From positions 1 through 64,000 of the forward strand of contig JAKLIY010000001.1 in NCBI GenBank assembly GCA_022709365.1: DNA of 64,000 nt. The letters run 5' to 3'. The DNA is from Pseudomonadota bacterium (GTDB taxonomy: Bacteria; Pseudomonadota; Gammaproteobacteria; Competibacterales; Competibacteraceae). Both the position numbers and the translations under genes were made by a program. Below, piece after piece: positions 1 to 64,000 of the stretch (positions are counted from its first letter, which is position 1; each line of letters opens with the position of its first letter). The notes under the pieces are model-generated. The model searched no databases, was not told where the DNA came from, and saw nothing but the letters and a program-made list of their open reading frames with translations.

Positions 1-1318
1 GTTCATGCTGGCTGATCCACGGGCAAGCGCAACGCCCTTCCTGCAAATAGCCCTGCGCATCCACCCGCAACGCCACCGGGTAATAACCGCTGTCCCCGCG
101 CACCCAGCCGCTGGCAATCAACTCCCCATCGCGCCGTTCGCAATGCTCCAGTTCAACCGCCTGCTTCGTCAACAGCGCCTGAGAGCCTTTGAGCCGGTCG
201 GGTTGATATCGAGTCCCCAGCAGAAACGGCAGTTGCCGGTAGAAATACACCTCACGATCCCGGTCAAAACCCAGCACACCCTGCTGCGCCAGCCGATCCA
301 CGATTTCAGCCGCGTAGGGCAGGGTAAAATCCTGATGTTCCGCCAGATCAGCAATACTAAAATGGTTGAGACTGGCTGCCGCTGCACGGGCCAGCACCAC
401 ATCCGCCTCATCCGCGTCCGCCGCGCTCAACTGCCGCAGCGCGTCGCCATCACCGGAAAAGCCGTGGGCCGCCGCCCCGGATAGACCGAGGGTAAACTGG
501 GCTGATCCGGTATCCGCTACCCACAAGGAAGCGCCGGTTGCCTCAGTTTGATAAACGCGCAAACTTTTCAAATCCGGCAGCACCGTATGCAGCAGCCGCA
601 ACCGCTGGCCGTCGTTCACCGCGATGAATCCATCCTTGCCCGCTGGCTGCCGATGCAGAATCTCCGGCTTGTGGCGTCGGGGAATCAGGAACAGCGGGGG
701 TTTGCTGGCGCTGGCGGGAATCTGCATCAATAACTGGCCGGCGGTTAGCCGATCCAGTTCAAAGCGTGGCTGCGCCTGGCGATGCACCGCCTGCACCTGC
801 AAAAAACCCTTGACCCAACGCTCCGGCAGCTTGACCTTATGCTCCACCGCTGCGCCCTGCGCCGTTTCCAGCGTGATCGACTGCTCACCCATCTCGAAAT
901 ACGCCGGCTTGCCGGGCCGCAGTTGCGCCAGATGGTTGAGAAAGGCGCTGTTGAAATCGACATTGGTCGTACCTTGGCGATGGAAAACGCCATCGGTGAA
1001 GGCTTTTTCGGTCAAATCGACGCGGGCGTAGACGCTGGCGCAACTGGAAAAACATTCCATTCGCAGCAGGTGATGACCGGAGGTGATGACCGGATCGAGC
1101 ATTCGCCACAAGTCAGGCCGGTAAAACCGCGCTTCCACGGTCTGCCGCAAACCCAGCAGCAGATTGCGGAACATCAGCGGTTGCGCGATCTGGCCGGAAA
1201 AAATGGCCGGCAGCGTCGCAAATTGTTCGGCCTGTTCGGTCGAGGCCAGGAAAATCAGCAGGAGACCGGCCTGATGCTCGACCCGGCTCGGTTGGCGATA
1301 ACGGGTGATGAAATCCAT
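1..1318 (-). CDS. SWIM zinc-finger protein, partial (runs off left edge)
   Basis: An uninterrupted minus-strand frame of 439 codons starts at the ATG at 1316-1318, behind a strong GGAAGGAG ribosome site, and has no stop before the window edge. Near the visible end it carries the CxC half of a SWIM zinc finger (C430 and C432, in GRCACPW); the CxH half should lie beyond the edge. Most of the protein is an alpha/beta region I do not recognise. SWIM fingers are predicted to bind DNA or protein. Bacterial SWIM proteins of this length often sit beside MoxR ATPase and VWA genes, which would be to the left. It follows moaB on the same strand with a 21-base gap, so they are probably co-transcribed. 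Confidence 0.8.
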   Translation of the reverse strand, partial: MDFITRYRQPSRVEHQAGLLLIFLASTEQAEQFATLPAIFSGQIAQPLMFRNLLLGLRQTVEARFYRPDLWRMLDPVITSGHHLLRMECFSSCASVYARVDLTEKAFTDGVFHRQGTTNVDFNSAFLNHLAQLRPGKPAYFEMGEQSITLETAQGAAVEHKVKLPERWVKGFLQVQAVHRQAQPRFELDRLTAGQLLMQIPASASKPPLFLIPRRHKPEILHRQPAGKDGFIAVNDGQRLRLLHTVLPDLKSLRVYQTEATGASLWVADTGSAQFTLGLSGAAAHGFSGDGDALRQLSAADADEADVVLARAAAASLNHFSIADLAEHQDFTLPYAAEIVDRLAQQGVLGFDRDREVYFYRQLPFLLGTRYQPDRLKGSQALLTKQAVELEHCERRDGELIASGWVRGDSGYYPVALRVDAQGYLQEGRCACPWISQHE

Positions 1319-1339
1319 GACAAATCTCCTTCCACAAGA

Positions 1340-1855
1340 TCACTCCCGCAACCGGGGCAACAATTCCACCAGATTGCAGGGCCGACTGCGAGCGTCCAGT
1401 TGCGCTTGCAGAATGCGATCCCAGCCGGTGCGACAAGCGCCAGTGGAACCGGGCAGACAGAAAATAAAGGTTGCATTCGCCAGTCCGCCCAGCGCCCGCG
1501 ATTGCAAGGTCGATGTCCCGATCTCCTCCCAGGACAACATGCGGAACAGTTCGCCGAAGCCCGCGATTTCCTTATCCAGCAACGGACGCACCGCCTCGGG
1601 CGTGCTGTCGCGCCCGGTCATGCCCGTGCCGCCGGTGGTCAACACAATTTGCACCGCTGGATCGGCAATCCAGCGCGAGAGGATGGCCCGGATTTGATAG
1701 ATGTCGTCGGGAACGATGGCCCGCTCCGCCAATCGGTGACCGGCACCCTCCAACCGCTCCACCAGGGTTTGCCCTGACGCATCATTGGCTAAGGTGCGGG
1801 TATCGGAAACCGTCAGCACGGCGATATTCAGCGATTGAAATTCGATAGTATTCAC
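1340..1855 (-). CDS. moaB: molybdopterin adenylyltransferase-type protein MoaB
   Basis: This 171-residue protein belongs to the MoaB/MogA family, which adenylates molybdopterin during molybdenum-cofactor synthesis in the cytoplasm. The N-terminal strand [10 protein letters not shown] and the [11 protein letters not shown] loop (residues 73-83), which holds the molybdopterin-binding site, are both present. Its length matches MoaB. The start is a GTG. No other molybdenum-cofactor gene is visible nearby. It lies directly upstream of the SWIM gene and is divergent from the heat-shock genes at 2000. Confidence 0.93.
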
Positions 1856-1864
1856 CCGTAGAGA

Positions 1865-1908
1865 CCCTCTCTCCCAACCCCTCTCCCGCCAGCGGGCGAG
1901 GGGCGTTA
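1865..1908. repeat. GC-rich palindromic intergenic repeat
   Basis: Two C-rich half-sites are followed by CTCTCCCGCCAGCGGGCGAGGGG, an imperfect inverted repeat. Related elements with CCCTC/GAGGG arms occur at 4895, 15267, 20041, 33715, 49793 and 56931 in this window, so it is a dispersed family. Confidence 0.6.
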
Positions 1909-1935
1909 GTCGCCAAGAAAAACCGGTCGGAACCG

Positions 1936-1963
1936 CTTGAATTTTGTCCCGCCCGCCCTATTT
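1936..1963 (+). promoter_or_regulatory. sigma-32 (heat-shock) promoter for hsp20-cbpA-degQ
   Basis: CTTGAAT (1936-1942) matches the heat-shock -35 box in six of seven positions. CCCTATTT (1956-1963) matches CCCCATnT in all but one defined position. The spacer is 13 bases, in the normal range. The predicted start of transcription near 1970 lies just ahead of the hsp20 ATG at 2000 and excludes an upstream in-frame start at 1937. Confidence 0.7.
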
Positions 1964-1999
1964 AAGGTAGCACCAACCTATTGCGATGAGGCTACGCTC

Positions 2000-2443
2000 A
2001 TGAACCCGAACCGTTACGAACCCTGGCGGCAAATGCAACACCTGCGCAAGGAGCTGGATCGGCTTTTTGAACCCTATGGCGCTGCCAGCGATGATCAATC
2101 CAGCGCCGCGACCTGCGACTGGATTCCCCCGGTGGACATCAAGGAGGAAAAGGAGCGCTATGTGCTGCGCGCCGATATCCCCGGCGTCGATCCCAAGGAG
2201 ATCGAGATTATCGCCGAAAATGGCATTCTTACCCTCCGGGGCAACCGCCCGGGCGAAACCCGCGACAACCGCGCCGGCTACAGTCGGGTCGAGCGGCCCT
2301 GCGGCACGTTCTACCGCCGTTTCAGCCTGCCGGACACCGCTGATCTGGCGAACATTGCCGCCCGCAGCGCCCATGGCGTGCTGGAAATCGGCATCCCCAA
2401 GCTGACCCATACGCTATCGCGGACCATCAAGGTCGAAAGCTGA
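2000..2443 (+). CDS. small heat-shock protein, Hsp20/alpha-crystallin family
   Basis: This 147-residue holdase chaperone would bind unfolding proteins in the cytoplasm during stress. The alpha-crystallin domain covers roughly residues 40-140, beginning near [20 protein letters not shown] and including the [11 protein letters not shown] strand and a C-terminal beta-sandwich edge. I chose the ATG at 2000 because an upstream in-frame ATG at 1937 overlaps the sigma-32 promoter and would add a non-conserved tail. It is followed by cbpA after 71 bases. Confidence 0.93.
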
Positions 2444-2514
2444 TCAGCCTCTGTTTAAGGCCCCCTTTGAAAAAGGGGGGTCAGGGGGGATTTCCTGAAT
2501 CGCCTGGAGCCAGC

Positions 2515-3471
2515 ATGAAATATAAGGACTATTACCAAATCCTCGGCTTAGGCCGCGACGCTTCCGAAGAAGCCATCAAGAAAGCCTACCGTCGGCTGGC
2601 GCGCAAGTATCACCCCGATGTCAGCAAGGAATCGGGGGCCGAGGAGCATTTCAAGGAGGTCTCCGAGGCCTATGAGGTGTTGCGCGACGCCGAAAAACGC
2701 GACGCCTACGATCAACTGGGCCACAACTGGCAAGGTGGGCAGGATTTCCGTCCACCGCCCGGCTGGCAGGGTGGCCCACGCGCCCATCCGGGCGGGGCGG
2801 GATTCAGCAGCCGCGATTTCAGCGACTTCTTTGAATCACTGTTCGGCAGGGGGGGCGGATTCAGCGGCATGGGCAGCTTCACCGACCAGGGCATCGGCGG
2901 TTTCGCCACAGCGGGTCAGGATCAAACCGTCGCGCTGGAAATCAGCCTGGAGGAAGCCTATCACGGCGGTAGCCGCTCTGTGCAACTTCAGACGCCGGAA
3001 CGTGATCCCAGTGGTCGGGTCACGAGTCGCACCCGCACGCTGAACGTCAAAATTCCTGCCGGCGTGACCAACGGCCAGAAAATCCGCCTGACCGGTCAGG
3101 GCAACGCGGGTCAGGGCGGCGGCCCCAGCGGCGATCTGTATCTGGAGGTCTCGATCAAGCCGCATCATTGGTACAAGGTGCGCAGCCGCGACATTATTCT
3201 GGAACTGCCGCTGACACCCTGGGAAGCCGCGCTGGGTTGCAAGATTGAAGCGCCGACCCTGGGCGGCCCGGTCACGCTGAATATTCCCGCCAACGCCCAA
3301 AATAGCCAGAAACTGCGGCTGCGCGGGCGCGGTCTACCCGGCAACCCCCCCGGCGATCAGTTAGTGACGCTGCGCATTGTCAACCCGCCCGCCGATAGCG
3401 AGGCGGCGCGTGAGCTGTTCCAGCGCATGGAGCGGGAACTTCCGTTCAATCCACGCGCTCATTGGCATTGA
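2515..3471 (+). CDS. cbpA: curved-DNA-binding DnaJ-type co-chaperone CbpA
   Basis: This 318-residue J-domain protein stimulates DnaK. The J domain covers residues 1-70 with HPD at 33-35. A glycine/phenylalanine-rich linker follows (about 75-135), and then two C-terminal substrate-binding beta domains. The CxxCxGxG zinc repeats of true DnaJ are absent, which places it with CbpA. Its position between a small heat-shock protein and a DegQ-type protease, with no other promoter evident, suggests one stress operon. The start at 2515 begins exactly at the conserved J domain ([11 protein letters not shown]). Confidence 0.93.
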
Positions 3472-3496
3472 GAGATTAACGAGGATTTTTTCATTC

Positions 3497-4873
3497 ATGA
3501 CGATGCAACGCCCTCTGCTTTCAGCGACCCTGCTGGCGCTGAGTCTGACTATCACCCTCCCGTTGCCGGTTCTCGCCGCCCTGCCGGCAGCGATGGACGG
3601 TCAACCCCTGCCCACCTTGGCACCGATGCTGGAACAGGCAACGCCCGCAGTCGTCAATATCGCCACGGAAAGTCGCGTGGCGCTGCGCCGTAATCCGTTG
3701 CTGGATGATCCGTTCTTCCGGCATTTCTTCAATATTCCCGACCAGCCGCGTGAGCGCAAAGCGCAGAGCGTCGGTTCCGGGGTGGTGGTGGACGCCCAGC
3801 GCGGTTACGTCATCACCAATCATCATGTCATCGACGGCGCTGAAAAAATCACCGTGACCTTGAGCAATGGCCGGCAACTGACCGCCAAGGTTATCGGCTC
3901 CGATCCAGAAAGCGATGTCGCGGTGATCCAGATTCCTGGCGGTAACCTGACCGCCTTACCCTTGGCCGATTCCCAGCGTCTGCGGGTCGGCGATTTCGTG
4001 GTGGCGGTCGGTAATCCCTTCGGGTTAGGTCAGACCGTGACCTCCGGGATTGTGAGCGCTCTGGGCCGCACCGGCCTGGGTATTCAGGGCTATGAAGATT
4101 TCATCCAGACTGACGCTTCGATCAATCCCGGTAATTCCGGGGGAGCGTTAGTCAATCTGCGCGGCGAGCTGGTCGGGATTAACACTGCCATCATTGCCCC
4201 CGGCGGCGGTAATGTCGGCATCGGCTTCGCCATTCCGTCAAATATGGTGTCGCGACTGATGAATCAGATCATCGCGCATGGCACCGTGCGGCGCGGGCAA
4301 CTCGGCGTCTCCGTGCAAGACCTGACCCCGGAACTGGCGCAGGCGTTTAAAATCCCGGCAGATCAGGGCGCGGTCATTGCCCAGGTCAGTCCCCGCTCTG
4401 CCGCTGCCCGTGCCGGATTGAAAGAAGGCGATGTGGTGTTGCGCATTAACGACCGGACGATCCGCGACAGCAGCAGTTTGCGTAACGCCATCGGTTTGCT
4501 GGAAGTCGGCGAGGCGGTGCGGCTCGATGTCCTGCGCGATGGTCAGCCGCTGACGCTCAACGCCAAGGTCGGCGAGTATATGCCGGCCAAGGCGGAGGGC
4601 GATGACATCGACCCGCGCCTGGCCGGCGCGTTCTTCGAGGATATCGGCCCCAGCTCGCCCTTGTCCGGCAAGGTGCAGGGCGTACTGGTCGCGAAGGTCG
4701 ACTCCGGCAGCCCGGCAGCCCGCGCCGGACTGCGCCCGAATGACATCATCACCGCCATTAATCGCCAGCGGGTGTCCAGCACTGACGATTTGCGGCGAAC
4801 CTCAAGCGGCGACGATGCATTGTTGATCAATCTGGTTCGTGGCCAAGGCGAATTGCTGCTGGTGTTGCGGTAA
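3497..4873 (+). CDS. degQ: periplasmic serine protease/chaperone of the Do family (DegQ-like)
   Basis: This 458-residue HtrA-family protease would remove or refold damaged envelope proteins in the periplasm. It has a signal peptide (about residues 1-27, ending VLA-A), a trypsin-like domain with catalytic H110 (TNHHV), D140 (ESDVAV) and S214 (GNSGGA), and two PDZ domains (about 285-370 and 395-455). The length and short Q-loop region resemble DegQ or MucD more than DegP. The ATG at 3497 gives a proper signal peptide. The gene starts 25 bases after cbpA and probably shares the heat-shock promoter at 1936. Confidence 0.92.
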   Translation: MTMQRPLLSATLLALSLTITLPLPVLAALPAAMDGQPLPTLAPMLEQATPAVVNIATESRVALRRNPLLDDPFFRHFFNIPDQPRERKAQSVGSGVVVDAQRGYVITNHHVIDGAEKITVTLSNGRQLTAKVIGSDPESDVAVIQIPGGNLTALPLADSQRLRVGDFVVAVGNPFGLGQTVTSGIVSALGRTGLGIQGYEDFIQTDASINPGNSGGALVNLRGELVGINTAIIAPGGGNVGIGFAIPSNMVSRLMNQIIAHGTVRRGQLGVSVQDLTPELAQAFKIPADQGAVIAQVSPRSAAARAGLKEGDVVLRINDRTIRDSSSLRNAIGLLEVGEAVRLDVLRDGQPLTLNAKVGEYMPAKAEGDDIDPRLAGAFFEDIGPSSPLSGKVQGVLVAKVDSGSPAARAGLRPNDIITAINRQRVSSTDDLRRTSSGDDALLINLVRGQGELLLVLR

Positions 4874-5305
4874 CCGTTCAGACCCCCCACACCAGCCCTC
4901 CCCCACAAGGGGGGAGGGCGTTTTACGAAACAGCCGGTTATCTGACTCCCCTTCCCCGACGTGGGAGGGGGTGAACGCATACGCCCAGATAAGGCTTCAT
5001 GGCTAACTCCCCAATGATTGATGATCGCCCCCAGTATAACGACCTTCACCCGAGTGAAATATCAGGATGGTTGATCAGGATTCGGTTCATTCTTGTTTAT
5101 AAACTTTTTTAATTCAAAAGCTTATGAGTCAGACCTAATTCATCTACCTACATTCAGTACATGACTGGGACTGTGGTTTTTATCAGAGGAATAGGCTACA
5201 TTTGCCTGGAAAATGGCGGATACGCTGGCTAAACGATAATTCACCCAAGACGCCCCCGTTCGCCGTTGCACAGTCACCCGAGAACGAAAGTTAAGGAGAC
5301 TTATT
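4874..5305. other. intergenic region with hairpin elements
   Basis: This 432-base gap holds the hairpin at 4895-4924, a second C-rich/G-rich element near 4951-4976 and an AT-rich stretch near 5095-5115 that may contain the promoter of the following large gene. No coding sequence is convincing on either strand. Confidence 0.5.
4895..4924 (+). terminator. hairpin terminator after degQ
   Basis: The arms GCCCTCCCC and GGGGAGGGC enclose a short loop and are followed by GTTTT. It lies 22 bases after the degQ stop. It is also a member of the dispersed palindrome family, so termination is an inference. Confidence 0.5.
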
Positions 5306-8300
5306 GTGTTTGTTCTACCCTCCCAAACAAACCGCACTGCTTCGTGGGGATATCTGTGGGCTGCCTTGACGATCATCACCGCCCTCCTGCTCTCCTCTCC
5401 CGCATGGGCTGCTCTTAGCGTAACCAGCACTGCCTTCGTTAACGGGGGCATCATCCCCCCAGCCAATACTTACAATCTCGGTAGCCAGTGCCAAGGCAAC
5501 AACCTCTCGCCTCAATTAACGTGGGCCGCAGGCCCGGCAGGAACCACCACCACCTATCGAATTGAAATGGTGGATTTAACTGCTGGTAATTTTCTGCACT
5601 GGCAGGTTACCAACATTCCGAACACCACCACCAGCCTGCCTCAGGGCGGCCCATTGCCCGCCGGTAGTATTGAGAGTACAAACGGCTTCGGGACGGCCGG
5701 TTACGGTGGTCCCTGCCCCCCTGCCGATGGTTTGACGCATCAATATGTGATAACGGTTAGCGCCCTATCAGCAACGAATACTGTCCTTGACTCGGGTACA
5801 CTGACTGGAACAAAGACATTTAGCGGCACGATTACCGTTCCCAACGTAGTTGGGCAACTCCAAGGCAATGCAATCGCCACACTTCAGTCTGCTGGTTTGA
5901 CCACTGCGGTGAATCCGGCGGTCAGCGCTCTCCCAGTCGGTACCGTCATCAGCCAAAACCCCGTAGCCGGCAACAATGTAGCTTATGGTGCTCTGATCAC
6001 CCTCACGGTATCCTCGGGTTCGGGCGCGATCATCCTTGTCCCCAACGTACTCGGGCAGACACAGAATGCTGCTACCGTCGCGATCCAGAATGCCGGCTTC
6101 GCTGTTTCCATCGTCTACTGCACACCAGCAGCACCACCAGTGGCAACATGTCCAGCAGGAGCTGGAGGCACTGTTAATGTACAGAACCCGGCAGCCGGTG
6201 CCAATGCAGTTCCCGGTAGTACAGTTACTCTCACAGTGGTTTCGGCTGATATCATTCCTGTTCCTAACGTAGTCGGACTCACCCAAAGCGCCGCTATCAC
6301 CGCGATCCAAGGGGCCGGCCTGACCGTCACCGTGACTACCGAAGCCAGTTTCACCGTCCCGCTCGGCACGGTCATCAGCCAAGAGCCGGTGGGCGGTATC
6401 CTGGTGGCCCCTGCCACCAAAGTTAAAATCGTGGTGTCCACCGGTTCCGGGCTGAGCGCCACCGTCCCGAACGTGGTTGGTCAAACGCAAAGCGCCGCCG
6501 TCGCTGCGATCCAGAACGCTGGCTTGATCGTGACCGTCACCACCGAGAACAGCACCACCGTCCCCGCTGGCGCCGTCATTAGCCAAGATCCAGTAGGCGG
6601 TATCCTGGTAAAGCCCGGTAGCGAGGTCGAGATCGTCGTATCCTCCGGCTTCACGGCGGTTACGGTTCCCAACGTGGTCGGCCAAACATTGGCGACCGCC
6701 AAAGACAGCATTACAGGCGTTAATCTGAAGGTCGGTACGACTACCCTGGCCTCCAGCACGACCGTCGCTGCGGGTAAGATCATCAGCCAAAATCCAGCCG
6801 GCGGTGCTCAGGTTGCCAGCGGCACGGTTGTCAATCTTGTTATCTCCTCAGGCACCGAAGCACCGATCAATCCACCAGTCACCCCAGGCAATATCTCGGT
6901 TCCGGACGTTGAAGGTCTGACCAAGACCGCCGCCACCGAAGTGATTCGCAGCGTGGGCCTGAGCGTCGGCGCCACTTTACAGAGGTATAGCGATACGGTT
7001 CCCGCCGGCATCGTCATCGATCAAAGTCCGGCAGCCGGCGCCAAGGTCGCCATTGCCACCCCCGTCAGTCTGACTGTCTCCCTGGGTAAAGCCGGAGTCG
7101 TCACGGTGCCTGACGTGCGTGGCCAACCGGAAGCCATTGCGCAATCCAATCTGCAAAATGCCGGCCTCACCGTCGGCAGCACCCTGCGACAACCCGATCC
7201 CACCATGCCCTCCGGCAGCGTCATCAGCACCGTTCCCGCGGCCGGAACGCAAGTCGAACTCGGCTCGTCTGTCACCCTGTTGGTCTCCGAAGGCTTCTCC
7301 CAGCCGCAGCAGTGCCCGGTCCCCGATGTCACCCATCAAACGGTCGATAACGCCCGGGAAATTCTGTTTGCAGTTGGGTTATTCAACGTCGGTGCGATCA
7401 CCGTACAACCCAGCGCCTCGATTGCCCCCGGCTTAGTCTCCGGCCAGAGTCCTGCCGCCGGTACGCCCGTTGCCTACGGGACGACCATCAATCTGTTCGT
7501 CTCCTCAGGTTCACAAGCGCCCATCGCCACCCCCAACGTGGTCGGACTTACCTTGGATGAAGCCACCGTCAGCCTCACCCAAGTCGGCCTGAAGGCGGGC
7601 TTCGTCTCCCGACAGACCAGCAACACCGTCGAGGCGGGGCGCATCATCAGCCAAAGCCCATTGATGACTGCCCTGGTGCCAGTCGGCTGGTCCATCAACC
7701 TGGTGGTCTCACTGGGTCCCATCCCGGAGGATCCGGGCGCTCGCCCACAGACCCAAGTACCCAACGTTGCCGGTCAGACCCTGGCTGCGGCCACCGCCCA
7801 AGTGATCGAAGCCGGTCTACGTGTCGGCATCGTTTCCAACCAAAGCAGCCAGGACGTGCCTGCTGGTCAGGTGATCCGGCAAAGTCCGCTGGCCGATGCC
7901 ACAGTACCAGTCAGCAGTCCGGTCAACCTGGTGATTTCCTTCGGACCCTACGCCTACACCCTGCTCAGCGGGCCGGCGTATGTGACCAACTACGTCGGCG
8001 GTACGGTGTCCATCCTGAACCCGGATATCAACCAGACGGTTGATAACATCCCCACCGGCATCAACAACACCGGCCCTAGTGGCATTGCAATAAGTCCGGA
8101 CGGCACCCGATTGTATGTAGTCAACCGCCCGCGTTTCAGCCGGAGCGCCGGCACGGTGTCCGTCATTGACCTGACCGAACGCAAGGTGATCGCCGTCATT
8201 CCTGTCGGCGTAGCACCGCTCGGCGTCGCCGTCAACCCCACCGGCGAACGGCTGTTCGTCGCCAATGAAGGCAGCTTCAGCCTGTCAGTGATCGATACCA

Positions 8301-9307
8301 CGACGAACCAGCCGTTCATCGATATGAGCGTTCCTGGCCTGGCAATCAACGCCTACCCGCGCGGCGTAGCGACGCATCCCAACCCGCTGCGGCCCTTGGT
8401 GTATGTCACGAACCGGACGGTTAATTCATTCTCGGATGATGAAGCCAACCCGCAACCTGACCAATGCGATGCACTGGTCGCACGGCCACCGATCAACGTG
8501 AACCACGATCAGTGCGTGGGTTCGCTGTCGATCTTCGACGCTGATATTAAGGCGCAGGTCGGCTCAGTAGCGGTCGGCTGGGCACCGGAAGGTGTGGCGG
8601 TTCATCCGAATGGAATGTTCGTTTATGTGGCTAACTCTGGGGATCGGACCGTTTCCGTTATTGAGACGGTCTTCAACCGGGTGGTCGGCATTATTACCCT
8701 GGATGAGTTCGGCGGCGCGCCACAGCCGCTGGTACCGCGCGGCGTCGCAGTCAGCCCGGATGGTAACCGGCTGTATGTCACCGATGGCGCGGGTAACCGG
8801 CTGTTCGTGATCGACATCACGGCTAATCATGCCGTCGTCGGCATTGTCTCGGTCGGCAAGACGCCTTATGGCGTCTCGGTCAGCCCGGACAGCAAACGGG
8901 TCTACGTCGCCAACACCGATGACAATACGGTTTCGGTGGTCGATGGCCGGAGTAACCAGGTGATCGCGGTAGTACCCGCAGGGTTAGGACCGTGGGCCTT
9001 TGGTCAATTCACGGGACCCTTGGTGGCGGTCGCCGCGCCGACCTTTGCTCCACCGGGTGGCTCCTATTCGACCAGCCAGAGCGTGAAGATCACCACCCCG
9101 ACGCCGGGCGCTTCCATTCGTTATACGACGGATGGCAGTACGCCAACCTCGACCTCCGGGACGCTGATCAGCAATGGACAAGCGGTGTCACTGACCCAGT
9201 TAGGGACTACGGTCCTGAAAGCAATGGCCTTCAAGGAAAACTGGGCTGATTCAGAGGTGACGGAAGCAACCTACACGATTGGCAATCCGCTCCTCAAAAA
9301 ACGATAG
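5306..9307 (+). CDS. giant exported PEBP - 10x PASTA - YVTN beta-propeller - chitobiase C-term protein
   Basis: This is a 1333-residue exported protein with a GTG start behind TTAAGGAG. The signal peptide covers about residues 1-35 (ending PAWA-A). Residues about 40-175 resemble the PEBP/YbhB family (NNLSPQLTW, LHWQVTNIP, GYGGPCPP). Ten PASTA repeats of about 66-75 residues follow (about 177-875), each beginning VPNVVGQT or similar and ending with a strand such as VNLVISSG. A YVTN propeller (about 885-1240) has repeated SPDG.RLYV.N..D.TVSVID motifs. A chitobiase/hexosaminidase C-terminal Ig-like domain (about 1244-1325, YTTDGSTP) ends it. PASTA repeats normally bind muropeptides or act as spacers in Gram-positive kinases and penicillin-binding proteins. 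No catalytic or membrane-anchor segment is visible. Role unknown; surface or periplasmic structural or binding function is inferred. Confidence 0.9.
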   Translation: MFVLPSQTNRTASWGYLWAALTIITALLLSSPAWAALSVTSTAFVNGGIIPPANTYNLGSQCQGNNLSPQLTWAAGPAGTTTTYRIEMVDLTAGNFLHWQVTNIPNTTTSLPQGGPLPAGSIESTNGFGTAGYGGPCPPADGLTHQYVITVSALSATNTVLDSGTLTGTKTFSGTITVPNVVGQLQGNAIATLQSAGLTTAVNPAVSALPVGTVISQNPVAGNNVAYGALITLTVSSGSGAIILVPNVLGQTQNAATVAIQNAGFAVSIVYCTPAAPPVATCPAGAGGTVNVQNPAAGANAVPGSTVTLTVVSADIIPVPNVVGLTQSAAITAIQGAGLTVTVTTEASFTVPLGTVISQEPVGGILVAPATKVKIVVSTGSGLSATVPNVVGQTQSAAVAAIQNAGLIVTVTTENSTTVPAGAVISQDPVGGILVKPGSEVEIVVSSGFTAVTVPNVVGQTLATAKDSITGVNLKVGTTTLASSTTVAAGKIISQNPAGGAQVASGTVVNLVISSGTEAPINPPVTPGNISVPDVEGLTKTAATEVIRSVGLSVGATLQRYSDTVPAGIVIDQSPAAGAKVAIATPVSLTVSLGKAGVVTVPDVRGQPEAIAQSNLQNAGLTVGSTLRQPDPTMPSGSVISTVPAAGTQVELGSSVTLLVSEGFSQPQQCPVPDVTHQTVDNAREILFAVGLFNVGAITVQPSASIAPGLVSGQSPAAGTPVAYGTTINLFVSSGSQAPIATPNVVGLTLDEATVSLTQVGLKAGFVSRQTSNTVEAGRIISQSPLMTALVPVGWSINLVVSLGPIPEDPGARPQTQVPNVAGQTLAAATAQVIEAGLRVGIVSNQSSQDVPAGQVIRQSPLADATVPVSSPVNLVISFGPYAYTLLSGPAYVTNYVGGTVSILNPDINQTVDNIPTGINNTGPSGIAISPDGTRLYVVNRPRFSRSAGTVSVIDLTERKVIAVIPVGVAPLGVAVNPTGERLFVANEGSFSLSVIDTTTNQPFIDMSVPGLAINAYPRGVATHPNPLRPLVYVTNRTVNSFSDDEANPQPDQCDALVARPPINVNHDQCVGSLSIFDADIKAQVGSVAVGWAPEGVAVHPNGMFVYVANSGDRTVSVIETVFNRVVGIITLDEFGGAPQPLVPRGVAVSPDGNRLYVTDGAGNRLFVIDITANHAVVGIVSVGKTPYGVSVSPDSKRVYVANTDDNTVSVVDGRSNQVIAVVPAGLGPWAFGQFTGPLVAVAAPTFAPPGGSYSTSQSVKITTPTPGASIRYTTDGSTPTSTSGTLISNGQAVSLTQLGTTVLKAMAFKENWADSEVTEATYTIGNPLLKKR

Positions 9308-9364
9308 GAACTGAGATCAATCCTTAAGGGAAAGGATTCCCGTAAATGATTGAATACCTCTTGA

Positions 9365-9393
9365 AGCCGCGATGCCTATCGCGGCTTTTTTTT
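9365..9393 (+). terminator. Rho-independent terminator after the PASTA gene
   Basis: AGCCGCGAT and ATCGCGGCT form a perfect nine-base-pair stem with a four-base loop, followed by eight T residues. It lies 57 bases after the stop codon. Confidence 0.85.
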
Positions 9394-9569
9394 GCCAGTC
9401 CCCAACCCCTTCGCGGCGGAAGGGGAGCTGATCACCGGCGATTCGGCCAAGACTGCCTTCTCTCTATCCCTACTCGCCAATGCCTGCTTTCTGGTATGGC
9501 CTTTTCTGGAAATCACCTAAGCTGGGCTAACCGTGAATCGCTCGCTAGTGGGCTGACGCAAAAGTTTTG

Positions 9570-9695
9570 ATAGATTAGCATTCCCACACTCCGGCGTGGG
9601 AATGCCGACGAGACGCTCCAGCGACCCGAATGATCCCAATAAAACCGCGACGCTGGAGCGTCTGGACATGCTACCACGCTGGAGCGTGGGAGCCA
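9570..9695. repeat. CTGGAGCGTGGGA-type palindromic repeats
   Basis: CATTCCCACACTCCGGCGTGGGAATG is followed by GACGCTCCAGCG and then by GACGCTGGAGCGTC and CACGCTGGAGCGTGGGAG. These are four related copies or half-copies of one inverted-repeat unit. This kind of unit is dispersed in several gammaproteobacterial genomes. Confidence 0.65.
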
Positions 9696-9763
9696 GATGC
9701 CGTCGGGTGGGTTTCGCGCAACCCTTGTTCGATTTCTGTCGCCAACTGCCGAACCGTTCCCAT
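9671..9763 (-). pseudogene. possible N-terminal transposase remnant (IS4-like)
   Basis: A 30-codon frame opens with an ATG at 9761-9763 behind GGAGAGG and reads MGTVRQLATEIEQGLRETHP before running into the CTGGAGCGTGGGA repeat and a stop. The opening resembles the start of some IS4-type transposases (a QLA..IE..L..THP pattern). The rest of such a gene is absent. The family assignment rests on memory of the pattern and is weak. Confidence 0.35.
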
Positions 9764-9867
9764 CCGCCTCTCCGATCTCAGTTAAACTCGCTCCATAGTC
9801 TAAATCAGAACTGATAGGTGTTAAGGTTCGGGGATTTGAACCATGATGGTCAACCGTGATTTTGGCA

Positions 9868-9899
9868 ATAAAAAAACCGGCGGGATAACCGCCGGTTTT
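9868..9899 (-). terminator. Rho-independent terminator after the Ig-like gene
   Basis: On the minus strand AAAACCGGCGG and CCGCCGGTTTT form a stem followed by a T-run (TTTTTTTATTG). It lies 29 bases after the stop of the gene at 9928. Confidence 0.85.
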
Positions 9900-9927
9900 C
9901 AGTGCTTAACCAGACGATTTTTAAAGC

Positions 9928-12417
9928 CTATGGCGCTGGCGCTGGCGCTGCTGGTTGCTGCGTTGTCACCGTAATTTGGAGCACAGTGCTGTGAATTTCC
10001 GGTCCGATCGTGGAGAAGTGGAAATCCACACTGCCATCAGTCGGCAGGTCATTGACCTGCAACGTAGCCCTGGCATAGCCAGCCCCAGTGGAAGAGAGCG
10101 TGGATGGCACGACCGACGCGGTAGGACTGTGTAAGCTAGCAACCGCACGCGCTTGAATAGCGGTAGCTTTCGCTTCATCCAAGGCTGACGTCAGCACCGT
10201 TTGCTGCTTACACTTTGCCAGATCTCGCGGACTCGGTTCGGCTGTTGGATCCGTCAAGATCAGATCGCAAACACCCGGGTTGGCAGCAACGAATCCATCC
10301 AAAGCCGCCTGGGCTGCGGCCACAGCTTCTTCAGCAACAATCGCTGCTGTCTCCGCCGGGTTGTTGATAATCGTATCAACAGCAATCGGTACCCCCGGAA
10401 TCGGCGTACGGCGAACTTCAATAATACCATCGCCATTCAGATCGCCAATCGAAACACCACCATCCAACAATTGCAAAGTGACGGGCAAGTTGACCGTCGC
10501 GCCTGGTGCGACCACGACACTCGCCTGGACCGCAACAGGCCACGGCTGTAAATCCAGCGATGGCATTTGCATCGCCAACTGGAGCGGCTGCGTTACCGTT
10601 AAAATGCTGCCATCATCAATGCCAAGATACCAATGGGTCATCACGGCGCCCACTCTGCCGCCATTGGATTCGGCCATGACCATGAACCGCCGCCCAACCT
10701 GGTTAGCCGGATAATTCATCACGGTATTGGCCACACCATTGATATCGGTCATCACCGACACTTCCGTCGTTCCAAACACCGGGCTATTGATCATGTTGAA
10801 GTTCATGACATTGCCCTTGTGAGGTGGACACCCAACGGTGTACCAGACATTAGCACCGACATTCTGGCTGACCTGATTGAAGGGTGAATTGACCGTCAGC
10901 ATATTGCCTTGCCGCCCGGTGATAATGCGGCTGCCAACATGGTATTCCAGCCGACCTTCTGCTGGCAGGGCGTTGATAGTGCTCGAATTCGGATTGATGA
11001 CCTCCGGATCCTGCAACACCAACAGGCAAAGGGGATCAGCGATCGCATAGGACACGCCATTCGGTACGACGAATGGATTCAACGTATCGCCGGTGACGCG
11101 CGCTGTCGTACGGTTGGGGGCGAAGAAAGCATAACCACCTTCCTGGGGATCACCGTTATACCCGGTAATAGCGAACTGACCATGCCCTTGATCAGGATAA
11201 CGGTTCTTGAGCATATCCAGCGGTGAATCGATCAATCGGAAGGTGATCGGCGTGCCTGCAGGCGGCGGGTTGCCATACGGATCGCTGGCCACGATTGAAA
11301 TGAAGCGGGTATAGACGCCATTCCACAGGGTATCCTTGGCACCTTCAACGGTGAAAGGATCCCCCTGAGTCGTAGGATCGATCAGTTGTGCGCCCAAGTT
11401 ATTCTTGCGCGCTAGCACCGCATCCGAAAACGGCCCTGCAAACGTCAGCGAAGTAATCACGCCCGTCCCGATTGAAACCATGGCGTAATTGGTAATACCG
11501 AACTGAATGCCGTTATCCACATTGTTATCCACCCGATCGGCGGTTGCAGCGATCACCACCGTACCTGGCGCCGTGCCGCTATGCAGGATGGCTGTCGCCG
11601 CACCACCGAACAAACCGGATACCACTGAGGTCCCCTGCTGAGCACTGCCATCAGCGCCAGTTGCGCTTAACCATTCGCCACCATTGGGCCGAGTAGGCAG
11701 CATCTCGATCCGCAGAGGATTGCCGACACCCGGATTAATCGGTTGGCCGAAATCATCCTTCACGAAGATTTGGAACAATTTGGTATTGCTCTGCGGCACG
11801 GTGGTCGTGCCATCAGGATTGGTGCTGATATAGACCGGCGTAGGATCCATAACAAAAGTCACCGTGGCCGGCACGGGAGGATTATTCACGTTGCCGCCCC
11901 CGGTTACGTTAATCGTCAGATTAGCACTGATGATTTGTCCGGTTTGCGGGTCAGCGGCTGATGCGGAAATTACTACGGGTCCTGGCGCACTGAGCGCGTG
12001 GAGGTGGGTAGTAATCACTCCTCCCGTATCCGTGTAAACAATATTGCGGGAAGCGATAATGTTACCGTTATCGTCTTTCTCATCATTCCCATCTAAACGG
12101 AACAACACTCCGCTACTCAAACCTGATACGATGGCAACATTAACACTCGGGGCGTTAAAAAGCTTGCCATTCCGCGTAATTTGAATAGTGATCGTATTGG
12201 TATACGGGCTGCCAATCTGCGGACCTGCATTGAGAATATTGACAGGCAGTGTCGTTTTATCAGCGGCTATCGAGACAGCGATCGGAGCCTGCCCGATAAA
12301 CCCTCCACCAGTAAAACCTCCTGCAATGGCGTCACCGCCGCCCATGCTGACCATCATTACGATAGTCAGCAGTAGTAATTCAACCAGCCCTTTCAACCTG
12401 CTTATCAACGATCGCAT
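9928..12417 (-). CDS. secreted Ig-like repeat protein at the end of the pil operon
   Basis: This 829-residue exported protein has a signal sequence (hydrophobic stretch about residues 10-32, AIAG). It is almost entirely beta-rich Ig-like modules. The modules show repeating features such as TGGVITTHLHALSAPGPVVISASA and SGTAPGTVVIAATA, which resemble the invasin/intimin (Big_1) fold. A DLNGDGIIEV segment near residue 660 looks like a calcium-binding loop. The tail is Ala/Pro-rich. No sortase or membrane anchor is seen. The gene begins 48 bases after pilQ with a GGGGAG ribosome site, so co-transcription with the pilus genes is likely. It could be a pilus-associated adhesin or a surface protein; the function is inferred from position and fold only. 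Confidence 0.8.
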   Translation of the reverse strand: MRSLISRLKGLVELLLLTIVMMVSMGGGDAIAGGFTGGGFIGQAPIAVSIAADKTTLPVNILNAGPQIGSPYTNTITIQITRNGKLFNAPSVNVAIVSGLSSGVLFRLDGNDEKDDNGNIIASRNIVYTDTGGVITTHLHALSAPGPVVISASAADPQTGQIISANLTINVTGGGNVNNPPVPATVTFVMDPTPVYISTNPDGTTTVPQSNTKLFQIFVKDDFGQPINPGVGNPLRIEMLPTRPNGGEWLSATGADGSAQQGTSVVSGLFGGAATAILHSGTAPGTVVIAATADRVDNNVDNGIQFGITNYAMVSIGTGVITSLTFAGPFSDAVLARKNNLGAQLIDPTTQGDPFTVEGAKDTLWNGVYTRFISIVASDPYGNPPPAGTPITFRLIDSPLDMLKNRYPDQGHGQFAITGYNGDPQEGGYAFFAPNRTTARVTGDTLNPFVVPNGVSYAIADPLCLLVLQDPEVINPNSSTINALPAEGRLEYHVGSRIITGRQGNMLTVNSPFNQVSQNVGANVWYTVGCPPHKGNVMNFNMINSPVFGTTEVSVMTDINGVANTVMNYPANQVGRRFMVMAESNGGRVGAVMTHWYLGIDDGSILTVTQPLQLAMQMPSLDLQPWPVAVQASVVVAPGATVNLPVTLQLLDGGVSIGDLNGDGIIEVRRTPIPGVPIAVDTIINNPAETAAIVAEEAVAAAQAALDGFVAANPGVCDLILTDPTAEPSPRDLAKCKQQTVLTSALDEAKATAIQARAVASLHSPTASVVPSTLSSTGAGYARATLQVNDLPTDGSVDFHFSTIGPEIHSTVLQITVTTQQPAAPAPAP

Positions 12418-12465
12418 GGCTTCACTCCCCGCGATACAACGTTAATCTTCAATTCAAACCGGCGA

Positions 12466-14697
12466 CTACTCCGCCACTTTCCCTTCTTTCAGGATTTGCG
12501 GCGTGACGAAAATCAGGAGTTCGCGCTTCGTCGCAGTATTAGTTGTAGTCCGGAACAGATACCCCAGCAGCGGTATATCCCCCAGTAACGGCACCTTAGT
12601 CGCATTATCCGCTTTGGTTTGCTCGAAAACGCCACCCAGCACAACCGTTTCACCATTGTTGACCAAGACCTGAGTCTCAATCTCACGTTTGTCGATACTT
12701 ACCTGTGGCCCCGTCGCAGTCGCTACAACAGCGCCTTGTTCATCCTTGGAGACCTTAAGATCCATCCGAATCCGGTCATCCGGCGTGATCTGCGGAGTCA
12801 CCTCCAGCTTCAGGAAGGCATCCTTAAACTCAACATTGGTGCCCTGATCGCTAACGGTAGAATATGGAATCTGCCGACCTTGCAAAATAGTGGCTTTCTT
12901 TAAATCAGCAGTAATGACTCGCGGGTTTGAAACAATTTCCGCATTACCTTCAACTTGCTGGGCAGAAAGCTCCAAATCCACCAGATAATCCGCCCCTAAA
13001 ATCGCGAAAGCGATGCTAGGACCGCCTACTGGCAAGTTTACCCCGAGTCGTTCAGGCAATGACGGGACGGCCACTGGGAAGGGCTGCCCGGTACTAATCA
13101 GGTTGCCCACAGCGCTGTCGATCATGGTGCCGGTTGCATTGACATTACCGCTCACCGTATTGATTCGATCTCCCGACTGGCTCACGCCTGACACGCCGAA
13201 TCGCACACCCAGATCCCGACTAAAATCATTACTGGCAATGACCACTCTCGAATCGATCATGACTTGTTTGGCAGGCTTATCGAGTTGCGCTACCAGATCA
13301 CGAACCTCGCCCAACTTGTCAGGCACATCCTTGACAATCAGGCTATTGGTTCGCTCATCGGTTTCAACCGTGCCGCGCGGCGACAGAATGCTTCCCTTCT
13401 TTTCATCGCCACTCTTCAGCAACTTCGCCAGATCCGCCGCCTTGGCGTAATTGACTTGAATAATCTCGGTGCGCAGCGGCACCAGTTCCTCAACTGTCTT
13501 GCGCGATTCCAGATCCAGTTTCTCGCGGGCCGCGATTTCCTCGGTCGGCGCAATAAAAACCACATTCCCATTCTGGCGCATCGACAAACCTTTGGTGCGC
13601 ATGATTATATCCAGCGCCTGATCCCACGGCACATTCTGCAAGCGCAGCGTCAAATTCCCTTTCACCGTATCGCTGACCACGATATTCAAGCCGGTAAAAT
13701 CCGCCAGAATTTGCAGAATCGCCCGCACCTCGATGTCCTGGAAATTCAGCGACAGCAGATCACCCTTATATTTCTTCTTCGACGGATCAAACTGCGCTTC
13801 CTTTTCCTCATCCTCCGCCGTTTTCTGCGGCGGGCGCACTTCGATCACATAGAGATCATTCGCCTGATACGCCAGATATTCAAATGGCGGACTGGGCTGA
13901 ATGCTTAACCGGGCATTACCGCCCTGATTCAAAGCTTCAATCGTCGTCACCGGCGTGGCAAAGTCCGTCACATCCAAGCGTCTTTGTTGACCTTTCGGCA
14001 GGGTAGCCCCCTGAAAATCAGCCAGAATCCGGTTCCCCTCCTGGCGCACATCCGCCGCGATATTCGGATTGGACAGCTTGACCGTGATTATGCCTTGCCC
14101 GGCCGGCCCGCGCTTAAAGCCCACATCGCTGATATTGCGCGGCGTTGACGGCGCTGGCGCTTCGCTGCGCTTCGGCGCGGACGCCGCTACTGATCCGGTG
14201 GGGCTGGGCGCCGGGGTCTTCTTCACAGCAGTACCGGCGCTTTCCAGCGTCAACAGCACGGTATCGCCCTGCACTTCCACCCGATACGGCACCAGCTGCG
14301 CCAGATTCAGCGACGCCCGGGTCCGGTCCGCCCCCTCTAACACACTGATCTTATCGGCCACCCCGACATTGATCGCCTGCTGCCGTGTCGCCAGTCCATT
14401 TCGCGTCCCCAGAAAATCCAGCACAATCCGCGCCGGCTCATTGATGGTAAAGCTGCTCGGCGGCCCCTCCGGCCGTTCCGACAGCCGGAACCGCAATTGC
14501 AACCGATTGCCCGCCAATGGACTGATATCTACCGCCTGCAAGATCGGCTGCCGCCCGGCCTCTGCTGCCGACGCCGCCGTCCAGCCAGTCGCCAGCCACA
14601 CGATGGCCCAGATCCAACCCAACGCCGCCCAGCGCAGCAGACTCCCCCCGCCTGACTGCTGGCCGCATTGGCCTTCGCTTATGGCACTGTTCGTCAT
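12466..14697 (-). CDS. pilQ: type IV pilus secretin PilQ
   Basis: This 743-residue outer-membrane secretin forms the ring through which type IV pili pass. A long N-terminal signal is followed by two AMIN domains (about 50-150 and 190-285, binding peptidoglycan). Then come an STN domain (about 312-400, LNFQDIEVRAILQILAD), a secretin N domain (about 409-475) and the secretin barrel (about 560-735, with VEGNAEIVSNPRV and KRELLIFVTPQIL). Length and order are typical. It follows pilP after 16 bases in the pilMNOPQ operon. Confidence 0.97.
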   Translation of the reverse strand: MTNSAISEGQCGQQSGGGSLLRWAALGWIWAIVWLATGWTAASAAEAGRQPILQAVDISPLAGNRLQLRFRLSERPEGPPSSFTINEPARIVLDFLGTRNGLATRQQAINVGVADKISVLEGADRTRASLNLAQLVPYRVEVQGDTVLLTLESAGTAVKKTPAPSPTGSVAASAPKRSEAPAPSTPRNISDVGFKRGPAGQGIITVKLSNPNIAADVRQEGNRILADFQGATLPKGQQRRLDVTDFATPVTTIEALNQGGNARLSIQPSPPFEYLAYQANDLYVIEVRPPQKTAEDEEKEAQFDPSKKKYKGDLLSLNFQDIEVRAILQILADFTGLNIVVSDTVKGNLTLRLQNVPWDQALDIIMRTKGLSMRQNGNVVFIAPTEEIAAREKLDLESRKTVEELVPLRTEIIQVNYAKAADLAKLLKSGDEKKGSILSPRGTVETDERTNSLIVKDVPDKLGEVRDLVAQLDKPAKQVMIDSRVVIASNDFSRDLGVRFGVSGVSQSGDRINTVSGNVNATGTMIDSAVGNLISTGQPFPVAVPSLPERLGVNLPVGGPSIAFAILGADYLVDLELSAQQVEGNAEIVSNPRVITADLKKATILQGRQIPYSTVSDQGTNVEFKDAFLKLEVTPQITPDDRIRMDLKVSKDEQGAVVATATGPQVSIDKREIETQVLVNNGETVVLGGVFEQTKADNATKVPLLGDIPLLGYLFRTTTNTATKRELLIFVTPQILKEGKVAE

Positions 14698-14713
14698 GAC
14701 ACCCCCCTCTTGA

Positions 14714-15313
14714 TCACTGCGTCAGCGATAGAAACGCTTCCCGTTCCTGCCAGCGCCCAGGCCCATCCGGCACGATCTCTTTCAAGTCGATTCGCTGTTC
14801 ACTGATATTGATGACTTTGCCGTGATTATTACCCAGGTAATTATTCTTCTGCACCCGGTGCACCACCCCGTCCGGCGCCAGAATCAGCGCCCATAAATTG
14901 CCGGCGTTGCTCACCCGCACCGTTCCCATCATCTTCAACGAACCCAGCGAATACTTTTCCAACTCCTCCCGCACCCGGTTCGGATCCGGCCGCACCCCGG
15001 TATAACCGCTGCCTGGCGTCGTCGCCATATCCTGGGTCATCGCCAGCTCCTCCTCCTGAGCAAATGGCGATACCACGAAGGGATCCTTCAACCCTTGGGC
15101 GGTATAAGCGAAAGGCTCATACGGCTTGGTCTCCGGCGGAGGGTCGGGCTTCCTGATTGGCGTGGTGCGCTTAGTGGTCTCTACGAACTCCCGCAGGTCG
15201 TTCATATTCCGATCGGCGCAACCGGCTAATAAGGTCAAAATCAGGGCCAGGGCGGCGACCTTCACTCCCTCCCCCGCTGGCAGGGGAGGGAAGTTAACAT
15301 AACGTTCGTTCAT
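14714..15313 (-). CDS. pilP: type IV pilus inner-membrane lipoprotein PilP
   Basis: This 199-residue lipoprotein links the PilNO complex to the PilQ secretin. The lipobox LLAGC (C near residue 32) and the C-terminal beta domain (LGSLKMMGTVRV, VVHRVQKNNYLGNNHGKV) are clear. The ATG overlaps the pilO stop (ATGA). Residues 8-16 (FPPLPAGEG) are encoded by a dispersed palindromic repeat. An internal GTG at 15265 would begin MKVAALALILTLLAGC, a complete lipoprotein signal on its own, so the repeat may have been inserted in the 5-prime end and tolerated. Confidence 0.95.
   Translation of the reverse strand: MNERYVNFPPLPAGEGVKVAALALILTLLAGCADRNMNDLREFVETTKRTTPIRKPDPPPETKPYEPFAYTAQGLKDPFVVSPFAQEEELAMTQDMATTPGSGYTGVRPDPNRVREELEKYSLGSLKMMGTVRVSNAGNLWALILAPDGVVHRVQKNNYLGNNHGKVINISEQRIDLKEIVPDGPGRWQEREAFLSLTQ
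15267..15290. repeat. palindromic repeat inside the pilP signal-peptide region
   Basis: CCCTCCCCC and GGGGAGGG flank GCTGGCA. The element belongs to the family of GC-rich palindromes seen between genes in this window, but here it lies inside a reading frame and is translated as PPLPAGEG. Confidence 0.75.
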
Positions 15314-15972
15314 TTCTTAGCCGCCCCCTTGCCTTGCTGCGGGCTGGCCTTCGCCGGCGCGCTGCCCTCGTCCATATAGCGGTAGGTCTGCAAGGTCGCC
15401 TGGATATTCACCGGCTCCGCATTACTCTTTTTAGCGCCCTTGCCTCCGCTTGCCCCCGTCAACGTCACGTTCTCCAAGGTCACAATCCGCGACAGCGCGG
15501 CGACCCCGCTCACAAACGCGCCAAACTGATGATAAGTCGCCTTGGCCTTGATGGTGATTGGCTTGGCCGCATAAAAATCCCGAGGCTGTTCAGCCTCGGG
15601 CTTGAATAATTCAAACTCCAGACCATTCTTCTTACCGGTGTTCGACACATCATCGAGCAAATCCGGCATCTCCGTGCCGGTCGGCAACTGCCGCAGCATC
15701 ACTCCTAAATCGGCTTCCATCTGCACCAATTGCGCCCGGAATGCTTCCAGATTGGCCGCCACCCGCTGCTTCTCGATGAACTCCTGACGCAGCTTCTGCT
15801 CCTCATTGGTCACGGTCTCCAACTGCATGAGCTGATCGCTGGTGAAAAAATAATACCCGCCGCCGATCACCACCGCCATGACGATCACCACCAATACCAG
15901 CTTACCCGCTAGCGGCCAGTCGCCCGCTTCCTGCAGATTGATATCGTTCGGGTTGATTTCGGACAGGTTCAT
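15310..15972 (-). CDS. pilO: type IV pilus inner-membrane protein PilO
   Basis: This 220-residue inner-membrane protein has one membrane helix (about residues 24-45) and then a coiled coil (about 50-95). A periplasmic ferredoxin-like domain follows, with the LPTGTEMPDLLDDVS motif typical of PilO. It pairs with PilN in the alignment complex. The stop overlaps the pilP start and its ATG overlaps the pilN stop (four bases each), which indicates translational coupling. Confidence 0.96.
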   Translation of the reverse strand: MNLSEINPNDINLQEAGDWPLAGKLVLVVIVMAVVIGGGYYFFTSDQLMQLETVTNEEQKLRQEFIEKQRVAANLEAFRAQLVQMEADLGVMLRQLPTGTEMPDLLDDVSNTGKKNGLEFELFKPEAEQPRDFYAAKPITIKAKATYHQFGAFVSGVAALSRIVTLENVTLTGASGGKGAKKSNAEPVNIQATLQTYRYMDEGSAPAKASPQQGKGAAKK

Positions 15973-16538
15973 GTCTTCCCTCCCGTGCCCTGATCCGCTT
16001 CCAGTTTGAGCGGAATGGTCAGCTCGAATACCCGCGCCTGTACGTTGTTCACATCCTTGGTCTGGATGATCTGCAACACTGGTTCGCCGAACAAATTCGA
16101 CGTCTTGATATCGCGCATGAATTCGGAAATGATCAAATCAGAACGGGCGGTGCCATTCAGCTTGACCTGGTTGCCCGCTACATTGAAGGCGGTCAAGAAA
16201 ATATCTTCAGGAATCAGCCGAACCAGTTCATCCAGCATCCGCACCTTGCCCGGACGGCTGGCCTGCAGCTTCTGAATAACATTGATGCGCTCGATCAGCC
16301 GGTTCTTGGTCTTTTGCAACTCGGCCAGCTCCTCGGCGGCCTTCTTCAACCGGGCGATCTCGCCGCGCAGATATTCATTGCGCTGTTGCTGAAACTCAAT
16401 CCGGCTGGCGATCTCGGTCTGCACCAGATACATCATCCCCACCGCCAGCAACGCCGCCGCCACCAGCATGATGATCAAATCGCGTTGACGCTGGGCGCGG
16501 CGCACGTCGCGCCAAGGCAATAAATTGATGCGCGTCAT
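15969..16538 (-). CDS. pilN: type IV pilus assembly protein PilN
   Basis: This 189-residue protein opens with the conserved cytoplasmic motif INLLPWR (residues 4-10), which inserts into PilM. One membrane helix (about 22-42), a coiled coil and a periplasmic domain follow. The stop and start overlap those of pilO and pilM by four bases. Confidence 0.96.
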   Translation of the reverse strand: MTRINLLPWRDVRRAQRQRDLIIMLVAAALLAVGMMYLVQTEIASRIEFQQQRNEYLRGEIARLKKAAEELAELQKTKNRLIERINVIQKLQASRPGKVRMLDELVRLIPEDIFLTAFNVAGNQVKLNGTARSDLIISEFMRDIKTSNLFGEPVLQIIQTKDVNNVQARVFELTIPLKLEADQGTGGKT

Positions 16539-17641
16539 GCGTCGAAACTCCTTAAAGCCAGCCCGCCAGCGATCGCCAACAACGGCGCATCGCGCAACAG
16601 GGCGCTGCTGTTCACCCGCGTGGCACTGCCCATGTTCTTGAAGGGATTAGCTATCATCGTCGCAATCCCCAGCACGTCCGCCACCACCCGGTCGAGTCCT
16701 GGGAGCATGGCACCGCCGCCGATCAGGACTAGGTTGTCCACAGTATAGCGGCCTGTGACAAAATGATCGGAGGAAAAGAAAAACTGCAACGCATGGCCCA
16801 CCTGTTCCGCCAACATCTGCTTGAAGGGATCCAGCAACGTCTCGGCGTAATCTTCAGCCACCTGGCCGGTGCGCTTGGCCCGTTCGGCCTGGTCCCGCGA
16901 CAAGCCATAGGTCTCAGCGATGCGGAAGGTAAGCTGGTCACAGCCAAAATTCTGCTCGCGGCTGAAAATAATCTGGTCTTCTTGCAGAATATACAGGCTG
17001 GCGATGGAGGCGCCGATATCGACTAACGCCGTCAGACTGTCGCGCGCCTTGCTCAGATTCAGCCTGCCGCCCTCGCTGCTGCCTCGGGACAGATTGTCCA
17101 TCACCAGTCGAAACGCGTTTTCCAGGGCATAAGCTTCTACATCCACTACTGCCGGGATCAGCCCCGCCCCTTTGAGTGCCGCCTCTCGGGTGTCCACATT
17201 CTCCTTGCGGGTTGCTACCAGCAAAACATCCTGTTGCTCAGCGCTGGCCTGGGACGATCCTTTCGCCTGGAAATCCAGATAGATTTCTTCGATGGGATAA
17301 GGGATATACTGCGCAGCCTCAATCGAGATGTTGGTCTCGATATCGCTTTCCTTGAATTCAGCCGGCATCGGCACGGTGCGATTGATCACACTGGAGGTCG
17401 GAACCGCTACTGCCGCCTGGCGCGTTCGAGTTCCGGCATTGCGACAGGCCCGCTTGATGACTTCGCCCACTGCATCCGGATCAACGGGGTTGCGATCCTC
17501 CATCATCCCCTCGCCCAGCGGTTCGACGGCAAACGCCTCGACCCGGAATCGCGACCCGGAACGGCTCAGTTCGACCACTTTGACCGCCGAGGGACTGATA
17601 TCGATACCCAACATGGGTTCTTTACGCTTGAACAAAGCCAA
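16535..17641 (-). CDS. pilM: type IV pilus actin-like ATPase PilM
   Basis: PilM is a cytoplasmic, actin-fold, nucleotide-binding protein that recruits PilN. The motif LGIDISPSAVKVVELS (phosphate 1), the SHS2-like insertion (EAAQYIPYPIEEIYLDFQ) and the LIGGGAMLPGLD adenosine motif are present. A frame extending to an ATG at 17695 exists. I prefer the TTG at 17641 because GGGAGGGAG lies six bases before it and because the resulting MALFKRKEPMLGID matches the usual PilM N-terminus; this gives 368 residues. A TATAGT box and a palindrome lie upstream. Confidence 0.93.
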   Translation of the reverse strand: MALFKRKEPMLGIDISPSAVKVVELSRSGSRFRVEAFAVEPLGEGMMEDRNPVDPDAVGEVIKRACRNAGTRTRQAAVAVPTSSVINRTVPMPAEFKESDIETNISIEAAQYIPYPIEEIYLDFQAKGSSQASAEQQDVLLVATRKENVDTREAALKGAGLIPAVVDVEAYALENAFRLVMDNLSRGSSEGGRLNLSKARDSLTALVDIGASIASLYILQEDQIIFSREQNFGCDQLTFRIAETYGLSRDQAERAKRTGQVAEDYAETLLDPFKQMLAEQVGHALQFFFSSDHFVTGRYTVDNLVLIGGGAMLPGLDRVVADVLGIATMIANPFKNMGSATRVNSSALLRDAPLLAIAGGLALRSFDA

Positions 17642-17700
17642 GATACGCTCCCTCCCACCAATCAGAATGGACGAATCAAACCTGGATAGTAACACCCATG

Positions 17701-17743
17701 ACTATAGCAAACCGTCTGGCAATTCCCACTTCGGGAATTGCCA
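17701..17743 (-). promoter_or_regulatory. pilM promoter region with a perfect 11-bp inverted repeat
   Basis: TGGCAATTCCC and GGGAATTGCCA (17717-17743) form a perfect palindrome with a five-base spacer. On the minus strand a TATAGT (-10-like) box follows at 17701-17706, so the right arm covers the place where a -35 box would lie. An operator or a transcript hairpin in the divergent pilM / 17786 intergenic region is inferred. Confidence 0.5.
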
Positions 17744-17785
17744 CAGTCGGCCCATTACCTGCTCTGATGCTCCTGGAGTCCGCTC

Positions 17786-18394
17786 ATGCCTCATCGTGAT
17801 ACCCCCCGCCTCAGAATTCTGTTGGCCCAAGAATGCGCCCGACTGATGGCCGAGGAAGGCGTTACGGATTTTCGCACCGCCAAGCGTAAAGCCGCGCTGC
17901 GCATGTCGGTCGCTGACAAGGGCCTGCTGCCGGACAACCAGGAAATCGAACAGGCCCTGCTCGATTACCAGCGGCTGTTTCAAGCCGACCGTCAACCCCA
18001 GCGCTTGCGGGAACTGCGGGAAGTAGCCTTGGAAGCCATGCACTTTCTGGCGTGCTTCCAGCCGAAGTTGGTCGGTTCGGTCTTGAGCGGGACAGCGGGT
18101 CCGCACACCCCCATTCAACTGCACCTGTTCGTCGATACGCCCAAGGAAGTAGCGCTGTTTTTGATGGAACAACGCATTCCCTTTGTAACTAGCGAACGCC
18201 GACTGCATCTGAGTAACGGCGGTCAGGCCTGCCTGCCGGTTTTCCGGTTCAGCGCCGGTGATCATGATCTCGACCTCACCGTCTTTGCGCCGCTAGCCGA
18301 ACGGGAAGCGCCGCGCAGCCCGGTCGACGGCCGACCCATGCGCCGGGCCGGATTGGCGGAAATCCAGGTATTGCTAGCTGGAAATCAGCTTTGA
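17786..18394 (+). CDS. uncharacterised protein, possible nucleotidyltransferase fold
   Basis: This 202-residue cytoplasmic protein has no membrane segment. The N-terminal half is helical and basic (LRILLAQECARLMAEEGVTDF, AKRKAA). At about residues 92-118 LVGSVLSGTAG...IQLHLFVDTPKEVALFL resembles the GS-x-G-x-A...hDhhh pattern of the polymerase-beta-type nucleotidyltransferase fold, with weakly preserved acidic residues. I do not recognise a named family and do not assign activity. It is divergent from pilM and may share the palindromic region at 17717. Confidence 0.75.
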   Translation: MPHRDTPRLRILLAQECARLMAEEGVTDFRTAKRKAALRMSVADKGLLPDNQEIEQALLDYQRLFQADRQPQRLRELREVALEAMHFLACFQPKLVGSVLSGTAGPHTPIQLHLFVDTPKEVALFLMEQRIPFVTSERRLHLSNGGQACLPVFRFSAGDHDLDLTVFAPLAEREAPRSPVDGRPMRRAGLAEIQVLLAGNQL

Positions 18395-18403
18395 ACATCC
18401 GGT

Positions 18404-18676
18404 TCATGCAGCAGATGAATGTTGGGGATGGGTCTCAACAAAATGCTTGAGCACCAGTTTCAACTGCAGGACCTTCTGGTTATGTCCGCGCCGCCGCTCT
18501 TCCTCGATGTCGTCGAGGATAATACGCTTGATCATCGGCACACCCTCTTCCGTATGAACCAGATAGCTGCCCATTTCCAAAGCTGCGATTTCCGGCAAAT
18601 GCTCATGCTCGGCAATAGCCTCGATCTCTTCCTCGGTCAGGTCGCTTAACTCCACGCAATCTTGATACGATAACAT
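18404..18676 (-). CDS. small conserved hypothetical protein
   Basis: This acidic protein of 90 residues (MLSYQDCVELSDLTEEEIEAIAEHEHLPEIAAL) has no membrane segment and probably folds as helices. A longer frame extends to 18859, but the ATG at 18676 has GAGGGAA seven bases upstream and the extra segment looks non-coding. Short proteins with a DLTEEEI.AIAEHEH motif are common in gammaproteobacteria; I do not know a function. It ends nine bases from the convergent gene at 18394. Confidence 0.7.
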   Translation of the reverse strand: MLSYQDCVELSDLTEEEIEAIAEHEHLPEIAALEMGSYLVHTEEGVPMIKRIILDDIEEERRRGHNQKVLQLKLVLKHFVETHPQHSSAA

Positions 18677-19213
18677 GATGTTCCCTCGTGAGTCGCTTAC
18701 AAAGCATATCGATCTTATTGGAGGCGCACCGACCACGAAGGTCAGTTCGCTCCCCCTTGGCTTGCCAGTTAAGGTTAAACCCGGCAACCCGTCCAGACAA
18801 GCGTAAATCGCATCGCTTTCGCCGAAAATTTGGTATGGGGTGATTTCCCCTGATAACAATCATGGTTTTTCCTTATTTACGATTCAGGAAACTCCTAGCT
18901 ATCTTTAGGCGAATAAATTATCGCACTCAGCCGACGTGTACCCTGAAAAAGAGGCAGTTTGCTGCAAGGTCGGGTAAGCCGCGAAAATCACGGAGAATTG
19001 ACAGCCACCACAGGATCGAGGGTCGGTCTACCACCGTCCGGCCAAAGCGCGTTGAGCGCGTGCTTTAACGACAACAAGCACACTCGATAATCCCATAATC
19101 AGAATCTCCGGTTCTTCGCGGCTTACCCCTTTATTTTTCGCCATGGATTCCCCTTCCATGGCGCGGTATCATAGTGGCTTCACTCATCACCCACTGTGAC
19201 TCTCTGTTCCACC
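18677..19213. other. intergenic region with a candidate microprotein
   Basis: This 537-base gap contains a possible 38-codon minus-strand frame (19028-19144) and a CGCCATGGA / TCCATGGCG hairpin (19139-19162). The forward frames are short and basic and look like chance. No RNA gene that I recognise. Confidence 0.4.
19028..19144 (-). CDS. candidate 38-residue microprotein
   Basis: MAKNKGVSREEPEILIMGLS opens a 38-residue frame with AAGGGGA four bases before the ATG. It has a polar head, a short hydrophobic segment (ILIMGLSSVLVVV) and a basic tail. Length and composition would suit a small membrane peptide. It could equally be chance, since it has no recognised relatives. Confidence 0.3.
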   Translation of the reverse strand: MAKNKGVSREEPEILIMGLSSVLVVVKARAQRALAGRW

Positions 19214-19429
19214 ATGATCGCCGCCCCCTCTTCCCTGTCCAGCGATCCCGCCTCGCCCTGTGTCGGGGTTTGTGTGATCAACCCGCAGACCCAGCTATGT
19301 GAGGGTTGTTTCCGTACTCTGGATGAAATCGCTGGCTGGTGGGATTACCCCCCTGAGCAGAAGCGCGCGGTACTCGCCAAACTCGACGACCGGCTGGCGC
19401 GCATTATGGACGGTACGTTGTTCGACTGA
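19214..19429 (+). CDS. DUF1289 family protein
   Basis: This 71-residue protein has the DUF1289 pattern SPCVGVCVIN....CEGCFRTLDEIAGWW with four conserved cysteines, suggesting metal or Fe-S binding. The ATG at 19214 is preferred to one at 19196 because the conserved core starts soon after it. The function of the family is not established. It lies 18 bases before the DUF2889 gene and they probably form a pair. Confidence 0.85.
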   Translation: MIAAPSSLSSDPASPCVGVCVINPQTQLCEGCFRTLDEIAGWWDYPPEQKRAVLAKLDDRLARIMDGTLFD

Positions 19430-19447
19430 CCGGGGATAGAAAACCTT

Positions 19448-20038
19448 ATGCCACTTGCCACGCCCACTTCCCGCCGATTGCTGCACCAACGAAACATTCA
19501 ATGCTGGGGCTACCAGCGTGATGATGGTTTGTGGGAGATCGAAGGCCGGATGACGGATACCAAGACCTACGCGTTTCCCAACGAAGATCGCGGCGGCGCG
19601 ATCCAGGCCGGGGAGCCATTGCACGATATGTGGATCCGGCTGGCGGTGGACAGCGAATTCCTGATCCACAATGCCGAAGCCTGCACGGACGGCTCACCGT
19701 TTGGACTCTGTCCCGCCATTGCCGAACGCTACCGGCAATTGATCGGGGTGCGTATCGGGCCGGGATGGTCGCTCAAACTCCGGGAACTGTTCAGCGGAGT
19801 CAACGGCTGCACCCATATGACTGAACTGCTCGGGCCGGTGGCTACCACGGTTTTTCAGACGGTCTACGGCCAGCGTTACGACCAAGAAGACGCCAAGCCT
19901 GCCGCCGAGCGGGAGCCACCGCCGGTCTTAAACACCTGCCATGCTCTGGCCAGCGACAGCCCGGTCGTGAAACGACGCTGGCCACTGGCCTATACGGGGC
20001 CACATCCGCCGCATGTGCTGGATGATTGCCTGACCTGA
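19448..20038 (+). CDS. DUF2889 domain protein
   Basis: This 196-residue cytoplasmic protein shows the DUF2889 features. An N-terminal beta region reads IQCWGYQRDDGLWEIEGRMTD. The later GVNGCTHMTELLGPVATTVFQT segment carries the conserved Cys-Thr-His. No catalytic role is known for the family. It converges on gpsA with 43 bases between stops. Confidence 0.85.
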   Translation: MPLATPTSRRLLHQRNIQCWGYQRDDGLWEIEGRMTDTKTYAFPNEDRGGAIQAGEPLHDMWIRLAVDSEFLIHNAEACTDGSPFGLCPAIAERYRQLIGVRIGPGWSLKLRELFSGVNGCTHMTELLGPVATTVFQTVYGQRYDQEDAKPAAEREPPPVLNTCHALASDSPVVKRRWPLAYTGPHPPHVLDDCLT

Positions 20039-20040
20039 GG

Positions 20041-20063
20041 CCCTCTCCCGCCAGTGGGTGCAG
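20041..20063. repeat. degenerate copy of the GC-rich palindrome
   Basis: CCCTCTCCCGCCAGTGGGTGCAGG lies between two convergent stops. One arm is decayed compared with the copies at 15267 and 56931. Confidence 0.4.
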
Positions 20064-20081
20064 GAGATCAATGTTTGGATC

Positions 20082-21089
20082 TCAGGCCCCTTCCGGCTTC
20101 GGATCGCGCGCCAGCAGAATCTCTACCGCCTGGCGCGGGTTCTGGCCGTGATACAACACCTGATCAACCTGCTCGGTGATCGGCATTTCCACGCCATGCC
20201 GCCGGGCCAGCCGCAACGCCTCCCGGGCGGTAGCCGCACCTTCCACGACCTGACCGATAGCGGCAAACGCCGCCGCCGCTGTCTCGCCCTGACCAATCGC
20301 CAACCCAAACCGCCGGTTGCGGGATTGATTATCCGTGCAAGTCAACACCAGATCGCCGATGCCGGCCAATCCCATGAACGTCTCCCGCCGACCGCCGACC
20401 GCCAGTCCCAGGCGGGTCATTTCCGCCAAGCCCCGGGTGATCAGCGCCGCCCGGGCGTTGGCACCGAATCCCAACCCATCCGCAATGCCAGCAGCAATGG
20501 CCAGCACATTCTTGATCGCCCCACCCAGCTCGACGCCAATTACATCCGGGCTGGTGTAGGCGCGCAGGTTGGAACCGTGCAGTCGCGCCGCCACCCGGCG
20601 GGCGTAATTCACATCACGGGCGGCGACCGTCACGGCGGTCGGCAAGCCCCGCGCCACTTCGCCAGCGAAACTGGGGCCGGACACGACCGCCGTCGGCCAA
20701 GCTTCGCCCAGCACCTCATCAGTTACCTCGTGCAGGAATCGGCCACTACCCGGCTCCAGGCCTTTGGTGGCCCAGGCCAGACCCGCGGTAGCCGGCAGAG
20801 AGGATCGCAGTTGCGTCAGCGTCGCCCGGTAGGCATGGCTGGGCACCGCTGCCAATACCAGCTCGACGCCTGCGACCGCTGCCGCCAGATCGGTGCCCGC
20901 AGTCAACGCAGCCGGAAAGGGTATGCCCGGCAGGTAGCGCCGGTTCTCCCGTTCCTGGCGCAATGGAGCGACCTCTTCCGGATCGTGACCCCACAGGCGA
21001 ACCGTGTGGCCGTTACGCGCCAGTAACAACGCCAGCGCGGTTCCCCAGGAGCCGACGCCTAATACGGTCACCGTTGCTGGAATGGTCAT
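20082..21089 (-). CDS. gpsA: glycerol-3-phosphate dehydrogenase [NAD(P)+]
   Basis: This 335-residue cytoplasmic enzyme reduces dihydroxyacetone phosphate to sn-glycerol-3-phosphate for membrane lipid synthesis. The NAD-binding motif GVGSWGTALA (residues 11-20) and the catalytic-lysine motif LGGAIKNVLAIAAG are present, along with GLAGIGDLVLTCT. It is the last gene of the yibN-grxC-secB-gpsA run. Confidence 0.97.
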   Translation of the reverse strand: MTIPATVTVLGVGSWGTALALLLARNGHTVRLWGHDPEEVAPLRQERENRRYLPGIPFPAALTAGTDLAAAVAGVELVLAAVPSHAYRATLTQLRSSLPATAGLAWATKGLEPGSGRFLHEVTDEVLGEAWPTAVVSGPSFAGEVARGLPTAVTVAARDVNYARRVAARLHGSNLRAYTSPDVIGVELGGAIKNVLAIAAGIADGLGFGANARAALITRGLAEMTRLGLAVGGRRETFMGLAGIGDLVLTCTDNQSRNRRFGLAIGQGETAAAAFAAIGQVVEGAATAREALRLARRHGVEMPITEQVDQVLYHGQNPRQAVEILLARDPKPEGA

Positions 21090-21148
21090 CGACGCTCACT
21101 AACTACGCTTGCCCGGCGCTTCAGCCGATCCCTGAACTTTCATCACGT

Positions 21149-21613
21149 TCAGGACAACGGCGCAGCGGCCTGGGCCTGTTGTTGCTGCAAGCGCTGGAGA
21201 TAGAGACCATCAAAGTTGATGGGGTTGAGCAACAGGGCTGGAAATCCGCTCTTGCCGATCAACGCGGCGATCTCTTCACGGGCAAAAGGAAACAGGACAT
21301 TCGGACAGAACGCATGGAGCATATGCCCGGTCTGCTGCTCGTCAAAGCCTCGCAGGGTAAACAGGCCGGCCTGCTGAACTTCGACCAGGTAGGCCGTTCG
21401 CTCACCCAGTTTGGCAGTCACGGTCAGCGTCAGCACGGCTTCGAATAAATCCTCGGTCAGCGGCGTCGCGCCGGTTTCCAGGCGCACCTCGGTCTGCGGT
21501 TGCCATTGCTCGGTGAAAATCACGGGGGAATTGGGTGTCTCCAGTGATACATCCTTCAGGTAAACCTTCTGGATTTCGAAGTGTTGCTGGGGAGCCTGCG
21601 GTTGTTCGCTCAT
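21149..21613 (-). CDS. secB: protein-export chaperone SecB
   Basis: This 154-residue tetrameric chaperone holds preproteins unfolded and passes them to SecA. The conserved stretches FEIQKVYLKDVSLETPNSP and FCPNVLFPFAREEI are present, and the tail is Gln/Ala-rich. Its position between grxC and gpsA is the usual one. Confidence 0.97.
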   Translation of the reverse strand: MSEQPQAPQQHFEIQKVYLKDVSLETPNSPVIFTEQWQPQTEVRLETGATPLTEDLFEAVLTLTVTAKLGERTAYLVEVQQAGLFTLRGFDEQQTGHMLHAFCPNVLFPFAREEIAALIGKSGFPALLLNPINFDGLYLQRLQQQQAQAAAPLS

Positions 21614-21640
21614 GCGGAATGCCTTAGTCGGTTCAGGGGT

Positions 21641-21901
21641 TCAGGGTAAGGGGTTGAGGAGTGAATCCAGTGCGCCGCGCCCCTCCAGCGCGAACAGATC
21701 GTCGCAGCCGCCGATATGCCGGTCATCAATAAAGATTTGCGGCACCGTGTCGCGGCCCGTGCGTTCAGCGATCTCAGTCCACAAGCGCGGAGCGCGTGCA
21801 ACATCCCGCACGGTGTAGCGGACGTTTTTGCTGTCCAGCAACGCACGCGCCCGACGGCAGTACGGACAATACTCCGCCGTGTAAATGACAATGTTCGGCA
21901 T
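21641..21901 (-). CDS. grxC: glutaredoxin 3
   Basis: This 86-residue dithiol glutaredoxin has the active site C12-P-Y-C15, the cis-proline motif TVPQIFIDD and the GGCDDL glutathione-binding end. It reduces protein disulfides and glutathionylated proteins. It stands between yibN and secB. Confidence 0.97.
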   Translation of the reverse strand: MPNIVIYTAEYCPYCRRARALLDSKNVRYTVRDVARAPRLWTEIAERTGRDTVPQIFIDDRHIGGCDDLFALEGRGALDSLLNPLP

Positions 21902-21916
21902 GGCGAAATCCTGGAC

Positions 21917-22348
21917 TCAGGCTTTCTTGCGGCTGACGGGCAGGCTAGCGTCCAGCCAGGCCGCCAGACCGCCGCTCAGGCTGTACACGTTGGCGATGTG
22001 GTTTTTCTTGAGCAGGGCGCAGGCGGACTGCGAGGTGACGCCGGTGCGGCAGTAGACGATGATCGGTTTATCGTCGGCCTTGGTCAACTCGCTCCACCGC
22101 TCTTTCAGCGCAGCGAAGGGCAGATGCCGGGCTTGTGGAAGATGGCCGGTCTTGTACTCGCCGGCGTCGCGGATATCCACCACCCAAGCGTCCTCATCGT
22201 TTATCAAACGCAGGGCTTCGGCAGCGTTGACGGTGCGGACTCCGCGCACCCGGCGCAAAACCTCACTACCGATCAACATCCCGATGATGGCGAACAGCAC
22301 CAGAAACAGCAGGATATTCTGCTGGGCAAATTCAGCGAAATCGCTCAT
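21917..22348 (-). CDS. yibN: membrane-anchored rhodanese (YibN-type)
   Basis: This 143-residue protein has one N-terminal membrane helix (about residues 11-29) and a rhodanese domain with the active-site loop C100-RTGVTS. Rhodaneses carry sulfane sulfur on the cysteine. The position before grxC-secB is the canonical one for yibN. A DUF2892 gene and an ArsR regulator lie directly upstream, an arrangement that recalls E. coli ygaVP, where rhodanese and DUF2892 are fused. Confidence 0.93.
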   Translation of the reverse strand: MSDFAEFAQQNILLFLVLFAIIGMLIGSEVLRRVRGVRTVNAAEALRLINDEDAWVVDIRDAGEYKTGHLPQARHLPFAALKERWSELTKADDKPIIVYCRTGVTSQSACALLKKNHIANVYSLSGGLAAWLDASLPVSRKKA

Positions 22349-22360
22349 GACTTAGTATTC

Positions 22361-22594
22361 TCAGCGGATCGCGCAACCGGTCTGGTCGCTGCCGCTCTTC
22401 ACGCCCAGCTTCCACAATATCAGCTCGGCTGGGCAAAACCGGGTAAAACCGCTTTGCAACAGGTTAAACCCGACGAAAACCGCCAGCCACAACCAATAGC
22501 TGCTGTGATAGAGCGGGCTGGCCGACGCTCCCAATAAGAGGGAAATCAGGACGAAGGACCCGGCCATGATTCGAATGATTCGTTCGCTGTTCAT
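22361..22594 (-). CDS. DUF2892 (YgaP-type) membrane protein
   Basis: This 77-residue protein has two membrane helices and the DUF2892 pattern NSERIIRIMAG...NLLQSGFTRFCPAE. In YgaP the same module is fused to a rhodanese and participates in sulfur chemistry. The ATG at 22594 follows TTGAGG at a normal distance, so a longer frame to 22615 is less likely. It lies 12 bases upstream of the rhodanese gene. Confidence 0.85.
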   Translation of the reverse strand: MNSERIIRIMAGSFVLISLLLGASASPLYHSSYWLWLAVFVGFNLLQSGFTRFCPAELILWKLGVKSGSDQTGCAIR

Positions 22595-22674
22595 CACAAA
22601 CCTCAATAGACTCATCAGTTTTGAGAGTCAGGAATTCAGTAGGGTGGATCGTGTGCTAGCCTGACTCGCCAGAT

Positions 22675-23034
22675 TTACTGATGGCGTGCGCAAAAGACAT
22701 CCCGCATCATGCCGATTAAACGCAGCGTTCGGGCATCCCCCACCCGATAATAGACCCGGTTGGCGTCCCGGCGACAGGTCAGAATGCCTTTATCCCGCAG
22801 GATGGCCAAATGCTGGGAAATATTGCTCTGGGACGTGCCAACATGGTCGACGATGTCCTGGACGCTGACTTCTCGGTCGCCCAAGGTGCAAAGGATCTTG
22901 AGACGCAACGGATGCGACATGGCTTTCAGCGAGCAGGAAGCCTGCTGGATATCCTCATCGCGGGTTATCAAGAGATCCATCGGGCTGCCCGCAGAATCCC
23001 GCTTCAGGCCAGCGCACTCGTCATGCGTTATCAA
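22675..23034 (-). CDS. ArsR/SmtB-family repressor, BigR/YgaV-like
   Basis: This 119-residue winged-helix regulator has the recognition region TSQSNISQHLAILR (residues 68-81). Cysteines lie at positions 34, 49, 87 and 115. C49 (in KILC) and C115 (in DVFC) are placed like the two redox cysteines of BigR and YgaV, which sense persulfide. No strong ribosome site supports the start, and a second ATG at 22980 is possible. It heads the DUF2892-rhodanese run and probably regulates it. Confidence 0.87.
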   Translation of the reverse strand: MITHDECAGLKRDSAGSPMDLLITRDEDIQQASCSLKAMSHPLRLKILCTLGDREVSVQDIVDHVGTSQSNISQHLAILRDKGILTCRRDANRVYYRVGDARTLRLIGMMRDVFCARHQ

Positions 23035-23246
23035 TGCAGCAATTTTTCCAAATAAGTAGGCGCATTAGCATAACGAAATAGAGCGATATTGAGAAGCGCT
23101 GCTTCCGTGATCGGGAAGCGGGAGGGAAGCAACTGGCGAAATAGGCAGGCCGGGCGTATGATCACTGAGTAAAATTTCCTTGCAAATTCTCCCACCCTGA
23201 ACCTGATCTCTCAACAACAATCATCCCGAAACCAGGAGGCTGCTGA

Positions 23247-23993
23247 ATGTACAAGCTCGTGTTGATTCGCCACGGTGAAAGCCAGTGGAACATGGAAAAC
23301 CGCTTCACCGGTTGGGTGGACGTTGATCTGTCCGACAAGGGTCGTGAAGAAGCCAAAAAAGCCGGTCAGACCCTCAAGAGAGAAGGCTATATCTTTGACG
23401 TAGCCCATACTTCGGTACTCAAGCGCGCTATTCATACCCTGTGGACCGTGTTGGACGAACTGGATCAGGCGTGGATTCCGGTGCATCGGAGTTGGCGGTT
23501 GAACGAACGCCACTACGGTGCCTTGGCCGGTCTGAATAAATCGGAAACCGCCGCCAAGCACGGCGAGGAACAGGTCAAGATCTGGCGACGCAGTTTTGAC
23601 ATTCCGCCTCCGGCGCTGGAGGCGAATGATGAGCGGCATCCGTCCCGTGATCCGCGTTATGCTGGCCTTGATGCCCGGGTGCTGCCCGGCACCGAAAGCC
23701 TGAAAACCACTATCGACCGGGTGCTGCCCTATTGGCATGACGTTCTGGTGCCGACCATTCGCTCCGGCAAACGGGTCGTCATCGCCGCGCATGGCAACAG
23801 CCTGCGGGCGCTGATCAAGTATCTGGACGATCTGTCGGATGAAGCGATCATCGCGCTGAACGTTCCGACCGCTGTGCCGCTGGTCTACGAACTCGACGCC
23901 AATCTGCGGCCCATCAAAAATTATTACCTCGCCGATCCTGATGAACTTAAGAAACTGATGGACGCCGTCGCTAACCAAGGCAAGGCCAAGTAG
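23247..23993 (+). CDS. gpmA: 2,3-bisphosphoglycerate-dependent phosphoglycerate mutase
   Basis: This 248-residue glycolytic enzyme interconverts 3- and 2-phosphoglycerate. The phosphohistidine motif [10 protein letters not shown] (H9), the LNERHYGAL segment and the second-histidine motif [10 protein letters not shown] (near residue 183) are all present. The ribosome site AGGAGG is strong. The gene ends before a terminator hairpin. Confidence 0.97.
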
Positions 23994-24016
23994 CGCCTGA
24001 CTGAAAGCCCTCAAAT

Positions 24017-24040
24017 AAAGCCGGCGTCCAGCCGGCTTTA
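24017..24040 (+). terminator. terminator after gpmA
   Basis: AAAGCCGGC and GCCGGCTTT form a perfect stem with a five-base loop 24 bases after the stop. The T-run is short, so efficiency is uncertain. Confidence 0.65.
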
Positions 24041-24190
24041 CTGTGCCCCTGTCCTCTCGCTATTCTCTCTCGCACAAAATTCCTGTCCTAGCCCTGCAAT
24101 TTCCAAGCGTTTTCGATTGTCCTACGCAAAGATCATCCCGGTTATCTAAAATTTCTATTGATCCTTCACCCCGGTTTTGGAGTCAAGCTT

Positions 24191-25567
24191 ATGAGTGTTG
24201 CAACCCGACAGGGTCTGGCGCTGGCGTTGAGCTTTCTGGCAGGCATGTCACTGACAGCGACGCTGGCGGTCCGGGCGGAACAAGACACGCCGCAGAATCC
24301 ACTGCCGCTGGATGAATTGCGCACGTTCACCGGCGTACTCGACGCGGTGAAGCAGGATTACGTGGAACCTGTCAAAGACAAGGATTTGCTGGAAAACGCC
24401 ATTCGCGGCATGTTGAGCAACCTGGATCCTCACTCAGCCTATCTGGACGCCGAAGCGTTCCAGGATTTGCAGATCGGCACTTCCGGTGAATTTGGCGGAC
24501 TGGGCATCGAAGTTGGGCAGGAAAACGGTTTCATCAAGGTGATTGCGCCCATCGACGACACCCCCGCCCAGCGGGCCGGTATTCGCTCCGGGGATCTCAT
24601 TATCCGGCTGGATGACGCCTCGGTGAAAGGCATGCCACTGTCTGACGCCATCGCCCGGATGCGCGGCAAACCCAATACGTCGGTCACCCTGACGATCCTG
24701 CGCGAAGGCGCGAAAAAGCCGCTCAAAATCAAGCTGATCCGGGAAATCATTCAGGTCAGGAGCGTCAAGAACCGCCTGTTAGAGCCAGGCTTTGGCTACC
24801 TTCGCATCACCCAGTTTCAGGCCAAGACGGCCCCGAATCTTGAGGAGGCGCTGCAGGATCTCGAAAAGCAGAATCAGGGACCGCTCAAGGGCCTGATTTT
24901 GGATCTGCGCAATAATCCAGGCGGAGTACTCAACGGCGCAGTCGACGTGGCCGATGAATTCCTTGAGGAAGGAGTCATCGTACAGACCAAGGGCCGGGGC
25001 AACAGTTCCGAACAGACCTTCAAGGCCACTGCCGGTGATCTGCTCAAGAAAGCACCGATGATCGTCATGGTCAACGGCGGTTCGGCCTCAGCCTCGGAAA
25101 TTGTGGCCGGCGCACTACAGGATCACCAGAGGGCGCTAGTGCTCGGCGAGCGCACTTTCGGCAAAGGCTCGGTGCAAACGATTTTACCGCTCGGCAATGG
25201 CACAGCGGTCAAACTGACCACTGCCCGCTACTATACTCCGAGCGGCCGCTCGATCCAGGCTGAGGGTATCAAGCCGGATATTGAACTCAAGTCCCTCAAG
25301 GTTGCAACTGATGACGATGCGGACGCCAGCCTAGTCAAGGAATCCGATCTGACCGGCCATTTACGCAATGACGGTGTTAATGGAACTCGTCCCGCCCCTG
25401 CTGAAACCGCGCCAACACCCCAAACCTCCCCAGTTCCCGACAACGATCTCGCGCAAAGCGACTATCCGTTGTACGAGGCGCTGAACATGCTCAAGGGTAT
25501 GACCCTGCTGCAAAGTCGCAGTGAACCGGCATCATCTCCAGCACCGCAACAGGGTAACAAGGGTTAA
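24191..25567 (+). CDS. ctpA: C-terminal processing protease CtpA (S41 family)
   Basis: This 458-residue exported serine protease has a signal sequence (about residues 1-30), a PDZ domain (about 85-165) and the S41 catalytic domain. The nucleophile lies in GGSASASEIVAGAL (about residue 299) and the general-base lysine in GERTFGKGSVQ (about 324). It trims periplasmic proteins. The ATG at 24191 has GGAG eight bases upstream and gives a clean signal, so a start at 24158 is less likely. The acidic Ala/Pro-rich tail after residue 400 is variable in the family. Confidence 0.95.
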   Translation: MSVATRQGLALALSFLAGMSLTATLAVRAEQDTPQNPLPLDELRTFTGVLDAVKQDYVEPVKDKDLLENAIRGMLSNLDPHSAYLDAEAFQDLQIGTSGEFGGLGIEVGQENGFIKVIAPIDDTPAQRAGIRSGDLIIRLDDASVKGMPLSDAIARMRGKPNTSVTLTILREGAKKPLKIKLIREIIQVRSVKNRLLEPGFGYLRITQFQAKTAPNLEEALQDLEKQNQGPLKGLILDLRNNPGGVLNGAVDVADEFLEEGVIVQTKGRGNSSEQTFKATAGDLLKKAPMIVMVNGGSASASEIVAGALQDHQRALVLGERTFGKGSVQTILPLGNGTAVKLTTARYYTPSGRSIQAEGIKPDIELKSLKVATDDDADASLVKESDLTGHLRNDGVNGTRPAPAETAPTPQTSPVPDNDLAQSDYPLYEALNMLKGMTLLQSRSEPASSPAPQQGNKG

Positions 25568-25617
25568 CAACGTACTTGTACCCTGCATTTTCATCACACC
25601 GTTCAAGGAGCAACCCC

Positions 25618-26163
25618 ATGGCTCATGTCCTCGTTCCACTCGCCCAGGGCTGTGAAGAGTTGGAAGCGGTCACGATCATCGATCTGCTGCGCCGGGCCAA
25701 CATCAAGGTCACGGTCGCCGGACTGGAAGAAGGCCCCGTCACTGCTTCACGCGGCGTGGTGCTGCTCCCGGAAACTACGCTGGAAACAGTGCTGGATCAA
25801 AACTTTGATCTGGTGGTGCTGCCCGGCGGCCTGGGCGGTATGCAACGACTGGAAGCCGATCAGCGCATTGCGGCGCTGCTGCGGCGAATGACTGAACAGG
25901 GCCGCTATGTCGCCGCCATTTGCGCCGCGCCGAAAGTGCTGGTCAGTGCAGGTTTGGTGAAAGACCGCGAGGTTACTGCTTATCCCGGCGTTCTCAATGA
26001 TCAATCCGGCGTCCGGTTGAGCAGCGCGGCGGTGGTGCGTGATGGAACTTTCATTACTTCACGCGGCCCTGGCACAGCCATGGACTTTGCGCTGACGCTG
26101 ATCGACCTGTTGTGCGGCCAGGAAACTCGCGATTCCGTGGAAGCTGCATTGCAACGGTCATAA
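25618..26163 (+). CDS. yajL: DJ-1/PfpI family protein YajL
   Basis: This 181-residue cytoplasmic protein belongs to the DJ-1 superfamily. The reactive cysteine lies in AAICAAPKVL (near residue 103), with a conserved glutamate in GCEELEAV and the LTSRGPGTAMDF-like end (FITSRGPGTAMDFAL). Reported roles are chaperone and protein deglycase. The ATG at 25618 has AAGGAG upstream. It is convergent with ubiB, seven bases apart. Confidence 0.92.
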   Translation: MAHVLVPLAQGCEELEAVTIIDLLRRANIKVTVAGLEEGPVTASRGVVLLPETTLETVLDQNFDLVVLPGGLGGMQRLEADQRIAALLRRMTEQGRYVAAICAAPKVLVSAGLVKDREVTAYPGVLNDQSGVRLSSAAVVRDGTFITSRGPGTAMDFALTLIDLLCGQETRDSVEAALQRS

Positions 26164-26170
26164 CGCCCAC

Positions 26171-27859
26171 TCAACCCTCTCCCGGCCAAGCGCTGAGCAA
26201 CAGACCGACGCCTATCCCGCCCAGCAGCCAACTCAGCAGCGGCGCATGCCACAGGTCGACACCGTGCTGGGCGTCGAAACCCAGAATGACCGCTGCGCTG
26301 ACGATCAGCGCCGCTCCGACCGCTGCATGGAAATTACGCCGACTGGCCCGGCGTAAATCCCCTCGCAATTGCTCCAGCTCCTGCCGCTGCAACCGTACCG
26401 TCAAATCCCCGGTATGCGCCTGCTTGAGTACGCCATAGATGAGATTTGGCAAATCCGGGGTCTGATCGGCCCAACGCGGAATGTAGTACTTGATGCGGTT
26501 AAATACCGCACGGGGACCGACCCGGTCGCGCATCCAGTTTTCCAGAAACGGTTTAGCGGTCTTCCACAAATCCAGCTCGGGATCGAGTTGCCGACCCAAT
26601 CCTTCAATATTCAGCAGGGTCTTCTGCAACAACACCAACTGCGGTTGCACTTCCATATTAAAGCGGCGGGCGGTCTGGAACAGGGTCAGCAAAAAACCGC
26701 CAAAGGAAATATCCTTGAGCGGCCGGTCAAAAATCGGCTCCGATACGGTGCGAATCGCCGATTCAAATTCATCGACCCGGGTTTCCGCCGGCACCCAGCC
26801 CGATTCAATGTGCAATTCCGCCACCCGCCGGTAATCACGGTGGAAAAACGCTAGAAAATTCTCCGCTAGATAGTGCTGGTCGGTCGGACTCAGCGTCCCA
26901 ATAATGCCAAAGTCTACCGCGATATAGCGGGGATCATCGGGATCGTCGGCGTTCACGAAGATATTGCCAGGATGCATATCGGCGTGAAAGAAACTGTCGC
27001 GGAACACCTGGGTGAAAAAGACTACTACGCCCCGTTCCGACAGTTTCTGCATGTTCACCCCACGCCGCCGCAATTCAGCGATGTCGCCGACCGGAATGCC
27101 ATAAATTCGCTCCATGACCAGCACGTTACGGCGGGTTTCCGACCAGAACACTTCGGGGACATATAAAATCGGCGAGTCCTGAAAATTGTGCCGCAACTGG
27201 CTGGCGTTAGCCGCCTCGCGCACGAGATCCAGTTCGTCGAAAATGGTCTTCTCGTATTCCCCTACCACTTCCAAGGGCCGCAGTCGTCGTCCTTCTTTCC
27301 AATACCGTTGCGCCAGGCTGGCGACGATATACAACAATTCCACGTCGCGGCGGATCACCTTCTCGATAGCTGGACGTAAAACTTTGACCACGACTTCGCG
27401 CCCGTTCAACAGTCGGGCAACGTGAACCTGAGCAATGGAAGCGGAAGCCAGCGGCTCAGTGCTAAATTCAGCAAACATTATATCCAACGGTTGGCCATAA
27501 GCTTTCTCGATGATGGTCCGCGCCTGCTCGCCGGGGAATGGCGGTACCCGATCCTGCAATTTAGCCAGTTCCAGAGCAATATCATCGGGCATCAAATCAC
27601 GGCGGGTGGAAAGCATCTGACCGAACTTGACGAAAATCGGTCCTAAATCCTCCAGCGCCAGCCGGATGCGTTCACCGCGCGACAGATGCAATTCCTCGCG
27701 CCGCACCCAGTTCCAGGGCAGCAGATGGCGCAGAAAGCCGACCGGTCGAAAGAGATGAGTCGCCAGGACGATTTCATCCAGACCGTGTCGCACCAACACC
27801 CGATTGATATGCAGCAACCGCAGGAACTGGGCCGGACCGGGAATGCCGCCAATACGCAT
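26171..27859 (-). CDS. ubiB: ubiquinone biosynthesis protein UbiB
   Basis: This 562-residue membrane-bound atypical kinase (ABC1/ADCK/UbiB family) is needed for ubiquinone synthesis. It shows the family hallmark KFGQMLSTR (about residues 78-86), an Ala-rich loop ([11 protein letters not shown]) in place of the glycine loop, catalytic [11 protein letters not shown] and VDFGIIG, and two C-terminal membrane helices (about 510-555). It follows ubiJ and is the last gene of the hslVU-ubi run. Confidence 0.97.
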
Positions 27860-27874
27860 GGACGGGAAGCGCCG

Positions 27875-28486
27875 CTAGACTGAACCGTCGTCGCCGGCTA
27901 AGGACCGGCGCAGGCGAACGAGGCGCGCTTCCAAGCGATCAGCGTCCTCACGCAGCACATCCACGGCGTTCAAAAAGGACTCCACAGCGGGCCGCGATGG
28001 CAGGACGCACAGTTCCTGTTGCAGATATTCGCCGCCGTCACGCAGCAAGGTTGCTGACGTTTGCTGGCCCCAACTGCGGAACCCGTGCCAGAATTGGCCG
28101 AGTTGATGCGCGGCGGCGGCGCCGACAACTTTGGACAGGTGCTCTTCCCAGTCGATGTCCAGCCGGGCCAGAAGGGTCTGAAACCGCCGGCCCGTCGCAG
28201 AATCGCCTTCTACGGTAATCTCGACAGCCGGTTGACCCTGCCATTGCTGAATCAGCGCCAGCAGTGTTCCACGAATCCGCACGGTCGGTTCACCTTCGTA
28301 GCGATCCACCACCTGGACGCCTTGGGAACTCGGGAACAGATACAGGGTGATGCCCAATCCCTCGGGTTCAATGGCGATCACCGTACCAGCCAATTCCGCC
28401 AGTTGCGGCAATACGTCAGGGTCCAACAACAGATAGCGGTTGAGTGCAGTCTCGAAACCAGCGGCAAGGGCGACAGGCATCAGCAT
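27875..28486 (-). CDS. ubiJ: ubiquinone biosynthesis accessory factor UbiJ
   Basis: This 203-residue protein has an SCP2-type lipid-binding domain (about residues 15-115) and a C-terminal helical region. UbiJ with UbiK is thought to bind ubiquinone intermediates in the Ubi complex. The ATG overlaps the ubiE stop (TGATG), and ubiB follows after 15 bases. Confidence 0.93.
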   Translation of the reverse strand: MLMPVALAAGFETALNRYLLLDPDVLPQLAELAGTVIAIEPEGLGITLYLFPSSQGVQVVDRYEGEPTVRIRGTLLALIQQWQGQPAVEITVEGDSATGRRFQTLLARLDIDWEEHLSKVVGAAAAHQLGQFWHGFRSWGQQTSATLLRDGGEYLQQELCVLPSRPAVESFLNAVDVLREDADRLEARLVRLRRSLAGDDGSV

Positions 28487-29235
28487 CAGAATTTATAGCC
28501 GCGATGCACGGCCACAATACCGCCGCTCAGATTAAAATACTGGCAGCGTTCAAAACCGGCTGCTTCCATCATCCGCAACAGCGTCTCCTGGTCAGGATGC
28601 ATCCGGATAGACTCGGCCAGATAGCGATAGCTGGCGGCGTCGTGGGCCACCAGTTGGCCCAGCACCGGCAGCGCCGCAAACGAATACAGGTCATAAATCG
28701 GCTTCAAACCTGGCACGACCGGATGGGAAAATTCCAGAATGATCACTCGTCCGCCGGGCTTGAGGACGCGATGCATGGCTTCCAGCGCCCGTTCCTTGCG
28801 CGTCACGTTGCGCAGGCCAAAGCCGATGGTGATGCAATGGAACATATTGTCGAGAAACGGCAGTTGCTCGGCGTCGGCTTGCACATAGTCAACATTGCCG
28901 ACGATGCCCTCGTCCACCAGTCGCTTGCGTCCTTCAGCCAACATACTGGCGTTGATGTCGGACAGCACGACCCCGCCCTTCGACCCAACCAGCGGCAGCA
29001 TCCGGCTGGTGAGATCGCCGGTGCCGCCCGCCAAATCCAAAACCTGGTCACCTGGGCAAAGGCCGGTCAGGCTCACTGCGAAGCGCTTCCACAACCGATG
29101 AACGCCCAACGACATCAGGTCGTTCATCAGGTCATACTTGCCGGCAACCGAATCAAACACGCCGGCCACTTTGCGCACTTTTTCGCTGGCGACCACTGTC
29201 TGGTAGCCAAAATGTGTGGTTTCGGATTTTTCCAT
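28486..29235 (-). CDS. ubiE: ubiquinone/menaquinone C-methyltransferase UbiE
   Basis: This 249-residue SAM-dependent methyltransferase carries the SAM motif [10 protein letters not shown] and the family signature [17 protein letters not shown] near residue 35. It adds the C-methyl group to the quinone ring in the cytoplasm. It sits between a DUF971 gene and ubiJ. Confidence 0.97.
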
Positions 29236-29241
29236 GACGTT

Positions 29242-29598
29242 TCAGTCCAGGCGGTGATGACCTGCTTCGGCTAACCGGCGCAGATAATCCTGCCAGTTCT
29301 TTTCCTGATTCACGCCCAGGTCATGCAGGATATTCCAGGAATACAGGCCGGTTGCGTGACCATCATCGAACACCAGCTTAACGGCGTAATGGCCCACCGG
29401 CTCGATAGCGGTGATATTGACCCGCTCCTTGCCCGTCACCAGCGTCGCCGTCCCCGGTCCATGGCCGCGCACTTCCGCCGAAGGGGAAAACACCCGCAGA
29501 TATTCGCAAGGCAACTGATAACGAGCGCCGTCCGCGAAAGCGACTTCCAGAATCCGCGAGGCCTGATGCAGTTTGATTTCAGTAGGATGAATGCTCAC
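29242..29598 (-). CDS. DUF971 / gamma-butyrobetaine hydroxylase-like N-terminal domain protein
   Basis: This 118-residue protein covers only the beta-rich N-terminal domain found in gamma-butyrobetaine hydroxylases (ILEVAFADGARYQLPCEYLRVFSPSAEVRGHG). Family members are implicated in Fe-S protein maturation, but the precise role is not firm. The gene lies 17 bases after hslU and six before ubiE, a common gammaproteobacterial order. Confidence 0.9.
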   Translation of the reverse strand: MSIHPTEIKLHQASRILEVAFADGARYQLPCEYLRVFSPSAEVRGHGPGTATLVTGKERVNITAIEPVGHYAVKLVFDDGHATGLYSWNILHDLGVNQEKNWQDYLRRLAEAGHHRLD

Positions 29599-29615
29599 GA
29601 AAGGGCCTCAAGGTC

Positions 29616-30953
29616 TCATAGAATATAGCGAGTCAAATCTTCATCCTTGATCAATTCGCCTAGATGGGTGTCCACATAAGCGCCATCTACCACCAGTTTC
29701 TCACCGGCACGGTCGGGCGCTTCGAAAGAAACCGTCTCCAGCAACCGCTCCATGACCGTATGCAGACGGCGGGCACCGATGTTTTCGGTCCGTTCGTTGA
29801 CCTGATAGGCTACCTCGGCGATGCGTCGCACCCCGTCCGCCGTGAAGGCCAGTTTCACTTCCTCGGTATCCAGCAGAGCCACATACTGCTCGGTCAGCGA
29901 GGCATCGGGTTCGGTCAGAATCCGCACGAAGTCCTCGGTACTCAAGGCGCTCAACTCTACCCGGATCGGCAACCGGCCCTGCAACTCAGGAATCAGGTCC
30001 GACGGCTTGGCCAGATGAAACGCCCCGGAAGCGATGAACAGAATATGGTCGGTGCGCACCATGCCGTATTTGGTGGACACCGTGCAGCCTTCCACCAGTG
30101 GCAGCAGATCACGCTGCACCCCCTCGCGGGATACGTCCGGGCCACCATATTCGCCGCGCTTGGCCACCTTGTCGATCTCGTCGATAAACACGATGCCGTT
30201 CTGCTCCACCGCCGCCAGCGCCCGCAGTTTGAGTTCCTCTTCATTGATCATCTTGGCCGCTTCTTCCTCCTGCAGGAGTTTAAGGGCGTCCTTGACCTTG
30301 AGCTTGCGAGTGCGGGTGCGTCCGTTGCTCAGGTTCTGGAACAGGCTCTGCAACTGGCTGGTCATTTCTTCCATGCCGGGCGGAGCCATGATCTCGACCC
30401 CGACCGACCGCACGGAAATTTCAATCTCAATGTCCCGGTCATCGAGATCGCCTTTCAACAAGCGCTCGCGCATCTTCTGGCGGGTGTTGGAATGATCGGG
30501 CGGCGCGGGTTCATTGGCGAAGCCGACGCTGCTGCGCGGACGCGGCAACAGCGTGTCCAGCACCCGCTCATAGGCCGCTTCCTCAGCACGGTCTCGCACT
30601 TTTTGCATCTCTTCCTCGCGCACCATCTTCACCGCGCCATCCATCAGATCGCGGATAATGGATTCGACATCGCGGCCCACGTAGCCGACCTCGGTGAACT
30701 TGGTGGCTTCAACTTTGATGAAGGGCGCATTGGCGAGCTTGGCCAGTCGCCGGGCGATTTCCGTCTTGCCCACCCCGGTCGGGCCGATCATCAGAATATT
30801 CTTGGGGGTAATTTCGTTGCGCAGTTCCGGATTCACCCGCATCCGCCGCCAGCGATTGCGCAAGGCAATGGCCACTGCGCGTTTGGCGGCATCCTGGCCG
30901 ATGATGTGTTTGTCCAGTTCCTGAGCGATTTCTCGGGGAGTCATCTCTGACAT
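29616..30953 (-). CDS. hslU: ATP-dependent protease ATPase subunit HslU
   Basis: This 445-residue AAA+ unfoldase feeds substrates to HslV. The Walker A motif [11 protein letters not shown] (about residue 54), the GYVGRDVES pore loop and the Walker B motif GIVFIDEID are present, as is the C-terminal LTRYIL tail that inserts into HslV. The gene lies 64 bases after hslV. Confidence 0.98.
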
Positions 30954-31017
30954 GCGAGGCTACCATCCACGGGCAAAGCGAAAACAGGATGCGGGCGCAC
31001 CGACAACAAACACCGGT

Positions 31018-31560
31018 TCATGCGCCCGCCAGTTCTTCAAAGGTTAGATTTTCGTTCGTGTAGATGCAGATGCCAGCGGCGATTTTCAAGGCCTGCTCGA
31101 CAATGGTCCGCGCATCAAGTTGGGTATGCTCCAGCAACGCCTGGGCAGCGGCCTGAGCATAAGCGCCGCCGGAGCCGATGGCCGCCAGATTGCGCTCCGG
31201 TTCGACCACGTCGCCGGTACCGGAAATGATCAGCGTGGCCTGGAGATCAGCGACGATCAGCAACGCCTCCAGGCGCCGCAGCAGGCGATCGGTGCGCCAG
31301 TCCTTGGCTAGTTCCACTGCAGAGCGGGTTAGATGACCGCCATGCTTTTCCAGCTTGCCCTCGAAGCGTTCGAACAGCGTGAAAGCGTCAGCCGTACCGC
31401 CGGCAAAGCCAGCGATGATCTTGTTCTGGTAGAGCCGCCGCACCTTGCGGGCGTTGCCCTTCATCACCGTATTGCCCAGGGTCACCTGTCCATCGCCGCC
31501 AATCACCACTCGGCCATCGCGGCGAACGGCCAGCACGGTGGTGCCATGCAATGATTCCAT
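31018..31560 (-). CDS. hslV: ATP-dependent protease peptidase subunit HslV
   Basis: This 180-residue threonine peptidase is the proteolytic chamber of HslVU. The propeptide MESLHG precedes the mature N-terminal threonine ([10 protein letters not shown]). [20 protein letters not shown] and [17 protein letters not shown] are family hallmarks. The ATG at 31560 has AGGCAGGAA upstream; a frame extending to 31602 is unlikely. A sigma-32 promoter lies at 31618-31645. Confidence 0.97.
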
Positions 31561-31617
31561 GTTCCTGCCTCGCAGTTTTACGCGGGATTGTACACAATTC
31601 ACCGCTAACGATCATGG

Positions 31618-31645
31618 AGATGGGGGCAGTCACCCAATCGTCAAG
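31618..31645 (-). promoter_or_regulatory. sigma-32 (heat-shock) promoter for hslVU
   Basis: On the minus strand CTTGACG (31639-31645) and CCCCATCT (31618-31625, a full match to CCCCATnT) are separated by 13 bases. The predicted transcript begins about 50 bases before the hslV ATG. This is the second such promoter in the window. Confidence 0.75.
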
Positions 31646-31654
31646 TGCGCCACC

Positions 31655-31694
31655 AAAAAAAAGCCCCGGTGACAAGGGGGAATGCAACCGGGGC
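31655..31694 (-). terminator. terminator upstream of hslV, reading left
   Basis: On the minus strand GCCCCGGT and ACCGGGGC form an eight-base-pair stem with a 16-base loop, followed by eight T residues. It ends about 10 bases before the hslV heat-shock promoter. It can therefore stop a transcript from further right and insulate hslVU. Confidence 0.7.
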
Positions 31695-31800
31695 GAATAG
31701 GATATCCGGTTTAACCCGGATAGAGTCCGCTCAGGGAGGGAAGCGGACAGGCGTAAGGGCTTACGCTTATCCTTTGAGATTGGGACGATTCGAAAAAGTT
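31655..31800 (-). ncRNA. candidate structured small RNA upstream of hslV
   Basis: Four hairpins follow one another: GCGTAAG/CTTACGC (31751-31766), GTCCGC/GCGGAC (31725-31748), TATCCGG/CCGGATA (31703-31722) and the terminator stem (31663-31694) with a T-run on the minus strand. No reading frame explains them. A weak promoter (TTAACT ... TATCTT) may lie near 31830-31860. I do not recognise a known RNA family. The stretch could instead be a cluster of palindromic repeats. Confidence 0.4.
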
Positions 31801-31971
31801 CAATAGCCCGCCGCCCCGCCATACGAAAGATACAAAGATCCCGGCTTGCGAGTTAACCCCAAAAGCCGCTAGATTATGTTGTTTAACTGCGCCGCCCCTC
31901 CAGCGCGCCAACTTCCGCTGGCGACAGCACCATATCCACCAGTCAACCGCATTTCCAGGGTTTCAGCCGTC

Positions 31972-32220
31972 ATGAAGAAAGGCATCCATCCCCAATACCG
32001 CGAAGTGGTGTTCCAAGACATCTCCACTGACTTTGCGATCCTCACCCGATCCACTATTGCCGCCAAGGAAACCATTCAATGGACCGACGGCAAGGAATAT
32101 CCACTGATAAAAGTGGAAGTGTCCAGCCAGTCCCACCCCTTCTATACCGGCAAGCAGAAGATCGTCGATACCGCCGGGCGCGTCGATCGCTTCCGCCGCA
32201 AGTATGGCCTGGCCTCCTGA
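31972..32220 (+). CDS. rpmE2: 50S ribosomal protein L31 type B
   Basis: This 82-residue protein is the zinc-free paralogue of L31: the CxxC zinc residues are absent and the sequence [18 protein letters not shown]...[10 protein letters not shown] matches type B. Such copies usually replace zinc-bearing L31 during zinc limitation. The ATG at 31972 is the family start. I do not see a clear Zur box upstream. Confidence 0.95.
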
Positions 32221-32421
32221 GCCGCTGCTATCACGATTCCCCCCATCCCAGGGGGGACTGCTGCAAACCACGCCGCATTTAGTTATCATTACTCACGTTT
32301 ACCGCCATGTGCACAAACGACTGAATAACTACTGAGTGCCATTGGGGTAACTCATAATCACAACAGCGGAATATCCAGCTTGTTCCTGACCCCTGCCACC
32401 ACTCACTCCGGAGGTTTATGA

Positions 32422-33708
32422 ATGACAACGATTACCTTTAAGGATGATGCCACCGGCAAAGCCGTACAGATGCCGGTGCTGGAACCGACCCTCGGCCAGT
32501 CCGTGGTCGATATCGGCAAACTGGCCAAGGAGTTTGGTTACTTCACCTATGACCCCGGCTTTATGTCGACCGCCAGTTGCCAGAGCACCATTACCTATCT
32601 GGACGGCGACAAAGGCGAACTGTTGTATCGCGGCTACCCCATTGAGCAACTGGCCAAACAGTGCAATTTCCTCGAAGTTTGCTACCTGTTGCTATACGGC
32701 GATCTGCCCAATCCTGACAAGAAGAAGATTTTCGAAGAAAGCATTATTCGTCACGACCGAATCACCGAGAACCTGCGCCGCTTCTTTCAGGGCTTCAATT
32801 ACGATGCCCATCCGATGGCCATGATGACGGCGGCGGTCAGCTCACTATCAGCCTTCTATCATGACCGACTCAATATCCGCGATTATGAACATCGCATGGT
32901 TACCGCTCGCCGGTTAATCGCCAAGATGCCTACTATCGCCGCCGCCTGCTATAAGCACAGCGTCGGCGATCCATCCATCTATCCTCGCGACGATCTGAGT
33001 TATACCGGTAACCTGCTGTACATGATGTTCAGCCGGCCAGGCAAGCGCTACGAAGTCAATCCGATTGCAGAACGGGCGCTGGATGTGCTGTTCACCCTGC
33101 ACGCCGACCATGAGCAGAACGCTTCTACCTCCACGGTGCGGCTGGCCGGTTCCTCCGGCTGCAATCCCTACGCCGCCATTGCCGCGGGTATCGCCTGTCT
33201 ATGGGGACCGGCGCACGGCGGAGCCAATGAAGCAGTGCTGCGGATGCTGGACCAGATCGGCGATATCAAAAATGTTGACGGTTTCATGGCCAAGGTCAAG
33301 GATAAGAACTCTGGCGTTCGGCTGATGGGCTTCGGCCACCGGGTGTACAAGAATTTTGACCCGCGCGCTATGATCATTAAGGACATCTGCCATCAGGTGC
33401 TGGACAGCTTCGGCCACGACCCACGTCTGGAACTGGCGATGCGCCTGGAAGAGATTGCCCTGAGCGATCCCTACTTCATCGAGCGCAAGCTATATCCCAA
33501 TGTGGATTTCTACTCCGGCATCATCTACAGCGCGTTAAGGATTCCTGTAGAAATGTTTACGGTCATGTTCGCCATCGCCCGCACCGCCGGCTGGATCAGC
33601 CACTGGATGGAGATGGTCAGCGAGCCGGATATGAAGATCGGCCGCCCCCGCCAGCTTTATGTCGGCACTACCAAGCGCGACGTAGTTCCGCTGGTGCAAC
33701 GCGCATAA
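32422..33708 (+). CDS. gltA: citrate synthase (type I, hexameric family)
   Basis: This 428-residue enzyme joins acetyl-CoA and oxaloacetate at the entry of the TCA cycle. The histidine motifs [12 protein letters not shown] and [14 protein letters not shown] and the aspartate motif NVDFYSG are present. The long N-terminal domain (to about residue 60) is that of Gram-negative citrate synthases. CGGAGG lies before the ATG. A 200-base leader precedes the gene; a C6/G6 hairpin at 32238-32260 belongs to the rpmE2 end. Confidence 0.98.
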
Positions 33709-33714
33709 CCTCCC

Positions 33715-33741
33715 GACCCTCCCCCAGAAGAGGGGAGGGTC
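33715..33741. terminator. bidirectional hairpin between gltA and the DD-peptidase gene
   Basis: GACCCTCCCC and GGGGAGGGTC form a perfect ten-base-pair stem between two convergent stops. It belongs to the GC-rich palindrome family; the T-run is poor, so termination is inferred from placement. Confidence 0.55.
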
Positions 33742-33750
33742 CTTGATCTC

Positions 33751-35094
33751 TCAACCGCCGCGTTTTGAGTTCTTTTGCTTGGGAGAAGTAGCGGGTTCGG
33801 CGCGCGCCACCTTGGTTACCGGGCGTTTAGCATCGATCTTGACCGCCACTGCCGACGCCGGTTTGCTGTTTTTAGCCACTGCCGACGCCGGTTTGCTGTT
33901 TTTAGCAGTCACGTTGACAGCCGACGGTTTTTTAGCCGCAAGGGTCGGTTTGGGTTTGGCGACTGGCTTGGCCACTGCGACCCGGGTTGTCCGACGAGTC
34001 TCCGATTGAACCGATACCACCCGCGCTCCGTGGCTTTTCCCCAACACTGACCGAACCGTTGCGACCTGCACTGCAGCAGGCGGCGCTGGCGCACGCCGGA
34101 CCATAACCGGTTCCAGTTCCGATTCCGATTCCGATTCCGGTCTCACCGATGGCGGCAGCGCACGCCGGACCATCACCGGTTCTAGCTCCGATCTCACCGG
34201 TGGCGGCGGCGCCAAGCCATATCGGGCAAAGCCATAATCCAGCAGATTGCGGGCGTCCTCCCACAACGTGCCGCTGTTAGGGCTATTAAGGATAGCCACG
34301 ATCAAGCGGACGCCACCACGATCCACCTCACCGACAAAGCAACGCCGGGCTTTAAGGGTAAAACCGGTTTTGCCGCCACGCGCGCCCTCGTAGGAGGCCA
34401 GTAAGCGGTTGTGGCTCACCACCGGGATCATTCGCCAGTCGCCATACAAGCCTTGCCCCGACTCAACTCGTAGAGCCGCGCTGCGGGTGCGGATAATCTC
34501 GGCAAACAATGGATGATTCATTGCTTGGCGAAAAATGAGCGCCAGATCATAGGCGGTGGAGTAGTGATCATCATTCGGCAAACCGTGCGGATTCATGAAA
34601 TGACTGTCACGAGCACCGATTTGCCAAGCACGGGCGTTCATCAATTCGGCAAACCCCGGCACCGAGCCACCCGCTGCTTCGGCCAGCGTCTCCGCCGCAT
34701 CATTGCCTGACTTGAGCATCAACCCGTAAAGCAAATCCTGAGCCAGCGCCGCTTCGCCAGCGCGCAAGCCGATTCGGCTTGGTGGAGCGCTAGCCGCCTG
34801 CGGGCTAACCGACACCCGGGCGTTCAAATCGAGACGCTCCAGCGCCACCAACGCAGTCAGCACCTTGGTGGTGCTGGCCGGTGGTAAACGCAGGCGAGGC
34901 TCCTTAGCGAACAGAATTTCGCCCGTCGTCGGATTCATCAGCACTGCCGCCCGGGCCGCGATTGCCGGCGCAGCAAAGACGCTTCCTCCTTCCTGCGCTA
35001 ACACCGCGCCAGTCGCCATCCACAGCGCCATGCCTGCTAACCAGAACGGCAACCGCTCCAGGCGTAATCTGTTCAACAATAGTGGTAAGGACAC
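33751..35094 (-). CDS. D-alanyl-D-alanine carboxypeptidase (S11) with basic repetitive tail
   Basis: This exported penicillin-binding protein trims peptidoglycan stem peptides. The signal is about residues 1-34, then STTK (nucleophile serine), SGNDAA and KTGF in S11 order. The catalytic part ends near residue 285 (LLDYGFARYG). The remaining about 160 residues are Lys/Ala/Pro/Val-rich with internal repeats: LEPVMVRRA twice and NSKPASAVA twice. The stable amphipathic anchor usual for PBP5 is not visible. I chose the GTG at 35094 because GAGG lies eight bases upstream; the GTG at 35103 sits too close to it. The tail could bind anionic cell-wall polymers, an inference. Confidence 0.9.
   Translation of the reverse strand: MSLPLLLNRLRLERLPFWLAGMALWMATGAVLAQEGGSVFAAPAIAARAAVLMNPTTGEILFAKEPRLRLPPASTTKVLTALVALERLDLNARVSVSPQAASAPPSRIGLRAGEAALAQDLLYGLMLKSGNDAAETLAEAAGGSVPGFAELMNARAWQIGARDSHFMNPHGLPNDDHYSTAYDLALIFRQAMNHPLFAEIIRTRSAALRVESGQGLYGDWRMIPVVSHNRLLASYEGARGGKTGFTLKARRCFVGEVDRGGVRLIVAILNSPNSGTLWEDARNLLDYGFARYGLAPPPPVRSELEPVMVRRALPPSVRPESESESELEPVMVRRAPAPPAAVQVATVRSVLGKSHGARVVSVQSETRRTTRVAVAKPVAKPKPTLAAKKPSAVNVTAKNSKPASAVAKNSKPASAVAVKIDAKRPVTKVARAEPATSPKQKNSKRGG
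33845..33904. repeat. perfect 30-bp tandem duplication in the DD-peptidase tail
   Basis: The 30-base unit starting GCCACTGCCGACGCCGG occurs twice without mismatch at 33845-33874 and 33875-33904. It encodes the duplicated KNSKPASAVA block. The identity suggests a recent duplication. Confidence 0.9.
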
Positions 35095-35215
35095 GCGATT
35101 CACCTCGTCGCCATCTTCAAATTTGGGTCGGGCTGCCCAACAAATTCAGCGGTCGCAACCCCATCGCCACGTTCGCTCAAGGGAACATAGTACTTCTATT
35201 GTGGTCAAATTTCTG

Positions 35216-35980
35216 TTATTCGGCTAGAGGTAAGGCTAAGTCGCGCCGAATAAACAGCAGATCCCGGATGACGTGGCCCAAGCGCTGGCCGCGTTGCTCA
35301 AATTTGGTCAAGGGTCGCCAGGTTGGACGCGGCGCGAATCCCCCCCCAGCCGCCGTATTCGCCAGTTCAGGAGTCGTATTGAACAGGCTCAGCATTGCGC
35401 AGGCGTAATCTTCGCAATCTGTCGCAACATGTAATTGCCCATACGGTTTAATCTTGCGCACCAGCAAAGCAATCCGCTTTGCTTGAATCAGTCGGCGTTT
35501 ATGATGGCGTACCTTGGGCCAGGGATCGGGAAAGAAAATCTGCATTCGATCCAGGCATTCATCCGGCAATTGCCGCTCCAGAGCCTCCACCGCATCCGCG
35601 CATAAAATCCGCAGATTGGTCAGTTGCAATTCCATCGCCCGCAGCAGCAGGTGGCCGATGCCCGGACGATGCACCTCAATGCCCAAATAATCCCACTCGG
35701 GATGCGCCGCCGCCATGACCGCTAGCGACTCACCATTGCCGAATCCGATTTCCAAAACCAGTGGCGCACAACGCCCAAACAAGATTTTTGGTTCCAATAA
35801 CACCGCACCGGCTTCCACGCCAAACGGCTCCCAACATTCCATCAAAGCCCGCTGCTGAGCGCCAGTCATTCGGCCTTCACGCCGAACAAAACTGTGAATC
35901 CGCCGTAACGCGCTGGCATTCAAATAATCAGGAATCGCCCGATTTTGCAAAGAGCTGTTTAAAGTATCAACCAAACGCAT
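35216..35980 (-). CDS. trmB: tRNA (guanine-N7-)-methyltransferase
   Basis: This 254-residue enzyme makes m7G46 in tRNA. It shows LVLEIGFGNGESL (SAM site), the IGIEVHRPGIG-like segment and the catalytic stretch FFPDPWPKVRHHKRRLI. The N-terminal 25 residues extend beyond most family members. The start at 35980 has GGGAG five bases upstream and is kept. Confidence 0.96.
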   Translation of the reverse strand: MRLVDTLNSSLQNRAIPDYLNASALRRIHSFVRREGRMTGAQQRALMECWEPFGVEAGAVLLEPKILFGRCAPLVLEIGFGNGESLAVMAAAHPEWDYLGIEVHRPGIGHLLLRAMELQLTNLRILCADAVEALERQLPDECLDRMQIFFPDPWPKVRHHKRRLIQAKRIALLVRKIKPYGQLHVATDCEDYACAMLSLFNTTPELANTAAGGGFAPRPTWRPLTKFEQRGQRLGHVIRDLLFIRRDLALPLAE

Positions 35981-36054
35981 TTAAACTCCCGATCGAAAAG
36001 GTCATCGAAAAAATCCAGCTATTCGCTGATTTCGCTTGAACCGCATCAAAATGA

Positions 36055-36084
36055 TTGCAGAAATAAAAACAAATGCTCTACAAT
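36055..36084 (+). promoter_or_regulatory. possible promoter of the H-NS-like gene
   Basis: TACAAT (36079-36084) is a good -10 box. TTGCAG (36055-36060) is a weak -35 with an 18-base spacer. The surroundings are AT-rich. A start of transcription near 36091 would exclude translation from the ATG at 36073. Confidence 0.4.
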
Positions 36085-36135
36085 TATTCTGTGGTCCCAA
36101 TACCACTTTTTCCAAAACCCACCATTAACGACGGT

Positions 36136-36459
36136 ATGCAAAAAACCATGAGTGAGACCATCAGCGACATCCTTGACTCTTCCTCCATCGAGCAACTGAA
36201 TAGTTTGATCAAGAAAGCCCAGGAAGAAATCGAACGCAAAAAGGTCGATGAAATCCAGGTCACTCGCCATCTGTGGCTCGAGCAGGCGACTACCCTTGGC
36301 ATGTCGCCAGAAGAAATTCTGAAATACTCCGGTCGCCGGAAGGGCAAGCCGAAATATCGCAATCCGAACAACCCTGAACAAACCTGGACTGGCCGTGGTA
36401 AAAAGCCGAACTGGCTGAAGGACGCACCAGATCCTGAGGCTTATCGCATTCCTGAGTAA
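36136..36459 (+). CDS. H-NS family nucleoid-associated protein
   Basis: This protein of about 107 residues has an N-terminal dimerising coiled coil (SIEQLNSLIKKAQEEIERKK). The C-terminal H-NS DNA-binding motif YRNPNNPEQTWTGRGKKPNWL binds AT-rich minor grooves. It probably silences AT-rich or transferred DNA. A longer frame begins at 36073, upstream of the likely promoter. ATGs at 36136 and 36148 are both plausible starts. Confidence 0.92.
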   Translation: MQKTMSETISDILDSSSIEQLNSLIKKAQEEIERKKVDEIQVTRHLWLEQATTLGMSPEEILKYSGRRKGKPKYRNPNNPEQTWTGRGKKPNWLKDAPDPEAYRIPE

Positions 36460-36502
36460 TCCCGACCGCCATGCCCCAAGCTGTTCGGAGATCATACCAA
36501 AC

Positions 36503-36531
36503 TTGCAAGGGGCCGGCTTTAGCGTTAGGAT
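36503..36531 (+). promoter_or_regulatory. promoter of tRNA-Gly
   Basis: TTGCAA (36503-36508) and TAGGAT (36526-36531) are 17 bases apart. The spacer contains GGCCGGCTTT, which is also found in the tRNA-Val promoter spacer. Confidence 0.6.
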
Positions 36532-36576
36532 TCGTACTACGCCTGTTTGTTGTTGTCCGAGGGCGCGAGATTAGTG

Positions 36577-36650
36577 GCGGGTGTAGTTCAATGGTAGAAC
36601 TTCAGCTTCCCAAGCTGATAGCGTGGGTTCGATTCCCATCACCCGCTCCA
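36577..36650 (+). tRNA. tRNA-Gly (CCC)
   Basis: The 74-base cloverleaf has acceptor arms GCGGGTG/CACCCGC, anticodon loop TTCCCAA (anticodon CCC), T loop GGTTCGATTCC and an encoded CCA. It reads GGG codons. A terminator follows. Confidence 0.97.
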
Positions 36651-36658
36651 TAATGTCA

Positions 36659-36688
36659 GGGGTTACGCGGTCGCGTAGCCCCTTTTTG
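36659..36688 (+). terminator. terminator after tRNA-Gly
   Basis: GGGGTTACGCG and CGCGTAGCCCC form a stem with a GT loop edge, followed by TTTTT, eight bases after the tRNA CCA. Confidence 0.85.
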
Positions 36689-36765
36689 TTGAATACGCTT
36701 TCGAACATCCCGGCCCGCCTAAAGCTGTTCTGTTCGGCGACTGAAAACCTCCGACCCTGCCTTAA

Positions 36766-37581
<816 letters not shown>

Positions 37582-37646
37582 TACGGCTAGAGCCATGCGG
37601 CGGGATTTGGTAGACTTCGCGCTAATTCCGCATTTTATTGCACCGC

Positions 37647-37671
37647 AAGGAGCGGTCCCCCGCTCCTTTTT
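37647..37671 (+). terminator. terminator or attenuator between dapB and carA
   Basis: AAGGAGCG and CGCTCCTT form a stem with a six-base loop, followed by TTT. It lies 65 bases after the dapB stop and 27 bases before the carA start. If a carA promoter lies upstream of it (near 37605-37640) it could act as an attenuator. Confidence 0.65.
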
Positions 37672-37698
37672 CATGCGTGTCCGTTTTTGGAGGCCCTC

Positions 37699-38826
<1,128 letters not shown>

Positions 38827-38845
38827 CACTCACCACGACCGAGCC

Positions 38846-42066
<3,221 letters not shown>

Positions 42067-42070
<4 letters not shown>

Positions 42071-42546
42071 TCAAAAAGGTACCAATGACCACGGCTGGCG
42101 CGGCTCAACTTCGCGCCGAACTGCAAGAACTGAAAAGTGTGGCTCGACCGCGCATTATCGCCGCCATCGCCGAGGCGCGCGCCCATGGCGATTTGAAAGA
42201 AAACGCCGAATATCATGCAGCTCGGGAGCAGCAGAGTTTTGCCGAGGGTCGCATCGCTGAGATTGAATCGAAACTGGCCGGCGCCCAGATCATTGATGTG
42301 ACCACCCTGCCCGCCTCGGACCGGGTGGTGTTCGGTTCCACGTTGCGTTTGATCGAGGAAGAGAGCGAAGAAGAAAAGTGCTATCAGATCGTTGGCGAAG
42401 ACGAAGCGGATATCAAGGCCGGCAAAATTTCCTTCGTCTCGCCGATTGCCCGGGCCTTGATCGGCAAGTTCATCGGCGATTCGGTCGATGTACATACGCC
42501 GGGCGGCATCAAAACCTATGAAATCGTGGATGTACAATACATCTAA
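42067..42546 (+). CDS. greA: transcription elongation factor GreA
   Basis: This 159-residue factor rescues backtracked RNA polymerase. The N-terminal coiled coil has the tip acidic residues in [13 protein letters not shown], followed by the FKBP-like C-terminal domain. The ATG overlaps the carB stop (ATGA). The carAB-greA linkage is known from Pseudomonas. Confidence 0.97.
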
Positions 42547-42561
42547 CCCGGAGTAACCGTG

Positions 42562-43353
42562 ATGCCCTTGAACTTCCCGCTTTCCCGACGCTGCCTGCTG
42601 AGCCTATTGATCAGCAGCTTGTGGTGGTTCCCGGTTCAAGCGGCCGAGTTAGCCGACACCGTGGACAAGGTCAAGGCCAGCATCGTGGCGGTAGGTACAA
42701 TCCAACCGGCCCGGCGACCGCCAGCCAAGTTTCAAGCCACCGGCTTCGTGGTGGGTCAGGGTCGGCAAGTGATCACCAACGCCCACGCACTGCCCGACTT
42801 TCTCGACACGCCCAACAAGGAAATCCTCACGGTATTTATCGGTCAAGGCCAGCAGTTCGAATCGCGCCCGGCGAAGAAGGTTGCGACTGATATCATCCAC
42901 GATCTGGCGCTGCTGGAATTTGATGGCGCCCCGTTACCCGCGCTACGACTCGGAGAATCGCGGCGGGTGCGTGAAGGACAAGCCGTCACTTTCACCGGCT
43001 TTCCTCTGGGCGTTGTACTGGGGCTGTTTCCCGTCACCCATACCGGGATCATTTCCGCCATCAGTCCGGTCGCTATCCCCGTTCCGGCAGCGGGGCAGTT
43101 GGATGCTACGACCATCCGGCGGTTAAAGAACGAGCCTTACGAGGTGCTGCAACTGGACGCTACGGCTTATCCCGGTAATAGCGGTAGCCCATTGTATGAA
43201 CCCGACACTGGCCGGGTAATTGGCGTGATCAACAAGGTATTTGTTCAGGAGAGCAAGGAAGCCATTCTGGAAAAACCGAGCGGTATTACCTACGCGATTC
43301 CTGTCCGCTATATCCAAGCGCTCCTGGAACGTGCGGCCTCATCGAAAAATTGA
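42562..43353 (+). CDS. exported trypsin-like serine protease (S1 fold, no PDZ)
   Basis: This 263-residue protein has a signal peptide (about residues 1-29, ending VQAAE). The trypsin-like domain has catalytic His in ITNAHALPD, Asp in HDLALLEF and Ser in YPGNSGSPL. It lacks the PDZ domains of the Do family, so it is a minimal exported protease. The GTG at 42559 directly precedes the ATG; I chose the ATG. It follows greA after 15 bases and may be the last gene of the car operon, but its relation to carbamoyl phosphate is unlikely. Confidence 0.9.
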   Translation: MPLNFPLSRRCLLSLLISSLWWFPVQAAELADTVDKVKASIVAVGTIQPARRPPAKFQATGFVVGQGRQVITNAHALPDFLDTPNKEILTVFIGQGQQFESRPAKKVATDIIHDLALLEFDGAPLPALRLGESRRVREGQAVTFTGFPLGVVLGLFPVTHTGIISAISPVAIPVPAAGQLDATTIRRLKNEPYEVLQLDATAYPGNSGSPLYEPDTGRVIGVINKVFVQESKEAILEKPSGITYAIPVRYIQALLERAASSKN

Positions 43354-43368
43354 GAAATCGCACTAAGC

Positions 43369-43397
43369 TTGCCAAGGCCGGCTTTGATGCCTATAAT
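43369..43397 (+). promoter_or_regulatory. promoter of tRNA-Val
   Basis: TTGCCA (43369-43374), a 17-base spacer and a perfect TATAAT (43392-43397) lie 18 bases before the tRNA gene. The spacer shares GGCCGGCTTT with the tRNA-Gly promoter. Confidence 0.8.
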
Positions 43398-43414
43398 CCG
43401 CGTTCCCTTCTAAA

Positions 43415-43489
43415 GGGCGATTAGCTCAGCGGGAGAGCACTGCCTTCACACGGCAGGGGTCGCTGGTTCGATCCCAGCATCGCCCACCA
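43415..43489 (+). tRNA. tRNA-Val (CAC)
   Basis: The 75-base cloverleaf has acceptor GGGCGAT/ATCGCCC, anticodon loop TTCACAC (anticodon CAC), T loop GGTTCGATCC and an encoded CCA. It reads GUG. The 3-prime end lies 36 bases from a decayed recombinase gene. Confidence 0.97.
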
Positions 43490-43894
43490 TCATTTTCAAG
43501 CAGTTACTGCATTCTCCCCACGGATTCATTTCTCCATTGTCGCCCGGGCATTGTGCAACGCAAGGTGAGCGTAGTGTTGGGCGATGACGATACCGACATG
43601 GCGCAGCAACTGCGAAGCATCTAACAGCGAAACGCCCGTCTGCACCAGCCACGCCACAAGTCATGAATAGACTTGTTCCAAAGTTATTTTATTGATTATT
43701 TTCAATTAATTATGAATTTCCATAAAAATTATTTATTATTATCAATGGGTTGCTCTTAATGTTTTCAGTCAGCCACACTTTCAATTTTTGCTATTAAGTT
43801 CCTGAATCACCTTAAGAAAATATGGCTGATCAGGTTACTTTTAATGATTGCTGGCCTGTTCAATCTAAAAATAAAAAATTACTATTTGCTGAAT
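43490..43894. other. AT-rich scar between tRNA-Val and tRNA-Ser
   Basis: The first part holds a tyrosine-recombinase remnant (43526-43671). The rest (about 43670-43890) is strikingly AT-rich compared with the window, with no gene on either strand. I do not find a second copy of the tRNA 3-prime end. Confidence 0.6.
43526..43671 (-). pseudogene. decayed C-terminal end of a tyrosine recombinase (integrase)
   Basis: On the minus strand a frame ending at the TGA at 43526-43528 reads VAWLVQTGVSLLDASQLLRH and then VGIVIAQHYAHLALHNARAT. This matches the end of phage-type integrases (ASWLVQ.G..L..LQ.LLGH..I..T.RYAHL), with the nucleophile tyrosine in QHYAHL. Immediately upstream HDLWRGW lies in another frame, matching the HDLRHTW box after a frameshift. 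The rest of the gene is missing. Confidence 0.65.
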
Positions 43895-43987
43895 TGGCGG
43901 AGAGGAAGGGATTCGAACCCTTGTGGGGCGGTTAAGCCCCCATCCGATTTCGAGTCGGCGCCGTTATGACCGCTTCGGTACCTCTCC
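43895..43987 (-). tRNA. tRNA-Ser (CGA)
   Basis: The 93-base gene on the minus strand begins GGAGAGG and ends CTCTCCGCCA. The anticodon loop CTCGAAA gives anticodon CGA, reading UCG. A long variable arm (TGGGG...CCCCA), typical of tRNA-Ser, is present. Confidence 0.95.
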
Positions 43988-44025
43988 GGGAGGAATTGCT
44001 TGGAGCGGACGGGAAAGAGCTTTAT

Positions 44026-44054
44026 ATTTTACCGCAATCAAAACATTTTGCCAG
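44026..44054 (-). promoter_or_regulatory. promoter of tRNA-Ser
   Basis: On the minus strand CTGGCA (44049-44054) and TAAAAT (44026-44031) are separated by 17 bases, about 39 bases before the tRNA. Confidence 0.6.
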
Positions 44055-44107
44055 TCCTTGACCGCTCCCAGGGGGCCAGGACGAAAACCTTGCCGCTGAC
44101 CACCGCC

Positions 44108-47137
<3,030 letters not shown>

Positions 47138-47149
47138 AGCCAGTATCCT

Positions 47150-48613
47150 TCAATCCACCCGATAATTGGGCGCTTCCTTGGTGATGGTCACGTCGTGGAC
47201 ATGACTTTCGCGCATCCCGGCGCTGGTTACCCGGGTAAAGGCGGGTTTAATCCGCATTTCAGAAATGTCCTGGCAGCCGACGTAGCCCATGCTGGAGCGC
47301 AGCCCGCCCATGAGCTGATTGATAATCGCCAGCACGCTGCCCTTGTAAGGCACCCGGCCCTCGATGCCTTCCGGCACCAACTTCTCTACAGCGCTGCCTT
47401 CCTGGAAATAGCGGTCACTGGAGCCATGCTGCTGGGTCATTGCCCCCAGGGAACCCATGCCGCGATAGGATTTATAGGAACGGCCCTGATAAAGCTCCAC
47501 CTCACCGGGCGCTTCCTCGGTGCCGGCAAACAGGCTGCCGATCATCACGGAATGAGCGCCAGCGACCACAGCCTTGGCCAGATCGCCGGAATAGCGAACC
47601 CCACCGTCGGCAATAACCGGCGCGTCGCAATCGCGCAACGCCTCAGCGACGTTGGCGACCGCGCTGATCTGCGGGACGCCGACCCCGGCGATGATGCGGG
47701 TGGTGCAGATCGACCCTGGCCCAATCCCGACCTTGACCGCATCGGCGCCGGCTTCCACCAGATCGCGGGCGGCGGCGGCGGTGGCGATGTTGCCGCCGAT
47801 GACCTGCACTTCGGGATAATGCGCTTTGACCCAGCGCACCCGGTTGAGGACGTTGAGGGAATGGCCGTGCGCCGTGTCTACGACAATAACATCCACCCCG
47901 GCGCCCACCAGCGCTGCGACTCGTTCTTCCGTGTCGCCCCCGGTGCCGACCGCCGCACCTACCCGTAACCGGCCCCACCCATCTTTGCACGCCAACGGGA
48001 AATCGCTGGATTTTTGAATATCCTTAACGGTAATCATGCCACGCAACTGAAAGCGGTCGTTGACTACCAGCACTTTCTCAATGCGATGCCGATGCAGCAG
48101 AGTGACGACTTCTTCACGGCTGGCGCCTTCCCGCACGGTCACCAGACGCTCTTTGGGTGTCATGATCGCGCTGACCGGGGCGTCCATCTTGTGTTCGAAG
48201 CGCAGGTCGCGACTGGTGACAATGCCGACCAGATCCTCGCCATCCACTACGGGTACTCCGGAAATATGATGAGCGCGGGTCAGAGCCAGCACGTCACGAA
48301 TGCTGGCGCTGGGGTGGGTGACAATCGGATCGCTGATCACGCCGCTTTCGTACTTTTTGACCCGGCGCACTTGCTGGGCCTGCTTTTCAACCGGCATATT
48401 CTTGTGGACAATGCCAATGCCGCCCTCCTGTGCCAAGGCAATCGCCAGTCGGGACTCGGTCACCGTGTCCATGGCCGCTGACACCAGCGGAATGTTCAAG
48501 GTGATGGCGCGAGTCAACCGGGTCTTGAGGCTGACGTCCTTGGGCAGCACCTCAGAATAAGCGGGCAGCAGCAGGACATCATCAAAGGTCAGGGCTTCTT
48601 GAACAATACGCAT
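47150..48613 (-). CDS. guaB: inosine-5-prime-monophosphate dehydrogenase
   Basis: This 487-residue enzyme oxidises IMP to XMP, the first step of GMP synthesis. Two CBS domains (about residues 92-205) interrupt the barrel. The catalytic loop GPGSICTTR (Cys near 306) and the flap region [10 protein letters not shown] are present. I chose the ATG at 48613 ([17 protein letters not shown]) with TTGAGG upstream; a longer frame to 48727 adds a non-conserved leader. Confidence 0.98.
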
Positions 48614-48698
48614 GGGCAGGGCCTCAAGACTTGGATCATGAATTAAGCTGACTATTATAAACTGGTTTCTGCCAGACCAACGTACAGGATATTCACCT

Positions 48699-48878
48699 TG
48701 ACTCATTCCGAACGGCGCGAATTTCACCGCATCCGCTATCCGATCCCGGAACGTCCTTCGCTCTTTTTCCAGGAAAGTCCATCAGGAAATTCCCTTTAAT
48801 CTCCTGCTGGCCGAGCAACAGTACCTGCACAAACATTCCCTGATGTGGCCATAGCCAACCTGACTCAAACCTGACTCA
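48699..48878 (+). pseudogene. decayed PilZ-domain gene fragment
   Basis: A frame from a TTG at 48699 reads [20 protein letters not shown] and stops after 33 codons at 48798-48800. The RRxxxR motif that binds cyclic di-GMP is at its start. In a different frame VAIANLTQ (about 48849-48872) matches the second PilZ motif, (D/N)xSxxG in position. The arrangement suggests a PilZ gene lost through frameshift and deletion. The identification is by pattern only. Confidence 0.5.
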
Positions 48879-48890
48879 AACCTGACCCTG
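48858..48890. repeat. three tandem copies of an 11-base unit
   Basis: AACCTGACTCA is repeated at 48858 and 48869, followed by a partial third copy. It is inside the decayed PilZ end. Confidence 0.6.
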
Positions 48891-48969
48891 CAACCATTCC
48901 TGCCAAGCATTGCCGGCGGCGATTCATTAGAATGGGGCATGATTTATCCCCACACCGGACGCCGCCGTT

Positions 48970-49788
48970 ATGAAACTGGACCTGATCAGCCGTTATCCCG
49001 AAGCCACACCTAAACCGACGCCGCTATTATTCGTACACGGTTCATTCTCGGATGCCCGCCTCTGGGATGTGAATTTCCTGCCCTATTTCGCCCATCAGGG
49101 CTATGAAGCCCATGCCGTCAGCCTGCGCGGCCACGGACTGAGCGAGGGTCATCACCGGTTGCACAGTTGGCGGCTGGCGGACTATGTGGCCGATGTCGCT
49201 AAAGCGGTCGAGACTATGCCTGGTCCGCCGCTGCTCATCGGTCATTCCATGGGTGGGATGGTGATCCAGAAGTATTTGGAGGATCACGCCGGGATCGCCG
49301 GTATAGTCTTGATGGCTTCAGTGCCGCCACAGGGTCTGTTACCTACCAATCTGCACATGGCGATGCGGCATCCGATTCTCTTCCAGCAAATGGCGATGTT
49401 CGCCATGCTCGGCCCCAGCTATGGCTCGGTGGAGATGATGCAGCGACTGCTGTTCTCCAAGGATACGCCACGGGCGAAACTGGAAGAATATTTCAATCTG
49501 GTGCAGGCAGAATCGCAGATGGTGGCGATGGATATGATGTGGTTCAATCCGCTGCGGCTGAAACCAGGACAGTTGTGGCTGCCCTTGTTGGTGATGGGGG
49601 CGCAAAACGATGCATTCGTTTCGCCAGCGATGGTGCAGGAAACGGCCCGCTTCTACCGCACCGACGCTCATATCGTTCCGAACATGGCGCACGCCATGAT
49701 GCTGGAAATGAACTGGCGCGAGGCCGCTGACCAGATGCTTGGCTGGTTGGAAAAGACTGTCAGCCACCGGGCTGCGGCAGCGGCCTGA
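48970..49788 (+). CDS. alpha/beta-hydrolase, lipase/esterase-like
   Basis: This 272-residue cytoplasmic hydrolase has the oxyanion segment FVHGSFSDARLW, nucleophile elbow GHSMGG (about residue 91), acid in GAQNDAFV and His in MAHAMML. Substrate is not predictable; esters or monoacylglycerols are plausible because the gene opens the lipid locus. It converges on fadD with 40 bases between, holding a palindrome. Confidence 0.88.
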   Translation: MKLDLISRYPEATPKPTPLLFVHGSFSDARLWDVNFLPYFAHQGYEAHAVSLRGHGLSEGHHRLHSWRLADYVADVAKAVETMPGPPLLIGHSMGGMVIQKYLEDHAGIAGIVLMASVPPQGLLPTNLHMAMRHPILFQQMAMFAMLGPSYGSVEMMQRLLFSKDTPRAKLEEYFNLVQAESQMVAMDMMWFNPLRLKPGQLWLPLLVMGAQNDAFVSPAMVQETARFYRTDAHIVPNMAHAMMLEMNWREAADQMLGWLEKTVSHRAAAAA

Positions 49789-49792
49789 AATC

Positions 49793-49818
49793 CCCCTCTC
49801 CCGTGGTTGGGAGAGGGG
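49793..49818. terminator. palindrome between convergent hydrolase and fadD
   Basis: CCCCTCTCCC and GGGAGAGGGG form a stem with a short loop between two convergent stops. It is another member of the repeat family and could terminate both ways. Confidence 0.5.
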
Positions 49819-49828
49819 AAACATTCTC

Positions 49829-51487
49829 CTAGCGCAACATCCGCCGCAGGATTTTGCCGACATTGGTCTTGGGCAGCTCGTCGCGAAATTCGACATGACG
49901 CGGCACTTTATAGCTGGTCAGATGCTCGCGGCAGTGGGCAATCAGCGCCTCACCGGTGAGCGCCGGATCTTTTTTGACCACTACAATCTTGACTGCCTCG
50001 CCCGACTTCTCGTCCGGCACTCCCACTGCCGCCGCCTCCAGCACGCCGGGGTGATGGACGACGACATCTTCGACCTCATTCGGATAGACGTTGAACCCGG
50101 ATACCAGAATCATGTCCTTCTTGCGGTCGACGATCCGTACATAGCCGCGCTCATCGACGTAACCCACGTCACCGGTACGCAGATAGCCATCCTCGGTCAT
50201 CACCTTGGCGGTTTCTTCGGGACGTTGCCAGTAACCGCGCATCACCTGCGGGCCGCGCAGACAAATCTCCCCCGCCTCGTCCACGCCGATGCCCCGTTCC
50301 CGATCCTCATCGTCACGGATCGATAATTCGGTAGACGGCAGCGGCAGACCGATGCTGCCGTTGTACTCGGGCAAGGTTAGCGGGTTGATGCAGGCCGCCG
50401 GCGAAGTTTCGGTCAGACCATAAGCCTCGATGAGCGGTATCCCCGTTAATTGCTTCCAGCGCTCGGCGACCGCCCGCTGCACCGCCATACCGCCGCCCAG
50501 ACTGATTTTTAACGTGCTGAAATTCAACCGGTCAAAACCGGGTGTGTGCAGCAGGCCATTGAACAGCGTGTTCACCCCGGTAATGGCCGTGAACTTGACT
50601 TTGCCCAGTTCCTTGACGAAGCCGGGCATGTCGCGGGGATTGGTGATCAAGATATTGTGGCCGCCGACTTTCATAAAAGTCAGGCAGTTGGCGGTCAGCG
50701 AGAAGATATGGTACAGCGGCAGGGCGGTGATGATGGTCTCTTCAGCGGGTTTGGAGAACGGCTGTAGCCAGGCCGAAGCTTGTTGCAGATTCGCTACCAT
50801 ATTGCCATGGGTCAACATCGCGCCCTTGGAGACGCCGGTGGTGCCGCCGGTATATTGCAGAAACGCTAGATCATCGTGGTTGAGCGGCACATTGTTCAGC
50901 GTCTTCCTCGCGCCCTCGCTCAGCACTCGCCGGAACGGGATCGCGCCGGGAATGTTCCAGGCCGGCACCATCTTTTTGACGTACTTAACGACGAAATTGA
51001 CCAGCAACCGCTTGGGGAACGGGAACAGATCGCCCAATTCAGTCGTAATCACCATTTTGACCGGGGTTTTCGCCAGGACTTCTTGCAGGGTATGGGCGAA
51101 GTTTTCGATGATGACGATGGCCGTCGCCCCGGAGTCGATCAATTGATGCTCCAGTTCGCGCGGCGTGTATAGCGGGTTGACGTTCACCACGGTCAAGCCG
51201 GCCCGCAATGCGCCGAACAGCGCGACCGGATATTGCAGCGCGTTGGGCATCATGATGGCCACCCGGTCGCCTTTCGCCAGCCCCTGCGCTTGCAGCCAGG
51301 CACCAAAATCGCGGCTGAGCCGGTCAATGTCCCGATAGCGCAAGGTCACGCCCATATTAGAATAAGCTGGCAAATCAGCGAATCGCTGGCAACTCTTTTC
51401 CAGAATGTCCTTAAGCGAGGCAAACTCGTTCAGGTCGATCTCAGTCGGGACTCCCGCCGGGTATTCTTTCAGCCAGATCTTTTCCAC
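49829..51487 (-). CDS. fadD: long-chain-fatty-acid--CoA ligase
   Basis: This 552-residue adenylate-forming enzyme activates long-chain fatty acids to acyl-CoA. It has the P-loop [16 protein letters not shown], the motif YGLTETSPA and the [10 protein letters not shown]...DRKKDMI end with the catalytic lysine near the C-terminus (TNVGKILRR). The start lies 133 bases from the divergent TetR gene, which may regulate it. Confidence 0.95.
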
Positions 51488-51619
51488 CTTTTTCTCCTCC
51501 TGTGAATTTGTTTTCTTAGCCGGGCCGGCTTCTCACTGGAAAAACGCCCCGCTTCAACCACACTTGGGGTAAGCCCATTACCGATCCATCCGCCGATGCC
51601 TCCTTCCGAACCTGCGCCC

Positions 51620-52252
51620 ATGAAAACCCGCGACCGCATTTTGCAGACCAGCCTGCAACTGTTCAATGAACACGGCGAACCCCGCATTACCACCAACCAT
51701 ATCGCCGATGAATTGGACATTAGTCCGGGTAATCTGTACTACCACTTCCGTAACAAGGACGATATCATCTGGCTGTTGTTCCAGCAGTTCGAGCGACAGA
51801 TGGACGCAGCTCTCCAAGTCCCGGAGCGGCGGGTGCCCAACATGGAAGATATGTGGCTTTATCTGCACCTGGCCTTTGAGAATATCTGGGAATACCGGTT
51901 CTTCTACCGCGACCTCGATAATATCTTGAGTCGCAACAAGAAGCTGCGTACCCACTTTCGACGCATTATCGAGCGCAAAGTGAACACCGCCACCGCAATT
52001 TGCACGGGCTTAGCCGAGGCCGGCATTATGAACGCTACGCACGATGACATCGCCGCGCTTGCTCGCAATATCGCGGTGATCGCGACCTATTGGCTAAATT
52101 TCCAGAGCATCCGCGCCAGTGCTGCTAACCCGCGCAACGACAGCGATCACCTGGCGCTGGGCGTTTATCAAGTCTTGTCGCTGGTTGCGCCATTTTTGAA
52201 AGGCGAAGCCCGGGAACTACTCCAGCAAATCAGCCGCGAGTACCTGAAGTGA
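51620..52252 (+). CDS. TetR-family transcriptional regulator
   Basis: This 210-residue regulator has an N-terminal HTH (KTRDRILQTSLQLFNEHGEP...TNHIADELDISPGNLYYHF, residues 2-50) and a helical ligand domain. It is divergent from fadD, so an acyl-CoA-responsive regulator of the locus is plausible. The ATG at 51620 gives a typical TetR start; an upstream in-frame ATG is at 51596. No ribosome site is decisive. Its end overlaps the convergent patatin gene by 23 bases. Confidence 0.9.
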   Translation: MKTRDRILQTSLQLFNEHGEPRITTNHIADELDISPGNLYYHFRNKDDIIWLLFQQFERQMDAALQVPERRVPNMEDMWLYLHLAFENIWEYRFFYRDLDNILSRNKKLRTHFRRIIERKVNTATAICTGLAEAGIMNATHDDIAALARNIAVIATYWLNFQSIRASAANPRNDSDHLALGVYQVLSLVAPFLKGEARELLQQISREYLK

Positions 52253-53486
52253 TCTCCTCCAGCCGATCCAGCGTCGCGCTCAATTCCCGCACCAGCCGTC
52301 CACGATAGGGGGTCGGAGCCACCAACCCCCGCTGGTTGCGCAAGCTGCTGTAATAGTGCCGGTCGCGATCTTCCAGCACATCCAGCCGCATACGGATGCC
52401 ATGCCGGGCCAAAATCGGCTCCAGTTCCGCACGCCGGGCCAGCAAATCCTGACGGGTGGTCTGATAAGCGTGTTCACACACCCAGCGCCGACCGGAAAAG
52501 CTGAATACATTGGTAAAAAACATCTTGGCGTCGTCGCGGTTCGGCTCGAACAGGATGACGTCGGAATGCTCGAACTCGGTATTGTACTTCTCCATTCCCA
52601 CCTGCAACCGCGAATGGATCAACGCGCGGAAGGTCTGGGACAGTACCGCCGGCAGCCCCCCTTCCACCAGGCGTCCGACCTGCGTTGGCCGACCCGCTGC
52701 TGCCGCCAGGCGGGCATCGAACGGCACCAGCGGATTGAGGCAGAACAGCAGATCGAGGCCCTCCTGCAAGGCGACCGAGGCGTGCATGGTTTTGCGCAGA
52801 GCGCCGTCCACAAAATAGCGCCCGTCGATCTTCACCGGTGGATAAAGACCCGGCAACGCCGTGCTGGCCTGCACCGCCCGGGAAATCCGCACCCGGTCAT
52901 AACCCGGCGCGCCAAATTTCACCGATTCGCCGGTATCCAGATCGACTGCCACCACATACAGCTTATTCGGCAACTGGCGGAAATCGTCGCTGCGGCCCGG
53001 CGCGCTCCACATCCGGGACAGGTATTCGTAAATCGGCTCGTTGTCGAAAACGCCAGAGGGCAGCGCTTGCCCTAATCGGGTTAACGATTGCAGGAAGCTC
53101 GAATCCAGGGGATTTTGCAGATAGCGCCTGCAGGACTCCCACAACAGTTTCGGCACCGACAACAACCGCCGCCAATATTCGCCAAAGGCTGGCGTCAGGA
53201 AAATCTGCGGATCGAGCGGGTGCTCTTCCGATTCGTTGCTGATGAACGTATGGCAGATTTGTCCGGTTTTCATCTGGTTGGCCAGCAGCGCTGCGACTAC
53301 CGCGCCGGCGCTGACTCCAACATAAACGTCGAGGTCGTTGAAGTCGATGCCTTCCAGCGCCTCATCAAGTGCGCGCAAAGCACCTACTTCGTAGATCAGT
53401 CCCACCGGCCCGCCGCCGGCGACCGCCAAACCGATGCGGGGACCGCGGGCTTGACGCTGAATGCTTTCCGGCTGAGTGACGAGCAT
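52230..53486 (-). CDS. patatin-like phospholipase
   Basis: This 418-residue protein has the patatin oxyanion loop GLAVAGGGPVGLIYEVGAL, the nucleophile elbow GVSAG and the Asp motif VDGALR. It would hydrolyse acyl esters. The ATG at 53486 has GGAGG four bases upstream. It lies 52 bases after a wax-ester synthase gene on the same strand and is probably the last gene of that operon. The patatin domain ends near residue 300; the remainder is unrecognised. Confidence 0.9.
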   Translation of the reverse strand: MLVTQPESIQRQARGPRIGLAVAGGGPVGLIYEVGALRALDEALEGIDFNDLDVYVGVSAGAVVAALLANQMKTGQICHTFISNESEEHPLDPQIFLTPAFGEYWRRLLSVPKLLWESCRRYLQNPLDSSFLQSLTRLGQALPSGVFDNEPIYEYLSRMWSAPGRSDDFRQLPNKLYVVAVDLDTGESVKFGAPGYDRVRISRAVQASTALPGLYPPVKIDGRYFVDGALRKTMHASVALQEGLDLLFCLNPLVPFDARLAAAAGRPTQVGRLVEGGLPAVLSQTFRALIHSRLQVGMEKYNTEFEHSDVILFEPNRDDAKMFFTNVFSFSGRRWVCEHAYQTTRQDLLARRAELEPILARHGIRMRLDVLEDRDRHYYSSLRNQRGLVAPTPYRGRLVRELSATLDRLEEITSGTRG

Positions 53487-53538
53487 GTGGCCTCCGTTAA
53501 TATTTCGGGTCAATGATTAGGGGTAATGCCATCGCTCA

Positions 53539-54861
53539 CTAACGTACCCGGCTCGCCAGTTCCGCGATTTCCGCCTCAAATCCAGCCACCAATTCCCCCG
53601 GTTCGGCGACGATCCCGCTATCGGTCGTCACTCCAACGGTGATGGCCCCGACATAGCTCAATACGCAAAATCCCACACCGATCCCGGTGATTTGCGGCAC
53701 CCAGGCCAACCCGCGTGCGACCGGAGCGCCCGCCAGATACAGCGTCTCCTCCGGGCCTGGCACATTGGTCAGCACGGCGGTCGCCTTGGTCCCGAACAGC
53801 CGAATAATCCAGCGTTCCAGTCGGTCGGGCAGGTGGCCGACCAAGCGAATCAGCGTCCGGTTCGCGACGGCTTCCGGCGAGGTCTTGACCCGCTCCATGC
53901 GCGCCCGCACCGCCGCCAGTCGCGTGACGGGATCGGGAATGTCCAGCGGCAAATTCAGAAAAATCACGGCAAATTCATTGCCCAACTGAATCTCTTCCTG
54001 GTACGGCCGCAGATTGACCGGCACCACCCAGCGCGCAGTCAGTCCAGGCCGCATCTCGCCGCGCGCTCGCAGATATCGCCCCACGGCACCAGCCACTGCC
54101 GTCAACATTACATCGTTGACCCGTCCGCCCAAACGCTGGCGAATATCGGCGATGTCGCTCAACGGAATCGGCGCCGTCCACGCCATGCGCTTGCGCCCGT
54201 TCAACGGCCCACGCAGGAGGGTGCGTGTATCCGGTAGCAACCCGGCTTGCCGTAGCAGCGCTGTCACAAACGCGGCCCCCCACCGTACCCGCTCCAGCCC
54301 ACTGGGCGGCGGCTTGATTGCCTTGGTGGTTTTCGCCGCCAACCGGGCCTGCTTCCGCCGTTCTTCCAGCGCGGCGCTCGCTTCGTCCAGACAGGGCACC
54401 CGATCCGCCAACGCCAGAAACACCCGGAGCAGCGCGATACCGTCGGCGATGCAGTGATGGACCCGGAACACGACAGCACTCCCGGCGCCAGCATTCTCCA
54501 CTACGACGCAGCGCCATAACGGCTGGCCCATATCGAGAGGTTGACTGGCGATTTCACCGACCAGCGCTTCCAGCGCCGGCTGATCGACCGCCTCTGGCAG
54601 TCGTCGCCATTCGAGGTGGTGGTTCAAATCGAACGTTGCATCTTCGACCCAGGCATAACGGATGCCCCGCTTGACCAGCCGTTGTCGGAACCGGGCGAAG
54701 GACAGCAACCGATTCTGTAAAGTCGCTTTCAGCCCTTCCTTATCCAGCGGTGTCGCCAACAGTAACATGATGGTGACCACCATCGGTTGCGTGGGCGTAT
54801 CCATCCGCGCCCAAGTCACATCGCCCCAGTCGGCCCATTCCCAGGCGGTATCGGTCGTCAT
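53539..54861 (-). CDS. wax-ester synthase / acyl-CoA:diacylglycerol acyltransferase (WS/DGAT), copy 1
   Basis: This 440-residue acyltransferase has the active site HHCIADG (residues 135-141) and the second domain motif NVPGPEETLYLAGAPV. WS/DGATs join acyl-CoA to fatty alcohol or diacylglycerol. It lies 86 bases after copy 2 and 52 bases before the patatin gene. Sequence similarity to copy 2 is moderate by eye, so the two are not recent duplicates. Confidence 0.93.
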   Translation of the reverse strand: MTTDTAWEWADWGDVTWARMDTPTQPMVVTIMLLLATPLDKEGLKATLQNRLLSFARFRQRLVKRGIRYAWVEDATFDLNHHLEWRRLPEAVDQPALEALVGEIASQPLDMGQPLWRCVVVENAGAGSAVVFRVHHCIADGIALLRVFLALADRVPCLDEASAALEERRKQARLAAKTTKAIKPPPSGLERVRWGAAFVTALLRQAGLLPDTRTLLRGPLNGRKRMAWTAPIPLSDIADIRQRLGGRVNDVMLTAVAGAVGRYLRARGEMRPGLTARWVVPVNLRPYQEEIQLGNEFAVIFLNLPLDIPDPVTRLAAVRARMERVKTSPEAVANRTLIRLVGHLPDRLERWIIRLFGTKATAVLTNVPGPEETLYLAGAPVARGLAWVPQITGIGVGFCVLSYVGAITVGVTTDSGIVAEPGELVAGFEAEIAELASRVR

Positions 54862-54947
54862 AGCGTCACTGTTCCTTCAATGGGAGGAGGCTCGGCACTG
54901 GTTCCATATCGACGTTCATTCTGGCAACAAAAATTAGAATGAACACC

Positions 54948-56453
54948 CTAACGGGGGGATTGCGATCGGCGGTCCGGCCCAGCCAGCATCTTGATAGACT
55001 GTTCGACCTGACGGGCATCCAGCTCTTCATCCCAGGGACTCATCAGGGTAATAAACAGCAGTTTGTCGAATTCGCCGGCGAACCGGCTGACTACCGCCTC
55101 CGGATCATCAACCAGTTTCCGGTCGGCCACCATCCCGAAATGCACCCGATTTTGATAACTGAGAATGCTAACGCCCATGCCAATCTGGCCGGACTGCGGC
55201 ACCCAGAACATCATCTCGGCAATGTGCGCACCGCCTAGATAGATCGCCTCGCGCGGGCCAGGGACATTGGTCATGACCGCCGACGCCTTATTGCTGAGAA
55301 TCTCCAGCAACGATTGTTGCAATATATTGGGTCCCATACCGACGGTGCCGAGCAGGCCCAGCGCCAGAATGGGCTGGTAGGACTCCTTCAGCTCGTTCAT
55401 CCGCCGCCGTACTTCGTACACCCGCTCCAGCGGATTGGCGATGCCCACCGGCAGCGCCAGGAATACCAGACCGAAGAAATTGCCCAGATTGGCGGCCTTG
55501 TCCAACGGACGCAAATTGACTGGAATCACTGCGCGCACTTGCAGGTCCTGGGGAACCGGATCGCCCCGCTCGATCAGATAGTCGCGCAACGCGCCCGCGA
55601 CGGCGGCCAGCAGGACATCATTGACCGAACCGCCCAGCGCTCTGGCGACCGCCTTGACCTCGTGCAAATCCAGTGGCTCAGCCCAGGCCACCCGCTTCGA
55701 TACGCCCAGATCACCCTTGAAGCGGGTTTTGGAATCGTCTTTCATCAACGCTAGTCGGGCGATTTCTGCCGCCAGTCGTGCCCCATTACGGGCGTAGTCG
55801 AGCGCGTGGGCGGGATGCCGGACGATATCAGCGCCTTCATCGACCAGCTCCCGGCCCAGCTTGAGAGTGGTGTTGACCATCTTGTCGACCGGTTCGAAGA
55901 AGCGCCGGAAAATACCTGATTCCTCAGCGTGTTCCGTTTCCTCGTCGGGCATCAGGGGCAGCGCATGGGGTTCAGGATCCGTCAGCGACAACAGAACGTG
56001 AATCAGGGCGATGCCGTCAGCGTAACAGTGATGGATGCGCAAAATGACGGCACTGCCACCCTGATAGTCCTCTACCAGATGGAACTGCCACAGCGGCTTG
56101 GAAAAATCCAGCGGGGTACTCATCAGGTCGCTGGCCAGATGTTGCAATTCCGCCTTGTCGGCGCGGCCCGGCAGCGCGGTGCGCAAGACATGCCGGCTGA
56201 TGTCGAAGTAGGGATCGCTCTCCCAAAAAGCGCCACCGGCTTTCTGGACCGCGAGTTGCGTGAATCGCCGGTATTTGAGAAAACGGGTTTCGATCACCTC
56301 CCGCAACCGGTCATAGTTCAGCCGTCCGGCAAAGATCATCACTCCGGTGATCATCATTAGGTTGGTAGGCCGCTCCATGCGCAACCAGGCGGTATCAATC
56401 CCTGAGATGCGCTCGCTGTCTTTTTTCTTGGGCATAAAGAAATCCAGAATCAT
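54948..56453 (-). CDS. wax-ester synthase / acyl-CoA:diacylglycerol acyltransferase (WS/DGAT), copy 2
   Basis: This 501-residue acyltransferase has HHCYADG (residues 141-147) and the NVPGPREAIYLGGAHI motif. An insert of about 50 residues (about 165-240, acidic and then helical) is absent from copy 1. An ATG six codons inside (MPKKKD) is an alternative start. It is the first gene of the run copy 2, copy 1, patatin. Confidence 0.94.
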   Translation of the reverse strand: MILDFFMPKKKDSERISGIDTAWLRMERPTNLMMITGVMIFAGRLNYDRLREVIETRFLKYRRFTQLAVQKAGGAFWESDPYFDISRHVLRTALPGRADKAELQHLASDLMSTPLDFSKPLWQFHLVEDYQGGSAVILRIHHCYADGIALIHVLLSLTDPEPHALPLMPDEETEHAEESGIFRRFFEPVDKMVNTTLKLGRELVDEGADIVRHPAHALDYARNGARLAAEIARLALMKDDSKTRFKGDLGVSKRVAWAEPLDLHEVKAVARALGGSVNDVLLAAVAGALRDYLIERGDPVPQDLQVRAVIPVNLRPLDKAANLGNFFGLVFLALPVGIANPLERVYEVRRRMNELKESYQPILALGLLGTVGMGPNILQQSLLEILSNKASAVMTNVPGPREAIYLGGAHIAEMMFWVPQSGQIGMGVSILSYQNRVHFGMVADRKLVDDPEAVVSRFAGEFDKLLFITLMSPWDEELDARQVEQSIKMLAGPDRRSQSPR

Positions 56454-56584
56454 TGAGAACTCGATGAATGCAATGCGGCCACCGGATGACCCTGCATTCT
56501 AAGCAGGCGGATTACAAGGAACTTTGACAAATTGGCCGGGGTCTTTTGCTGAACAGTGGCTTAGCCACTACATGCAATCCGTGG

Positions 56585-56614
56585 TTCGGCAGGTTCCGTT
56601 ATGTTGGTTATAAT
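56585..56614 (+). promoter_or_regulatory. possible promoter of the ACBP gene
   Basis: A perfect TATAAT lies at 56609-56614, with TTCGGC at 56585-56590 as a poor -35 and an 18-base spacer. It is 44 bases before the ACBP ATG. Confidence 0.4.
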
Positions 56615-56658
56615 CATTGCCGACTTCACGAAAAACGCCAACTTGAGAGCTTCGAAAC

Positions 56659-56919
56659 ATGTCCGATCTTGCCGCCCGTTTCCAAACAGCCGCTGAAGAC
56701 AGCAAAAAACTCAGCCAGCGCCCCGATAACGACACTCTGCTCAAGCTGTATGCCTCCTTCAAGCAGGGGTCGAGCGGTGATGTCGAAGGCAAGCGTCCCG
56801 GCTTCACTGATCTGGTGGGCCGCGCCAAGTATGACGCCTGGGCCAAGCTGAAGGGTACGCCCAAGGAAGAGGCCATGCAGCAGTACGTCGATCTGGTCGA
56901 ATCGCTTAAAAACGCCTAA
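56659..56919 (+). CDS. acyl-CoA-binding protein
   Basis: This 86-residue four-helix protein binds long-chain acyl-CoA in the cytoplasm. The family signature LLKLYASFKQGSSGDVEG...AKYDAWAKLKG includes the ligand-contacting Tyr and Lys residues. ACBP is universal in eukaryotes but patchy in bacteria. It sits between two WS/DGAT genes and the fatty acyl-CoA reductase, which supports a role in handing acyl-CoA to storage-lipid enzymes. Confidence 0.95.
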   Translation: MSDLAARFQTAAEDSKKLSQRPDNDTLLKLYASFKQGSSGDVEGKRPGFTDLVGRAKYDAWAKLKGTPKEEAMQQYVDLVESLKNA

Positions 56920-56930
56920 TCCTGCCCCCA

Positions 56931-56954
56931 GCCCTCTCCCGCAAGGGGGAGAGC
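56931..56954 (+). terminator. hairpin after ACBP
   Basis: CTCTCCC and GGGGAGAG with a GCAA loop lie 12 bases after the ACBP stop. It is also a member of the palindrome family and lacks a T-run. Confidence 0.4.
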
Positions 56955-57052
56955 GCCATTAACGCAGCGGTGGTTCCTGATCCGTCTACCGAGAACGGTT
57001 CGGGTACAAGTCTTCAGGAGAGCGCCATTAACGCAGCGGTGGTTCCTGATCC
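56948..57052. repeat. 69-bp-period direct repeat at the end of the gene at 57028
   Basis: A 36-base stretch (56948-56983) recurs exactly at 57017-57052. The right copy includes the last codons and stop of the minus-strand gene at 57028, so the left copy duplicates that gene end. Confidence 0.85.
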
Positions 57053-57510
57053 TCCGGGCGCAGTCGCAGCAGATTCAGCCCACTCTCAACCAGCGACGAG
57101 CCGGTGCGAACCACCTTCCGGGCGGTTCGATCCAGTAAATCACCGGCGTTCAGCGAACCCAGCGCGTCGGTAAACCCCTTCCGCACTTCTTCCCGGAACG
57201 CCGGCAAATTTTCCGTCGCTGCTTCCCGAAATCCCGTTGTCAGCTCCGCCCGAATCCGGGGTAGCAGCTCACCAGCGGCATCCTCTACCCCGCAGCGAAC
57301 CTGGGTACGCAACGGCTCCAGCAATTCCTGCCCCGCCGCTCCTGCTCCGGCCTTCACCCGCTTTTCCAGCACATCGGCAAACGCCGCCCACTGCGCTTCC
57401 AGTTGTGGACGAACCCACCACTGGAACGCCAGCCAACCCAGCGCCAGCGTCGCCAGGCTCGACGCTAGGGCGACGGCGACGATGAGCATGAACCATTGTC
57501 CGCCACTCAT
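57028..57510 (-). CDS. membrane-anchored amphipathic helical protein, unknown
   Basis: This 160-residue protein has one N-terminal membrane helix (about residues 7-30, LIVAVALASSLATLALGWLAF). A long run of amphipathic helices follows (about 40-150, e.g. GQELLEPLRTQV, GFREAATENLPAFREEV). The pattern recalls phasins or apolipoprotein-like coats but I do not recognise a family. It lies between the ACBP and fatty acyl-CoA reductase genes on the opposite strand. A role at lipid inclusions is speculative. Confidence 0.75.
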   Translation of the reverse strand: MSGGQWFMLIVAVALASSLATLALGWLAFQWWVRPQLEAQWAAFADVLEKRVKAGAGAAGQELLEPLRTQVRCGVEDAAGELLPRIRAELTTGFREAATENLPAFREEVRKGFTDALGSLNAGDLLDRTARKVVRTGSSLVESGLNLLRLRPEDQEPPLR

Positions 57511-57624
57511 TGACTATTTCCCTCCGTGCGTCATTACCAATAAACCAATGATTTTCGGCATTCCGAAATCTATAATCATGAGTTGTTATCACTAAAATAC
57601 CACTCAACGTGGAGCCTAACGATT

Positions 57625-59610
57625 ATGAATTACTTCATCACCGGCGCTTCCGGGTTCATCGGCCGCCGTCTGGTTGAAAAGCTGCTGCAACGTCAGGACG
57701 GCACCGTTTATTATCTGATTCTGGAGCGGGAGTTGCCCATGGTGGAGGTCCTGCGCCAGCGCTGGGGCCAGCACGCCGACCGCACCGTACCCATCGTCGG
57801 CGACCTGACCCAGCCCTGTCTTGGCGTGTCAGACAGCGATCTCGCCCGACTCAAGGGCGGCGTCGATCACCTGTTCCACCTGGCGGCTATCTACGATTTC
57901 AAGGCCAGCGCCGAGGTCCAGGAAAAGGTCAACATCCAGGGTACCCGCAACGTCGTCGCCTTCGCTGAGGCGATTGAAGCAGGCTGTTTTCATCTGACCA
58001 GTTCCATTGCTGCCGCCGGCCTGTACGAAGGCGTGTTCCGCGAGGACATGTTCGAAGAGGCCGAGGAACTTGGCAATCCCTACTATCGCACCAAGCACGA
58101 ATCGGAAGGTATCGTCCGCCGCGAATGCTCACGCCCTTGGCGGGTCTACCGGCCGGGCATTGTGGTCGGCGATTCGCGCACCGGCGAAATGGATAAAATC
58201 GACGGTCCCTACTATTTCTTCAAGCTGATTCAGAAAGTACGCAACCTGCTGCCGCCCTGGATGCCGATGATCGGCCTGGAAGGCGGCCGGCTGAATCTGG
58301 TACCGGTCAACTTTATCGTTGACGCCATGGATCATATCGCCCATCAACCCGATCTGGACGGCCAGTGCTTCCATCTGGTTGATCCCAAGCCACACCGGGT
58401 CGGTGACATTCTCAACCTGTTCGCCCGTGCGGGACATGCGCCGGAAATGACTCTGCGGGTCAACGCCCTGATGTTCGCGTTCGTGCCGCAGATCATCAAG
58501 GCCGGGTTGGCGCAATTGAAGCCGGTGCGGCGCATCCAGGACCAGATTCTCAAGGACCTTGGCATCCCGGCGGACGTCATGGGATTGATCAACTACCCGA
58601 CCCGCTTTGACTGCCGCGAGACTCTGAAAGCACTGAAGGGTACTGATATCGCCGTGCCGCCGCTGGAAACCTACGCCTGGAAGCTGTGGGATCACTGGGA
58701 GCGTCATCTTGATCCCGACCTGTTCGTCGACCGCAGCCTGAACGGGGCAGTGAAAAACAAGGTGGTGCTGATCACCGGCGCTTCCTCTGGTATTGGCAAA
58801 GCTGCTGCGATCAAAATCGCCGAGGCCGGCGCCAAGACCCTCATCGTGGCCCGCACTGAAGAGAATTTGCTCGAAACACAACGGGAAATCCAGGAACGCG
58901 GCGGTGCGGCGTTCATCTACACGGTGGATGTGGCCGACATCGCCTCCTGCGACACGCTGGTGCAGCAGGTGTTGAATGATCACGGCGGGGTGGACATCCT
59001 GGTTAACAATGCCGGGCGCTCGATCCGTCGGGCCATTGAAAACTCGCTGGATCGCTTTCACGATTACGAGCGCACCATGCAGCTCAACTACTTCGGCGCG
59101 CTGCGGCTGATCATGGGCTTCATCCCGACCATGCTGGCCAAAAAACGCGGCCATGTGATCAACATTTCCTCGATTGGCGTGTTGAGCAACGCGCCGCGCT
59201 TTTCAGCTTACGTCGCTTCCAAAGCGGCACTCGATGCGTTCTCGCGCTGCGCGGGCGCGGAATTCGCCGACAGCGGCATCGAATTCACCACGATCAACAT
59301 GCCCCTGGTGCGCACGCCGATGATCGCCCCGACCAAGATCTATCAGCACATCCCAACGCTCAGTCCCGAGGAAGCGGCTGATCTGATTGTCCAGGCCATC
59401 ATTTCCCGGCCGGAACGCATCGCCACCCGGGTCGGCGTCTTCGCCCAGGTGCTGCACGCGGTCGCACCCAAACTGTATGCCGTCATCATGAATACCGCAT
59501 TCCGGCTGTTCCCCGAGTCAACGGCGGCTAAAGGACCGTTAACTGACGCCCAGGAACCTTCGCTGGAGCAGATTTCCTTTGCGCAGTTTACTCGGGGGAT
59601 TTACTGGTAA
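57625..59610 (+). CDS. two-domain fatty acyl-CoA reductase (alcohol-forming, Marinobacter type)
   Basis: This 661-residue protein has an N-terminal reductase domain (residues 1-370) with NAD(P) motif GASGFIGR (7-14) and catalytic YYRTKHESE, fused to a second SDR domain (about 380-661) with GASSGIG (384-390) and YVASK (about 529). Domain order, and by memory the length and many stretches (REDMFEEAEELG, MDKIDGPYYFFKLIQ), match the Marinobacter enzyme that reduces acyl-CoA directly to fatty alcohol. The ATG at 57625 follows GGAG. The alcohol would be the co-substrate of the two WS/DGAT enzymes nearby. Confidence 0.93.
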   Translation: MNYFITGASGFIGRRLVEKLLQRQDGTVYYLILERELPMVEVLRQRWGQHADRTVPIVGDLTQPCLGVSDSDLARLKGGVDHLFHLAAIYDFKASAEVQEKVNIQGTRNVVAFAEAIEAGCFHLTSSIAAAGLYEGVFREDMFEEAEELGNPYYRTKHESEGIVRRECSRPWRVYRPGIVVGDSRTGEMDKIDGPYYFFKLIQKVRNLLPPWMPMIGLEGGRLNLVPVNFIVDAMDHIAHQPDLDGQCFHLVDPKPHRVGDILNLFARAGHAPEMTLRVNALMFAFVPQIIKAGLAQLKPVRRIQDQILKDLGIPADVMGLINYPTRFDCRETLKALKGTDIAVPPLETYAWKLWDHWERHLDPDLFVDRSLNGAVKNKVVLITGASSGIGKAAAIKIAEAGAKTLIVARTEENLLETQREIQERGGAAFIYTVDVADIASCDTLVQQVLNDHGGVDILVNNAGRSIRRAIENSLDRFHDYERTMQLNYFGALRLIMGFIPTMLAKKRGHVINISSIGVLSNAPRFSAYVASKAALDAFSRCAGAEFADSGIEFTTINMPLVRTPMIAPTKIYQHIPTLSPEEAADLIVQAIISRPERIATRVGVFAQVLHAVAPKLYAVIMNTAFRLFPESTAAKGPLTDAQEPSLEQISFAQFTRGIYW

Positions 59611-59820
59611 CGGTAATTTGCCGACTTCCGGCCCCGTCTTTTTGTGTCAGGCGGCGCACAATCCGGGAGCTTTTCCCCATCGACCGGTCAAAGAAACCGG
59701 CAGGAAAAGCCCGCTGAACGAATGGAACCCCTGCTGCGCGGCTCCAGAAAATCCGCATTCTGGAACTGCCAACCCATGGACTTGGAAATCCTTACTGAAA
59801 CCACCCGTGAGAGTAGAACA

Positions 59821-60285
59821 ATGAAACTGAAAATTGGCGATCCTGCCCCCCAGTTCACCGCGACAGCTACCGATGGCAGCCCCATTAAATTGTCCGATTA
59901 CTTCGGACGAAAACTGGTGCTGTACTTCTACCCGATGGACGACACCCCAGGCTGCACCAAACAAGCCTGTTCGCTGCGCGACCATAATCAGGAAATTCAG
60001 GCCAGGGATGCAGCCATTCTCGGCGTTTCCACGCAAGACGCCGCATCCCACCAGCGGTTCACGGAAAAATATAATCTCAGTTTTCCCCTGGTCGCCGATA
60101 CTGACGGCGCCGTCAGCCGTGCCTACGGGGCCATAGGCAGCGGCGGACTGATGGGGACCGCAATGAGCTTGTTCGGAGTCGCCAATCGCATCACCTTCAT
60201 TATCGATGAAAGCGGCCATATCGCCCATATCATCGACAAACCCGACTGCGCCAACCACGCCGAGGAAGTACTCAAATTGCTTTAA
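59821..60285 (+). CDS. bcp: thioredoxin-dependent peroxiredoxin Bcp
   Basis: This 154-residue thiol peroxidase reduces hydroperoxides, including fatty-acid hydroperoxides. The motif YPMDDTPGCTKQACSLRD carries the peroxidatic and resolving cysteines five residues apart. The ATG at 59821 begins the conserved MKLKIGDPAP; a longer frame to 59644 is spurious. It may protect the nearby lipid store, but this is positional inference. Confidence 0.95.
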   Translation: MKLKIGDPAPQFTATATDGSPIKLSDYFGRKLVLYFYPMDDTPGCTKQACSLRDHNQEIQARDAAILGVSTQDAASHQRFTEKYNLSFPLVADTDGAVSRAYGAIGSGGLMGTAMSLFGVANRITFIIDESGHIAHIIDKPDCANHAEEVLKLL

Positions 60286-60485
60286 CATCTTCCCCAGCCT
60301 GTTGATCTTCAAGCGATTTAATCCGAGCTGCTTTGAACTGGCTAATTTATACCGTTTTTTAAGAGCCTGACTCATAAACCGGATTGTTTTATTGAAGATC
60401 ATCAGTGCGGGGCTTTTCGCGCAATTCGGGTAAACTATCCACGCATTCTTCAACAATCCCGGACCGTTCAGCCAGAACCGCACAC

Positions 60486-60554
60486 ATGGTCAAACTTTGG
60501 ACATCCACGTCGATCTACGCTGCGCCCAGTCCTCTGGCAGAGGCTCTGCAGTGA
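60486..60554 (+). other. short reading frame overlapping the phosphatase start
   Basis: An ATG at 60486 opens 22 codons (MVKLWTSTSIYAAP...) that end in a TGA overlapping the GTG at 60551. It may couple translation or be chance. Confidence 0.25.
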
Positions 60555-61375
60555 CGCGCCACGAATCCAACGCCTCCATCCCCTGGGAACAGGGCGCCAG
60601 CAGCCATCCGGGCGGTCGCCGGGAACAGCAGGATCGCTGGGGCCTTTTTCAGTCCCCCAGTCGGCAGGAACTGCTGGCGATTGTGGCCGACGGCATGGGT
60701 GGACATCAGGACGGCGCATTAGGTGCGCAAATCGTTATTGACACCGCCCGAAGTTTTGTTCTTAACCCGCCGAAACTCCTGCAATCTGACCCACTCGCCG
60801 CGCTCGACGGGCTGTGCCAGCAGATGCATGAAACGATCAATCAGCAGTCGGAAACTGCCCGCAGCACCCTGGTGATGGTCTGGCTCACTGCGGCGCATGC
60901 CTACTGGCTGAATGTCGGCGACAGCCGGCTGTATCACTTCCGGCGCGGCCGCCGAATAATGCGCACCCGCGACCACTCAGCGGTACAACTTCTCATGGAT
61001 CTGGGCGAAATCAACGAGTCCCAGATGGCCACGCATCCGGCGCAGAACCGGCTCTATCGCTGCCTGGGCGGCGAGGAATCCCCTAAAGCGGACCGGGGCG
61101 ATTTTGCCGTTCAAGCCGGCGATCTGCTGGCGCTGTGTTCGGACGGCATCTGGGAGCATGTGACTGAAATCGAATTCTGGACTGCAACACAGCACCATGG
61201 TCCTGCGGACGCCGCTCGCCTGCTAGCCGAGGAAGCAGCGCGGCGCGGCGGCGCAACCGCAGACAACACCACGCTGGTGCTATTGCGGGCGGGCAATAAT
61301 GTGGCTGAAACGGCGACCTGGTTGCGTCGACTGTCGGCGGGTTTTACGTCGTTGTTCAACCGTGTCTCCCGCTAG
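60551..61375 (+). CDS. PP2C-family protein serine/threonine phosphatase
   Basis: This protein of about 274 residues has the PP2C metal-binding motifs: QDRW near the start, VADGMGGHQDGALGA, VGDSRLYHFRRG and CSDGIWEHV, and DNTTLVLL at the end. It would dephosphorylate proteins. I prefer the GTG at 60551, seven bases after AGAGG; a TTG at 60497 is the longer alternative. It lies 51 bases before the kinase gene and probably opposes it. Confidence 0.93.
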   Translation: MTRHESNASIPWEQGASSHPGGRREQQDRWGLFQSPSRQELLAIVADGMGGHQDGALGAQIVIDTARSFVLNPPKLLQSDPLAALDGLCQQMHETINQQSETARSTLVMVWLTAAHAYWLNVGDSRLYHFRRGRRIMRTRDHSAVQLLMDLGEINESQMATHPAQNRLYRCLGGEESPKADRGDFAVQAGDLLALCSDGIWEHVTEIEFWTATQHHGPADAARLLAEEAARRGGATADNTTLVLLRAGNNVAETATWLRRLSAGFTSLFNRVSR

Positions 61376-61426
61376 TTCCTCACCCCTCCGATTCAGCCAG
61401 CACCAACCATCTCAAAGGGTAGCCCG

Positions 61427-64000
61427 ATGACCGAGGAAACCAACGCGCTCCCCACCGGCTATAACCTGCATCGTTACCAAATCGAAGGGGTGCTGGGCGC
61501 TGGCGGTTTCGGTATCACCTATCGGGCTATCCACGAAGCGCTGCAAAACCAGGTCGCCATTAAGGAATATTTTCCGGCTGAATGGGCGTACCGCGATCAC
61601 AATAACATCACGGTCCGCGCCAATGCTCAGGGTCAAATACCGGCTCGTCAGGGCGAGCCGCCCTGTTATCAATGGGGGCTGGAACGGTTTCTGGACGAGG
61701 CCAAGATTCTGGTGCAGGTCAACCATCCTGGCGTGGTGCGGGTACGCGATTACTTCACGGCCAACGGCAGCGCCTACATTGTCATGGAATATGAAGATGG
61801 CGAATCACTAAGTGCCTTGTTGCAGCGGGGCGGCATCCTGCCTGAACCCGAACTGCGCCGTCTGCTGGACGATGTGATGCCGGCGCTGGAAGCCGTTCAC
61901 AGTCAAAACTACCTGCATCGGGATTTGAAGCCGAGCAACCTGTATATCCGCAGCCACGATGGTCATATCCTGCTGCTCGACTTCGGCGCAGCTCGGCAGG
62001 CGCTGGGCCGACGCACCCGCAGCGTGACCAGTGTCGTCACGCCCGGCTACTCGCCGATTGAGCAATATGTCACGGTCGGCGAGGATTATGGCCCCTGGAC
62101 GGATATCTACGCCCTCGGTGCTGTCATGTACCGGTGTATCACCGGGGCGCCGCCCATCGAAGCGCCGGGCCGGGTACTCAAGGATCCCGTCCAACCTGCT
62201 ATGGAAGTGGGTGCGGGCCTGTATTCGCGTGGACTGTTGCAAGTGGTCGATCAGGCATTAGCGGTTCGTCCCGAGGAGCGCTTTCAAAGCGTGGCTGCCA
62301 TGCGGCAGGCGTTGCAGGCTGCTGATCGATCCAACGATCATGCCGATTTTTCCCAAGTCCCCCCAATCCATGATAGCCTGCTGGATCTGCCGTCGGCCAC
62401 TCCCTCACTGCGCTTCAAACCGATTCCTCCGCGCTCGGACCCGCAACAACGATCGCCGATTCCCTCCGCCATGCCCACTGAGGTGCCTCGCGGGCGTGAA
62501 TTCTCGTCTTCGCCTTCTCAACACAATGTGCCTGGCTGGACGCTGGATCGTATCGAGCCGCGTGTATCGCCGGCGAGTGCGGCTGATCGTGGAGCGCCAT
62601 CGCCGCTTCAGATCACCGATGCTGATCTATCCCTGCCGATGCTGGAAAGTATCTGGGAACATTTGGACGAGAGTCCGCCGTCGGTCGATCTGACTTCCGC
62701 TGACGGCGTTCCCTCGGTGGATTTGACGGCGCAGACCTCACCGCCGGTAGAATCGGAACCCCTGCTTAAACGGTCACCGCAATCGGTGCTGGAACACCTG
62801 AAGAAAGCTTCGTCCAAACGGGCCCTGCTCACGGAATCGCGTTCGTCCCCCCAAACGCTGACCCGTTTCGAAAAAACTGACGCCCCATCGTCCACGCGAA
62901 ACAGCTCAGAGGGCGCACTGGAACCGGTTGAACCGGTCACCGGTTCCCAACCAGTCCACTGGACGCGAGTGCTACTGGCGGTTTTCGCCGTTTCAGGACT
63001 GTCAGGCATCGGCCTGCTCTCCTACGAGTACTATCACACCCTCCAGGAGCAGCGCCAGCGTGAAGCTGCCGCTTTGCAGCGCCAGCAGGAGGAAGAAGCG
63101 GCCCAACGCGCTCAGGCAGAAACCCGCGAGCGAGAGGCGGAATTCGCTAAACACCTCGAACAGGCCCGCAAGGCCATAGCCGACCGTGCATGGGATCGGG
63201 CTGGTCTCTATTTGGATCGGGCGGCAGCGATCAATCCCCAGCATCCAGCGCTGATCGCGGCCCGCACCGAACTGTTCGCTGCCCAAAACCCTGGCGCTAT
63301 GGTCAAAACCTACACCAATCCTATCACCGGCCTGGAATTGAATTGGGTTGAAGGCGGGTGTTTTAATATGGGCAGTCCGCTCACCGAACGGGATCGCAGC
63401 AGCGACGAATCTATCCATCAGGCCTGCGTCAAAGGTTTCTGGATCGGCAAAACCGAGGTGACCAACAATCAGTTCGGGCGCTTCAAACCCATGCATAATA
63501 GCGGTTCCTCCCAGGGGCGCTCCCTGAACGGAGACACCCAACCCGCAGTCAACCTGAGCTGGGATGATGCCCAAGCCTTCGTCGAGTGGTTAGCCTGGGA
63601 AACGGGTTCCGGCAAGCGTTTCCGCCTGCCGACAGAAGCCGAATGGGAATACGCCGCCCGCGCCGGCGTTGCGACCCGCTATTACTGGGGCAACGACATC
63701 GATCCCCGCTACGCCAACTTTTCCGACCGCAATGACCCTACCGGTGCATCCGTTGGCAATCTGGACGACGGTCAATCCGTGACTGCGACGGTGGGAACTT
63801 ATCGGCCCAACATGCTGGGCCTGTATGACATGGCGGGGAACGTCTGGGAATGGACCTGTTCGGAATATCAGTCGAACTACGGCGGCGAGGAACAGCGCTG
63901 TTCAGCCAAACGGATTAACGAGGGTCAGCGAGTCACGCGGGGTGGATCCTGGAATAATGGGCCGGGCGAACTGCGTTCGGCGAAACGGCTGCCCCGGAAA
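61427..64000 (+). CDS. membrane-anchored Ser/Thr kinase with FGE-sulfatase-like domain, partial
   Basis: An open frame of 858 codons runs to the window edge. The kinase domain (about residues 15-290) has GAGGFG, Lys46 (AIKEYF), HRDLKPSN (about 164) and DFGAA (about 185). A disordered Pro/Ser-rich linker (about 300-510), a membrane helix (about 514-533), a coiled coil (about 535-590), a TPR-like unit (AWDRAGLYLDRAAAINPQHP) and an FGE-sulfatase-like domain (about 635-858+) follow. The last has WVEGGCFNMGS, RFRLPTEAEWEYAAR and MAGNVWEWTCSEY. The FGE module is probably a ligand-binding extracytoplasmic fold rather than an active enzyme, since many such tails lack the Cys pair. The true end is beyond the window. 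Confidence 0.93.
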   Translation, partial: MTEETNALPTGYNLHRYQIEGVLGAGGFGITYRAIHEALQNQVAIKEYFPAEWAYRDHNNITVRANAQGQIPARQGEPPCYQWGLERFLDEAKILVQVNHPGVVRVRDYFTANGSAYIVMEYEDGESLSALLQRGGILPEPELRRLLDDVMPALEAVHSQNYLHRDLKPSNLYIRSHDGHILLLDFGAARQALGRRTRSVTSVVTPGYSPIEQYVTVGEDYGPWTDIYALGAVMYRCITGAPPIEAPGRVLKDPVQPAMEVGAGLYSRGLLQVVDQALAVRPEERFQSVAAMRQALQAADRSNDHADFSQVPPIHDSLLDLPSATPSLRFKPIPPRSDPQQRSPIPSAMPTEVPRGREFSSSPSQHNVPGWTLDRIEPRVSPASAADRGAPSPLQITDADLSLPMLESIWEHLDESPPSVDLTSADGVPSVDLTAQTSPPVESEPLLKRSPQSVLEHLKKASSKRALLTESRSSPQTLTRFEKTDAPSSTRNSSEGALEPVEPVTGSQPVHWTRVLLAVFAVSGLSGIGLLSYEYYHTLQEQRQREAAALQRQQEEEAAQRAQAETREREAEFAKHLEQARKAIADRAWDRAGLYLDRAAAINPQHPALIAARTELFAAQNPGAMVKTYTNPITGLELNWVEGGCFNMGSPLTERDRSSDESIHQACVKGFWIGKTEVTNNQFGRFKPMHNSGSSQGRSLNGDTQPAVNLSWDDAQAFVEWLAWETGSGKRFRLPTEAEWEYAARAGVATRYYWGNDIDPRYANFSDRNDPTGASVGNLDDGQSVTATVGTYRPNMLGLYDMAGNVWEWTCSEYQSNYGGEEQRCSAKRINEGQRVTRGGSWNNGPGELRSAKRLPRK

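Follow-up and report, generated by a model that had tools for sequence, protein, structure and literature searches.

Both muropeptides and lipid II are ligands of the PknB PASTA domains (PMC3145798, PMC6428115), and for lipid II binding by the PknB of M. tuberculosis an SKxNQ linker has been reported (PMC6428115). Typical PEBPs have five conserved residues, the second Asp and the Arg forming a salt bridge, and a DPDAP motif has been defined for them (PMC8793217). For the GSDH-YbhB fusions, it has been proposed that the PEBP acts on the sugar substrate or product of the propeller (PMC8793217).

The window, the whole 64,000-nucleotide stretch of Competibacteraceae DNA analysed here, includes at positions 5306-9307 of the forward strand a single uninterrupted frame of 1333 residues with a GTG start (Table 1). 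The initial annotation had read this frame as a signal peptide, PEBP, ten PASTA units, a YVTN propeller and a chitobiase-type C-terminal domain, and Pfam confirmed the same order in one frame, the last domain as CHB_HEX_C_1. The proposed boundaries 37-175, 177-875, 885-1240 and 1244-1333 were correct to approximately ten residues, and PEBP and PASTA, the two domains whose failure to match had been named as grounds for rejecting the reading, both matched above their Pfam cut-offs. Also the suggested lack of a catalytic domain held, as neither a kinase nor a transpeptidase was matched by Pfam in the 1333-residue protein; the best stretch of the NCBIfam model NF033483 fell in the PASTA part. By sequence reading, the signal peptide has no lipobox cysteine, and the protein showed neither an anchor nor a sorting signal. 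The annotation knew of no described system with such a domain order, and none emerged from the searches made, nor was anything relevant found in the literature on PASTA combined with YVTN or on Competibacter with PASTA or a propeller. The odd architecture is real, but amounts to a local elaboration of domain types that are known.

Table 1. Features of the PASTA-propeller gene and its surroundings, in window coordinates.
Feature	Residues	Position	Strand	Basis
Shine-Dalgarno-like AAGGAG		5293..5298	+	sequence; 7 nt before GTG start
Sec signal peptide, signal peptidase I type, ...SSPAWA/AL	1-35	5306..5410	+	translation, sequence reading
PEBP domain, YbcL-type, highly diverged	37-176	5414..5833	+	Pfam PF01161, PDB 1fux/1fjj, alignment, tree
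PASTA units 1-4, specific to this genome	178-453	5837..6664	+	Pfam, unit comparison
PASTA unit 5, 61-66% to unit of long orthologues	454-531	6665..6898	+	unit comparison
PASTA units 6-10, one-to-one in 8/8 relatives	532-886	6899..7963	+	unit comparison
Seven-bladed YVTN beta-propeller	887-1244	7964..9037	+	Pfam, NCBIfam, PDB search, model, Foldseek
Two-cysteine insert, C1054 and C1070	1031-1080	8396..8545	+	orthologue conservation
CHB_HEX_C_1 / Fn3_assoc beta-sandwich	1245-1333	9038..9304	+	Pfam PF13290
Terminator-like hairpin with T-run		9363..9388	+	sequence; 56 bases after frame end
829-aa exported protein, convergent		9928..12417	-	no Pfam/NCBIfam/PDB family
pilQ (type IV pilus secretin), then pilP, pilO, pilN		12466..14697 (pilQ)	-	Pfam, NCBIfam

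Orthologues were found in eight other genomes of Competibacteraceae, at about 65-80% identity. They consist of a signal, about 5 or 9 PASTA units, the propeller and the CHB domain, and PEBP was present in none of the eight, of which those of G004 and G030 lie near or run into a contig end and have incomplete N-termini. The conserved unit is thus formed by PASTA, propeller and CHB together, and the PEBP, which the initial annotation had treated as a defining part, is an addition seen in one genome. The Competibacteraceae PASTA-YVTN-CHB orthologue group, defined here and including the two-cysteine insert, covers nine genomes; that five genomes of the same genus lack the PASTA-propeller gene counts against the binding-protein reading favoured below.

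The propeller region was matched by the Lactonase and YNCE propeller models of Pfam (E approximately 1e-15 and 1e-11, respectively), and NCBIfam detected five YVTN repeats (TIGR02276, E = 4.9e-42, 141.6 bits). The AlphaFold2 model of the propeller and CHB domain (pLDDT 76, pTM 0.75) contained 29 propeller strands, which corresponds to approximately seven blades. The CHB_HEX_C_1 match covered residues 1249-1319 (E = 7.9e-16). Conservation across the orthologues peaked in the two-cysteine insert, with 76% of positions invariant in comparison to 33-62% elsewhere, and this peak suggests that it is the propeller that does the work. The propeller tip may plausibly bind a ligand.

Pfam identified ten tandem PASTA stretches (PF03793, E = 5.6e-126, 411 bits), above the cut-off. 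Units 6-10 were 57-80% identical to the last five units of each relative, whereas units 1-4 had no clear partner unit in the orthologues. PASTA 5/6-10, the propeller and CHB thus have one-to-one counterparts in the relatives and PASTA 1-4 no clear ones, so that the C-terminal half is conserved and the N-terminal half remodelled. Units 3 and 4 were 74% identical to each other, unit 1 was closest to unit 3 of the same protein (52%), and units 1-2 have almost no charged residues. All strong PASTA matches of the genome fell within the 5306-9307 gene, neither a PASTA kinase nor a PASTA-PBP was matched in this genome, and the SKxNQ motif was present in no linker of the ten-unit array. This absence, together with the presence of PASTA in exported proteins of the family, favours a spacer role, although the array may also bind peptidoglycan. 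The cell-wall-binding fibre put forward in the initial annotation would be without a PASTA kinase or PASTA-PBP context in this genome.

Other exported PASTA proteins were encountered in the family. The gene L027:8289-9296 (-) combines a cohesin with a pair of almost identical PASTA units and an IPTL-CTERM sorting signal, and adjoins a subtilisin-like protease with a dockerin-looking end; a cohesin-dockerin pair in Competibacteraceae is possible. A second kind (L025:5908-9231, L026:2029-4467, L152:45-2762 and L153:841-3729) has an N-terminal part without a Pfam family, in which a repeated motif 'GLIRGW.C..VE.S.DGGP' was read in L025 and L026.

The convergent neighbour encodes a protein with a signal-like N-terminus, for which no family was found in Pfam, NCBIfam or PDB, the loose threshold included. 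Each of the nine carriers of the PASTA-propeller gene had the full-length 829-aa gene, as had two of the 30 non-carriers (11 of the 39 family genomes); because the carriers are related, these counts do not amount to a probability. In seven of the nine carriers the two genes were adjacent and convergent, and in G018 and G019 they were not linked; the 829-aa gene adjoined pilQ where checked, also in these two genomes. Co-occurrence without linkage gives a hint of joint function, while shared ancestry among the few, related carriers may also account for it. A part of approximately 170 residues from the N-terminus of the 829-aa protein recurs in longer frames of G013 and G014. Fixed membership of the pilus operon was rejected for the PASTA-propeller gene, since it is not linked to it in G018 and G019 and most of the pilQ-bearing genomes of the family lack it. 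The adjoining pilMNOPQ genes are a conserved landmark and are not claimed as part of the PASTA-propeller system.

The reading that we favour, with about even confidence, is an exported binding protein of Competibacteraceae with a conserved propeller, a variable PASTA spacer, an added PEBP and the 829-aa protein as partner. The protein would probably be located on the cell surface or in the matrix. Its working end would be the C-terminal YVTN propeller, binding a ligand at the insert, in which the two cysteines are probably disulphide-bonded, followed by the CHB sandwich. The PASTA array would serve as a spacer, the N-terminal side of which has presumably grown and shrunk by gain and loss of repeats (about 5, 9 or 10 units). 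In the genome of the window, the N-terminus would have gained a foreign YbcL-type PEBP, together with a signal peptide of its own and new PASTA units, as an accessory binding domain whose pocket is altered. Joint action with the convergent 829-residue exported protein is probable. The genome carries a type II secretion gene (GspL), so export past the outer membrane is possible.

The protein could also remain in the periplasm, as no anchor or sorting signal accompanies the signal peptide. It would then be a peptidoglycan-associated protein whose PASTA units, like those of PknB, bind muropeptides and hold the propeller and PEBP, as a sensor or an assembly factor, near the type IV pilus machinery. 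The position beside pilQ, kept in seven of the nine carriers, is consistent with this explanation, but the loss of that linkage in G018 and G019 is against it, as are the lack of an SKxNQ-type linker, the scarcity of charged residues in PASTA 1-2, the absence of PASTA kinase and PASTA-PBP matches from the genome and the surface-sorting signal on another PASTA protein of the family. Neither did PilY1 (PF05567) have a match, and the identity of the protein as a PilY1/PilC tip adhesin was rejected since this family was absent from the Pfam results. On balance we regard this periplasmic, peptidoglycan-associated role as unlikely, though worth keeping in mind.

The PEBP head was matched by Pfam at residues 59-166 (E = 1e-20, 74.9 bits against a cut-off of 24) and by TIGR00481 of NCBIfam (62.5 bits against 57.75). 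In the alignment with 45 relatives, the Asp/His/His triad of the pocket was kept (D90, H98, H145). The DPDAP motif was lost, with DLTAG in its place, the second Asp was lost, the Arg after the second His was replaced by Q146, and the C-terminal helix and strand were missing. Because pocket motifs kept by nearly all relatives have been lost, the head may bind nothing. In the tree it clustered with the exported YbcL-type PEBPs (100/100 support) and apart from every YbhB-type PEBP of Competibacteraceae, its own family, on a branch of 3.71 in comparison to the median of 0.31, so long that its exact placement is unsure. As judged from the alignment, the head is a diverged domain of PEBP fold and not a typical member. 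The single-sequence structure prediction of the PEBP-PASTA part reached a pLDDT of 35. One PEBP frame from a different family of the class, L138, was also very diverged (branch 4.17) and without DPDAP.

No other PEBP-PASTA fusion was found among the PEBPs of the sampled genomes, 39 from the family, 369 from the class and 398 from the phylum, nor any plasmid match covering 80% of the PEBP and PASTA 1-2. Six genomes with long PEBP-containing frames were examined for fusions, and the C-terminal extensions were at most 36 residues: G310 is of the known GSDH-PEBP type, and G346, G402, G249, G244 and G099 look like stand-alone PEBPs with the open frame running upstream.

The occurrence of the head in one genome only among those searched, its truncation and long branch, and the draft state of the genome (141 contigs) would also fit a chimeric assembly or a fusion that has decayed and lost its function, the true protein then being an ordinary PASTA-propeller protein. 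The frame is continuous, however, with a ribosome-binding site, signal peptide and terminator, and that so diverged a domain contains neither a stop nor a frameshift suggests that selection has kept the frame open. GC3 was 0.57 in the PEBP, 0.58 and 0.43 in PASTA 1 and 2, and 0.71-0.72 in PASTA 6-10 and the propeller, so the step in base composition falls within the PASTA array rather than at the edge of the PEBP, which speaks against a chimera there. The continuous frame, the shared low GC3 and the likeness of PASTA 1 to PASTA 3 together make a chimera at the PEBP/PASTA boundary unlikely, and we consider the explanation as a whole improbable. The PEBP head is a diverged addition seen in one genome and, in the favoured reading, a recent accessory.

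A surface fibre that binds at both ends, by the conserved propeller tip and by a recently acquired PEBP whose remodelled pocket would take an extracellular ligand, and that would form a two-protein matrix or adhesion system of granule-forming Competibacteraceae with the 829-aa protein, seems to us rather improbable. Hardly to be expected either is an exported enzyme or its partner, in which the PEBP would act on the sugar substrate or product of a lactonase- or dehydrogenase-type propeller: the Pfam Lactonase match, the retained Asp/His/His triad and the PEBP-GSDH propeller fusions, one of which was found here (L110), speak for it, but the propeller matches YVTN repeats and best of all a surface-layer protein while the enzyme-type NCBIfam models stay far below their cut-offs, ten PASTA units separate PEBP and propeller in an order opposite to that of GSDH-YbhB, and the orthologues have no PEBP.

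PASTA repeats are employed here outside any kinase or PBP, and the locus clearly illustrates how a repeat stalk has gained a domain at its free end. What is new here is the PEBP head added to an otherwise PEBP-less orthologue family, the domain types themselves being known. A small PASTA-YVTN-CHB orthologue family, for which no description was found, is defined in Competibacteraceae together with an unclassified exported partner. These are the glycogen-accumulating bacteria of activated and granular sludge, and their surface and matrix proteins are therefore of practical interest.

In comparison to the known systems, the protein has tandem extracytoplasmic PASTA in common with the PknB/StkP-type kinases but lacks the kinase, the transmembrane anchor and the PknB linker motif, and has ten units. 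The cohesin-PASTA-IPTL-CTERM protein of L027, from a member of the same bacterial family, is likewise exported and uses PASTA units as a spacer, while differing in its two PASTA units, cohesin head, sorting signal and lack of a propeller. Of the E. coli proteins YbcL and YbhB (1fux, 1fjj), the PEBP matches YbcL (E = 2e-19) and shares with both the Asp/His/His triad; YbcL is exported (PMC8793217), as the window protein carries an export signal, whereas the window PEBP is fused to PASTA and is without the DPDAP motif, the second Asp, the Arg and the C-terminal helix. The GSDH-YbhB fusions (PMC8793217; L110) are also exported and combine a beta-propeller and a PEBP in one chain, but there the PEBP is C-terminal and adjacent, the propeller is of the quinone-dependent sugar dehydrogenase type, and PASTA is absent. 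The best match of the propeller was the Methanosarcina surface-layer YVTN propeller 1l0q (sequence E = 9.4e-53; Foldseek fold E = 7e-29). The latter has neither PASTA nor PEBP, and the two-cysteine insert belongs to the Competibacteraceae propeller; in both proteins, seven YVTN blades are followed by a beta-sandwich, PKD in 1l0q and CHB in the window protein.
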